Shown here: one piece after another, positions 1 to 64,000 of the stretch
Numbering within the stretch: position 1 is the first letter of the stretch
Layout: each line of letters starts with the position of its first letter
Assembly: GCA_950295325.1 (NCBI GenBank)
Contig: OX485807.1
Span: 22,663,666 to 22,727,665 of the forward strand
DNA from: Polytrichum commune
Lineage: Eukaryota; Streptophyta; Polytrichopsida; Polytrichales; Polytrichaceae
Direction: 5' to 3'
DNA: 64,000 nt
The notes under the pieces: generated by a model
What the model saw: only the letters and a program-made list of their open reading frames with translations
Databases searched by the model: none
Told to the model about the DNA's origin: nothing
Made by a program: the position numbers and the translations under genes

Positions 1-308
1 TGCACCACAGGATCGAACTCTCCCCTTTCCTCCTCCTCTTTCTCACTCCCTTCCTCGTCATCTTCCTCCACTTCCGGAACTGCGACCGTGGCGTCCACAT
101 CCTCCTGGGGTTTCATGGAGTTGAATTTGAGAAGCTCATGCTGCCCGGACGATTGCTCGCCTTGCACCATGTCCAAGATATCCGCCAAGCGCGGGTCATT
201 AAGAAGCTCATTCTGCTCCTCCGCAAATGACAGAGAGATGATGGAGGTGGAGATGACGACGGCGAGGAGTGCCACAACGCCCAGGTAGGGTTTGGGCGCC
301 ATCGCCAT
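1..308 (-). CDS. Secreted/ER-targeted acidic protein, 5' end only
   Basis: The minus strand has an open frame from ATG at 308 to the window edge, about 102 codons with no stop. A second in-frame ATG lies two codons later. The first residues, MAMAPKPYLGVVALLAVV, continue hydrophobic to about residue 28 and end in SLSFAEE, which is a typical signal peptide or signal anchor with a small-residue cleavage site. The next 45 residues are mixed polar (ELLNDPRLADILDMVQGE). From about residue 72 the chain is very acidic, with runs of E and D mixed with a few K. Codon use is GC-rich, unlike the AT-rich surroundings, which supports real coding. I do not recognise the family. An ER luminal factor or chaperone cofactor would fit the signal plus acidic composition, but that is inference. 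The rest of the gene lies outside the window. Confidence 0.72.
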   Translation of the reverse strand, partial: MAMAPKPYLGVVALLAVVISTSIISLSFAEEQNELLNDPRLADILDMVQGEQSSGQHELLKFNSMKPQEDVDATVAVPEVEEDDEEGSEKEEEERGEFDPVV

Positions 309-384
309 CCCCCCCTGCTCCACAATCCTCCAACCTCCTTCAATCCCCAACCTTCAATTCCTCACATCCCCCATTGCCCCGCCC

Positions 385-462
385 CTCCCCTCCTCTCCTC
401 TCCTCTCCTCTCCTCTCCTCTCCTCTTCTCTTCTCTTCTCTTCTCTTCTCTTCTCTTCTCTT
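385..462. repeat. Pentanucleotide microsatellite (TCCTC)n then (TTCTC)n
   Basis: About nine TCCTC units switch abruptly to about eight TTCTC units. On the minus strand this is a GAGGA/GAGAA purine tract 80-150 bp upstream of the ATG at 308, so it probably lies in the 5' UTR or core promoter of that gene. Overlapping reading frames here are low-complexity artefacts. Confidence 0.9.
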
Positions 463-605
463 AACCCGCCCTCCTCGCACAGGAAGGCGTGCGCCTTCAC
501 TCTCGCCTGTCACCCCGCAGTCCGGAACTGCGAAAGTGGCGACGCCGTCCAAGTGGTGCGAACCACAGCCGCGGCGAAGCGAAGCGTATCATCGTGCTTG
601 CCAAG

Positions 606-929
606 TACACAAAATATGATATTTAGGGTGTTGATTATATTTAGTGTTGTTACCACCCTACCATGCTCAACACTAATTTTCAATTCTTTCACAATTACTG
701 TTAGACATAAATGTGCCACTACCTTCCCTACTGTCACTTCTCTTATCATATCCTTTTTTTCATATCCTTACTAACACTAAATTCAAACATGTAACTTCCA
801 CATATTACCATAGTTGATATTTAGTGTTTGAGTTTACCATTTAATGTTACTTACTTTCATAGGGTTATTGATATTTAGTGTATGCGTTCGTATTTACTGT
901 ATCAAACACTAAATATCATATTTTGTGTA
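606..929. mobile_element. Palindromic-end MITE, family PalA, copy 1
   Basis: This 324-bp non-coding element is bounded by TA dinucleotides. The left end reads TACACAAAATATGATATTTA and the right end is its inverted complement, ending TATCATATTTTGTGTA. Each end is itself close to a palindrome (CACTAAATAT-N-ATATTTAGTG). The motif ACACTAAAT or its complement recurs several times inside. An inverted copy lies at 33862-34187, and long internal stretches match exactly. TA flanks and this size fit a Tc1/mariner-type MITE, by inference only. Confidence 0.8.
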
Positions 930-1009
930 GCTTAGTTCAAGGTAACTCAATGGTGGGTGAGTGGGTGGATGATTGGCTACATGGGTTTACACTAATAGCT
1001 TATTAGGGC
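930..1009. other. Spacer
   Basis: Short AT-rich spacer between the MITE and the tandem array. No feature seen. Confidence 0.6.
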
Positions 1010-1372
1010 CCAACACCAAAGAAGCTCCCAATTCAAGCGGCCATGTTAATTATTGGTCAAGAGCAAAGCATTATTTGGACCCAAGGAGTATGCATTAAGG
1101 TCCATGACCAAAGAAGCTCCCACATCAAGCGCCCATGTTAGATATTGGTCAAGAGCAAAGCATTATTCTTACCCAAGGAGTCTGCATTAAGGTCCAGGTC
1201 CAAAGAAGCTCCCACATCAAGCGGCCATGTTATTTATTGGTCAAGAGCAAAGCATTATTTGGACCCAAGGAGTTTGTATTAAGGTCCACGACCAAAGAAG
1301 ATCCCATTTCAAGCGACGGTATTATTTGAAAGAGCAAAAATTTTGAACTCAAAGAGCTTACACTAGGGTTTG
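1010..1372. repeat. 92-bp tandem repeat, about 3.7 copies
   Basis: The string CCAAAGAAG(C/A)TCCCA recurs at 1016, 1108, 1200 and 1292, exactly 92 bp apart each time. Each unit also carries GGTCAAGAGCAAAGCATTAT and ACCCAAGGAGT. Units differ by scattered substitutions and the last one decays. A period of 92 is not a multiple of three, so the ORF across it is spurious. Confidence 0.93.
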
Positions 1373-2389
1373 GTCAATGTACCACGAAATGAATAGGTGT
1401 TAATGTGACATCACATTCCTATCAACTCAATCTCGAAAGTCCCAACTCACACACACACACACATAATTTAAGAAACCAATAAATCCAATCTTCAAGCTCC
1501 GAAAGTAAGGTCCATTCACATGATCTTTCTAGACCCTAGGTTCCTTGAATCATGACCATAATGTAAACTCATCCTAAGGTAAGTCCGTCCCGAATACGTT
1601 ACCTTACCTAAGGTAAGCGGACCTAAATTTGGTGAGGCACTCATTTTAAACGGAACATCTATATTTGAGTGGTGTGTAATTAGATGTGGAGTTAAGAATA
1701 AACAACAAAAAGACATGTGTCTAGAAGAGATTGAACTATATGTTCAAAATTTGTTAACCATTCTAGGTTCAACTGATCAATAATGTGACATACAATCACT
1801 CAAAGGTATGAATATGCTTTGTTTCCATGGCCGGCTCTCGAGATTGGGAGCTTGGCATTGACCCATCCCAAGTTGTCACTTGTTGAGGTGTCATTGTCAC
1901 TATGTCCAAGTCCCAAGCCTCACTCCAAAATTTAGATTGACTCGGTCGAGACCCTAAATGCCAATAGAACAATCCCATGAAGCTAAGGAATGTTGGGATA
2001 ATCGAGAGGACCTATACAATTATTTGAAAAGTGAAAGAGGGTCTTCACTTTGATAATAAATAAGACATTCACATGAGCTTCAAAAGTTACAAGGAAAATG
2101 GTTGCTTGCACAATATGCCTTTGTTAACCATCTTGCACTAATTGTATGTTTCATAATCTTATGAGCATTGGGTGTAGAGCTACAAAGTGCCATTTAAGAC
2201 TCACTTACCTTAATCTATAGCTTCCTAACCAACCCATTTTTGGGTTGATGGATGATTTTCTCCCTACATTAACTCCACCTAATTCATTAACTCGGAAATA
2301 GTAACACTCACTAATTGGGATAACCAATATAGCTCAAACTAATGAGTGAGAATTAGTAAACTATAGCTTACTAATTTATATGTTGAGGT
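1373..2389. other. Intergenic, repeat-derived
   Basis: No gene seen. A short (AC)n run lies near 1450. Around 1640-1790 there is a diverged copy of the dispersed family whose tandem form is at 45110-46285: it shares ATATTTGAGTGGTGTGT, a run of AAACAACAAAAAGACATGTG and a following GATTGAACTATATGTTCAAA. Confidence 0.6.
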
Positions 2390-2766
2390 GCACTTAAATA
2401 TGATATTTAGTGGCACCAATTCCAATTGTCTTGCTCCATAACTAATTGTAAATTGCGGCATATTGTTACCAACACTAAATGCTTACCCAACATTATTTGT
2501 CATTCCTTGTAAGTTTTTTGGAGAATTATAAATTTACAATGTTGCAATTACTGTCACTAACCAAGTGATTTTCATCCAAATCTCAATCATCCATGACAAT
2601 ATCTCATCACAAGTTGCTGACATGAGAAGGTAGGGGTTTTGGCCAATGGTTGAACTCATCCATCATCCTTGACAATATTTGTTCACTTATTCATAGGAAT
2701 TGTCATCCAAAAAATTAAGATAGTGACATTAAATGCCATATGACACTAAAGATCATATTTAGTGTA
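2390..2766. mobile_element. Palindromic-end MITE, family PalB, copy 1
   Basis: A non-coding element of about 377 bp. The left end reads CACTTAAATATGATATTTAGTGGCACCAA-like and the right end is ATGACACTAAAGATCATATTTAGTGTA. The internal sequence (ATTGTCTTGCTC near the left end, GTCATTCCTTGTA and TTTTCATCCAAAT in the middle) is shared with 35208-35593 and 44684-45048. The ends resemble those of family PalA, but the interior differs. Confidence 0.78.
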
Positions 2767-3519
2767 GTTAACTTTGCTCACCCTCATGTCCTTAGTTGTC
2801 ATTGATGGTAAGGCCAATTAACACGTTCAAGGGTAAGGCGTAACGATATGTTAACATCATGCTAAAATGTATCTGTAAGTTTAAATAAATATGGTAAGTT
2901 AAAAGTAGTCCCATGCAAACCACGATACAAACAAAATAGACTTATCTCCCAAAATCACCACTATATGCAATCTTTGTTTTGGGTAAGCAATTTCTCCCTC
3001 TATTCCAAAATGATTGTCAGTGTTCTTAATTTTGGTGAGATTAAGGCCCGTTGATCATTGACCAAGTAGTTGTAAGTATGACTCTTAAAATAAATAAGTA
3101 ACAACAACTACTCCAAAACGCCCCCCGAAGTTGCGGTGTCAAAAGATGCTCATTGAAAGTGATGCTCAAAAGGTAATGGCTAAATCTAGTTTTGGATGTA
3201 AATTTCACGACCTTAAATATTTTGAAGTTGGCTTGTTTTTTCATATTCCTTGAATTCATTATAAACTTGAGGACACCATTACCCAAAAAAGGTAGAAAAT
3301 CATCAATTTAATGTTCTATCATATTTAAAACAAATCGTAGACAATTATTGGTTCAATATTACATTCACTTGGTGTGCACTTGTATTGTCTTCTAAAATAT
3401 GTAGATTTTTCTTGAGGATTTTTTTATTAACATAAATTGCTTGGCTTTGTAGATGAATGTGTTTTAAAAATGTTCATGATTTTTTCCTTCACAAAATTCA
3501 AAGTTAGTGTATAGTTTTG
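2767..3519. other. Intergenic, nothing recognised
   Basis: AT-rich sequence without a supported gene. The open frame on the minus strand at 3041-3286 has no recognisable motif and AT-rich codon composition like the background. Confidence 0.5.
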
Positions 3520-4960
3520 AATCACTCTCACTTAAACCCATGCAGGGTACAAGAGCTGCACTTGACCGTGCTTGCACCCTCGTTCCTAAAAAGTCTGAAC
3601 TTGGTGATGATTCATTCTCGTTCCTCATGAAATATACCCAACATTTTTGTTGTAATCATCGAGAAAAGACACCAAGTATCGATTTGTATTTTTTTATTTT
3701 TTTGGTCCAAAAGATGTGTTTGTCCCCATATGTCCGCATGTGTGAGCTCAAGTGCATTCTTGCTCATGGCTTTCATGGTTTTGAAATTTGTTCGGCATTG
3801 CTTCCCCTTGAGACAAGCCTCGCATGTGTGCTTGATCAAAGGCACTTTTGGCACTCAAGTGACTAGCTCCTTTTTTGGTCACGTAGTGCAATCTCGGAAA
3901 GTTTGTATGTTCTAACCTTTTATGCCAAAGGATGTTTTTATCAACTTCAGATGTGCTATTTTGGTAAGGTGTATACTCTTTCTCTTTTCCCAAAACAAGT
4001 TTGAAAAGACCATTTTTCTTGTCCCCTTTGATCTTCATGAGATTCTTACTTGGTTTATCTCTCTCAACCACTTTGCATTCACCTTCAAGAATATAATTGA
4101 TAATATTATAGTTCAGCTATTGCAATGACATATAAAATAATTGTCTTGAGACCAAAAGACGTAGAAAACTTTGGGGATAGATTTTATTTTTCAAAAACTA
4201 GTTTTCAGCTCAACCTTTCCTATTCTTCCAATCTTGTGGACTTGACATTGACCCCTCTACTTTTCCGTCTCATGTTTTAGATGTTATCCTTCCAACATGT
4301 GAAGTGAGTGCTAGTTCCTGAATCAACAAGCCATTCTTCATCAGAGTCTTACTTCATGGTAATAAGATATGCTTCAATCACGTTGACAACTTTCTCACTA
4401 GACTTGCCTTCCTCTTTACTAGAATATTGTTGGAGTTTTCTTTAGTTGAGTCGATCTTCTTATCTTTGACAATATGAGTTTGGTTTTTGGACTTGACTCT
4501 AGTCGCAACTCCCTTGTCTTTCTTCTATGTAGCTATCTTCCTCTTGTACTCCATGGTGCCTTCATTAACATGGATATCTTGACATTCTCGTTCCTAGTGG
4601 CATGCTTGGGGTCTTATATCTATTGCAATTTCTAAGTTTGGGTTTCCTCCTAAATGTGCTAATAGCTTGGGGTCTCTTTGGTCCTCCTTTGTTGAAGCTT
4701 TCACCATGAAGACCTTTGCATCATCTTCATGAGTTTGCAAGGTAGCTAATATGATCTCCTTCTAAAGCAACTTAGCCTTGAGATCTTTGAACATGGGTGA
4801 AATTTTTGTTCTTGCTATAACAAATGTGAAGGACAAATAACTTCTTGGTAGAGCATTTAGTACTAGGTCGATCATATCATCATTAGCAACAATAGTCCAT
4901 GTTGAAAACAACTTGCTTCTCAAATCTTTGATTTTGACAAGAAACAACTCCATCCTTGTC
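3520..4960 (-). pseudogene. Ty1/copia retrotransposon fragment (gag to integrase), decayed
   Basis: Minus-strand pieces follow copia order. At 4953-4762 is a gag segment of the UBN2 kind (MELFLVKIKDLRSKLFSTW, then NALPRSYLSF). Around 4550-4640 is a frameshifted zinc-knuckle remnant with a recognisable ERECQD tail. At 4071-3748 is the GAG-pre-integrase motif LWHKRLEHTNFPRLHYV. At 3854-3612 is CEACLKGKQCRTNF followed by LELTHADIWG, the zinc-binding end and first catalytic Asp of integrase. In another frame comes RYLVSFLDDY, the region of the second Asp. Stops and frame changes separate the pieces. No reverse transcriptase, RNase H or LTR was identified, so this is a truncated fragment. Confidence 0.85.
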
Positions 4961-6274
4961 TATTTCATTTAGTCTCCTATGACTGACATTTAAGTATATT
5001 TGGACAATTTATTTATCCAAAAATAATAAGGGATGTTCACTTGTGGGGAAAAAATATCAAATAACAACATAAACAATAACACGACAATCATAACTTCAAA
5101 TGTTTGTATTCCACGTTTGCCAACCATCATAATTGTGTGGTTTTGCGATCTAGTTTACATCATATTGGCGGTTGAAATTGTCTGAAATTCATGCATATAT
5201 CCAAGTGTACTTAAATCTTAGTTCTACCTTAAAAGGTTTGTTTAAGCATCCTTCGTCTTTGAGAGTTTTACACCTGTCGTATAGAATCCTTCGTGCCTCA
5301 ACATGATCATTGCGATTTTGAATGAGTGGTATAACATTGGATTTGACAGACAAACATATCATGTTGAGGGTCCATGTCCTTGGATAGGCATCCTCCTCTG
5401 GTCTATTGCATGGGTCCCTACTCTAGCTTTATCTATGCCGGATTCATTGGTGTTAGTGCTAGCAAGCATGTTGGTGCTTCTTCCAAATGAGGATGATGTT
5501 GCCATTACAAACTCTAAAGCTTAGTTAGCTGAAGGAGATTCCTTGTGTGGAACTTCCAAATTCCATAGTGTCATTACCTTCTAGCTTCTCGTTCTCTCGG
5601 AGGATCCATGGGTGTCATCTGAGTTGATCTACATATCATTAAGTGAATCCTTGAGAGAGGCTTTGGCTAATCTCGCTTTGCTACCGTGCATGGAGATATC
5701 ACTTCCAAAATTTTAATAACCACATGCATGATAATTAAGGGACAATTTAATTTGTTGGAAACACGGGGTTCAAGAGGTTGTGGGAAAGTCGTAGTAGTCG
5801 ACTGAGAAGAAGAACTTTGTTAGTCTTCGATGCTTTATCGATATATAATCATCTTGTCACCAGTCTGCAATTCTAAGGGACAAACACCTACAACTAGCAT
5901 TGCCTTTACATTTAATGAGCAACGATTCTTGTGAAAAAAAATTCTCAAAGATTAGGGGAATGAAAAGACATGAGCATGTGTACAATTTCCATGAATTGGT
6001 GAATAAAACAAACATTCTTAATCAAATATTTGGAGTGGAGTTTGGAAGAAAAAAAATGTTGTTGCTTTAAAAATAACAAAAACAACACAATAAGATGGAG
6101 AACATATGGGCCTCATTGCACAAGGTGTAGCTTGCAGAAAGCCTTGTGATTTGGGAAATTATAGTCTAGTCTAGACCAACAACCAAGTTATTGCAACCCT
6201 TTGGCAAGGTTCAAACAATTATTACGGCCGTTAAACATGGCACCTTCACCTCGTTGTGAAGTTAAGAAAAGAGT
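4961..6274. other. Intergenic, possible further retroelement flank
   Basis: No supported gene. On the minus strand near 5510-5370 a short frame begins MATSSSFGRSTNMLAS. It could be the N-terminus of the adjacent copia gag, but it stops soon and is not convincing. Confidence 0.4.
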
Positions 6275-7217
6275 GTGGTTCAAGACATTCTAGAGCATAT
6301 GGATCCCAATTCCTTTGTGCACAATGCAATTGCAAGGCCAATATTGGGCGATGATGGCAATGGGGAGGTTCTAAGAGACCATTTGCAATGTGATGTTGTT
6401 CAAACTAAGTTTGGGGAGGGGATTCCGGCATGCCTACATGATGCATTGAAGGAGAAATCGACGATGAAGGACTACATCCAACAAACATACCGGAAAATGA
6501 AGTTTGCCATGTTGTCACCAACTTGTTAGATGAACCTGAGAACCATGTGATTGCACTTGCAATGTGTGCAAAAATTTAGCCGCCCTTGGAGTGTGAGGGG
6601 CATCGTATTTTCAAATCTACCATTGTTTCTCAATTAAATGGTAACCCGTTCTTCCCAAAGGTTAGTATAGCAAAAATCAAACAAAGTCTTTAATTTAACA
6701 ATCATGACAATTGCCTTAGAGCTAGTAGCTCCTCATGTTCAAGTCTCCTACATGTTGGTGGTGATTGTGGCATCCACTTTGTTCAAAGAAATACGACCTT
6801 CTTGACTTATATTATGAAGACAATTGCCAAGCGGGTATGTAGGCATGGGTGTAAGGATGAAAGATAATAGACTCCTACAAGCATTTTACATGCAGAGGAT
6901 GGAGGATCATGATGGTTGGGTTGTGTTCAAGCAATGAAGAGATGTATGGGATCACAATGGGGAATCCTTCGTCAACCAATTGACCTTATTGCACAGGCTA
7001 AAGAATCTCTGAAGAAAAATACCCTTGCATTGTAGTTATGTTGCATTATTATAAGAAATGCAATGGTAGATTTAAGTTTAAATATAAACATACAGACAAT
7101 AAGTGGATTAATGTGGATTGCATCACTTCTACAATAAGGTTGGGTCATGATTCTAACACTGAAGTTTATACTTTGGATAGCCATGATGCTAGCAAACTAA
7201 CAAAATACATAGAATAA
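6275..7217 (+). pseudogene. Unrecognised decayed coding region
   Basis: The plus strand shows open stretches that look protein-like but are broken by stops and frame changes. These include the ORF at 6275-6529 (MVQDILEHMDPNSFVHNAIA at its start) and, near 6830-7200, a frame containing MEDHDGWVVFKQ and then CIVVMLHYYKKCNGRFKFKY, ending TLDSHDASKLTKYIE and a stop near 7215. I do not recognise the family. The repeat-rich setting suggests a relic of a mobile element or an old gene fragment. It could also be chance openness, so confidence is low. Confidence 0.35.
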
Positions 7218-8494
7218 AGAAACTAACATGACAACTTGGGTCATTACAGTCATTAGTGTTGTTGGGTTGGGATTGCACGATTCCCCAAATATGGACGCGA
7301 GCACTAGATGATTAGGTTAGCACAATGGCATAAGTCCATTTTTTTGGAGCGTTATTGGCCCTTTCCTTGAACAAGACCATTATGTATAGTTTGAACCTTG
7401 GCGAATTACGATGTTGACTTAATCCCTGTCACTTTTGAGATGCTACAATTTTTAGTGCACACTCTTTATGCTACCCTAAACTCCTTGAATACTCTTGGTA
7501 ACCGTAGTTGAGTTTCATTTAAGTGTTCAAATTCAATTTCAACATGTGATTTTGCATGCTTTTAGTGGTGATTGCGCTTCTACATCATTGAATGCATTCT
7601 TTCATGCATCCTTCATCGAATGTGGTTGTTGCTTGCTAGAAACATGTATTTTCAAAACGATTGCAAGAGCACTTTGGATGGCGTGTAGTCGACAACTATA
7701 AACATGACTACCCCTAAATTCTTAAAATTGCAGTTTGCAAACATGTTTTCTACTCTCTTTTTAGTTTTTTTAATCTTCTAAGAAATATATACTACACTAA
7801 TTTTCAATCCCCCCCCCCCCTCCAAACGAATAGAAGTAAATGTAGGGTACGAGAAATCAAAACATTGTGGAAATCCAAGTTACCTTTAAACCAAACACCC
7901 TAAGTAATAGCCTCTTTACAAAATTATAAATTAATAAAAAAATTAAATCAACCACAAGTAGCCGCCTAAATGCTTTTATAGAGTGGTCTCCCTAGGATAT
8001 CATGTTGGAATTGTAAGACCAATGCAATCTTACTTTCATATACAATGAGCATATTTGGATGAAAGGGTAAAAAAATTTACATCGGTGGTTCAAGAAAAAA
8101 GTATGAAATCCGACGATCGTGAAAGCGCACGCAACGTGGCCTCACGAGAAGGCAGAAGCTGCTTTCATCGCCCATAGACTTCTTCTCGACAAGTAGACTA
8201 ATTTGAGTAAGTGCGTTTTGTTGCACCCAAAGTGGTGCACAATCACCAAGGGAGACGTGGGATTAACTCCAAAGCTATCAATAAATGGCCTAATGGGTTC
8301 GCTAATCTTGATTGAGCTTTTGAGGACGAATGACAAAGTTTGGATGTAGACATGTTTCCACTTATCTAAGTTGTCATAACTTGGTATGTGTGACTTTGAG
8401 CCTCAATGCAATCATACTCATAAAAGCACAATTTTGAGGAGTGCATGAGCACTCAATGTTGTGTGTGAAGAAACTGTCACATAGAGTAATTTCC
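7218..8494. other. Intergenic, nothing recognised
   Basis: No gene supported. A poly-C run of about 13 lies at 7809. Short open frames (7495-7701 plus, 8142-8336 minus) show no motif. Confidence 0.5.
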
Positions 8495-9083
8495 TAACAT
8501 GTTGTTTACACCTTGGACCACAAAGTCGTTCCAAGGCCTTGTAAAATCTTTGATTTGTTGTTAAACTCGTCCTGGGACCACTTTAGTTTACACCAAGGAA
8601 AAAAATGTCAGAGTGACCATGGATTTCGAGGTTTCCAAAAGACTTTTCAAAGGCCTACATTATCCGTCAACATGGTCCAACGGGTTTTGCAGTGGGAGAG
8701 GCAAAAAAGATGTGCTCTAGTAGAAAAAGGCAAGGGCCCATGGCATAGAAATGTTGATATAATTTTATTTTTGAATTAATTTTCTGGGGGGGGGGGAAGA
8801 AAAGAAGGAGACAAGAGAAGACAAAAGAATGGTCAAACTTGATTTTTTTTTCAAAACTGCCCTTTTTGGGCGTATATTAAAAAAAAATTAGCACATTCAC
8901 TTTTTGGTGCATGGTCATTCCTCTTGGTCCACATTCGGTTTACACCTAGTGAGGGCCCAAAGGCTTTGTAAATTGAGTTCCTAATAAATCAAACCATGGA
9001 AGTTGGACCATCAAGTCATATTGTGGAAAAAGGTCATCTTCCATGGTCCAACTTCATGGTCCATGGTGTAAACTGGCCCTAAC
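8495..9083. mobile_element. Harbinger-like non-autonomous TIR element
   Basis: Near the left end is GTTTACACCTTGGACCA (8504-8520) and the right end carries the inverted copy TGGTCCATGGTGTAAAC (9057-9073) with one mismatch. The right terminus continues TGGCCC then TAA; a TAA also lies at the left edge (8495). TAA target duplication and a GGGCC terminus are known for PIF/Harbinger MITEs. The interior is non-coding and includes a poly-G run near 8786. The left terminus has lost the expected GGGCC. Confidence 0.6.
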
Positions 9084-9249
9084 GCAAAGTTGCGAGTGAC
9101 GTGCTTCATGTGCATGTCTCCTTTCTTTCACATACCCATCAAATCAATTTGTGGGGGAGTTGGCTATGGTTGCTATGGTGGCTACGGTGGCTATGGCTAT
9201 GGTTCATTGGTAGCTTGTAGGTAGTGTGATGTTGCTCAATTGTGAATTT

Positions 9250-10097
9250 GTACATTAACCCTTAACTTCCCAAGCCCATGGAAAGGATTGTTTCGAGTTC
9301 ATTTCACCCGATGTTGGTTGTGGAATGTTCATGGACAAGTTTTGAGGCTAAACTGGGATTTGTCTATAGGATCTTGAACATAGGAGATAAGCTATGACGA
9401 GGGCAAAAATGGGCATGAATAACCCTTGGGATTTTTAGATTATAACAATTGAAGGAAGTGATACATGAGAAAATGCCATGTTTTAACCCCCATAAAAGAC
9501 CTTTGACCAATCAAATTCACCTGGAAAACTAGCGGAAGGCTTGTGTGGTTCACTAGATAGGATCGACTCAATAGTTGAGCATCTCCACAAATTGTCATTC
9601 TAAAATGTGCAAATTTACAATAGGCTAGCCACCTTGCATTTGGAATCATGTAAATAGTCCCATATTTCTAACCACATATATGCAAAAAATTCCTTCAAAC
9701 TTTGAGAGTGTCCAAATGTTAAACTTAACGGTGGATGTGAGCACAAATACCATTTCTACATGAACATCACCAAAAAAAAAAAAACTAAACTAAAATTAAC
9801 ATCTTTGATGTTTATGCAAAGTTTGCATCAAAAGTGGCAACGAGCTAGTCAACACCCTCACATGAGCTCCCAACACAACAAAAACATGACCACTTCCCAC
9901 TTTGACATATTTTTACACGTGCTAATCACCTGCAAATTGCACAGCGCATGTGTCTATGAATAGATATCCATCCATGTTGGCTTCATGTTTATAGTTGATT
10001 TAATTATGGACGAATGAGTTTGGTGGGGTTGATGTAGGGAAGAAATCATCCATCAACTAAAAATTGGTTGCTTGGGAAGGTTAGGGGTTAAAGTGCC
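9250..10097. other. Region bounded by a short inverted repeat
   Basis: TTAACCCTTAACTTCCCAAGC near 9254 is mirrored by GCTTGGGAAGGTTAGGGGTT near 10073, with small indels. The pair could be the ends of an old non-autonomous element of about 0.85 kb. The interior has a poly-A run at 9771 and no gene. Confidence 0.3.
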
Positions 10098-11079
10098 TTC
10101 CCAGGGCCTCCCTACTTAAGCCCGGCTTGGGGTAAATAGGTGGATTCATGGTGTATTTATAATTCCAATGGAAGTTCCAGCAGGGGTACAGACTTTCACC
10201 AGCATTTGAAGATTACTGAGAGGCTATAATTGCCACCCACATTTAAAGTAAACTAGAACTAGAAGCGGACTGGCAAGGCACCAACCAAATAGGCTGAACT
10301 TTGTGCATCGTCACAACACAAGCATATCCACATGATACTTGTAGCAATGACCACCAAAAACACAGGAAGGATCTGCACAACAATATACAATGTTACAATC
10401 AAATGAGACTTGGTTACTGCTACCTTGTTGTGTCCTCTTTATTCTGTACAGAGATTGATGGCAGGTGGTCTCATTACATGAAGAATTGTCTTCAATAGGC
10501 CACAATCAGCTCATAATTGATGTACATACATCCTAAAATCATAAACAACTTGCGCTGTTTATTGGATATAGTGATGTGGGAGGCAAAAGTTGTCCTCACA
10601 AAAGCTCACTGAAGATATACCTATGTTCCTACTATTCTACAAAATCTCCTTCTCTGTAGCAATTACATGGGGCAGAGTAGATAACTGCCACTCTCTCTAT
10701 ATAAATTGATTATTGGAGGTGGATTGGAGGTGGATGCCGAGTTCTCGCCAAACACAACATTTGCTCCTATACTCGTTCTAGTCCTCAACCCAGATGCATG
10801 CACATGATTCAGTAATTTTGGTGTTGCCTGCAACCCTATTCGCGTAGGAGCGGCCCTATTCTTGCGATACGACTTGACAACAAGTAGGAAATCTCAACAA
10901 GGGTGCATGGAACTATTTCACCCATGGTCATACACATAAAAACGTCTGTTGATAATCTGTTAATGCTGCTGAAGTATTAGATAAAATATCAACCCATTGG
11001 AGAATGGCCTCCTAAAATCGGAAAAAAATCCAATTTGTTCAAGAGCTGCTGTGCATGACAGAAGGTGAGTTGTAGAGAC
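10098..11079. other. 3' flank of the pectinesterase gene
   Basis: This is sequence downstream of the minus-strand stop at 11080. It should hold the 3' UTR and poly(A) site; TTTATT, the complement of AATAAA, occurs at 10557, but no site can be fixed. A short duplication of GGAGGTGGATT lies at about 10715-10735. Confidence 0.45.
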
Positions 11080-13879
11080 TCAAGGATTTGTGGCCCTTCC
11101 ATTTAACCACTTCCATCTACGGGGTGGGAACTTATTTCTCTTGTAACCTTCCCATCCAGCTGCCAAAACCACCCAACCCTTCTCTTGCAATAGGTCTGAT
11201 TCCCTCAGTTCCTCTAAAGTTGGTGGTACTTCCAGCCACGACTTGCCTTCCAGAAACTTCTCAGCATCCCGATATGCATCCGCTTCTTCAGCTGTGAGTT
11301 GATGAGACCAAGGAATGCGTGCCGTGGCATTAGCTCCTGGGCCAGAGCTATTAAATTCAGCAAAGAAAACATGATCATGGGCAAACAAAGGGCCTGAATC
11401 TGTCAGCCAGTCCACCCAGCCCTCAGGCGCAATATGCTGGCCCAAGGCTGTATCAATAATCACTACTCTTGCATACTCCCGCCATGGTCGGCCTAAATAT
11501 GTGAGCCCTGTTCCAGTGGATTGATAGTTTGCCAAATCATATCCAGTCACATTTGACCTTAATATAACAAAGGTCGACTTCAAGGCCTCGGGGCAATTAT
11601 TGTCACACCATCTACTCTGAGCAGTAATAAACCCCTCCCCTGCACATGCATCACAAGATTGAGTCCATATACAAACCTAATGGATAATATCATAAGTCAG
11701 CACTTCATCGTGGTGGGTCACCTACAGTCACTGAAGGGGAGTTTCAAACACAGCTACTCAAGTGATTGTGGTTTAGGCCCACTTTCCACCATAACTAAGA
11801 CAACTATGATTCATTTTGTTCACACAGCATGTACTTGAAGATTGACTTTGAACTCAATTATCCTCCCTCTTATTGGTGCAATTCGTGGAGTGGAAACAGT
11901 GATTATAAAGATTCTAGTGCAAAGTTTGTCCTAGAGTGATTACCTCCCTACAAACTTTCTCCTATCCTTTGGCCTTGAAGTTCTGTCCTGGAGCCACCTT
12001 GTAACTACAAACAAAATGGAACCAAAGAAATAAAACTACGCCCACTCCCAAGTACACCTTGTATCGTGGCTGGGCAAGTAAGAGTAGTTGTGGTTGGAGT
12101 TGTCATGAATGCAACTTATCCCTCATCCCTCAAATGTGAAGCCAGAGAAAGTAAACTACAACCATCAACCACCGAAACGGTAGTTGTGTGTAAACGCCCC
12201 TTGAGAAACTATCACGTTTGACTGAACCTGGTTAACTAATACCATATAAGTGGTGACAGAATAGAGCGCAGGTTTGCCATGGTGAAAGACATACCTCTTG
12301 AGTAAATAGTGCAGTTCTCAAAGACTGCACATGCATACCCAAGGATGAAGTCAACATTTCCTTCTACCCTGCAATCCTTATAGTACTGCTTGCCCTGATC
12401 AGCATACAAAGTATCTTGCCACCCCAAGAAAATGCAACTGTAGAAAGCGCAATTGTCTCCCGAAACGCGGATAGCCGGTGCTTGCGAGTTGTAGTCAAAA
12501 TCCACAGGCTTTGGAGCACTGTTTTCAAAGGTGATACCCTTGGCTACAAAGTAAGAGCCCTCCACAATCACAGATGGACAGTCAAGTATCGTGTATTCTT
12601 GGCCATCAGGTTTCCTATCGCATGCCTTTCTGTTGAAGGTCAAGACTGTGCTCTCCGCACCCTCACCCAAAAAGGTGATGTAATCCTGCAGTACATCCAA
12701 CAAAGAATGATAACTTAGCGAGAGATCTGCCCAACACTAGCCCCACCTGGAAAGTGGTCGACAATATTACCAATTCAGGTGACTAGTACGACCAGGTGGA
12801 AATTCACACCAATGTCACATACATTTAAGCTCTTCCAGAGGAAGGGAAGAAAGAAAGAAAGAGAAATAAAAGAAGAAAAAAGAGGTGTCGAGGTGCTTTT
12901 TGCAATGTATTGAGATATATTGCCATCGGGGACCACGGAGAATCTGCACCATTCTGATGTTCACATGAAATTGAGCGTCTCCAGTTCCGCACATTGCTCA
13001 CATTTTACTCGAGGGAGACATGAAGAGTGGCACTTCCAGAGACAGGCATCTCTTAGGATTGGAGACTTTTTCATGTTGCATGGTCTGTGGAAGCACCGCT
13101 TTTTCATTGTTCACGTTTTCATATTCTGGCCTTCGGAGATTTGGAGTATCTCTCGCTCTCGATCCTTTTTGATAGAAAATTGCAAGAAGTGGAAATGCAC
13201 TTTCCAACCCCCACAGCTGGGAGAGATGCTAACTAGCTCCTGACCCACTTTCCTGAAGAAGCCTGACATGATTCTTCATGTAAAGAAGCTCAAGCACCTT
13301 ACGAAGACAATCTTGACGAGCATTATGGTAGTATGAAGATACATGATGTTGCATACTTCACATGCCCAGAACATGCCATTTCGAAAACAGAATCTCAGAC
13401 TCGATTGAAGACACCTCGCCTATTTTCATTTTGAAGTTTTATCTCAACTCAACCCCAATTTCTTGCGAAATACTTCACGTAAGTAGGCGGAGCCGAAATA
13501 CCGACGACGAGAAATGGCGCCCTTGAAGAGCTCAGGAAAATGGCGAGAAGATGTTTACCTTGCCTTCAGGGACAATTACAGGGCCGTAATAAGTTCCCGG
13601 CTTAATGTAAATCACCCATCGCAGGTAGTTCCACATGGGGACGGCATCTACCGCCATTTGAACGGATGCGAAGTGATTCGGATGCCCATCGTTAGACACC
13701 ACCAACACCGTCTGGATGCTTTGAGCGCCGACTCCATCTTCGGCCGCCAACAGCCGCCTTGCCACGCCTTCTGAAGCTTCCAAAGGGCGGCTGCTTCTGT
13801 GCGTGTCACGACTCCATGCCGCACTAGGGAACAGGACCACAAGGAGCAGGCAAACAAAAATGGCGGTAGCGTAATGCAT
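11080..13879 (-). CDS. Pectin methylesterase (pectinesterase), secreted, three exons
   Basis: Coding exons are 13879-13559, 12685-12295 and 11639-11080. Donors are GTAAAC and GTATGT, acceptors CTGCAG and TGCAG, phases 0 and 1; the product is 423 residues. It should de-esterify cell-wall homogalacturonan. The N-terminus MHYATAIFVCLLLVVLF is a signal peptide. The first family motif GxYxE is altered to GTYYG (about residue 95). Then come SQAPAIR (Q175, normally QAVAL), GWQDTLY (Q197, D198), GNVDFILGYACAVF (D219) and YLGRPW (R288), so the catalytic Asp pair, the Gln pair and the Arg are kept. There is no N-terminal PMEI domain, so it belongs to the short class without a pro-region. About 45 residues follow the usual family end. 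ATG at 13879 is the first Met of the frame and opens directly into the signal peptide. Confidence 0.93.
11735..12204. mobile_element. TIR element inside pectinesterase intron 2
   Basis: The left end AAGGGGAGTTTCAAACAC (about 11735) and the right end GTGTGTAAACGCCCCTT (about 12181-12197) form an imperfect inverted repeat of about 17 bp. The roughly 460-bp interior has no coding capacity and fills most of the 655-bp intron. The termini resemble the Harbinger-like ends seen elsewhere in this window. Target duplication is not clear. Confidence 0.45.
12832..12888. repeat. Purine-rich low-complexity tract in pectinesterase intron 1
   Basis: A GAAA/GAAG-rich stretch of about 55 bp on the plus strand lies within the 873-bp first intron (12686-13558). 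On the transcribed strand it is pyrimidine-rich. Confidence 0.6.
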
Positions 13880-13989
13880 ACGGAACAAAATGCTCCCTAC
13901 AACCTGCTTTCGAATTCCGACTCACCCTCCCTCCCACTTCGCCACAGATAGACGACGAAACACAAGCAAGCAATCGAGGAGTAATCTCT

Positions 13990-14432
13990 CACCTCCCCAC
14001 TTAACCCGCAACTCGAAACCAAAGAAACCTTACACCATGCACTCAGCTTCCTACCGCAACACACTCCAAAATTCACCTTAACGCAAATTCCTCCAACTCA
14101 TTCAATCCGCAACACTCACCTCCCCATCACCTCCACACATAACAATTATCATCTCCATGCCACCGCTTCGGAATCCCAACCACTCACATGCACGACGAAG
14201 CAAGAACGGAGCAGATGCCCAACCTTGACCCAAAACCAGAAACCGAAACACCTGACCTCCCGACTTGACCCAAAAACCGAAACCAAAAAATCTCACACCA
14301 CGCACTCAGCTACGACCGCAACACGCACCAAGATTCACCTTAACCCAAATTACACGAATTCGTTTCAATGCGCAACAGTCTCCTTCCATCACCTGCACGC
14401 ATAACAATCACCACCCCCATCGAACGCTGTCA
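13990..14432. repeat. Direct duplication upstream of pectinesterase, offset 263 bp
   Basis: About 175 bp at 13995-14170 recurs at 14258-14432 with substitutions. Landmarks are GCACTCAGCT at 14039 and 14302, then CGCAACAC, then TTCACCTTAA and CATAACAAT. It lies directly 5' of the minus-strand pectinesterase start and so may duplicate promoter or 5' UTR sequence. Between and around the copies the DNA is rich in CAA, ACC and CGA. ORFs across it are low-complexity. Confidence 0.8.
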
Positions 14433-15010
14433 CTCGACAGAGCCGCCATACCAAACCGCCTATCGAATTCGTACCAACAACAACAACAACAAACCGCCTC
14501 GACGACGACGAAAATAGGAGCACTGGCAATCACTACAGGGGCTTCGGCGCGCTCTGGCTTATTGAACCAATTTCTTGTAAAATGGGGGCTTGGGTCAAGT
14601 GGTAATCTGAACATTAAAAAATGCGTGTGTGTGGATGCTTTCGAACTCGTCGGGAGTTCGAATGGATGGCTCAAGTGAAGTTAAGAGAAGCGAGCTTTCA
14701 GAGTGATCGTGAAGTGCATTCTCGTTGGAGATTCGGAGAACACTCTGCCAGACGACGTGGCGTCGCTAGAGGGAGGCACCTCACGGGCGACTTGCTCTTG
14801 TGACAAGGAAGACCCCGTCACTGGTGTCCTACATGACGCCCTTATACCCGGGGGGAAAACGGCCCGCAGGGCATTAAGCCGGGTAAGAGCTGGCGGGTAT
14901 GGGTAGTGGGTGAGGTTTGAAAGGTCGTCCCCTGCTTTTAAGGTGCAGTTGTGGACTCGCCCTTTTGTTGTTATCTCGGAATATCACGGAAAGTGGGTGT
15001 GGGCCAAGGG
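14433..15010. other. Upstream region of pectinesterase, GC-richer
   Basis: A (CAA)n run lies at about 14476-14491. An imperfect palindrome TCGAACTCGTCGGGAGTTCGA lies near 14640. The stretch 14690-14930 is GC-rich with an open plus-strand frame (14703-14906) starting MIVKCILVGDSENTLP. It recalls the start of a small GTPase, but no P-loop follows, so no gene is called. Confidence 0.4.
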
Positions 15011-15237
15011 CTACACTAAGTTGTCTAATTAGTGTGGGTAACTATTTGTAGTTACATGTTGCAATATCCTTTTTATCGACATTATCGTTTTTTACCAACT
15101 AAGTTATATCATATTTTTCGGTGTGTGCATACTAACTATTTATGTTACTCGGGTGAAAAATGATGCTCTCGATAAAATGTTATAGCAATGCGTTAAATCC
15201 AAATGGTAACCCACACTAATTAGACAAATAAGTGTAG
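15011..15237. mobile_element. 227-bp MITE with about 31-bp inverted ends
   Basis: The left end CTACACTAAGTTGTCTAATT followed by AGTGTGGGTAAC is mirrored at the right end by GGTAACCCACACTAATTAGA then CAAATAAGTGTAG, with about five mismatches over 31 bp. No coding capacity. The superfamily is not determinable from the ends alone. Confidence 0.82.
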
Positions 15238-15271
15238 ATGTCTTAAGTTGCTCTTGGAGCCACTGTGTACA

Positions 15272-15720
15272 CAGGGAGGTCACTCCATTTGTAAAGTTGA
15301 ACAACCACGTGCGAACACTTTACATGTAGAAAATCCTACTTTTTACATAAAGCATCACAAACTTTTATGGGTCAAACTTTTATCAATTTGTTTTCATGAT
15401 TAGATATACACGGTACATGTTACATAGTCAAAAATAGTAACTAAATTTGATGATTTTTATTTTTTTATAAAACATAACGTTTCTAACTAGAATGATGCAG
15501 AATTGAACTAAAACATTTACTACAAAAAATGAAGATGACTGAAAATATTAAAAAAATACAAAAGATACTATCAATGATTATGTATATGTAGGAAAAATAT
15601 CATTTATACATAAAGATATAAAATATAAAATACAATAGATACTATTTATGGCATGTAATATAGGGGTAGCAAATTTTGTTCGCACATGGTTTTCAACTTG
15701 ACAATGGAGTGACCTCCCTG
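15272..15720. mobile_element. 449-bp MITE with about 47-bp inverted ends, hAT-like terminus
   Basis: The left end CAGGGAGGTCACTCCATTTG continues with GTAAAGTTGAA, a CA spacer and GTGCGAACA. The right end is the inverted form, TGTTCGCACATGG, TTCAACTTGACAATGGAGTG and ACCTCCCTG. The CAGGG start is common in hAT MITEs. An 8-bp target duplication is not clear in the flanks. The interior is AT-rich and non-coding. Confidence 0.85.
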
Positions 15721-15737
15721 TGACTATGTATTGAGTT

Positions 15738-16440
15738 CTTAAGGCCACTTCACACACAAACCAAGGGTCATGACCATGTAAGGTGGATCGGTATTAAATG
15801 GCTTTTTATTCTGAATTAGACCCATGTATTTGATTGGTATGTGGTTCAGTGAGGATCAAAGAGCAAACATCATAAAAAAAAACACATGTCTAAAAGAGAT
15901 CTGGCTACATCTTCAAATATTTATCACTACTCTACACTCAATAGTGAACACAATTGAGAGGACCTATGTATCCAATTAAGAAATCAACAAACATGCACGT
16001 CCGGTAACCATAACTAAATCAAGGGAGGTCCAATATTCAATCCGGTTTTTGCATATGTTTCATCGTAGATGCACTAATGCACCACGAGTTTTGGTGTGCA
16101 AATCTAATTGGTAGAAGTTGGAGAACATGAAAAACAAACCAAATAACACCCAGACACTTTAGTTGTGAGGGCCCTTGACTCTCTTCCAAAAGCCTTACCA
16201 ATTGTTTAACTAAAGAAAAGAAAAGAAAAGAATATGCATGTATCAAGGTACCGGCATGAATGTGAGCCCATTGGCAACTATTTAACTAACTTAATATAAT
16301 GGAATTTGCGTTAGGCCTACTTCTTGGAGGTGGGCCTCACGCAAATTTCGACAAACCATGAAACACTCATAGTATGCCATGTAGGAATCCATGTCGACTT
16401 TTCATCCATGGCAATTTCTTTGGGCCCTAGGCCTTCACCT
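15738..16440. repeat. Nested repeat: Harbinger-like end with 391-bp-family copy inside
   Basis: TAAGGCCACTTCACACACAA at 15738 matches the left end of the elements at 41135 and 41709. From about 15790 to 16200 the sequence instead matches the repeat family that is tandem at 45110-46285 (shared CTCAATAGTGAACACAATTG, GTTGGAGAACA and AATAACACCCA). Around 16315-16350 it returns to element interior (CTTGGAGGTGGGCCT). The simplest reading is an insertion of one repeat in the other. An 18-bp imperfect hairpin lies at 16303-16347. Confidence 0.6.
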
Positions 16441-16709
16441 TCTAGGGTGACGTAGATTGGAGGATCTCAACCTTTTCGACCAATGAAAGATCTTCGTCAA
16501 TGCAATGTGCCACATGCTTTCAACCTCATGTATGAAATAGCCTTTATTTTCAATGAAAAAACTAATCATCGTATTTTTATGTTTTTAAGACCATAAATCG
16601 GAATGCGACTTCCATCTTTTACACAGATGAAATCTTTTTAAAATACACATACACACACTTCAAAAAATCTCAAGAATTGAATGAAACCGACAAATTTGGG
16701 ATGAATGTA

Positions 16710-17275
16710 CAGTAGGGTCCAAGGCAGAATGGCGTTTTTGGTTTCCTAGTGGAAAAAAATTCAAATCTGCCCACTTTGAAAGCCTCTAGAGAGATCAAAA
16801 ATTAGTATTTTACCTTGAAATTTTTACCATGAACCTGAAATCAAGTTGTTAGTATGCCTACCAAACTTCAAAACCAAATAATTCACCAAAAAAAAGTTAT
16901 TCAAAATCTACCAATATACTCCGTAGGTAGCTATGGAAAAAGTTTCACTCCTACCAACTTCGACAGCCTCCCAAGAATTGAAAAAAAAAAATCCTTACTT
17001 TGATGTTTTTTTGGTAGAAACTAATTTGTATTAGTAATATACGGTAAAAATATGAAGTCTAAAGATTAGTAAAAAATATATATTCCCAATCTACCAACAT
17101 GTGTTATTTTGCGATATACTTATGGAAATCATTTTCACTACAACCAACTTTGACACCCTCCCAATGGCTAAAAAATGGCCCATTTTGCCATGAAATTCTT
17201 GTCACAAGATAAGCTACATGTTAATGACAAGTTTACCAAAGTTCAAGCTTAAAAAACTTACACAAAAATTTAAGA
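16710..17275 (+). repeat. Left long terminal inverted repeat of the Tc1-like element
   Basis: Its inverted partner is 18688-19244. The arms keep blocks such as TTCACTCCTACCAACTT with GACAGCCTCCCA, and GACACCCTCCCAATGGCTAA. Divergence between arms is obvious by eye, so this is an old copy. Confidence 0.93.
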
Positions 17276-17670
17276 ACATTCAAATTTAACTGTGCGCACT
17301 TGTCACATCCCAATTAATACACTTGCTAAGAATTTGAACACCACATACGCATGAAGGAGCTTTTGTTCTCTACATCAATGCTTGTTTTGAGAGTTGAATA
17401 TTACAAGTGACTTGTAGAATGTGTGATGATTTGAGAGGGCTTATTTGAAAGCAAAGGTATGCACATGGTGATGTGGGAGTAAGAGTATGCACAAGAAGGT
17501 TTATTTGAGAGGAGAGGTCTACACATATTGGTTTAGGAGTGAAGGTATGTACAAGCTAATTTGGGAGCACATTATGCACATCAATGTTGATTTGGGAGGG
17601 GAACATGTATGAACATATGATTAGGTAGTTAAAATTTTAGATCAAATTCTCAAATTAAAAGTTGTGATTG

Positions 17671-18678
17671 ATGTCTATCCCAGATGAAATTCGTGCACAT
17701 ATTGTGGGTTTGAGTGAGAGAGGGAAGAAAAGAGTTGAAATTGCAGCTATTGTTGGAGTCCCTGTTAGAATAGTTCAGAGGTTGGTAAAGAAATTTTGAG
17801 AAAATAGAACCTATAAAAGCAAAACGTGTGCCAAAAAATATGGAAAAAACTTAGTGATAGAGATGTTCGTGGTATAAAACGTGTTTTACAAGTTGATCGT
17901 CGCATCACGCTCTCTGACTTTACTAATATGTGTCCTACTAAAGTATGTAGAAATATTATTCGAAAGACTTTACATGATAGTGGCCTTCACAGTCGAATTG
18001 CAGTAAAAAAAATATTTTTTTACACCTCGCCACATGTCTCAACGATTGGCTTTTGCTTAAAAGTATTGTCGATGAAGTGCAAAAGATTGGGAGCAAATTG
18101 TTTGGATAGATGAGTCCTCTTTTGAAGTTGGAAAAAACTCTAGACAAATTCATATTTGGAGAACTGTGTATATGAGCGCTATGCTTCAAGTTGTATAGTT
18201 TCAACTTTCAAGAGTGAGAGGTCTTCTTTGATGATTTGGGGTGCATTTTCTGGAGGGCAAAAATCACAACTTATTTTATGCCTAAAGATTGGTGTTCTGC
18301 AAAGGATTTTGTTGAAGTGGTTTACAATGGAGAGTTGCTTCATTTTATGGAAAAGTACCACAATGATTATTCATGGAAGATGGTGCATCTGTCCATAGAA
18401 GTAAACAATGTGAAGAATTGAGGCAAGCACACCGTCTAGAGAAGCATAATTGGCCCATAAACTCTCATGATCTCAATCCAATTGAGAATCTTTGGAAGAT
18501 TTTGAAAGATGCAGTTCAACATGGTTCAATATGCCCTAAAAATACAAGTGACTTAAGAGTAGTTATTGCAAGAGAGTGGAAGATTATTAATGGTCAAAAG
18601 CTCCTTCTGCTATGTCATTCCATGCCTACTAGGTTACAAGCAGTGATAGAGGCAAGTGGAGGACATACAAGTTGGTAG
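17671..18678 (+). pseudogene. Tc1-family transposase, DD34E, broken
   Basis: The start MSIPDEIRAHIVGLSERGKK is a Tc1-type helix-turn-helix, followed by GVPVRIVQRLVKKF and an in-frame TGA at 17797-17799. A second DNA-binding part lies at 17850-18000 (LSDRDVRGIKRVL, then RKTLHDSGLHSR). A frameshift sits in the A-rich run near 18008 and more stops follow. The catalytic core is legible across frames: VWIDESSFEVG (first Asp codon at 18109), MIWGAFSGG, MEDGASVHRS (second Asp at 18379) and HDLNPIENLW (Glu at 18484). Exactly 34 residues lie between the second Asp and the Glu, the DD34E signature of Tc1. It would cut and paste the element at TA. No continuous frame survives. Confidence 0.93.
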
Positions 18679-18687
18679 ATTGTGAGT

Positions 18688-19244
18688 TTTTCTTTTGGGT
18701 GTAAGCTTTTTGAGCTTGAATTTTGGCACACTTGTCATTAACATGTAGCTTATTTTGAGACAAGAATTTCATGGCAAATGGGCCATTTTTTAGCCATTGG
18801 GAGGGTGTCAAAGTTGGTTGTAGTGAAAATGATTTCCATAAGCATACCGCAAAATAACACATGTTGGTAAATTGGGAATATCTTTTTTTTACTAATATTT
18901 TAGACTTGAGATTTTTACCATATATTAATAACACAAATCTCTTTCTACCAAAAAAACATCAAAGTAAGGAATTTTTTTTTCAATTCTTGGGAGGCTGTCA
19001 TAGTTGGTAGGAGTGAAACTTTTTCCACATCTACCTATATTGGTAGATTTTGAATAACTTTTTTTTGGTGAATTATTTGGCTTTGAAGTTTGGTAGGCAT
19101 ACTAACAACTTGATTTCAGGTTCATGGTAAAAATTTCAATGTAAAATACCGATTTTTGATCTCTCTAGAGGCTTTCAAGGTGGGCAGACTTGAATTTTTT
19201 TCCACTGGGAAACCAGAAACGCCATTCTGCCTTGGACCCTACTG
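18688..19244 (-). repeat. Right long terminal inverted repeat of the Tc1-like element
   Basis: Inverted partner of 16710-17275. It ends in the exact complement of the left terminus and is followed by TA. Confidence 0.93.
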
Positions 19245-19370
19245 TACATATAGATACATAGATTCATGCATTCTTGTTCATAGATTAGTCTCACCATAAT
19301 AAATGTTGTCAATTCGACTATGTATTCCCAACTCATTGACCCAACAACTAGATTCGTGTGTAGATTGGAG

Positions 19371-19378
19371 GTGTCCAC
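19371..19378 (+). repeat. 8-bp target-site duplication, left, of hAT element
   Basis: GTGTCCAC directly precedes the hAT terminus CAGTGTTGGACCA. It is identical to 23234-23241. Eight bases is the standard hAT duplication length. Confidence 0.9.
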
Positions 19379-19876
19379 CAGTGTTGGACCAATATTAAAA
19401 TTTTGCGATACCAACCTAGTACCAATATAAGATTTTTTATGAAATTTCAACCGAGTTGGATCCCAAATATCACAAGAATCATATTTTTATAAATATGGTA
19501 TGAGTATGAGTATCAATCTTGTAAAAATAAAGCCTAAAGGTATCAATATCGAGTACCATGGTAGTGATACCAGTGGAGTATGCACAATGGTATGGTATTA
19601 TTTTAATTTTTTTACCTTTTTCCTTTTAGAGACCTATTTTCCACTTCAAAAACAAGGTGTCGAATTAAACAAAATTTACTTGAATATACTTGCATTCAAG
19701 TAGAAAATACAATAAATCACGAAGATTGCAAGGAAGAATCAAATGAAAATAGGATGGTTGATTAAGAATGAACTGCATGGTCATGAGAATAGTATGACGG
19801 TTCACAAATAATTGCCTTTGGTGGCAGGTTGTGATGCACATCATGATAGACCAAAGAGGAAATCATAACACAACAA

Positions 19877-22829
19877 TCACCATGCACTCTCATCCTCAAA
19901 ATATCCTGCCTCCTCTAGCTCATCCTCATGGTCATCAAGGATCTCATGCTCCTTGTTGAGAAATTCCACCACATTTGTAGAAGCTAGCTCGCATGCACTT
20001 CTCGCATCTGTAGGCCAATTCTTATAGATCATGATAAGACCATTCACATTCGAAAGACCAAGGCGGCAATGGCGCAAACTTGTCAGAACTCCGACAACAC
20101 TGAAGATTCTCTCCATTTCAATATGAGAACCAGGGATACCAAGAAATTGCCGTGCCAAATATCCAAGGGTTGGAAATCGAGTAGCATTTGCATTCCACCA
20201 TGCCAATGGTGAGGTTGCCTCCTCAACTGGAATCTGTAGCCGTCGAAATAAAGAAACTTCAGCGACAAGGGTACCTTCACAAACTTCCTCCAGAGAAGTT
20301 GCATCTCCAAACAAAATAGAAGACGGAAGGGGTGCTTCAACACATGCAACTACTCCACCATGATGCAACAGTTTGTACACCTACATAAAAAATAAGCACA
20401 ATTTTATTAGCTAACACATATGAATCATGGAAACCTAGTAATAAACAAATATAAAACATTCACAAGATCCTGAACCAACAAAGTCAACTCATAAAACCAA
20501 TACTGAACTACAATTCTCATGCAATTAACTTCCTATGCAAGCTTGGAATGGCACAGAATCCACCTTAATCCAAAACAAACCAAACATCTAAACTTCATCA
20601 ATCGATCCTCACAGCAAAATCAGCTCCCATGCAAGCCCGGAATTGCACAAGATCCACCTTAATCCAAAACAAACCAAACAACTAAACTTCATCAATCGAT
20701 CTGGACAGCCAAATCAGCTCCCATACAAGCCCAAAATTGCACAGAATCCACCTTAAACCTCGTCATTCATCCACAACATCAAATGCCAAAAAAACCACCT
20801 ACACAAATAGTCGAACGACAGACAACAAACGACAACACAACCAACATGATCCACAACCAAAATTCAGAACATAAACTCCAGAATTGTGGACGGAATAGGG
20901 AGCCGAGAAATGGAGTGAACTACACATTCAAGATTGCAAAAGAATTTGGACATTGTACCTTCACCAAATAAGGAATGAACACCTTCTCATCATACTCACG
21001 TACAATCGCCCGGGCCTTCTCAACTCATGTGTACACAATCACACATTCCAGGCCCTTGAAGTGGGGATCTACCATGAGTACAATCATGTTGTGAGTCTTT
21101 TCCGATATGAAGGTCTGGGTGAATGAGAGGAAAGGCCTCATGACAAGCATCGCCTCCAAAAACATCTTCCCCCGCAAGATCTCGAGCTCGGCATCAAAGT
21201 CACCGTGTTGCAGCAGAGGATTCATGTTGCTGAGGTGATCAATATGAGCACCAAGCTCCACCGAAATAGCCAATGTTGCTACCAAGGCATCCGATAATAA
21301 GCAATAGCCCCGTGTTTGATTCAAAATGCAGTACTTTAGAACTCAATTTAAGGTTTCGGTGATTGTTCGAGCCACTGCCCAAGTTACCCTTGTTGGTACT
21401 CGTGCTTGCAATTTCAAAGACCGAGTTGCATAGCAAATATTAATTGCATCAGCATACTTTGAGGTTTCTTGAAAGAGAATAACCTTCAATGCAAAACGAG
21501 TTTTCAACGGCGTTCTCAGCTTCCTCGCAGGTAATCCAGCCTTGATGCACGTTTTCTTCCATTCCGCCCCTCCCTTTCATGACTTCTTCGTCCACGTAAT
21601 GCACAACTGCAATGCAGCTTGAGCGGATCTCAAGGACAATTCTGTCATCTCCCTACAAAAAAAATCATCATCTGTAGCATATTGACATGTTTTGGACATG
21701 ACATGTCCAAAACAAACTCCAACATAAGGTTGCTTAATGTCTAAGACATCACATGATATTGTGAGCTGCAATGCGCGCTCAAGTGTAGTCGAATTAGAAC
21801 CCTCGTCTTTGATCCAAACAAGTAATTTTTTTGTCAACTGAAATTCATCTAGCAAAGGTTTGACTATTTCAGCAAGAGCAACACCAAAAGTATCATGAGC
21901 CTCAACAAACCGATTGTCACATGCCACGGTTCCCAGCAATCATTGATGAAGTTGACAACCAAAGCAAAAGTGTCGAAGCCAGCTCTCGACATTCACAAGT
22001 CGAAGGTAATCAACGTTGTCGCACAACTTGCAATTGCAGGAAGCACGTACCGTTCCATCATCTTTGCAAGAAGTGCAAGAATGTTCTCATGCACAAGCGC
22101 CTTCCGGGTTCGAAATTTCACCTTTGGATCTCGGCGCATCACCAATCATCACAGCCAAGGGCTCTCCACCACCGCCAATATCTCGTAACCCTTTGCAATG
22201 AAAAACACAAGGTCCTCAAGAAAATGTTTTTGTTGAACGTCACCTTCCTGATAAAACTTTTGTTCGGCGAAAAATTCTGTAATGGCCGAAGGCTGAACAA
22301 CTTTCCTCTTCTTCGTCTTTTGGTGCGTTGCCCCCGACTCCTCCAACACTGTCAGCGATGCCTTGTACCTCTCAAACTTTGATAAGTGCTCATTCACCAC
22401 GTGGTTCTTCATGCTCGTCAACACGTGTAGAGGATTATACTGCAAGACACCCTTTCGCTGGCTTGTCACACTCTGCGAACTAGAAGAAGACGTCGCATTG
22501 GTAGGGTGAGAGGTTGTGCACTTCATCACATGGATCGCTTTGACGTCAACTTCTACGCCTGGCTCTTTCAATTTGAAGAAGGCCCACACCAAAGATTGTT
22601 GGTGATAAGGTGCCCAAAAATGTCGATTACTTGTCAATGCAGTGAGAAGAACCTACCACGCAACCTCAAACTCTGAAGCCACTTCATTTGACATTGTCGG
22701 CAAACAACCCACTGTATTCACCGTCTTTGTGCAATCTGAATCAATCAAATTCACTGTGTTATTAGAAAACCCAACATCCATACATTGATCTGCAACAACT
22801 TCCATCGAAGTAGGTTGTGAACCAGACAT
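19877..22829 (-). pseudogene. hAT-family transposase, broken
   Basis: The frame starts at ATG 22829 (MSGSQPTSMEVV) and meets an in-frame TAG at 22655-22653. A BED-type zinc finger follows (FFKLKEPGVEVD, VMKC, MKNHVVNEHL; 22637-22380). Frame is lost near 22155. RRDPKVKFRTRKALVHENIL and MMERYVLPAIASCATTLITF follow, then a TGA replaces the Trp of DLWMS at 21995-21993. Frame changes again near 21905 before HDTFGVALAEIVKPLLDEF and WIKDEGSN. After more breaks, an apparent intron (20958-20381) precedes the C-terminal dimerisation domain at 20380-19877: SPLAWWNANATRFPTLGYLA and SHIEMERIFSVVGVLTSLRH. Domain order is that of hAT transposases, which catalyse cut-and-paste movement. Confidence 0.92.
20541..20765. 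repeat. 94-bp tandem repeat inside the hAT intron, about 2.4 copies
   Basis: GCACAGAATC / GCACAAGATC recurs at 20551, 20645 and 20739, exactly 94 bp apart. Each is followed by CACCTTAATCCAAAACAAAC and a CTTCATCAATCGATC block. It lies within the presumed transposase intron. Confidence 0.88.
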
Positions 22830-23233
22830 CTTGCAACCCTAAATCAAGCTTCAAATGCACATAAAAACACAAACAACATGGCAACAAGAGTGCATAAGGA
22901 CGCAATTCATCGATAGTAAGAAACATGCCTCATTGAAGCCAAGAATCTAGAGTTTGTTGAACGGAAATTTTGAACAATAAATTGCAACGTTGTCGATCTG
23001 AAGAGCATTCAAGCGGATTAGGATACTCGGGTTTCGGGCTTCTCGACATGAGCAAAGGCGGGGGTGAGTATTGACCTCCACCTCCTGCCTTGGGTATCAA
23101 AGGCAGGTATTGAGACCCGATATCGTGCAATACAAGTACGGAGCAAGTATCGCCCCATCCACATACTGCGGGCAGTATGGTACTTAATACCATACTCATA
23201 CCATGCAAATGGTGCTATACTGGTCCAACATTG

Positions 23234-23241
23234 GTGTCCAC
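23234..23241 (+). repeat. 8-bp target-site duplication, right, of hAT element
   Basis: GTGTCCAC follows the right hAT terminus and is identical to 19371-19378. Confidence 0.9.
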
Positions 23242-23288
23242 AACACGCACATGAGCCTTGAGTATCAATCCACACAAATGGTCATAGT

Positions 23289-23936
23289 TAAGGCCACTAC
23301 ACACACGAGACTGAGAGCCCGTGACCAGTACACTTCAAGCACTCTTATTGGTGAAAAAGGTGGAGCCGGTCCAAGTTTGCTTCACACTATGCTTGAGGGA
23401 CCAACGGAGTAAGTGATTGCAAGATCGATGTAAAGTCCACGTGGATTCCTACATGGCATCTAATGGATCATGTTTCATGGTCACTTGGATTATTTTTAAA
23501 AACCACCTCTTGGAGGTAGGCCTAACACAAAACTAGGAGACCATGGTACTCCAAACATTCATAACCGTTCGTTTATTCTATTTTATCATGTGTGAGGACC
23601 CACATGAATAGAAATTCATTGAAATAGCATTTGGTTAAGGGCATGGTCAGAGATAGATGATAGATAGAAACTCCGGTCCCTTTTTAGCAAGGGGCCGGCA
23701 TGAATAAAGTGTCCGTTCGTAATGTCAATGACCCGATGCCCACCGGACAAGGGGACATTGGGGCATGGTCACATATGACTTCACACTACACTTTGAGGGG
23801 TCCATGACCACACTACATGATTATGGAGGTGTGTTGGGACAGCCTTTGGACACTTTCTTTTGGGCTCTCACAATTTCATGGTCATGGTTCTTGGCTCGTG
23901 TGTAAAGTGGCCCTTAGTACAATGCTTTTGAATAGA
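23289..23936. mobile_element. Harbinger-like TIR element, copy 1
   Basis: The left end is TAA then GGCCACTACACACACGAGAC. The right end is CTCGTGTGTAAAGTGGCCC then TTA. The interior matches 41135-41644 and 41709-42200 (shared GGAGCCGGTCCAAGTT, GATTCCTACATGGCATC, CACCTCTTGGAGGTAGGCCT). This copy has an extra block near 23650-23765 not seen in the others. No coding capacity. Confidence 0.82.
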
Positions 23937-25049
23937 TTAATCAAAATTGAAGCATGGTTGTTGTTGGTGTGGACATGAATTTGGTCACACAAAGCAAGCC
24001 TTGGTTTCTACGAAGGTGAAGTTAATTGATTGAAGCTATCATTGTGCAAAGGTTGTGTGCAATAGTCTTTTTGTTATGAGAAGGACCTTTGATAGAACCT
24101 CGGCCATGGTTGCTGACGATGGATGATCATCTCCTATATTTTAGGATGATTAATGATTGTCTCCTATATTTTAGGCACGTATTGTGTAATTGTGAACATT
24201 AACATGCATTGTCCATAAAAGATAACATATGTATATTAGTTAAAGTCAAATGTTCAAACAATGTCAAAGTCTTCATACTTGCGGTAGTACATGGCATCAA
24301 GACCATCATATGTATTGAGTGTTCCCATTTTATAAGTAACATTCTATTTTTATTCTTATATCCTTCTGTAAGAAAATGTTAGTGATGTCATTGTCTAATC
24401 CCATTATTGGCAAGTGCTTGGTGATGGCCATCATGTTACTATATGTTCTTTTAACCCAAATGCTATTTTCATTCCAATCCACACATAGTTTGTGATATAC
24501 ATGATCTTCAATATATTGCCCTAACACAAGTAGTTGTATAAATGTGGTTAATCAACATGTTTGTGGTGACCCTAACCCTAAATAACAAATAGAGTATGAT
24601 GACTATGTGAAGTGAGGTTCATTTGATATTCTGGTAATGCTTCCCCTGGTGATTTACAATTTTTGGCCTATTAGACTTACCATTCTAGTTGTGTCAATTA
24701 TTAATTGTTGAAGTTCATTATGTTTACTTTGGAATTTCTTGTTATTGGCATTGCTAGTGTATATTCCAAATTTATACAGCCAATTTTTGATTTAATGTGG
24801 TTGTTTTCTTAGAGCTCAACATCTTTCTTAATTTGTGAATATATGTCTTGTCTCCTTTCGGTCCACCATTTCTTACACCCGTATTATTGTTGCAATCTTT
24901 GTCAATGACATACCTTCACGTTGTGGAAGGCTCCATTCCCTTCACTCTTCCCTTGGGGGCAAATGGTGTTGTTGTGGTTCAAGAGAGTTTGCTAAGTTTA
25001 AAATTTGGCATTTGACTTGGCGCCATGTATGTGAAACAATAATTGTTCC
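23937..25049. other. Intergenic, nothing recognised
   Basis: AT-rich sequence without a supported gene. The open frames at 24330-24527 (minus) and 24835-25053 (plus) have no motif. Confidence 0.45.
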
Positions 25050-25843
25050 ATGACAATGGAGTGTTGTGTGAGACAATATTGGTTCAAAAGTCCAAAGAAG
25101 AGGTGGTTCATTTTGATGTTGGGTGTAAGCTCTTACAACGTCTTGGGTTTTTATGAGATGCAAATGGATTTGTCAACAATGTTGATGACAAACGAATCCA
25201 TCACAACATCTCTTCAAAGCAATGGTCCATGTAGAGTGAAGATTGAGTCAACTTTGGAATATGTCATGCTTTGTTATGATTTTGATGACGTCAAGCACCC
25301 AAATGATTGGCCAAACCATGAATTTGACTTCGCATTTAAGTCTCCTTCATCATTTGCTTTGCAACTTATGCACAAGCTCTTCCTACCAATGCACCTTCTC
25401 CTTACAAGCCTCTATATATGAGCACTGCAAAAAATCACACACGCTTCAAAGAGCCTCTACTTTGTCCCCACCTTGACCACAACAAATGTCCATGTATTTA
25501 ATGCACTCAAAATCACCAAGTGTAGTAGAAGATCCACATCTTATTTAGTTAATATAGACTTTGATAATATTGTCATGAAAGGATGTCAAGTACATGCCGT
25601 CTATGTTTGATGGGGACGGCGTTTTTTTTTTCGCCAATAGATTGGGGAGTTCATGATGCTTATGGCAGGGCAATGGATGACATGGATAAGATGTATGACG
25701 GACATGTTTGGTGTATGACTAAAACAACAAACATCCTAAATGAATTTGGTTTGACTTTCAAGAGCTTTGCATGCATTGGCCATCTCCAATGCCCTAACGA
25801 TTCTTGTGAGTGTGTTGTGAGTGTCTATATGAGCCCAAAATGA
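25050..25843 (+). pseudogene. Unrecognised decayed coding region with cysteine-rich tail
   Basis: Two plus-strand frames look protein-like. One is 25050-25421, including YVMLCYDFDDVKHPNDWPNH. The other is 25583-25843, with PIDWGVHDAYGRAMDDMDKM, then KTTNILNEFGLTFKSFACIG and HLQCPNDSCECVV. The spaced Cys and His of the tail (CIGHLQCPNDSC) suggest a small metal-binding module, as in some transposon proteins, by inference. Stops separate the frames and I do not recognise the family. Confidence 0.4.
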
Positions 25844-26493
25844 GTGCTCATATTTGTTTTATGTTTAGAATTTAATTAGAATTGCAATTGGAGCGTTATT
25901 GAAACAATCAAAAGTATAAAAAGAGTGAGGCTTGGTGTGGATTTATGTTTAGGCCTAAAGCCATTTTGCGTGGTGAATTAGAAGCTTAGTGACATTAGGG
26001 GGTGTTTTGATTAGAAGAGTAGTGGTTGATGAGGCAAGGGGAAGTGCCTTTGATTTAATTGTTTGAATTAGAACGTGTTCTTGTTGGTTTAGGGGTTGAA
26101 GGGTTAGCGGAGAGGACGAGGTCCTACTAAGGGGCAGAAGGTTTAAGGGGTTGTGATTGGATGCCCTTTCTCTCCTCTTCCTCCCTTATCCTCTCTTCTC
26201 CTTAAGTTCCCTCTCTTTACCTTTTCTTCTCTCTTCTTCAAAATCTTCCTCTCTCTCTTAATGCTCTCTCTCTCTCTTTGTCTTTTCACTCTCACCCCTT
26301 CCCTCTCTTGTGTGTAGATGTGTGTGTGTGGGTTGTGGGTGATACCCAAAGGAGCGTTAGTCATTTGATTGTTAGTCATTTGATTGTTAGTCCTTAGTTG
26401 TTTAGGCTTATAGTTTATTCTAGTTTGATTTAGTTTAGTTTGAATGGTGTTTATGGTTTTATGGTGGTTTAGCTAAGTTGAGTATTCACATGC
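25844..26493. repeat. Intergenic with CT-rich and TG-rich low complexity
   Basis: 26165-26330 is a long CTCTC/CTTCC-rich stretch ending in (TG)n. The minus-strand frame across it (26143-26379) is a low-complexity artefact rich in R, E and K. 26360-26400 has a short tandem of TCATTTGATTGTTAG. Confidence 0.6.
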
Positions 26494-26692
26494 AAGGCTT
26501 AGCCAGCCCCTGGACTAAAACGGCAACTGGATTGAAGGCTTAGCCAGCCCCTAGACTAAACGGCAGCTGGGCCGAAGGCTTAGCCAACCCCTATACGAGA
26601 CTGCAGCTAGGTTGAAGGCTTAGCCAGCCCCTGGACGAGACTGCAACTGGGTTGAAGGCTTAGCCAGCCACCGGACTGGGGTTGAGCAGTCC
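26494..26692 (+). repeat. 40-bp minisatellite, about five copies
   Basis: GGCTTAGCCAGCCCC-like units start at 26496, 26537, 26577, 26617 and 26657 (spacings 41, 40, 40, 40). Each unit carries GGACTAAACGGCAGCTGGGT-like sequence ending in TTGAAGG. It is GC-richer than its surroundings. A period of 40 is not coding. Confidence 0.92.
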
Positions 26693-29600
26693 CAGTCACT
26701 GCAGCCGGTTGTTGGGTAGCAACCACAATAAGGAGTGGGAGCCATTTGAACTAGGGCTTAGGTAGGAGCTGGGTTATGAGGGAAGGGGGTAGCTAGGTAG
26801 AATTTAGGAAGTTAGCGGGGTTAGCATTGGAGTTACAATTAGGAACCCCTTCAGTTGGAGGTTGTTGACGTTAGGGAATGAACTTGTGAGTGAATTTAGA
26901 AGTGACTTGCAATAGAGGAATGCTAAGATAGTGATAAGAGAGAGAAGTGTTTTTTAACACTTGTATCCTTATCATGGAATGAATTGATGTGCTAAAATTG
27001 ATGTAAAGCACCAGGATGAGTTGTGTGGTTCCCCACAAATAGGACGGCCTTGGGTGACGATTGCGGATTAAGGTATTAGAAATTTAATTGTCACATGGAG
27101 TCGACAAGCCATAGCCTCACGGAGGCTAAGATCACTAATGAGAAGGTCTTGGCTAATGTCAAGGTCTCAAGAGGGATATCACTAAGGGCATGTGTAGCCA
27201 AGGCCGCGGGGTGGACCCTTGAGAAGGCCAATGCTCTACCTATTCAAGAGGCTAACATCAATAAAACATCATGATTCTAAGCAAGTTGGGAGTTCATTGA
27301 GATGGGAGTTACATTCCATGTTACCGCGAGTTTTGGTATGACACATATGATTCTCAAAACCACCACCCGGACTAGTATGCTTAAGGGTGGTGGGTTTGGC
27401 CTCATAGTCTATCACAAAATGATGGTCTTGTAACAATACCAAATAGATTGGCATTACTACCACCACATTTATTGTGGGTAAAGGGGTGTAGGTTTCAATG
27501 TAAGGTTTGATGTTCTCGTTCCATTTGTCTCAATGTTTGTCACATAAAGATTATATGCTTTCATTTTGCATCTTTGGTTATGTCCCACGCGTGTATCCAT
27601 CTAGGTGGCCACGACCACCCTATGTCCACTAGAGTGTGTTGTGAGTCCTTAGATGTGGTTGTCCAATGTGTTGCTAACGAGGTGTCCAAAACTCCAATTA
27701 CTAAGAATTCAACGATTGTTATGGTTGCAAGTAGACAATTTATGGGATGATTACATCCTCAAACCCCCTTTCAATGGGGAGAAGAATCACATTCATGGAG
27801 CTTCGTTGGAGGTGGTCATGGATAAACTCTCCACTCTCGCATTCCCTAACTGTATGAATTTTAGGATTGGTTCCAAGCGAGTCATCTGAAGTGGACGGAT
27901 TCCATAGATAGTATAATGGCGTGTAGAGACCACTATGAGTTCAAGTATGTGCACAATAATAGGTTTCCATGGTAGTCTAAAGATAAGGTGTTTGTGTTCA
28001 AGATGTTTGGGATCTTGCTGGAAGTGGAGTTGATCTAATTAGGCACATGCAACGTGGTGGAGACATGGAGAATTCTTGGATAATGTTTGGACCATGTAAA
28101 GTGACTCCATGATTGGATGACAATGGCGCGCCATGTCTACGACAACAAACATTGCAACTATATCATGTTGTGATATGCAATCAGAGGATGCCCATACCCA
28201 AACCTTGTTTTGAGAGAATCTTAATGGAGCCATACTCAAGACTTGTGTCCCCAAGATGGAATTTAAAGGCTTCATGGTGGACAATACACATGAAAATTAA
28301 AATATTGTGAGGAAGGTTTATGATGATGGTGATCCAATCCTTCCTCCTCAATACAAAGACCTCTATGTTGGAGGGGTTTGAATTATTTGGATCAACCAAG
28401 AGAAAATTGGACTTGATGTTGGGGTTTGAGTATGATTCTCATCGCCCAAACAAAGTGAACTACTTCATTCCCTGCCCCAACACAAGATCCACTAGTGCAT
28501 GCACTAGAGAATCGCTCACACATGTTGAGTATGTGGTGTCTTACACCACCAACGCGTTGGAATCAAAGTGTCCGGAAGACCAATGGCACATTTCTAGATT
28601 GCCTTATCCATCAAAGAACGAATGTCAAACATTATAGGCCAACATAGGGCATCCATGCAAAAATGGGGAAGAGTAAAATGGCACACCCACATCAACTTAC
28701 AAAAGTTTGAAGAAGGAATTTTGTTCCAACAACCACATAGCCACAACATTTTCATTATGCGTAGATGACATCAACTGTTGTGTGAAGGGTAGCAAGAAAA
28801 AGTGAATGCTTGATTGGCCAAATCTTTTGACTATGTGGTTGGTGGAGGTTTTTATGTTGGAAGATGTTTGTTTTCAATTGCAACAATGGGAGGCATTGTC
28901 ACCGTGTCATCGTTTGGGTACGATGCCCATCCTTTCCATCCTTCAATCACATTTTTGTCTTCCAACAAAACCAAATGCTCACCCCACCACATGGTACTCC
29001 AAGGCAATTCATCATAATATGGCAGCGCCATTGCTAGAGCACATAAATAAACGGGAGAGTGCATTACAAAGAGATGTGTATTATGTGGTGGGAGTGATCA
29101 TCCCATACTTTGGATTCAGTTGCATCATAACGATAGTCTTCAAGGAGTAAGAATTTAACCTAACTTTGCAAAAATGTCATCTATGGCGTTGGGGAAGGGG
29201 GGGTCAGTGGGTTTCCTACAAACCTTTGTATTATATGTTCAAGTCTTTGTGCAAACTTGACTTCACCACCAACAAATTTATTCATGCACCCACATTTAGC
29301 TACAATGAGGTGATGCATATTCTCGAGCTCATGGGTGTGGCGGAACAAGCTTAGAGCGGCGAGAGTGAAGGCCATGGACAAATATTTTGGATATAGAAAC
29401 ATGTATGTTTACCACAAGGAAATGTGGTTTACACTTATGTTGGAATTAGTTGGTTGTGTGCCACAGTAAGGCAGTCAACATTTTGAATGCATGTTTGACA
29501 ATTCAATAAAGTACCCATAACCCTAGACCACCATTCACCCTATAATCCATGATAATAGGGTCCAATTCAATATTCTTAAACTCTCAAATATATTATATCC

Positions 29601-29718
29601 AACAATCATAATTCAAGAGTATTGCAATTCTTACTTAGAATAGCCCCTTGTTGGACATTTTGTTCCTCGTTGCTCACAACTCACAAGTCACTGCTCACAT
29701 GCTAGCTTCCCTCACCCC
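26693..29718. other. Intergenic, possible coding relics, nothing recognised
   Basis: Several plus-strand frames of 60-115 codons occur (27653-27889, 28320-28637, 28806-29150) without a recognised motif, and stops separate them. The composition of 27600-29350 is somewhat richer in GC than the deep intergenic DNA, so a decayed gene or element is possible. I see no domain that supports a name. Confidence 0.4.
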
Positions 29719-29726
29719 TACAACTA

Positions 29727-29760
<34 letters not shown>

Positions 29761-29775
29761 TGAGTGAGTGATAAT
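29719..29775. repeat. Compound (TG)n(AG)n(TGAG)n microsatellite
   Basis: About eleven TG units pass into about seven AG units and then TGAG units. Confidence 0.93.
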
Positions 29776-31933
29776 CTTGTATAGGCTCGTGGATGAGTGA
29801 GACATGACAAGTTCTTCACATCAATCAAAATACAAATTGTTCATTTGAATCTTACCACAATGCGTTAAAATGATGGATGGATTTACAATGGAGTTGAAAT
29901 AAAGAAAAATGGTTTATTGACATATGATTTTGACAATCAATATCCATAATCACTATATACACCGATTGAAGCTGAAAAAATAGGACATTATAAAAACCAA
30001 TGTATTAATGTTAAAGATTTGTAAAATAAATGATGTAGGTTACACTATTGTTGATGATTCGACGGTGGAACCGACTCCAAATCACCGCATTGGTTGTGCC
30101 AAAATTGACAAATATTGATAAATCTCATCGATAGTTATCATTTCATCGTTCTAGATTTGCATATTATAAATACAAACATGTGATAAGTGTGTTTTTGTAA
30201 ATATTGAGCCACTGTAACAATGAAGAATAACAATGCTGACAAAGATCAAATAGTTAAATTGTGTAGTACCTGGTTTGGGTTGACAATAGGTGTTTTAGTG
30301 CATATATTTAAAGTTAAAATGAACTTCCATGACAACCAAGACGAAGCGTTCTTCAAATTCTAGACTTCGTCTTGTCCAACACACCTACATCTTTTGACCA
30401 TTATGAATTGTAAGTACAACTTCTAAGATATCACAAGGGGAATGTAAAAGAATTCACTTAAATCATGGAAGTTTGTATTTGACGGAATACGTGGCATTAG
30501 AATTTAAATATTTTAAGCGCAAATGAGGGAACTCTCTCTCTCATTTAACACTATGTCTTATCATACTTTGTATCCGTATTTTAATCTTAGTTTGTGATTT
30601 ATAAAAATCAAAATAGTAAATTTTAATGACCAATATAATAAATGATCCAAATATTGCCTACTTTGTTCTAGCAATTTTTTCATCTCATTGCTTATTGAAA
30701 AAACACCATTGCAATAATTTATATTCTCATCTGTTTACTATCGTATTATCATATTCTTCTTCCTCGTCATCACTCTCACTACTTTTAATTGCACAAGCAA
30801 ATTATTTTTCCGCCTATTTTGCATCAAATATCATTTCGCTACAATAAGCTTGCATGGAAGTCTTACATGGGTATTGTCTTTTTTATAATCATCTTTATTA
30901 TTGTAAATGCCATCCCTACGAGAAATAAATAAATAATCTACAAACAAATACTAAATCTATAATGGAAATGTGCAACCACATAATAAGTATATAAAATAAT
31001 TTCACAAATATATAAGATCATTGCAAACTAATATTGGTAGTGTGCTAAATCGATCGTGTATATTCCATGTGATTTGAATATGATTTTTTTGGATTTTGTG
31101 GAACTCTTTCTTTTGAAAACTTGATTTATTTCATGCATCTTTTGTGTCCTTCATATAAATTGTGTTCAAATGCCACACCTTTTTCATCATGTCAGATGAT
31201 GATTTCTTTAATTCAGCATGCGACTTAAATCCTAATGTCTTTATACCTCACTTCTGAAACATTGAGGTTTTTTTAGTTTTTTTGGGAACAAATTGAAAAA
31301 TCAATTGCAAGAAAGGAACCCAAAAACAATCATTTGAAACATTGTTTACACATTCACACACATCATCTTTTGAACGACTTTGTAAGGGAGGACCAACGTA
31401 ACGAGACTTTTGGACCCGAACGCCTAAAATCACATCTCACTATCGTTTGGACGTTGCTTTATAGCAATACTCCATGCTTCAATTTGTTTTTACAGCCGGG
31501 AAATCAACTTTCTATGACAAGAATATTATCCATTTTTTGAATAAATGTGATTGTTCTACTTACATTTGGAAATGGGAGAAGGACTTTCTCCCTAACTTTT
31601 CTTCAATGTTAAATAACGAATGTCATTTAGCAACGTGAAGTTTGAGTCATCACTTGAACACATAGTATGAACCACAATATGCCGATAGACAAAATCATCA
31701 TTTCTTTACGCCAAAGTTGGCAATTCACCTATAAATTCCCGATTTTGCAATTCCATCATCGATAAGGGTGGAGTCGAGGTTTTGGTGGGGCTTGTTCAAT
31801 GAGTAGAGTGCCTTGGACAATGTTTATTAGAATGGAAGTTGGTTGACCAAATGGTCCTACCCCACGTCCGCATGATTTTAATGTACAAGCATAAGTTAAT
31901 CCTTCAAGGTCCGAGACGTTTGTTGAAACATGA
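29776..31933. other. Intergenic, AT-rich, nothing recognised
   Basis: Very AT-rich, with no supported gene, repeat unit or RNA. Short frames here lack motifs. Confidence 0.5.
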
Positions 31934-32419
31934 GATGGTCTAAGGGCCAAAGGTCAAGAGGCCGTCGATTTCCACCAATCAGATTGGAAGAAACCAAGAC
32001 TTCAACCTCTCGACCCTTCACACTAGAGGCCAAAGTCCAAAGGCCACCGCAATTTAAAATGCCTACATGGCAGTATTTTTTTACCAAGGTGATGGACTCT
32101 CGAAGGAAGTTTGGGTTGGAATGGAAACCCAAACTATGGTCAAGAGGCTTTGATTTTTTTTTCATAAAAAAATCAAACATTGACAAGATCTTGGCCGTTA
32201 GATTGGAGGAGTTGTTTTGAGTAAGAAATAAAATCGGATGCTCCTTCTTCCTTTGGACTTTGGGTTTGACCTTTGGAGGCTTCACATTGTGCCTGCCCGA
32301 AGGCTCCAATCCTAGATTTTGTTGGCTATCTATTTTCATCCCATTTCTTTGGACTCTCAACAAAGTTTGGCCATTCAATCCCACCGCCTCTCAACTTGGA
32401 CGGCCATAGTGTGAAACGG
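31934..32419. mobile_element. Harbinger-like non-autonomous element
   Basis: The left end is TAA then GGGCCAAAGG; the right end is GTGTGAAACGGCCC then TAA. GGCC-GTC also recurs inverted just inside each end. Direct TAA flanks and GGGCC termini match the other Harbinger-like elements here. The opposed open frames 31896-32384 (minus) and 31930-32220 (plus) run through it and are not taken as genes. Confidence 0.55.
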
Positions 32420-32731
32420 CCCTAAAATGATCTAAACATTGCCTTTGAGACTTTGGAATCCATGCGTAAGTTGCAGAGATGTCAAAGCTTGCAAGTGATT
32501 CCTCTGAATCCACGACCCGATGTTTAGTTTAGACTCTGTTGGGGCTGGGGCGAACCAACCCGTACATTGGTTCCTTGGAGGCAAGGGGTCAGGCATCCAA
32601 CAAAGAACGAGTGTATGGGTTGGTTCGCCCAAATCCTCTATTGGGGGTAGTTTCTTCTAATTTAGAACACACAAATTCACATCTACCAAATTAAATTTAG
32701 GTACATTAGAATGTCATGGCTTGGTGCAATA
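32420..32731. other. Intergenic, nothing recognised
   Basis: No supported feature. Confidence 0.4.
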
Positions 32732-32940
32732 GTGCCCGGTGAAATTTTGAGCATAATCGGCCAAGATTCTATTGATTCCAAGTCCCCACCAGTTACATGA
32801 TGATTTTTTTTGGACTTTCTTTATTGATTTGAGGTATATTCTATAGATTCCTCTTAAATGATTGGTAAATTTCTTGAAGTCTAGAACTTCAACTGGTTCA
32901 TTTGTAACTAGCTATTGGTTCTCCCTGTTCATCGAGTTGC
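32732..32940 (-). repeat. Dispersed 0.2-kb repeat (family F), copy 1
   Basis: In inverted orientation it matches 48726-48957 and 62531-62742: GAGCATAATCGGCC at one end and GTAACTAGCTATTGGTTCTC at the other, with TCTAGAACTTCAACTGGTT between. No coding capacity. Confidence 0.72.
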
Positions 32941-33861
32941 AATCTGAAAAAATCATGTTAATTTTGTCTATAATATTCAATTCATAGTATCCAAACTAGT
33001 GTTTTTACATTTTAAAATACATTTTCCAATAACAATATATATATTTCCTTTTGAAAACAGTTTAATTAGTGCTGGAGTGGTAAAGGTACTAAGGTATGTG
33101 GATAACTAATGAGAGGAGAGAGGATGATAAGCCAAGGGAGTGGTGAGTCATCCACTTATTTGAGTCGATTATTGGATGTAAGCAATCAACTCGTGGATAA
33201 AGTATGGGAATTATGGATGAAAGTGTGCCTTCATGGATGAAATTGTGTGACGCATTCTAATAGCCTTTATTGCAATTGGTTGGATGAGCAATTGGTTGTG
33301 GTATTGCTCCATCTCATAGTTGGTCTAAGTTTACATGTAATCTTGAAACACGCATCACGAGAAGTAGAGGCCTCTCACAAAATATTGTCTTCTTTCAAAG
33401 GTGAACAACATGAACAAGCGCGAACAAGCCGGCCTGCACTTTTCTCTCCCAAAGGCAAGCTTCTAAGTCTCCATGCAAACATTTGTTTCACCTGAATATA
33501 CTAGGTTCGCAATTATTGTCGGGGTGGTCCAAAAGTGGTGGAGCGCACCAGATCAAGTGCTAGGAAGGTCGCCAATTTGAATAATATTCCGGCCTTAGGG
33601 GATGAACCTCATAGTCCCCATGAGATCTATGTTAAGGCTTTGGGTTACCCTTAATGCCCCCAGAGGATGTTTTAGTCCAAATGATAGATGTTGGAAGTAT
33701 GGATGGGGATGCAATTTTTTTTTGTTTTTTTTGTTTTTTTGTTTTGCTCAACTTGTTTGTGGTGCAATAGACGGCACATGCGTCTACTCGTGACGATTAG
33801 AAATGAATAAAAAATAACATAAAGGAGTTATTTTGAAATGCACTAAGAATCATTGTGCTAT
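32941..33861. other. Intergenic, nothing recognised
   Basis: A poly-T/TTTTG run lies at about 33714-33744. No gene supported. Confidence 0.45.
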
Positions 33862-34187
33862 TGCACTAAATAGGATATTTAGTGTTGGATACACTAAATA
33901 CAAATCATACCCTAAATGTCAATAACCCTATGAAAGTAAGTAACATTAAATGGTAAACTCAAACACTAAATATCAACTATGGTAATATGTGGAAGTTACA
34001 TGTTTGAATTTAGTGTTAGTAAGGATATGAAAAAAAAACAAAAAAAACAATGTTAAAAGGAGAATTCCAACATATCTTCTAGCATATCTTCTAACACTAG
34101 TTGTTAAAAAATTGAAAATTAGTGTTGAGCATGTAGGGTGGTAACAACATTAAATATAATCAAACGCCAAATATCCTATTTAGTGTA
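33862..34187. mobile_element. Palindromic-end MITE, family PalA, copy 2
   Basis: This copy is inverted relative to 606-929. Ends are CACTAAATAGGATATTTAGT and its inverted form ATATCCTATTTAGTGTA. A stretch of more than 60 bp (from CAATAACCCTATGAAAGTAA through AACACTAAATATCAACTATG) is identical to the complement of copy 1, so the two diverged recently apart from a small difference near 34050-34090. Confidence 0.85.
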
Positions 34188-35207
34188 GTGAACATTTCCC
34201 ACTAGTTGAATGCACGATATCTCCAATAAAATAAACATTCTTGTGCTAAACATTTCACTAAATCTCGCAAAAATAAGTTCAATGAAGAAATTTGTACTAC
34301 ATTCAGATAATTTACACATATAATGTCTTAAAAAGATATTGAACTAATTTTAAGACATGCGTAAATTGATAAGAAATGCACATTAACTGAAACTTGATTG
34401 CAAGAACCTTTTCATGATCATGTACAATGTGGAAATTAATGACCCGTATGTGTCCTCAATTAATACAAGTATTCACTCAATCTAACATTTCTTTTATGTA
34501 TTGTCCATGTATTGCCATAATCAACTCTCATGTTTTGAGACATCACATCTCTACATGTGCCTAGAACACCCAAAAAGATCTAATGTGAAGTTATTTATTC
34601 TTGATTTATGAAGATTTTGTTTCATTCCAACCTACAAAAACACTTGCACGAGAGTACTTGAAAATACCAATTACATGAGACCCATATTGACATGATCATT
34701 AGATGGACATGTACTAATGAGTTTGCATCACAAAGTTTTTACATCCTAGCCTTCCAACCTTCCTAGTATATGGACCCACAAAATTAACGTTTACGATAGA
34801 TCATGTGGCTCGCACTTATCAAATCAATGTGAGATCATGCAACATACAAATTCCATATGCAAATGGTATAAGGGTTCAAGTGAGAAATGAAAGTATTACA
34901 ATTTTAATATCTCACATCCATAGTCCCAAGCAAGCAAGGATCGGATTGTAAACAAGAGCCCGTGCCTCCCTCTCATGCATGGACGACCGATAAGTTACTA
35001 GAACATAACACTTGACCATGTTCCATTACCGCAAGGTATGCAGTAAACTCTATCATGTACCGAGGATTCTCAAACATGCAAGACCAATGAGTTCAAATCC
35101 ACGTCAGTAAAAGCAAGGTTGTTTTGAAATTTTCTTTTTCTTTTTCTTTTCTTTGCTTATGTGCAAATCCACAATATTTGTGGACCGTTCAATTTGGAAG
35201 CACACAC
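34188..35207. other. Intergenic, nothing recognised
   Basis: AT-rich, with a T/CTTTTT-rich stretch at 35128-35155. No gene supported. Confidence 0.45.
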
Positions 35208-35593
35208 TACACTAACTATCGAATTGAGTGTCACCAATCCTATCTATCTTGCTCAATACGAGTGTCCATGTAGTGTCACCAACACTAAATGTAAACCTAA
35301 CATTATTTGTCATTTTTCATTCATTTTTTTTTTGAAAAAAAATCAGGCATATAGATTTACAGTGTTGCAATTATTGTCACTTACTAAGCGGATTTTTCAT
35401 CCAAATTTCAATCATTCATGACAAAATTTCATTATAGAAATATCAACATACTAGATATACAAATTAAGAGTGGATGAACTAAAATAAGCTAGGATGACAA
35501 ATTTTGTAAAACTTATTCATAAGAAGGGTAATTAGAAAGAGCTTTTGTAGTGACATCAAATAGCATATGACACTAAACACAATGTTAAGTGCA
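35208..35593. mobile_element. Palindromic-end MITE, family PalB, copy 2
   Basis: The ends are eroded (TACACTAACTATCGAATTGA on the left, GACACTAAACACAATGTTAA on the right). The interior matches the other copies: GTGTCACCAATCCTATCTAT, CTTGCTCAATAC, CACTAAATGTAAACCTAACA, TTATTTGTCAT and CATCCAAATTTCAATCAT. Confidence 0.78.
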
Positions 35594-38500
35594 CATCCCC
35601 AACATTACATTCGAAGCGGCCGGGCTCTTGAATATGTTTCATAATGTGACTCATGGCACTTATTTGTGGAGAAATATCTGGCCTTGCAACTTGTCTCCAA
35701 GTAGTCTTTGCATGTGTCTTGGACCTTTATGTTGACTCTTGGAACGTGTAGCTTAGGAACTTACCATGGACATGCAAAGGTTTGGCCCCACAAGGATTTT
35801 AAGCCCATTTTATACTCGACGTTGAATTGGGGGCCGGCCCAAACTCTAAAAATTTCAACCAATAGGATTGCTCAATTTCATTAGATCCATACCAAGGGCT
35901 TTATGCACCCTAACTTCTGTAATGTCGCTCCCTCTCGTATGTTCCAAAACCCTAGGGAACTTACGTGCTTAATTAAAGTCTCCCCTCCTCGTTGCCCCAT
36001 TTCCCTCCCGGATTTCATGGGTTTTGACATTAAAATAATATAGCAAAGAATTTAAGCCACACGCTCGCATGCATCATGTTGTCATCATTGTCATATTGCA
36101 ATGTTGACTTTGTTTTACTCCGTAATGTCACGTGCTACACTACTTCTCTATTATTACACGTCCAAGTTAACATCACAAAACCTCCTTAATATCACATGCA
36201 CTTTGCTTGCCACATGCATGATATTAGGAAGGTTGGAGTGTATTGGGGTTGGGTCCGAACATTTATTGTCCAGGTGGCATCTTAGGATGCAAAATTTTGG
36301 CGCCAAATTTTTGGGCCAGCTTAAATAAAATGGGAGAAGGTTTTCCTTGGCCCTAACTCTCAAAATGGGTCAAACTGGGCTCATCCGTTGGATAATGAAC
36401 ATCTCTACCGTTGATTCACATAAGGTTAAGTCCCTTCATTAAACTTTCCTCCCAAGAACACCGAGACCTAAAATTGGGCCTCGTCACTTTACATGAGACA
36501 AGGTCGAGTCCAAAAAAAATTGGGTTGGATTGAGGGGTTAATGCTTGACAATTGGGGTGGTGCTCGGGCCTGCCCCATGCCGTGTATAAAGTCACCCTTG
36601 GCTTCTTGAATGGCTTGTGAAGTGACTTTGGAAAAATACTTACACCACTTTGACCAATAGCAATCTCAAATTCACTGTATGTTCCTTTAAACATATAGGG
36701 GATATATAGCTAAGGTCGAGTGGGTAACATTAAGGTCCAAGTCCATTGACTAGGACATAGGCAAAATGCCTCCCCTTTTAAAAGCTCATCACAAGTTTTT
36801 GGCCTCCATAATCCACAACAATATGCAACATCAAGGTGTTGTACCCTAGCATTGGGATTTTTGGGAGCACCATGACTCATTTATGTTGCGCCATCTTCAC
36901 ATAAATGAACAATATGCAATTACTACACCTCTCACTATGTGAAGGCAAATCGACTAGTGGACCTCCTAGGCTTCCCCTTACCAAAACTTATCCAAATTTT
37001 AAATCATAAGTCTTGTTGTCAAATTGCATGTTTGTCACGCAGGGTATGGCACCGGCATTGGCATGGCAAGTTACTACAAACACCGGCCATGAATTTAGAC
37101 CACAACCAACTTCCCCGTTTAAAAAAAAGACTTTCATCTATAGGTTGTGTAATGTTATGTCACGAGATTTTATCTTGGGAAGCCTTTAGTTTGAGGGAAA
37201 GTTGGTGAGTATATTTGTGAACGCAATCGACCCCACCCCCATGGTGGTCCGTTTTTTGTGCTCGAGTTACCCAAATTTGGCAACCCACCACATCAAAATT
37301 CTTCTCATTTGACTCACGTCCATGTTGGGGTGCCAAACTTTTAAGGGTTAAAGAACTTACCATGCATCTCATTCACCCTCACTATACTTATGTGGACGAT
37401 GGTCGCTTCGTTTGTAAGGATGGGCATGGGGCCATTGTTGGAGTGCATGAGTTGCACAAGCATATCATCGCCGAGGAATGTGATGCCAAAGTGAGCATCT
37501 CTTGTTGTTTTCGTAAACTTGTTGAGCTCAATTTTTGTCCTTGCTAGGTGAGAGTGGGAAGATGGTGCTAGCATCAATGAACTACTATGGTAAGCAAGGC
37601 AAGTCCTTATATTTGGTAAGACCACTCTCAGGTTTACCGTTGAGGGATAATTAGTCGCCATTTCTTCATGGTTTTCAATTTACGTGGTCCAAAGTGTGGC
37701 ACGAAGAAAACATTGGGAAGAAGAAGAAGAAGAAATTGGTTTTATGTAGCCAATGTGACACGGAGCGATCATTGTCAACCTTTGCTATCTTAGGGTTTTG
37801 CTTCTGTCACCATGTCACGTGTACAGTGCACCCTCATGCCTTGATCACACCAAACTCTCCATCCGGTTCCGGCCGTGAAATTGTTGGAGATTATGTTAAG
37901 AAATAGATGTTGGTCCACCACTTTTCACATTATTATAATCGGATATGTTGATGGATGGTGCCATAAATGGTTGGTGTGATCAGCTACTCCATGCCCCCAA
38001 AAGACGAAGAACCAACAGAAAACACTTGATGTGTCGACAAAGTGTTTTGGTGGATAAACCCCCGTCAAATTTGAACAAACTTAATATTAGCAATTAGCAT
38101 GATATTGTTCAACCATATAGTTTGTGCTTCAAATTATGTGGTTTTGCAAGAACAACAAAGTCTTCAATTGAGAATCCTAGGCTATTGCCAAGCTATATAT
38201 TATTGTGTGGCAACATGTCCAAGGACACACGTGCCTTATTATTGCATGGACAAAGGTATTGCAAAAGATCAAGTCCACCATAACATGTGAAGGTTGGTAT
38301 CTTGAGCAATTTGACCAAACTTGGGGTCTCTATGAAGTCATTTGCAATTGCCAAGTGGGAGGGCATACGGTTTCCTTTGTTGGCTTTGTCTGTAGAACAG
38401 AGACTATGCATCGACTTTTCTGTTTCAAGAGAAAATTTTGTAACCACTTTGCGTTCACACTTGGACGTTTCTTGTTCTTGCTATTTTTGGTCCATTTTAT

Positions 38501-40200
38501 TTAATGTGGATGTTAACTATAGTGTTATATATATAGTTAATTATAGTTTCTCCTAAAGTGTATTGAAAAACTCCTAGTTAAGTATAGTTATTTTGGTAGC
38601 TTCAGTTGTTGACCCGCATTTGAGAAAATGGTGCACAAAATTCAAGAAAGTTTTGGTTATAGGTATAGAAAATAGCCATGGACTGGAATGAGAAAACTGG
38701 ACAATTACAATTGTAGTCTTTCATAAGAAAGGACAGAGCCTCACGGTTCTACCGTTTCCTTGTTTGAAAGAGTGCACAAGGTTAGTACCACTTGTGATGC
38801 TGAGAAAATTCGCCACCACTATCACTAACATTCGTTTGTATCCGCCACTTGTACAATGGAAGTCAACCCATAATAAAGATATGGAGTTTTTTTTGGTTTC
38901 TCTTAATTCTGCCCAAAAAATTGAGAATATACAACTGTTGCAAAGTTGAAGTTTCAAACTAGGGTAAGTAGTGAAAATCATGCTTTTATAATTATGGATG
39001 ATGAGATGGATGAGATTCTCGATAGAACTATATAGATCATGTAGAAAGTGGATTACATAAATGTAACGATTTTGATTTTGAAACGGGGAATTCATTAACG
39101 CCTTCTAAAGGTGTTTAAAGTTCATTGATTGGATGATGCTTCTCTCCTCGGTGAACTTGAATGCCATTTTTTGAACACAACTCTTGTCCAAACCACCAAA
39201 GATGGTTGATTAGACAACATGTCCATGGGCATGAAAATATACATGATATTAGCACACAAGGATGTCATAATAATATTAAATTGTGTGTGTGTTCGTTCAA
39301 AAATATAACCATGGGATGCCACAACCAATGTATATCTAGTTGCATGGCTCCAAAGTTGTAATTCCATGTAATATATAAGGTTAGCATGGCCTCATTTGGT
39401 ACCTTGTCTTCGATGGACACTTATAAGCGAGTGGAGTGAGGTTGTGGATTTGAGAACAAACACCAAAGAGGCACATATTTGGAAGAAATCAGACTATGTG
39501 CTCATAATATGTTTACAAATTTAAGCTCAATAATTAACATGACTTGGGGGGGGGGGGGTTGTGGAACATGTATGACTATTCAATAATAAAGATAATGTTT
39601 ACTTTGACAATGCTTAAGATGTTAACGTGAGCTCCAAAATATATGAGAAAAATAACAACAAGCACAATTTGGATTTGGTAATTGTCTCACACCGATTTTG
39701 TGTTATGTAGCTTATAGAAAGTGTGTGCATAACTTAAAGTGTTTGTTTCAGGCACCGCTTAGCATTTGAGGTAGATGGGTCTTAAATGGTTTGTTTTTCC
39801 AACTAGCCCACTTCTCCTAGGATATGAAACACACTGTAATTAGTACGAGATGGTTAGCAAATCCAAACCAAGGTTGTAGCCACTTTCCTCGTAATTCTCG
39901 GGAACTTGAATACAAATATCTCAATCATTATGAAAGTGACAAACCTCATGCTCATTAAACGATCACATAGATACCCTCAATTACGTTCACTATTGAGCCT
40001 AGAACGGTTATAGCATTTTCAACAAGTACTCCAATCTCTTCTGAACACACACATTTTTATATTTGTTCATGGATCATAACATTACTAAGCAACTAGATGA
40101 TGGTCCCTCTCCAAAGAAAGAGGTTGCGTTTAAAAAAACACTATGATGAATTATAGTCGCTTGTTGAAAACTCTACATTACACAACATGAGTCAATGTTT
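35594..40200. other. Intergenic, nothing firmly recognised
   Basis: About 4.6 kb without a supported gene. Plus-strand frames at 37362-37547 (MHLIHPHYTYVDDGRFVCKD at its start) and 37694-37906 look protein-like but have no recognised motif and are separated by stops. A poly-G run of 13 lies at 39546. A weak copy of the 391-bp family is visible around 39405-39530 (TGGACACTTATAAGCGAGTG, then GACTATGTGCTCA). Confidence 0.4.
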
Positions 40201-40416
40201 GGGGAGATTTATGGACATAATCGGTTGATGTCCAGTGTGTCCAAGTCCAACCGGTTACATGTTGATATCTTTCGGTTTTCCCTCACTCAATCAAGGTGCA
40301 TTACCTAAACTCCTCTACAACGATTGGTACTTTTCTTGTAGCCTAGAACTTCAGCTAGTTATTTCTCAAACTAAACCGATGCAATTGTAACTAGCAGTTG
40401 GTTCTCATCGTTCAGT
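40201..40416 (-). repeat. Dispersed 0.2-kb repeat (family F), copy 2
   Basis: It starts GGGGAGATTTATGGACATAA, keeps TAGAACTTCAGCTAGTT and ends GTAACTAGCAGTTGGTTCTC. It has the same orientation as 32732-32940 and is inverted relative to 48726 and 62531. Confidence 0.78.
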
Positions 40417-41134
40417 CGCACAAATGCTCCCCATAAACATGAAACCCCGGGATTAAAGGGAAAAATGCTCGCCAAATACACGATCCCACATAATGTAGCC
40501 AAGGAATTGAACAATGTGTATACCATGTGCACCCAACCACATAACATTCCTGAAGACTAAATGTGAGAAATATCTGGAAATATTTTGTGGAATATTGTCA
40601 GTGCCACAAAACGTTGTTATGGATCTGAATAATGCTATGCACGTACACCACCACTCATATATACGTGTCCGGTGACAACAAGCAACCAAATTAGGCATGT
40701 CTATCTTATCATGTGGAGTTCATTCGATTGTTTCCTTGGCCATGGCTTGATGCTCCTCATTTGAGGGCCCGGCAATTGAAGATGCCTTGGAAGATGGGTG
40801 GATATATTGAGAGAGGTGCGCGATCCAAAAGCTAACCGGCCGGCCATGCACATTTCTCGTGTCGTGGAGGTTAAAAAAAGGGGGGTGGGGGAACTAAGTC
40901 TTCTAACGAGGAGGAGCCTCGGCCGATCCCACTGCGTGGACGTGAAAGATCCCCCACACATACACTAACTTATTACGCGTCCATTATGATCATGTTATAT
41001 TTTAAAGCAGCTACTAAAAGTGGGTCTAAACTAAGGTGGTGCCAAGCTCGTTGGTTATGTATGGAATGCGGGAGATGGATATTCTAAGACGTTGTTAAGA
41101 CGTTGTTACGTGGTGACTTGAGTTGGTGACTAGG
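40417..41134. other. Intergenic, unassigned
   Basis: The minus frame at 40701-40961 is GC-richer than its surroundings, but I see no motif. No gene called. Confidence 0.35.
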
Positions 41135-41644
41135 CTAAGGCCACTTCACACACGAGACTGAGAGCCCGTGACCGTTACACTCTAAGGACTCTCATTGGTG
41201 GAAAAGGCGGAGCCGGTCCAAGTTCGCTTCCCACTACGCTTGAGGGATCAACGGAGTATGTGAATGCAAGATGGATGTAAAGTCTACATGAATTCCTACA
41301 TGGCATCGAATGGATCATGTTTCATGGTCACTTGGGCTATTTTCAAAAACCACCTCTTGGAGGTAGGCCTAACACAAAACTGGGAGACCGTGACTCTCCG
41401 AACGCTCATAATTGTTGGCATGTTCTATTTTATGACGTGTGAGGACCCACGTGGATATAAATTCATTGAGTAAGCATTTGGTTGAGGGCCTAGTTACATA
41501 TGACTTCACACTATACTTGAGGGTCCGTGACCACACTACATGATTTTGGAGATGTCTAGGGACGGCCTTTAGACACTTTCTTTTGGGCTCTCACAATTTC
41601 ATGGTCATGGTCATGGCTCTTGGCTTGTGTGTGAAGTGGCCCTA
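41135..41644. mobile_element. Harbinger-like TIR element, copy 2
   Basis: The left end is TAA then GGCCACTTCACACACGAGAC. The right end is CTTGTGTGTGAAGTGGCCC then TAA. The TAA flanks are direct repeats, as for PIF/Harbinger elements. The interior of about 500 bp matches copies 1 and 3. No coding capacity. Confidence 0.85.
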
Positions 41645-41708
41645 AGTGCACAAGGGTCTTGTTGTCTTGAGAGTTTTGTGAGAGCTCGGTTCACATAGGT
41701 CCCAACTC

Positions 41709-42200
41709 CTAAGGGCCACTTCACACACAAGACTGAGAGCCCGTGACCAATACACTCCAAGCACTCTCATTGGTGGAAAAGGCGGAGCCGGTCCAAGTTC
41801 ACTTCACGCCATGCTTGAGGGACCAACGGAGTAAGTGGATGCAAGATGGATGCACAGTCTACATGGATTCCTTCATGGCATCAAATGGATCATGTTTCAT
41901 GGTCATTTGGATTGTTTTCAAAGTCCACCTCTTGGAGGTAGGCCTAGCACAAAACCCAGGAGACCAAGGCACTCCGAACGTTCACAACCGTTGGTTTATT
42001 CTATTTCATCATGTGTGAGGACCTGCATGAATAGAAATGGCATTTGGTTGAGGGCCCGGTCACGTATGACTTCACACTACACTTGAGGGTCCGTGACTAC
42101 ACTACATGATTTTGGAGGTGTCTTGGGACAACCTTTGGACACTTTCTTTTGGGCTCTCATGACTTCAAGGTCACGGCTCTTGGCTCATGTGTGAAGTCCC
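41709..42200. mobile_element. Harbinger-like TIR element, copy 3, tandem with copy 2
   Basis: The left end is TAA then GGGCCACTTCACACACAAGA. The interior matches copy 2 in the same orientation, and the end is GGCTCATGTGTGAAGT, where the terminal GGCCC is lost. Only about 65 bp separate it from copy 2. Confidence 0.82.
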
Positions 42201-42538
42201 GAATCACTTAAGGTCAATCCATGCAATCTCAATCGTTGAGAGCATGGAAGTTGGGACTCACCACTTCACACAACATCATGAGTCTCAAGTATGACATGGA
42301 TGTCCATGTGGCAACACTTTTTGGAGGCGAGGCTTAAAAGTTGTGTTGAGAGTTGGGTCGAGCAAAAAAAACTAGACCTAACTTTGAGCACAAGTCCCGC
42401 GGATATTTTTGCATCAAATAATCAAGATTTGATTTTCATAATAATCAGTCATATCTTAATGGTTTCTTGAGGCTCAAAAGTTGGGACTTGCTCAAACGAG
42501 TGGGACTTGGGACCTCGTGTGAGTTGACCCTTAATGTA
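42201..42538. mobile_element. Possible small TIR element
   Basis: CTTAAGGTCAATCCATG at about 42206 is loosely mirrored by GTGAGTTGACCCTTAAT at about 42522-42538. The interior has repeated GGGACT(T/C)GGGAC-like words, related to sequence at 46380-46490. Weak evidence. Confidence 0.35.
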
Positions 42539-44683
42539 TGGTTAGTTCGTCTAAGGTTGTTGACCCATTCCCAACTACCACTCCCATTTTTGCAGCTAAG
42601 GCCAACCTATTTCCGGGCAATACAATATCAATCTTTGATTACTATGGACATGGTTGAAATCCAATTAAGCCAAATGTTAGTGACAAAGTTGACAACTAGG
42701 CTTAGATCACAAGCATATTTAGGTGCCGTGAATCACCAATTACGGGAATCAAGCATTCTATGTTTTCTAAAGATTGGTGATTGGGAAGAGGGTAGCCTAC
42801 ATCACAAATATAGGTTGAAGAGAACATCCACTTGGAAAACTCATGGTGATATGTTTATCGCTAAAAAAATTAAAATTAAAAAACAAAAACCAACAAAAAC
42901 CAACAAAAAAAAATCTAATACAATATGAATTGCTATTACATCCACTCCTCTACATGAGGGGATCCCCCCCTTTCCCCCCTCTAATAATACCTAACTCACA
43001 CATATGCTTAAAGTTGCTTGAACGATCGGGAATGGGTCGGCTACCTTAACTTACCATCCATGGAGGAGACTACTAGGGATTTGTGGTGTATATATAAACT
43101 TGTCCATTGTAAAGGTGGAAATGTAGTGAATTGTATTATGACATGGAATGACTCTTTCAAGACGAAGTCACTTTGTAAATAGCATCAAAGACCTTGAATT
43201 AGTCTAGTGGAGTCTCCGAAACAAGTACTTAGAAGAGTTAGGAAATGCAGTGGATTAGAACACAAGATTCAATCAATTCATAGGAAAAAAATAGAAAACA
43301 TTTAGAGGTAACATAGGGTCCTTTATTCGTGAGAAATGGTCGTAAAAACACATAGGCATGTACTTAGACACTACCATTATGTGGACGTCGTGAAAAACAT
43401 ACCATATTAAGAAAGTGGTCATGTGTATACCCTAGATCCCAAAGATATTGTGCAACCAATTGACTTTGTGAAACCTCAATAGTGAAGTGTATCTAGAAGT
43501 ATTTTGCGTTGGAGAGAATCTACCAAAGAAGAGGTTGTATAAATTATACGTAAATGCGAGTCAACAACTATGAATACATAAATATCATGATCACATTCAT
43601 TTGATGAGTTATTGGAGAAGCATGCACCTTGTGAATGTGGTAATAGTTGTTTTTTTGTGGCCACTTGAACATCTAGCATATCCTTAAACCGTAAATATGG
43701 AGATTTCGAGACTATGATGTGAATATTGTGTTTCACAAGGATATATTTGCATTGAACAAATGTTAGGTTATAGTGTTTATAAACATCATGCATGTACATG
43801 CAAAATGTTATTAGAATTATCTAACCCAAGATTCATCTTCTATCATTTGTAATGCATCATTTGAAAACATTATCATGTATGCTCAGGGTTGCAAGAATGT
43901 TTGAAGCAAGTGTTCCCTTAGGGTGGGATATGCTTGTTATTTGTTTAGGGTGGTGTAGGATGGTTCTCATATTGTTTTGATACATGCATGGGAATTAAGG
44001 TGGCCTCAACTACTAGACTAAAGTGTATTATGTTATCTATATTTGCTATATCTTCTATGTGTAAGATTATTGGATTCAGGCATGTATATTTTGGTGGAAC
44101 CAAAAAACTTGTTTGAAAATAACTTTCCTAACAAACATAGCGTGCTATAAATGTAGGTCTCCTACACTGTGTAAGTGACAAGATGGTCAATGAATTTGAC
44201 CTCAAAAAAGGCATTTTAATAAGAATAAGGCACATGTACATTATACCCCCCCCCCAAAAAAAAAAAAAAAACCCTCTTAACACATATGTATAACACAATG
44301 TACACTAAGTGCCTACCCTATAGTGGAGTATAGTTGGAATGAATTGGCCTTCAACGTTGTAGGGGACTTGTTTTACTAGAGCTCCTTCATCCACAATAAA
44401 TGAGTTTACATACAAGCCACAAATCTCAAGCAAACAATGAGAGAGTATTATCACGTATGAGTGTGCCTCACATTCATCCAACATACAAAACTTGAAATAG
44501 TATGCACCCTAGACGTTACTTCTTGTTAGTTGGTTCTACACTGGTATTAGTTGCATAGACTTGGTGCAGTCAAGGTCAAGTGATTCAAGACAAGTTGGCC
44601 ACAAATATGTAGGGGTCAAATTTGTATGTTGGATGGATGAGAGGTATGCTCATATGTGATAAATCCTTCTATCGGGAGGAGAC
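42539..44683. other. Intergenic, unassigned
   Basis: The plus-strand frame at 42467-42928 ends in a lysine-rich low-complexity tail from an A-rich stretch at 42865-42915 and has no recognised domain. C-rich runs occur at 42965-42981, and a C-then-A homopolymer pair lies at 44246-44271. Confidence 0.4.
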
Positions 44684-45048
44684 TACACTAAATATTATAT
44701 TTAGTGTCACCAATTCTATTTGTCTTGCTCAATACTAATTGTAAGCTGCTCAAGTGTGGTGTCACCAACACTAAATGCAAATGTAACATTATTTGTCATT
44801 CCTTGTAGAAACTTTGGCCATTGTAGATAATACAATGTTGAAATTATTGTCACTTCCTAAGTGATTTTTCATCCAAATTTCAATCATCCATGACATTAAT
44901 TTATAATAGAAATGCTAGGATGCAAAATACACCGTACTTGTAAAGTTGAGATGATAATACTTGTAAACTCATTCATAAGAAGTGTCATTAGAAAAGTTAC
45001 CACAATCACATAAAATACCATATGACACTAAATACAATATTTAGTGTA
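44684..45048. mobile_element. Palindromic-end MITE, family PalB, copy 3 (best preserved)
   Basis: The left end ACACTAAATATTATATTTAG then TGT is a perfect 23-bp palindrome around its centre. The right end CACTAAATACAATATTTAGT then GTA is nearly so. The element is 365 bp with TA at both edges. The interior matches 2390-2766 and 35208-35593. Confidence 0.87.
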
Positions 45049-45109
45049 CTTATTTGCAACCAAAGTGTGTAACTTAACTTTTGTCATCACAAGAACTCAA
45101 TGATCTTCT

Positions 45110-46285
45110 TTCTAGCAAACTTATAACTTATAAGGAGCGTGGGCCTTATGCGGTCACTCATCTTACTTAGATGCCTATATTTGAGTAGTAGGTACATGAA
45201 CAAGGTTTATACTTTAGAATGAACACTAAAAGGACATGTGTTACGATGACATTGGATCAGGTGTTCAACCTCTATTAGTAATTTTAGGTTCATTGTTATG
45301 TAATTGGAATGGTTTGTGTGATCACTTAAAAAGAATAAGTATCAGTTTTCATATTGTCTAATTTTAGAAGCTCAATACCAATTCAAGAACTAGCAATGAC
45401 AATATGAGTAATTTGTAGTCATTGATTATATCAATGAACTCATGGTGTGATCCATTAGTCAAGATTGGTTTTGAAGTTGGAAGTGCCCACAATAGAGCCA
45501 TGTACCTATTAAAGAGTGGTTGGGCCTTATGTGGTCACTCCCATGAATTGGACACCTATTATTTGAGTAGTATATGTGGCAAGGTTTGTAGTTCATATTG
45601 AATACCAAAAGGACATGTGCCATAATGTGGTTGAACTATATGTCAAAATCTATTAACTATTAGAGGGTCAATAGTTAATGAGATTGGGAAGGTATGTTGC
45701 TTGAAAGAAAGATGCTCTTCACTTGACCTTCTATTATATTTTCATCTCAACTCCAATTGTGAAACTTGAAATGACAATCATCTTGCGTGATTCGCAAATG
45801 CTAACGAGGCGAGGCAATTCCTTATTCGATCCATTGGTCAAAGTTGCATGTGAAGCTTGAAATCTGTTTGAAAATGCCCAAAATAGGGTCATGTATCTTA
45901 CGGTGCTATTCTACTTTTTTTGGCGGACACCTTTATTTGGCTGGTGTGTTGTTGTGTGAGCATCAAAGAACAAACGCCATGAAGACACATGTTCAAAAAA
46001 GATTAGACTACGCTGTCAAATATTATTGACTACTCCGCACTCAATAGTGAACACAATTGAAAGAACAATGTATGTGTTTAGTTTAAAGAACCAACAAATG
46101 TGCACTTCCAATAACCATATGAAATCAGGTAGGTCCAATCTTCAATATGATTTTCGTTGATGCTTGCTAACGCAATGCAAGTTTTGTTGTGTAAATCTAA
46201 CCAATAGTAGTTGGAGAACACGAAAAATGAACCGAATAACACCCACATACATACCTTACATGACGAGGTCACAAGGACTCTATCC
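45110..46285 (+). repeat. 391-bp tandem repeat, three diverged units
   Basis: GGGCCTTATG(C/T)GGTCACTC occurs at 45141 and 45532, and GCCATGTACC / GTCATGTATC at 45498 and 45889; both offsets are 391 bp. Each unit holds GGACACCTAT-like sequence, TATTTGAGTAGTA, an ACCAAAAGGACATGTG-like block and a TCAATAGTTAATGAGATTGG / TCAATAGTGAACACAATTGA-like block. Related single copies lie near 1640, 15790, 39405 and 60950. Confidence 0.82.
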
Positions 46286-47358
46286 CAACAATGTTACTCA
46301 CAATAAGTAGTTTCAAGCATGTCTACATTACAAATTGCTCCTTCTCAGATCATATCGACTCAAAAAAAGACACATTGAGAGCCGGTTCACATGGGGTCCC
46401 AAGTCCCAAGTCTCAATCATGTTATCAAATCCTAACATGAGGGCAAATCCCAAGCTTTTGAGCCTTAGGAACCATTACATTATGGTTTATATTCACTAAA
46501 GTCGAATCTTCATTATTTTATGCATAAAAACTCTTGTTGATTGTTTGCTTTGAATGCAAAGTTTGATCTAGCAATCACATCCAAGCATGTTGACGTAACA
46601 CATGAGCCAATGTTTAGCTTGCATCAACTTTTTTGCCTCACGGGAGGATAAATTTGGCAATCATATGCTCATCGAGGACATATCTTGAAGCTATATAGGC
46701 TTATCATAGGAACCCTAGAAAACAATTTTGTTAACTTCAGAGATTAAAATTACATGTGCCTATTGGAATTTACATTATAAATGTGGATCACTAGATAAGC
46801 AGAAATTTCTCGTCCCTCGTTATTAGGGTTATCAAGATTTGCCACAGTAATTAGCAGGGTTGCAAATTGGTGTGGGTTGGAATTACATATAGTTGGCCCT
46901 CTATAGAGAGAAGAAATGCTGACCATGTGATCAACGTGATTGGAATGCCCGTTCGACCCACCCTTGGCATTAAACCCTGGCCCTCTACACTATAAGTGAT
47001 AGCATTGCCTTGTGTATTATGAACATGTGGTACTCCCCAATGCGCGAAAAATTATCAACGTTAAGCATTTAAGTGATAAGATTTGTCTCTCATCTTGACT
47101 ATTTTTTCTTCCACAAAGTGTTGATTTAATTCTCATGCTGGCCACCAACAAACATGCATCTTCTTTTTTTTGACCTTCACATCTACATAGCAAGTAATGC
47201 ACCCGGATCTTAAACATTTTATGCATGCATGGGTCAAAGGACATATTTATTATGATATTTGTGAGGCTCGCACTTGCATAGTATGTGTTTTGACTTGATG
47301 CAGTTGCAGGACTCAAATCCAAAATACACTTGTTAGAGATAAAAGAAATGAGAAAGAA
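46286..47358. other. Intergenic, nothing recognised
   Basis: No supported gene. 46380-46490 repeats words seen at 42220-42530 (TCCCAAGTCCCAAGTC, GCTTTTGAGCCTTAGG). Confidence 0.4.
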
Positions 47359-47381
47359 ACGTCGGTGTCATGCACCGACGT
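47359..47381 (+). other. Perfect 9-bp stem, 5-nt loop hairpin
   Basis: ACGTCGGTG, loop TCATG, CACCGACGT. It stands out as a GC-rich stem in AT-rich DNA. No T-run follows and no gene is adjacent, so no function is assigned. Confidence 0.6.
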
Positions 47382-48336
47382 GAATGTGAGACTATTCTCC
47401 TTAGATTGATCATGGTTATCCATCGTGCACGTTATGGTGTAATGCTCTCCTTTCAGATGTGGGCTTTGTGGGGAGAGGGTGGTGGGGGGGGGGTGTTATG
47501 GCAGGGGTGCCGCATGTCCTTGTTGATGAAATATACTTGTTAGAAAATATTCTACCTCAGTTTAACAATTGCAAGTATTAAGTTGCTATAAAACGAACTC
47601 TACAAGTGTGTATTGCCTTCCAGGAGCTATGGCTATGGAGAAACTGTACCGAAGGGGTATGAAGCATTCACGGAAGGCTGAGGAAGATAAAATAAGGCCT
47701 AAATTTTGAAAAAAAACACTTATATAAAAATTAAAAAAAAAATCCTTCAATTTTGAGTTATTTATTTCGTATCCTCTTATTTGAAGAAGCAAAATCCTAT
47801 AAACAAATAGAACAGATGGTCCAACTACAAAACTTTTTTCTTATCTTATCTTTATGCTTGTGCTTTATGGTACATTTATTAGCACACTTGAAACGTGTTG
47901 TTTGGTACTCCCATAACTTAACACTTTTACAACCCCGACTATAGTAAGGTGACAAATTCATTTCTATATGTTGGTGATAAGTTTCAATTTTGTACTTTAA
48001 AGTGTATGCATTCTAGAAGTAGTTCACACTTACATCAAACATTGACACACTCTTATGTAACATACAATGGGTTTATACTAGGATCCAAGACTAAAGAACC
48101 CTAAAATTAACCGATCCTATTGGTTGAGACCAATATTTTGTACCCAAGGTGTGGCACCTCGTCAAGTCTCGGTGGTCCCGCCCAAGATGTACTACACTCA
48201 ATGTGAGAAACCAAATTTCAAGCTCGTGTCCACTCTAGAATGAAAAAACAAGGTTCATGGAGGGGTTGTTTTGGACCTTGCATTTATTGGACCGAGATCA
48301 TAATGCTAACCCACTATTAAACTACTTATCACAGAG

Positions 48337-48368
<32 letters not shown>

Positions 48369-48725
48369 GAACGTACCTCTCATTCATCCAAAACAAAAGC
48401 TTGGAAATAGTATGAAGCCCATAGGTTATCCTTTCTTGATTGATTTGACATATTGATTAACTTTAATGACCCCGAATCAATCTACTTGAGATCATTTGAG
48501 ACAAATTGACAACAAACCTATAGGGGGTAAAGTTTTTATGTTGGATGGATGAGAGGTATGCTCATATACAACAATTCCTCCATCCATCCTTGAGTGGATG
48601 TATTCAAAGCAACATATAACTTTAGGTTGGCTAGCAACTTTAGGTTGAATATGGAGAATCCATGTAAATTTGATATGTATTATATATTAGAAGTTGATAT
48701 GCTACTTCATGACTAATGGAACAAC
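47382..48725. other. Intergenic; G-rich tract and GA microsatellite
   Basis: 47469-47498 contains several G-runs, the longest of about nine. 48331-48368 is an (AG)n microsatellite with GAAA interruptions. No gene supported. Confidence 0.6.
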
Positions 48726-48957
48726 GAAAGGGGAAAACCGACCACTTAGTTACCAATGGGGAAACTGAATTTGAGAATGAATTGGTTGAAGTTCAAAACT
48801 TTAGGGAGAATCACCGATTGTTTTAGAGGAATCTATGGAATATACATCGAATTGTTTTGGAAAAAACTGAATAATGACAACATGTGGTTGGACTTGGGAA
48901 CACTAGGGTTTTGACCGATTATGCCCACATGTCTCCCGTAATGGAACATTACAATAT
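48726..48957 (+). repeat. Dispersed 0.2-kb repeat (family F), copy 3
   Basis: It starts GGGGAAAACCGACCACTTAG, keeps TTGAAGTTCAAAACTTTAGG and ends TTTTGACCGATTATGCCCAC. It aligns over its length with 62531-62742. Confidence 0.8.
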
Positions 48958-50639
48958 GATATTCGAAAGTTTGTTTGAGATATTGACACACATGTCTTGA
49001 CTTAGCCTCTCTACAAAAAGGTATACAAAGACTTGGGTGGTCGAAGTTAATGAGAGAATATTATTTTTTCACTTGAGTTGGGCTCACATATGCAAAATAC
49101 AAAGTTCTTGTAAAATGAACATATTAAGTATACACATTGCATGCATACCACAAAGGGAGGGGGTGTTATACTAGTGTTGAGCTCATATGGAAGAGTAAAG
49201 TTACCTAGTTCACATCTTTATATCCATCACCGAAGGATACTCTTTATATGACAAAAACAAAATCGGCATCTTTAAAGGTAAGGATTTCCAAACCCTAATT
49301 TATACCTGCCACTAAAGGATACCTTGTACCCGACCAAATTTTGGTGGGTAGCCACATGTAGGGTAATCAACATTCAACACTACCCTTTAATTATCCTTGT
49401 AGTATTTAAAGGGTAGATTATGGAAAAGAATAAAATGACACAAAAACATCCTTTTTTTTCCCTACACATTCAATATGGTACACACCATATTATAATTATG
49501 ACGCATAGATAATAATGCGTTTCTTAGCGTTCAAATGTTAATATCTCCCCTAAATCTTTGACAAATTTGGGAAGGTTGAGTCTATCTTGTAGTTCGTCTT
49601 GTGATCTGTGTAGTGAAATCCACTTGTGAACATCCATCGAGACATTTGTTGACGAAGAGATACGAAAGTTCACTTGTAGAAACAAGGAACAACAATAAGT
49701 AGCTGAATATTAACATGCACATGCTACCTTGAATTACAATTTAATAGAGTATGATCCACGTTACGTACACAATGAACAATCAAAATGTGAAACACACAAA
49801 CAATCCACATTCAAACTCGCCAAATTTCTAAGTTGATGAGAATAAAAGACTCTTATTTCCGAGAGGAAAAGAAGCTCTTTGTTTTGGAGGAAGCGAAGCT
49901 ATAAGTGAAGGGTGTATTTTGTTGGATGGGTGATACCTTAATATGAATGAAAAAACAATCATCCGAGTAACATGTAAGCACACTTAGCTCCAAAATTGTA
50001 TCAATTAGGTAACATGTAGGATAACATAAAAGCTCGGTGGGTGAAGAAGCTCAATCAATGCCCTTGGCAAATATTTATGGGCAAGGGCATCCTTTACCTT
50101 CCATCACCCTTTCAATACCCTTTTCATCTAGATACCCACCCAACTTTGGTTTATACAAGTCGTGATATGGCATCGTTTTATTTATTTTTTATTTTTAGAA
50201 TAAATTTTACACCATTCATATATCTATAATGAAGAATTCACATTTTTTGATACATGTCCATGACGTACGACATATTTGACGGTACATTGATTTTTAGCAC
50301 CATTTGGTTCTATATTGTTCAGGTAATCTTCATACCTACATAAAATTGTCCTAATACCAATTTGATTTAGAATGATATTGAGCCAAACATCAACTCGGGA
50401 GTACAAAGATTTTCTCACCTTCACATAACCACCATTATATATCAATTTTATTACAATTTTGATACTCACATTTAGAATCTTTGATACCGTTCTTGATGTT
50501 GGTTACTAATACCATGCATTCCCCTACAAACCAAACCCACGTTGGTTTAAACACGAGAAGAACAATCTTCACTTTGATAATGAAATGAGATTGGTTTTGG
50601 TGTTTGGGAGGCCAAAAGGCTCATGAGACTAGAGTACAT
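48958..50639. other. Intergenic, AT-rich, nothing recognised
   Basis: No supported gene or repeat structure. Confidence 0.45.
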
Positions 50640-51690
50640 CATGATGGTGTCAAACCAACTAATCCCTTGGAGTGGTGGAGTGCGGCAACCTTTGTGATAT
50701 AGAGGCTAACATCGGCTTGATGGTCCAACTGAAAGAAAAACTCGAGACTCCCTAACACTACATTTTCAAAAAGTGATTGGAGCCTATCCCTTAATGGAGT
50801 TATATAGGGGACAATGTAGCACAAAGTGTTCCTTTGTTTCCACTACACTATAAGAGCAAAAATGGCGTAATTTATTGTCTCTAGATATAGGTATAGTTGA
50901 ATGCTGTCCAATTTCAATTGCAAGTCTACGTGATTCGAGGTGCAACAAACATCAATGATCTTGTGTCGTGGTGGTGTCAAGGGTTGCTTCAAGCACAATA
51001 CGCATTCATATATGAGAAAATCTTTGAGGTGGAGGTAATCTAGTTTTCCCCCTTAAGAGATGGGATGAAGTCCACTCTTTAGCAAGAAAGGCCTCCTTGA
51101 GATCATAAAATTTAATTTTTGATGGTATGGTTTCCTCATGGGATAGGCACTATGATGCCTTCCATGTTTATGCCTTTCATGGGTTGTCGATTTGTGCCAT
51201 GTGTTAAATCAATGTGTCGGGAGAGTGAGGTTGCTCGAGTGACTAAATAAGAGGGGGGAGGGGATTTAGATGGGTAAGCCATTGTTGAAAACCCATAGTT
51301 TAGCTCAAGAGCATATAGTTCCATTGGGGAGTTCCTCCAAATTGGGTAGGTTGTCAAAGAACGCACTTTGACAGGAGACATCACGTGTATCTCCAAGCCC
51401 GTCTCAAAAACCTCATAGTGAGAGTATTTCAAGTTGCCTCCCCAAACTTTGATGCCACATGTGAAAGTCGAAAAGCACTCAAGCCTCAAATAGATGGGAT
51501 TTGAGTTCCCAACACGTGACTCCAACTATTGCTTCTCTCCCCAGGGTGACCATCAAAACCTTTCGTACCCGAGGTATTCATTCATATTCATGGGTTATCT
51601 CAAGCTGGTCCCTCCTTCCTTGCCTCATGGGTTTCATTTTCTTTTTGTTGCAGCCAAAGATCACGATTTTGGTCTTAGATAATGAACAAG
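50640..51690 (-). pseudogene. LINE retrotransposon reverse-transcriptase tail, decayed
   Basis: The minus strand carries, in order, KTKIVIFGCNKKK (about 51680-51640), a frame with LEITHEYE, and the 129-codon frame 51525-51136 containing GIKVWGGNLKYSHYEVFE, TTYPIWRNSPMELYALEL and LVTRATSL. The first recalls the KT(K/E) segment near the palm of plant LINE reverse transcriptase, and the second the C-terminal 'YG-EVWGG' region that follows it. Downstream frames to about 50640 may be the element's C-terminus. Stops and frame changes separate the parts. It would have copied LINE RNA into the chromosome, but no complete RT or endonuclease is present. Confidence 0.65.
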
Positions 51691-51979
51691 ATGGCCATAC
51701 GAGCTCCCAAAGCAATGGGTTATTGAATGGCTATGGACACGATTAGGATTTGGTGACCAATTTCCGTGGTTTCGTGTATCGTACAAGAGGTGGGTTTGCG
51801 GAGCTAAAAGCGTCCATTTAAGGCCCGCTTTCCTTAGGATAATGCAGCTTTTTGAAGTCCAAGCAAACTTTCCTTACCACTGATGAGCTGCCGCTAGTTC
51901 AATGTTCCAGAACACAAAAATTGTTCTTTAATACCCACCTGTATTTAGGTGATCAGCGATTGGCAGGTATGTAGTGAGT

Positions 51980-53059
51980 TTTAACCTATTGTGCCGGGAC
52001 GTTCCCAAAGGGGAACTTGGACGGGAACGTTCGTACCCTCACGGGGATCACGTTCGTGCCCTGCCGCCATTAAGTCTCTTTTCTTCCCCGGGCAGCCCAG
52101 GCCTCCCGGCGTCCGCCACGTGGACCGTGCCACATCGGCACGGGACATTGACTCGCAAACCCCGCGCCCAATCGGACTGCTCCCTGCACAGCAGTCACGC
52201 GCGGATACGAACGAGACGCTGTATACGAGTACAGATACGGGTTGGAATACGAGGGAGGGCGTGACTGTGGAGGGGGGGGGGGTGTTGGGAGGCCGTAGGG
52301 GGGGGGCGGATACGTAGAGGGAGGGAGGGAGGGGGAATACGTAGAGGGGCGTAGGGGGGGAGTGTGGGTTTGGAGGGAGGAGAGGCGAGGCTGGTGTGGG
52401 CCAACGTCGTCGCTGCGGAGGAAGCGAGCCGGCGCTGTTGAAGCGAGCCTGATCATCATCACAACAGCCGCGCTGCGTTACGGAGAGCAAGCGCACCGTC
52501 GCCTCGAGCACGGCGGTGTGCTGTGGCAGCTGCGCGCGCGTCCGGAGTAAGCTATCGGGGGGTTGGCGAGGGAGGGAAGGGGAGGTGATGGTCGCGCGGA
52601 GTTGAGGTGTTGGGGCACTGTTACTTGAGGCGGAGTTCTGGCGGGGGATCGGGGCACGAGGGCGAGGAGGAGCGTAGGGTGGAGGCTTATTAGTGGTAGG
52701 AATTGGAGCGAGGTGGCGGGTGGCGGGGGCTGGGGCTATAGGGGGCGAGGTTTGTGGCTCGGTCTAAGGGGTTGGACTGCCGACGGCGACGTGAGGAGAT
52801 TTTGGCTACCGTCGGCCGATTGGGAGAGGTTAGGTTCGGAGAGCGGAGGGTGAATTGGAGGAGACCGGCTGTGTGGTTTCTTGTGGAGGCGGAGGGAGTC
52901 GGGAAGCTGGTGCCATTGTAACGGAAGTTCATGTCGCCCGCGATAAGCACCTCCCTGCATTTAGTTCGTCAATTGTGAAACCCGTGAACTGAGTTCGCCA
53001 GTGGTTTCCGCTTGGGAAGCTCGTCGTGTTGGTCTCGTACGTTTGGCGAGTAAGGAGAT
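51980..53059 (+). promoter_or_regulatory. GC-rich promoter/5' UTR region of the YTH gene, with G-run tract
   Basis: This is the only long GC- and CpG-rich stretch in the window. It sits directly upstream of the YTH start codon at 53060. At 52265-52385 the plus strand has many G-runs (several of seven or more) with spacers of a few bases, a strong G-quadruplex candidate on the coding strand. Overlapping minus-strand frames (51981-52511) are proline-rich low complexity and are not called. No TATA box or transcription start can be fixed. Confidence 0.55.
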
Positions 53060-56000
53060 ATGGCGGCAGTCGCTCAGCCCGCTGAACGTATCCTTATAAT
53101 GTGCATTTGAACATAGAAAGTTGTCTTTAACGGTGCAGGCGGGGCTCTACAAATACTAACGACTTATAAGGACACACAGCGATTGAGTCCCTGGCGCAAG
53201 TATTTGATATTGAAAAATGTTTCTTCGTCCGGTGTACAACGGGGACGTGGGAACATGATGTACGGCAGCGAGTGTGTGAGGGAGTGCCGGTCGTTTGCGT
53301 TCCAGACAAAGAAGCTGGACTTCCTTATTTAAGTCCTGTGCGTTCATTGCTTGAAAAGCTCCGCTTACAGGAGGGGGTGCCTTTGGCATTCATTTTTGTC
53401 TTTCAAGAAGTCATTCTGTGAGCTCCATCTTGAGTTGAACGGGGTGTTGTAAGCTTTTTGTGATTGCCGAGAGCTTTGTTTAACTCTTAAACAACTCGCC
53501 TTGGCCGAGAAGGGTACAATGAGGACCTTGACTCTACAGTTATTCTGGTTCTGGTCCTTTTCAATAGAGTCTACTTATACGAAGTTGAATTGCGTTAGTC
53601 TGTTGACGAGAAGCTTGATCATGAGCGAAGATGGTGAAGGACTCGGCAGATCAGGGGACAGGATACATTCCTCTGATGTCCATTAATGTCTTCGTTGACA
53701 CGGACCTACCATAATCCATCGCTCACCGAATTGTAAGTTTTCAGCTGTTTGTCAGGGACTCCAACAAGTATATGTCAGTCGCGTATACTTCTTTGTAGTT
53801 TCTCTGGAATTGGCAGGCGCGCCGTAAGTTGGCTCTACATCCAGGTTGTTGAAACACAGACTCTGAAGTCATTTTGGCGAAACGTGACTTCAGGTGATGA
53901 ATAGTAACAGTAACGTGCGACGTTGTAGACACCGCAAAATTTTGTGGCTGCGTTCTTGAAACTTCTGAGGTGGACATATAAGCTTGGTATTGCATCGTTT
54001 AAATAGGATGAAACCGACACTGAAGGCGGGATTGTGACCTGTAGAACCTTTCTCCTTTTCTTCTTTGCCTTGTTCTTGAAAACAATGAATTCATTGCAAG
54101 AAGGGCACGAACAATGAGCAGCCGCAGCCGGGGAGACTTCACGAGGGAGGTGGCAAAAATAAGTACCAAGGGCTCCATTCTTGTTTGTCCTTCCAGAACT
54201 TTTTGCCTGTGAGTTTTTCGCAAGTGATGAGACTCGCATCAGTCTTTTTGTGGCCGACTTGCTTCCAAGTTCTATGCAAGGCCTACGTCAAGCGTAAACC
54301 TACCTCCTCTGCGTTTTATTGACATGAGTCGACAGAGTGGCGGGTTTAGAAAGTTAGCTCCATTAGAACGAGAACGACTCCTTTTCCCGACAACTGCACT
54401 CTTGTGTTCTCGCTCAATGCGCTTATCTGTTTCGCTGTTTTCTTTCTGAAACATACGATTCAGGTCTGATATACGAACTTAGCGTGGAACTTACGAAAAT
54501 GCTTAGGTTTCGAGAAGTGCGGTGATTTATCTCTGGAATCGGTGCAGTTTCTCGTGTATGGCCAACGAGAGTGCACTTTTGGATGACGTGACTTTGTTGT
54601 TATGAATGAAAGGAATATAGTGGATCGCCTGTTGGAGGAAGCCGCACTACTGAGCACGAGAGCAATCATTGCCCATCGAAGCATTTCCCTCGGAGACTCT
54701 GTCGTCAGTCTCTTAGGCTTAAATCTGTGTATTCTTTCACCGCTTGCGATTTACGCAAAATAGGGTTTACATTTTAGGTCTTTTACTTGTAAGCGCAAAT
54801 CCTTGATAGCACTATTCTTAGGGTACACGGCTATATCTACTGGCATGGGTACACACGACGAAGGTTTTTTGCGTCTCTCTGACTGTACGAACCGAGCACC
54901 TTGTCTGTTTTTTCCTTAAAATTTCTTAACAAAAAGAGTGAATGGAGCATTTTGCACGGCGGCCACTAACTTTAGAGACTCCAAAGGGTTCATTATTGAT
55001 TATGGTTGATATTTTTTTAGCGTCTCATGTCATCACCTGCACTCTTTTCGATGTATTTGATTGGTGGCCGGGCGAGCCAGCAAACCTGTTAGTAGTGATG
55101 AACGGCTTATTCTGCTTAAGGACACCAACCGAGCCTTTTCTTACATACAAGGAGAATGCTCGAAAGTGTCTGGTTGTCTGATGCCACTCTCATTATTACT
55201 TCGTTACAATTCGCAAATTCTTTTCATGGTAGACTGGACGTATCCTACTGTGTGGTGTTCGTCCACTGTGCGCTACTTTTACTTCCTTTTACTCCTTCAC
55301 ATTCAAATTGAGTAAGTAAGACAACTTGTGGCCCAACTCCATTAGTCCACACGTTGTGTTGGACATTTGTTGGAAAATTTGTCTGGGACCCTCGAGCAAA
55401 TTCCGGCTTCAGTTGAGGAACATACAAGTCGACTTAGAAGTCCAAGTTGATATTCTTGAGTTTCTTAACTGCCATTGCAAAATTCTAGGTTCAACGAGTT
55501 TTTCCTAAAAGCTACTGTTCTTATAACTAGGGTTAGAGGGTTTGAAGGTGTTAGGGTTCCACATATTGAATTTGGCTTGCACAATGCGTTTACTTAACCT
55601 GAGGTATCTACCAGAACTGAGCGAACTGCTGCAAAATCTGAAAGTGGACACTGAGAATCAGGCCAGTGACCTCAATCCTGAGGTATGTCACACTGTCCGA
55701 TTTTAAACCGTATTTGGATTATTTTGAATGTGGGTGTGTCTAGTTCTAGCTGGATGGCAGGCAGTGCACCTTTATCCTTTCCTAGTTAATTTTCACTCTG
55801 TATTTAAATCTTACCTCAATATTGATTTGTACTAGAGATTGTATAGTTAACATGGTGCAAACATACGAGCAATGCTTAGAGCAGGCCACGTTTTCCCCCA
55901 TGTCTACGAAGCCATTTCAAGACTTGACATCAAATCCATCAAAAGGATCTTAATACACACTGAATCCTGATAACTTCTGTGTCCATATTGCAGGTGCCTG

Positions 56001-59000
56001 CCAATCAGGATGAGATTTCCTCTGATGGAAGTGGAGATGCCTCTGCATCAGGTGAAGCTGGTGATGCGGTAACTACAAATGGCACACGTGAGGGAGCTGT
56101 AGAGGGGGGAATGTACTACATGGGCGGCATGAATGCTTATCCACCTCATGGCTATATATATAACTATCCTCAAGGAGGTAAATTTGACTTTGTTCTTGCT
56201 CTTGTAAAATGCCTAGAATCAGTGAATTTAACGACTCATTGTTAGAGCTATCCGCAGTGGCATATAAGTAATATGAACCCTACTGTTTACACTAGGGATG
56301 CCATAAACAACTGGCTCATGACCATTGAATCTACGACAAGTTGAACTCTGTGTTCTCACTCGTAAATCTATTGCAGGTTTCGAGTCTCCAATGGGTGGTG
56401 AATGGGATGAGTACTCCACAATTGTTGTTGATGGTGTAGAGCATCCTTCACCTGTAAGTAACTCAGAAGCCAAACCTGTACCACTCATGGGATTCAGAAC
56501 TTCAACAATCAACGGTGGAAGATGCGTCGCCATATAACAATTCTTTCAATGCGTGTATCCTCTTTTTTGCTGCTCACTCTTCTGCCTTCACACTGCATTT
56601 TGTGGTCTCATGCTGTTTTGGTTGGCTGTGTACAGGGCGTGTATGGTGAGGCTGGTGGCTCTGTGTTTCTACACGCCACTGGCTATGGGTATGCGTCGCA
56701 GCCATCTTACAGTCCTTACAATCCAGGAACACCTATACCAACAATAGGTGCAGACGGCCAGCTCTATGGTCCCCAGGCTTTCCAGTACCAAAACCATATT
56801 TATCAACAGCCTTTATCTCCAGGTGCCCAGTATATGGCTTCGCCCAACGCAGTGGCAGGTGGAGATGTTCCTTTGTCAGGAACCGGGGAGCCTACCCCTC
56901 CTGGGGTAGATGGCAAGATTACAATGTCAAACGGTGGCCCGAGACCTGGTTACCCAGCAATGGCCCTCATTCCTCCGCATGGACCTTATGGCAGAGGTGT
57001 TTTACCTCTAGCAATTCATACCCCAGGTTCACAGGACGTACGCTATGAAGGATTGAGGGCTGCAGCACCCTCCTGGGCGGATGTGACAAAAACGACAGAT
57101 GGGCAGCAGAGACTAGGGGTTCCATCAATGGCTTCTCAGCAGTTGTCTGCCCCCGGAGTTCCTGCCCAGTCATTGAGACATATCACACCCTTGCAGGTGA
57201 GACAATTAGCTGAGGTCCTGGAGATAAATGAAGTGCTAGTAGGGACTGCATCAGGGGGAGAGAGTGTGGTCTCCCTTATGGTTTAGGAAGCGGTTAATTT
57301 TCAAGATGTCTGTGTGACTATGCTTCGTGGCCGAGTCTGCATTTCTTTCACCACACTACTGCAGTGGATAACCCTAAAAACTTGTTGTGTTCCTGGTGGA
57401 AGGTTGGGGTTGGGAGAGCAATGCCTGTCTACAACTAGAACCTGAAGTTATGAGGTGTCATGTGGGTGCAGGTACATATCCAATCACCTCAGCACCAAAG
57501 AACACCACTGGGGCTGGCATCACCCAATCTGGGTCCCGGGAGTCTACCAAGGGGATACCCGCCGCTGACCGCAGTCATGAATGGTCCCGGCGGTCCAGGG
57601 AGAGCTCGGGGGAATGCATCAATGGAGACAAGGCCAAATGGTCGCGGAGGCTGGATTGGCATCGACAAGGGCAAGCAGAGAGGAAGAGGCGGTGGAGGTA
57701 TTGGCAATACTAATGGTGGTCTTGATCCTTTGAACGAGCAGAACAGAGGACCCCGAACAATAAGAAACAGGAACCAGAGGGCAGTACCTGGTGGAGTAAT
57801 GAGACACACGAGAGGACAGGGTGGAAACTCATCAGGGATTGGCGATCCTCAGAATGGTTTTGCAAACAGAGATCAATATAACAAGCCGGACTTCATCACA
57901 AACTATGAAAACGCAAAGTTTTTTGTGATCAAGTCATATAGCGAGGACGATATTCATAAGAGCATCAAATACAATGTGTGGGCTAGTACTCCAGTGGGAA
58001 ACAAAAGGCTGGATTCTGCATACCAGGAGGCTTTGACAAAGTGCAGCGGGGACACAAATAAGTACCCTGTCTTCCTCTTCTTCTCGGTAAGCTCTTGCAC
58101 AACCTGTTGTTGTGCTTCCTCTGGGTTCAAGAGGCAGGCCCTGTTTGGTGCATTTGTTCTCTGCATTCCTTTTGCAGGCCTCCTCCAGTGGATGTGTGCA
58201 TGGACTGTAGTGTAGCTTGTGAGCATTCTTTTCTCCCAGGATTGCTCTTGCTTAACAGTGCGGATCACTGAACGTCAAACATGGGGTGGAGGCCTTTGTG
58301 CTGTACTGCGCCGGGAAGCTTTATTGAGAATATCTACATTCTAAATATATCAGGTTTGAGGTACTGATATGATCCCAACCATTGCTCAGGTGAATGCAAG
58401 TGGGCAATTCTGTGGGGTGGCCCAGATGACCGGGCCTGTTGATTTTGCTGAAAGCGTGGACTACTGGCAGCAGGACAAATGGAACGGTCGATTTCCTGTA
58501 GCATGGCACATTATCAAGGACATCCCTAATTGCCAGTTCCGTCATATCATTCTGGAAAATAATGACAATAAGCCTGTAACAAATAGCAGAGACACGCAAG
58601 AGGTATACCACCTCACAAAACAGTTCTGAAATTGAATTGTGGGATGGCTATTGCATTCATGGGTAAATGCTACGGTGAATCCAGCTTATTTACCAGAATG
58701 TCTTCCTCATGCATGCCATGAATATGAGGGAAGCTGCATATCCATGTTTCTGCAGATTAATTCTCACACATTTCAGCCTCAAATCCACAAAATTCATCAT
58801 TAGAGTTTCCTTCGTGATGCAAACTATTTATACCACTCATAGATCTTGTGGGATGATCAGGTCAAATTCGAGCAGGGTACTGGAATGCTGAATATCTTCA
58901 AGAGCTATTCGTCTAAAACATCTATCTTGGACGACTTCCAATTTTATGAAAACCGACAGCGAGCCTTGACAGAGAAAAGAGCCAGACAGCAGGTTCAGCA

Positions 59001-59680
59001 GCAAAGGGAGCAGCAACGTCAGGTCTATCCCATTCTTTGTCCTATAAATCCCTCACAGTGTCATCAAGTCTTTACCATTACATAGTCTATGCACGATATC
59101 AAGAGGGCAATTAATAAGAGAGCTGACAACGTAATGGGCAATGTAATGTTTGTGAGCATGCTATTCTATGTTTCGGGCTCTTGCTCCTTTAACTGGTTTA
59201 GGCGGAAGTCACGGGAGGGTGATCCATTTTATTCCAAGAGATGTTGAATCTACATAAATAAAATGTTGATTGTGACATGATCATCTCCTGATGTATTGGG
59301 ATATGCAATAGCAGGGAGGTGGATGGACCGGAGGCAATGAGCACGAGACAGCCTCGAAGAAGGAAGAGTGTAGTCAGCCAAAGCCGGAAATGAGTGTGGG
59401 TGCTAATGTAAATGAGAACACTGAAGCACTGCCCACCTCTACTTGTGATGTGAATAAAAATGAAGACCTGGATAGCAGTTCTACACAGCTAAGATCCTCA
59501 AGTGATACAATCACAAATGGGTTTGCCGGCTGCAGCATCGATGAGGAGGTTAAAATTAGTGAAGGTGAAGAAAAAGTACAGGTACAGTCAGGACGGGCAA
59601 GCGATGGGATAGATGATACAAGTGCTTCATCGATGACTGAATTGAAAGACGAGCTAGTGGTGGAGGAAGAAGCCAGATAG
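53060..59680 (+). CDS. YTH-domain m6A RNA-binding protein (plant ECT type), nine coding exons
   Basis: Coding exons: 53060-53087, 55615-55682, 55994-56177, 56377-56453, 56636-57196, 57472-58086, 58390-58602, 58861-59022, 59315-59680; all introns are GT-AG, phases agree, product 757 residues. ECT proteins bind N6-methyladenosine in mRNA in the cytoplasm. The N-terminus [19 protein letters not shown] matches the start known for Arabidopsis ECT2-type proteins. Residues 33-450 are low-complexity, rich in Y, P, G, Q and N, later RG-rich. The YTH domain is about 452-592: [75 protein letters not shown]. Cage tryptophans W476, W537 and W542 are present. A Q/R-rich helix and an acidic tail end the protein. 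An ATG at 55584 inside intron 1 could start a shorter-intron form, but it would replace the conserved N-terminus. Confidence 0.93.
53088..55614 (+). other. Intron 1 of the YTH gene, 2.5 kb
   Basis: It follows a 28-nt coding exon, with donor GTATCC and acceptor CTACCAG. It contains no recognised element or repeat; open frames in it (for example 53835-54239 minus) have no motif. Its base composition is intermediate, unlike the AT-rich intergenic DNA. Confidence 0.7.
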
Positions 59681-60949
59681 TTCTCAGTAGCCAACCTCTG
59701 AGAAAGCAGGGGCTCGCCTTCACAGCAGTTTTCCAGCTGCTGAGATTGATAGGATGTACCAGGAATCAAGGGTATGAATGGACATATGAGGCGGACAAAC
59801 CCCCATTTAGCACCTTTTCCTCCTTGGTGCCGCACAGCACAACACATTTTTGCTGATTGTCAGCTGAGTGTACAGCAAAGTCGTTTGCAGTTAGTGTGCA
59901 GGCACCAGGTGAAGGATCATTCACATTGAGGGGCAATACAAGGAGGCGTTTCTTTTCCAATTTTGGGGAATAAGGACGCACACAACATGAAGGTCAGGCG
60001 AAGGGGAAAGGTTGAGGTAGGCTGTGAAGTCCTTGGCTACTAGAGTCCAAAGATCTTCGTCGAGTTATAGGTCTTTTTGTTTCCCTTATTTTCTAATTAT
60101 AGGATATTTGAATTGCGGAAGCTATCGGCTAATCTTAACCTCTAGTTCATTAGGTCACATCTGAGGAGTTTGATATGTTTCTTTCTTCTCAGGGTACTCG
60201 ACGGTCTTGTAACATTATACATGCCACAGTTAGGGCTGTTGCTTCACAAGGCTTAGCTGACATTGCCAGGAGGACTGAACCCTCTTTGTGCCCACATACA
60301 GCAGCAGCCCCTTGATCCAGTTCTCTAGCAGGCTCATGGGTTCCTCGTACGAGGTTCTGTGTTGGTTCCCTGCCTCAAGGCCTGAAGGTAATAAGAGGGC
60401 CTGTTTTGCATGACTCAACAGAAGTGATAGTCTGTTTTGTCTTCTTACTGCTATGCCTTATAAGGATTCGCATCAAATTCTCCGCATTCTCTTTCTTTAC
60501 AGGTTCTGATACTCACTTGTGTTCATTTGTGTTTATGCTATTGCTGTAAACATTACTGCCCTTGTTATTGCATCACTCTTTTGAAGCATACTTGTAACGT
60601 CTGGACTTGCTTTCTTTCATATTGCCTCATATTTCAGTTGGTCACTGTGGTTGCATTTCACCTTCTTGTGATTGGTATACAATTCTGGTGATGTTTTTGC
60701 CAAAGAGTAACTTTGAGAACACAATAATGAAATGCAATGAAACTATTCTTTGTGCACAGTATTAATTGTTTGTTCTCTTCTGGATGGTATGCACCACTAA
60801 CTAGAGTCTAGTGCTCATGATGACATGGAAGAGTTCGTGTGTTTCGGGTGTCATTTTAGATGCACTATGAAAACTTTTGGTATTGACAAGGATGAAAATC
60901 GTGACACCACCCCACGTCTAACTTGGCATGTTATCGAAGTTGCACGCAT
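59681..60949 (+). other. 3' UTR and downstream flank of the YTH gene
   Basis: Composition stays moderate to about 60.5 kb, then becomes AT-rich. The 3' UTR end cannot be placed; AATGAAATGCAATG near 60727 is only a weak poly(A)-like sequence. No further gene is supported. Confidence 0.45.
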
Positions 60950-61145
60950 AATCTATGTGGGCCTGATGTGGTCATGCTATTTGAATTGGACATGTACATA
61001 TGAGTGGTATATTGCAAGGCTTGTAGTTGAGAATGGACACCAAGAAGACTACATGAGTTAGGATGAGAGGGGACTATGTGCTCAAGATTTAGACCATTAT
61101 GCGCTCAGTTGTGAACACAACCAGGATGGCTTACTGAGTCACTTG
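60950..61145 (+). repeat. Dispersed copy of the 391-bp family
   Basis: GTGGGCCTGATGTGGTCATG, then GAATTGGACATG, GAGTGGTATATTGCAAGGCT, GAATGGACACCAAGAAGACT and CTCAGTTGTGAACACAACCA follow the order seen at 45110-46285. The open frame 60825-61061 runs into it and is not called. Confidence 0.65.
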
Positions 61146-62530
61146 AACCTTCAGCGCCCAAAGGTTTGGGATTAAAAATAGAAACGTGAAAATTTGGCAG
61201 TAATTCATTCAAAGAAGAAAACTTTCAAAAGGAAAGTTGATCACATCCGTACGGTCGGGTTATGCATGAAAGCTTTTGGCAATTTATTTAGTATTTAGAA
61301 AAAGTGTAGTTTCACTTGATTTTTTGTGCATGTCCGCACCATGACATATGTATCATGTCCTTCAAGGCATGCCATGGAATGCTCATCATTTGCTGTTTTT
61401 CTTGAAGAATCGAGAGAGAGAGAGAGAGAGATTAAATGCTGATGAAATGAGGAGACCTGGAACATCATGTTATGATTCTTAAGTGAGTTCAACACTGGAG
61501 CAGGTGTGGCGGCTGGGTACTAGGTAATGTACTTACATTTTATCATTTTTGTTTCGAGTCTTTAAAGTATTTTGGTGATGCAGACACAGAAATCTGTCAA
61601 CTTTCACAGCTTCAATCTCTCAACTTTCACAGCTTTAATCTCTCAACTTTGATTCCACCAACCTGTTATGTGGACATGGATGCAGGCAGATAAGATCATT
61701 TGTTGTAATGAAACGGCATTTCTAGTGTTCAGTGAGGACGAAAGTTATGTGCATTCTAGACTGTTGATCTTCCAAATAATAGAATGTAGCGAGGGGGATT
61801 ACATCGTTTTGATCTGTCTCTTCCCACCATCGTGAGATGTTCTGCTTCTCAATGCCTTGTCTATTTTTTGAAATCAAGAATTATGTTTTTGTGCATGTAG
61901 AGGATAGCTTATATAGAGATAGATTAGGTAAATGGCATTTTCTGATCATGTATCTATTTATTTTTTGATACAAATAGGTAAATCACATTCATTCTGTCGC
62001 CAGTAAACATACAAGGCCACTGGGATCCGAAAGTCACCATGTATCTATCCTAGTTATTCAACATGACATTTGATCTAAAATGAATAAATTGCAATATCAC
62101 TTTCATTGTTGATTAATTTGATTGAGCATTAAATCTTCTGGTGGGGAACAATGATCTTCTTTGTTCATTGAATTTGATGTTAAGTCGACATAGAGGATGA
62201 CAAATTTCATATGCTCAAATGTTCGTCTAGGTATGTGTGCATATTAGTTTGAAACTTCGAATGTCAAAATTAAAATGTCTGCAAGTCATCCGAGTTTTTA
62301 GTAGAGTTGAAAACTTGGAATTTGATAGCTAGGGAGGTGCCTAGAGAGTTTTTATTGACCTATTGAGATCCTATTTGATCAAAAACATGTGAAGCAAATC
62401 TTGTGTCCTCTAGCACATGACAGTAATCACTTCTTTTGAGCTCTAGCTAGGTCTCGAAGTTATAGCTATTTTGTTGGGTTGCATTTCTTAGACTCATTCT
62501 TGCAGTAGATGCAGTTGTAGTTCAATGAAT
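61146..62530. other. Intergenic; short GA run and triplicated 22-bp word
   Basis: 61409-61430 is (GA)n. At about 61597-61650 the phrase CTGTCAACTTTCACAGCTT / CTCTCAACTTTCACAGCTTT / CTCTCAACTTTGATT occurs in tandem. No gene supported. Confidence 0.5.
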
Positions 62531-62742
62531 GGGGAGAACCAACCGCTAGTTACAGATGAACTGGTTGGGTTTGAGAAACAACCGGCTGAAGTTCAAGACT
62601 TCAGGAAAAGTACCAATGATTTTAGAGCAACCTATGGAATATACCTCACATCAATGAAGGAAAATCACAAGATCTCAACATTTGACCGGTGGGACTTGGA
62701 AATGCTAGGATTTTGACCGATCATGCCCGAAAATCTCCCTGG
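62531..62742 (+). repeat. Dispersed 0.2-kb repeat (family F), copy 4
   Basis: It runs from GGGGAGAACCAACCGCTAGT to TTTTGACCGATCATGCCCGA. The frame 62525-62716 lies wholly in this repeat, so it is not treated as a gene. Confidence 0.82.
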
Positions 62743-63660
62743 ACACTGTTGTAGTTGCACCTTTAAAGAATCCTTTGCCTTGACCTTTCTTATCACTCGC
62801 AGGGTTTTGTTGTCTTGGATGGACTGTTGTTTGGGAGACAACAACGTTCCATAATCGTACTCATGCTGTCCTCTGGGTCATCTTCTTCAGTGAGGTGAAG
62901 GGTCTCCTCGCTTCCATCCGTTGACACAAAAATCAGTGTTGTTGCATTAGCTTCCATGGCAGCCAATCAGAATTTCGTTTCCCATCCTTCAACATCCATT
63001 GATTGCATCCCTTTAACTCCTGCTGTCCAGTTTTTGTGCAACCAACCACAAATCCGAGGATTCAAGCCAACTCGTCAACTTGTTGTCAACGAACTTTGGA
63101 TTGTTCCCCATTTTGGATCTGAGCTCTGCCGAATCCTACCATCCAATTGCTAAATCCCATCTTCATTGCATGCTTCATCGAATCATCGGCCTCTGTAACA
63201 TGACATGTCCAGGTTGCAAAAACATTTGTAGAGTTGAGTTAGTTGAAATGAAAATAACCCAGCTTTTTTGGATGTTTTGTTTGATCCAGTCCAAGAACTC
63301 CTGACTCGTGTGAACAGTCCCAAAGCCGTTTGGTCCGTTGCTAAACCCTAATTGCTGCATCTGTGGCTGCAAGAAAGGTAACGAGATTTTCTCCACAAAT
63401 TTGTTGCATGGCGATGATGGTTGTCATTGTAGGCAAGATCCCAACCACTTCCAATGCATATTCGTATACCAATGTTCATTGGTGGCAAAGTGCGTGTTGT
63501 AGTTCCTTTAAGAACCACTTGTGATGGGAGAAGCTCTCCAAGTGCACTAGTATTCAAGTAATTCCAGTCTTTTGGATACTCGGGATTATGGATGCCTTGT
63601 GTGGTAACAAACAATGACATAATACAACATAACGAATGGTGGAGAGTTCGGATGAGCATA
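62743..63660 (-). other. Coding-like but unrecognised minus-strand stretch
   Basis: Minus-strand frames include one of 54 codons from ATG near 62957 (MEANATTLIFVSTDGSEETL, then HLTEEDDPEDSMSTI, stop near 62795) and 63396-63175 (MEKISLPFLQPQMQQLGFSN, then TSQEFLDWIKQNIQKSW). The composition looks protein-like, but the frames are separated by stops and I recognise no family. A decayed gene or retroelement gag is possible. Confidence 0.3.
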
Positions 63661-64000
63661 ATGAATATAATTTTTTATTTTAAAAAATTAATCTTAATTA
63701 AGAAAACCAATAAAGAGATGGTGCAAACACACAACTACATCATCATAAATATTAATGCATGATACAAAAAACCAATAGAAACCACATATGAGACACAACA
63801 ATAAAGTTGTGGGAAGAAGTCACAATATTGAGGGGGTTTGGAGGATGATGTCAACCACCAATTTTGTGCAGAATTGGCGAAAATGTCCGGAATTGCCTAA
63901 ATGCCATACCATTTAGAGTATTTGGTGTCACTCACGATCTAGAGTTATGAAGTGCTATAACTAATTATCAAGAATGTAATATTTCACCGAGCAAGGTCAT
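63661..64000. other. Intergenic, AT-rich, right edge
   Basis: Nothing recognised up to the window end. Confidence 0.5.

Follow-up and report, generated by a model that had tools for sequence, protein, structure and literature searches.

The locus raises the question of how a transposon with ends more than 500 bp long is built, to which class it belongs, and whether it is native to the plant in whose assembly it lies. We analyzed a 64,000-nucleotide stretch of Polytrichum commune DNA, referred to here as the window, in which a Tc1-like element of 2,535 bp occupies positions 16710-19244, flanked by two TA dinucleotides. Judging from its sequence, the element is very probably one copy, now decayed, of a cut-and-paste DNA transposon of the Tc1-like (DD34E) kind: it has the DD34E triad, CAGT and ACTG ends, and a flanking TA duplication. 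Its traits are each already known separately, and the interest that is left lies in the build of its arms. Its standout trait is its very long ends, each of which consists of three diverged tandem repeats of ~185 bases.

The element begins with CAGT at 16710 and finishes with ACTG at 19244, and the two copies of the TA target site duplication lie at 16708-16709 and 19245-19246, so that the TA flanks named in the initial annotation are indeed present. The left terminal inverted repeat (16710-17263, plus strand) starts with CAGTAGGGTCC and is 554 bp long; the right one (18699-19244, minus strand) is 546 bp long. These are the exact lengths of repeats that had been put at about 560 bp. In the arm alignment, 511 of 545 aligned bases were identical (93.8%), with 34 substitutions and 4 gap events; 20 of the substitutions were transitions, 4 of them in a CG context. 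By BLASTN, which counts flank bases and gaps over 560 columns, the identity was 92.1%. Chance does not account for arms that are this long and this similar. The 559-bp BLASTN repeat takes in five flanking bases, namely the TA and the ATG/CAT outside it, which pair by coincidence. As a result of this pairing, the empty site modelled by joining the flanks across one TA reads ATGTACAT, an 8-bp palindrome. The chance of three extra pairing bases per side is ~1 in 64, and the palindrome is therefore only weak evidence for a target preference. Within the window, the left arm had no further copies besides the element itself (BLASTN, E up to 0.01), and the transposase read-through matched only itself (E up to 1).

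Each arm was resolved into three modules. From the outer end inward, those of the left arm lie at 16709-16898, 16893-17089 and 17081-17272 (plus strand), and those of the right arm at 19050-19244, 18872-19061 and 18683-18880 (minus strand). The modules were delimited by comparison with one another and by their matches to a profile made from all six, matches that arise by construction. The match of right module 3 (repeat family D2) ends 5 bp past the transposase stop codon. In each of the six within-arm module comparisons, the observed local score was reached by none of 500 dinucleotide shuffles. When the window was searched with the six-module profile, it returned all six modules, again by construction, and a single further stretch below threshold, at 4766-4843 (E 0.022). 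The modules share a core around a CCTC motif, which is found at positions 79, 263 and 453 of the left arm and 79, 256 and 446 of the right arm, counted from the outer end of the repeat as cut. The cores are thus spaced 184 and 190 bp apart on the left and 177 and 190 bp apart on the right, a range of 177-190 bp.

The outermost 35-45 bases of left module 1, the tip, are absent from the other modules. A search of the arm for the terminal 20 bases gave at best 12 of 20 matching positions, no better than shuffled sequence (mean 10.7, maximum 14). With no second copy of the tip in the arm, the repeated core starts 35-45 bp inside it. This is unlike Sleeping Beauty, in which the outer direct repeat sits at the tip, and it is for this reason that binding of transposase to the modules is put forward by analogy: the modules may be transposase binding sites.

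The modules could also be a satellite-like expansion within the arms that has no role in transposition, and we give this reading somewhat less than an even chance. The failure to find the tip repeated in the arm speaks for it, as does the spacing, since satellite and nucleosome lengths are comparable to 177-190 bp. It is less easily squared with the fact that the module set and its order are common to both arms, which are 93.8% identical, nor does it sit well with Bari1, in which three direct repeats per arm are described as binding the transposase (PMC3828361). A bolder reading is that a plant Tc1 lineage evolved arms built wholly of three ~185-bp modules, each with a core for protein binding, the cores being spaced about as far apart as nucleosomes, which would let transposase or a host protein read the two ends while the rest of the element is packed into nucleosomes. 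We regard this as speculative and unlikely; were it true, the IR-DR design known from animals would exist in plants on a larger scale.

Between the left arm and the transposase, the 5' leader contains a short tandem repeat (17434-17555, plus strand; period 60, 2.0 copies; family D4). The transposase is a pseudogene, which the initial annotation did not mention. It occupies 17671-18678 on the plus strand, reads from an ATG at 17671 to a TAG at 18676-18678, and is interrupted within 17671-18675 by three in-frame stops and five changes of frame, along a frame path that is our own reading, guided by alignment to Sleeping Beauty. The motifs WIDES, MEDGASVH and HDLNPIENLW, on which the initial annotation had relied, are all in the sequence. 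They hold the codons for the first catalytic Asp (18109-18111), the second catalytic Asp (18379-18381) and the catalytic Glu (18484-18486), all on the plus strand, and the three residues align with those of Sleeping Beauty. The second Asp and the Glu fall in the same open piece (18367-18675) and are separated by 34 residues, as had been claimed; because the spacing is read within a single unbroken frame, it is independent of the frame joins.

Domain searches agreed with this reading. On the read-through, DDE_3 scored 56.8 bits (Pfam cut-off 28.6), HTH_Tnp_Tc3_2 46.4 (31.5) and HTH_23 27.0 (24.6), which gives two helix-turn-helix domains of the Tc1/Tc3 type at the N terminus; HTH_SB was under its Pfam cut-off for the transposase. 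When the pieces were searched unjoined, DDE_3 (47.2 bits) and HTH_23 (30.1) were above their cut-offs, HTH_Tnp_Tc3_2 (29.9) was just below 31.5, and two of the five pieces were without any match. The nearest solved relative was Sleeping Beauty SB100X (E 8e-20), matched over residues 108-334 (227 residues) at 27% identity. Together, the triad, the domains, the Sleeping Beauty match and the 554- and 546-bp repeats support the initial annotation in calling the element Tc1-like and DD34E and its arms very long.

A live element would have encoded a transposase of roughly 335 residues, with paired N-terminal helix-turn-helix domains followed by an RNase-H-type DDE domain. The protein would have bound both arms, excised the element at its CAGT termini and integrated it at a TA, in this case the one within ATGTACAT. 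At landing, the arms would have been near-identical and the gene intact or nearly so, with decay in the absence of selection to follow. Assuming that the arms were identical when the element landed, the per-base change probability since then is 0.031. At that rate a gene of 1,005 nucleotides is expected to gain 1.35 stops and 3.65 gap events, every gap being counted as a frame change; the 3 stops and 5 frame changes seen have probabilities of 0.15 and 0.30, respectively, of being reached or exceeded. The damage to the gene thus fits neutral decay at the rate of the arms from a working or nearly working gene at landing, a result that is a consistency check and not a proof. The element is unable to make transposase now. 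In principle, its ends could be moved by a living relative, given one in the host. Were transcription to run through the element, its long arms would form a hairpin.

Did the element come from elsewhere? Horizontal arrival, for example from a plant-associated fungus, is in our judgment possible but doubtful. The words around the catalytic residues of the transposase presumably resemble those of fungal elements, which would favor such an origin. The Tc1-like elements published from plants have a patchy distribution, as reported in 2014 (PMC4054914), and horizontal transfer is frequently invoked for the superfamily, according to a 2020 survey (PMC7325037). Against this, the matches listed from viral contigs, genome contigs and plasmids included no relative close enough to argue from; eukaryotic genomes as such are outside the scope of these collections, and an absence from them is silent on plants or fungi. 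Among viral contigs, none of 3 and none of 125 candidate stretches were confirmed as relatives of the transposase. Genome contigs contained at least 10 IS630-like loci at 25-40% identity; the 10 listed were all in bacterial records, and two of these were from Acinetobacter, the genus of an IS630 element that a 2023 report describes as homologous to Tc1 elements of fungi (PMC9977792). The plasmid search gave 35 records, all under 60% identity to the transposase.

A plant context is plausible and has indirect support from the surroundings, for the window also contains genes for a pectinesterase and a YTH-domain protein, along with a hAT remnant and a Copia-type fragment. These were found with Pfam: the pectinesterase exons on the minus strand at 11083-13921, the third of which scores 24.3 bits and misses the cut-off of 27, a YTH exon at 57454-58212, a hAT C-terminal dimerisation domain at 19880-20380 (minus strand; 42 bits) that adjoins the Tc1-like element, and the weak Copia-type fragment at 3751-4116, which is under the cut-off. 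Of 287 window fragments of 60 amino acids or more, 20 were scanned with Pfam besides the transposase pieces, and 6 of the 20 matched. Comparison with solved structures was not decisive on this point: the best pectinesterase match was 1gq8, which we take to be the carrot enzyme, followed by others; the best YTH matches were named YTHDF proteins, and the YTH sequence looks, we assume, plant-like. We found no feature in the window that fits a fungus or an animal better than a plant, and no match to structured RNA families. A chimeric or contaminated contig, with an element that is not of plant origin, is highly improbable: such a reading can appeal to the single assembly on which the analysis is based, but the element sits within its own TA duplication between the pectinesterase gene and the hAT remnant, the sequence is unbroken, and the decay of the gene matches that of the arms.

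Several other repeats were seen in the window. A MITE-like repeat of ~500 bp with ends GGCCACTTCACACAC and its reverse complement is present in three copies (41135-41637, 41709-42197 and 23289-23921) that are 83.6-87.8% identical in pieces. A repeat of ~325 bp has inverted copies at 606-927 and 33864-34187 (83.6%); the copy at 606-927 adjoins the complementary ends TACACAAAATATGAT and ATCATATTTTGTGTA, as in a short inverted-repeat transposon. There is a tandem array at 1015-1315 (period 92, 3.3 copies), and a dispersed repeat of ~400 bp occurs at 2395-2777, 35206-35594 and 44689-45057, with pairwise identity of 71-72%.

It is highly improbable that a plant mariner (DD39D, PlantMar) or another mariner-side element has been mistaken for Tc1: mariners belong to the same superfamily, share the TA target and are described as more common than Tc1 in flowering plants (PMC4054914), but the third residue is Glu at a spacing of 34 in an unbroken frame and not Asp at 39, HTH_Tnp_Tc3_2 is above its cut-off, and the best relative, in a comparison that covered solved structures, is Sleeping Beauty, which scores far above Mos1, the latter being absent from the single-sequence matches at E up to 10 and scoring no more than 22 bits (E 7e-4) even when Sleeping Beauty was part of the profile.

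Taken as a Tc1-like transposon, the element can be compared with several known systems. Sleeping Beauty SB100X (5cr4) is of vertebrate origin; its catalytic residues align with those of the element at 27% identity over the aligned part, the significant match is limited to the catalytic domain, and the match to the DNA-binding fragment (5unk) reaches E 1 only. The bacterial IS630 model NF033545 matches transposase residues 8-304 at 64.2 bits, under its equivalog cut-off of 100 bits, and the element differs from that family in its long inverted repeats and eukaryotic setting.

Closer in host are the DD34E Tc1-like elements with CAGT ends and TA duplications that were reported in 2014 from the moss Physcomitrella and nine angiosperms, in the latter mostly as fragments (PMC4054914). 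The initial annotation had suggested that DD34E in a plant would mark an unusual lineage or a horizontal arrival. The 2014 report weakens the idea of an odd lineage, since the DD34E triad alone does not make a plant element unusual. As described there, PpTc1 and PpTc2 of Physcomitrella and the angiosperm elements share with ours the DD34E triad, CAGT/ACTG ends, TA duplication, a plant host and a transposase of about 335-340 residues, a comparison that we made by published description only. PpTc1 and PpTc2, however, are given as 1,584 and 1,709 bp long with 33-bp inverted repeats (PMC4054914), as against 2,535 bp and 554/546 bp here. Our searches of open-licence papers turned up no plant Tc1-like element with long three-module arms. 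Our element reveals no new mechanism. Plant Tc1-like elements are thinly documented, going by the same report (PMC4054914), and a copy close to full length that retains its two ends and its target site is a template for finding more.

The arms had also been called an order of magnitude longer than usual for Tc1. This holds against repeats of 12-28 or about 30 bp, but not across Tc1 as a whole, for the 2020 survey records repeats of several hundred bp in some Tc1 elements, such as Minos (PMC7325037). For the ciliate Tec elements it gives about 700 bp (PMC7325037). The nearest counterpart in design is the IR-DR group (Bari, Minos, S, Paris, Sleeping Beauty), whose members, in the published accounts, have DD34E and two helix-turn-helix domains, as the element does, and inverted repeats of 200-250 bp with three direct repeats per arm that are bound by transposase (PMC3828361, PMC4120734). 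The element shares the design of long inverted repeats that each carry two or three direct repeats. It departs from the group in that its arms, at 554 and 546 bp, are over twice as long as 200-250 bp, the three modules take up the entire arm, and the repeated core starts 35-45 bp in from the tip. With their three modules, the arms are a case in which the scaling of end recognition in Tc1 elements can be put to the test.
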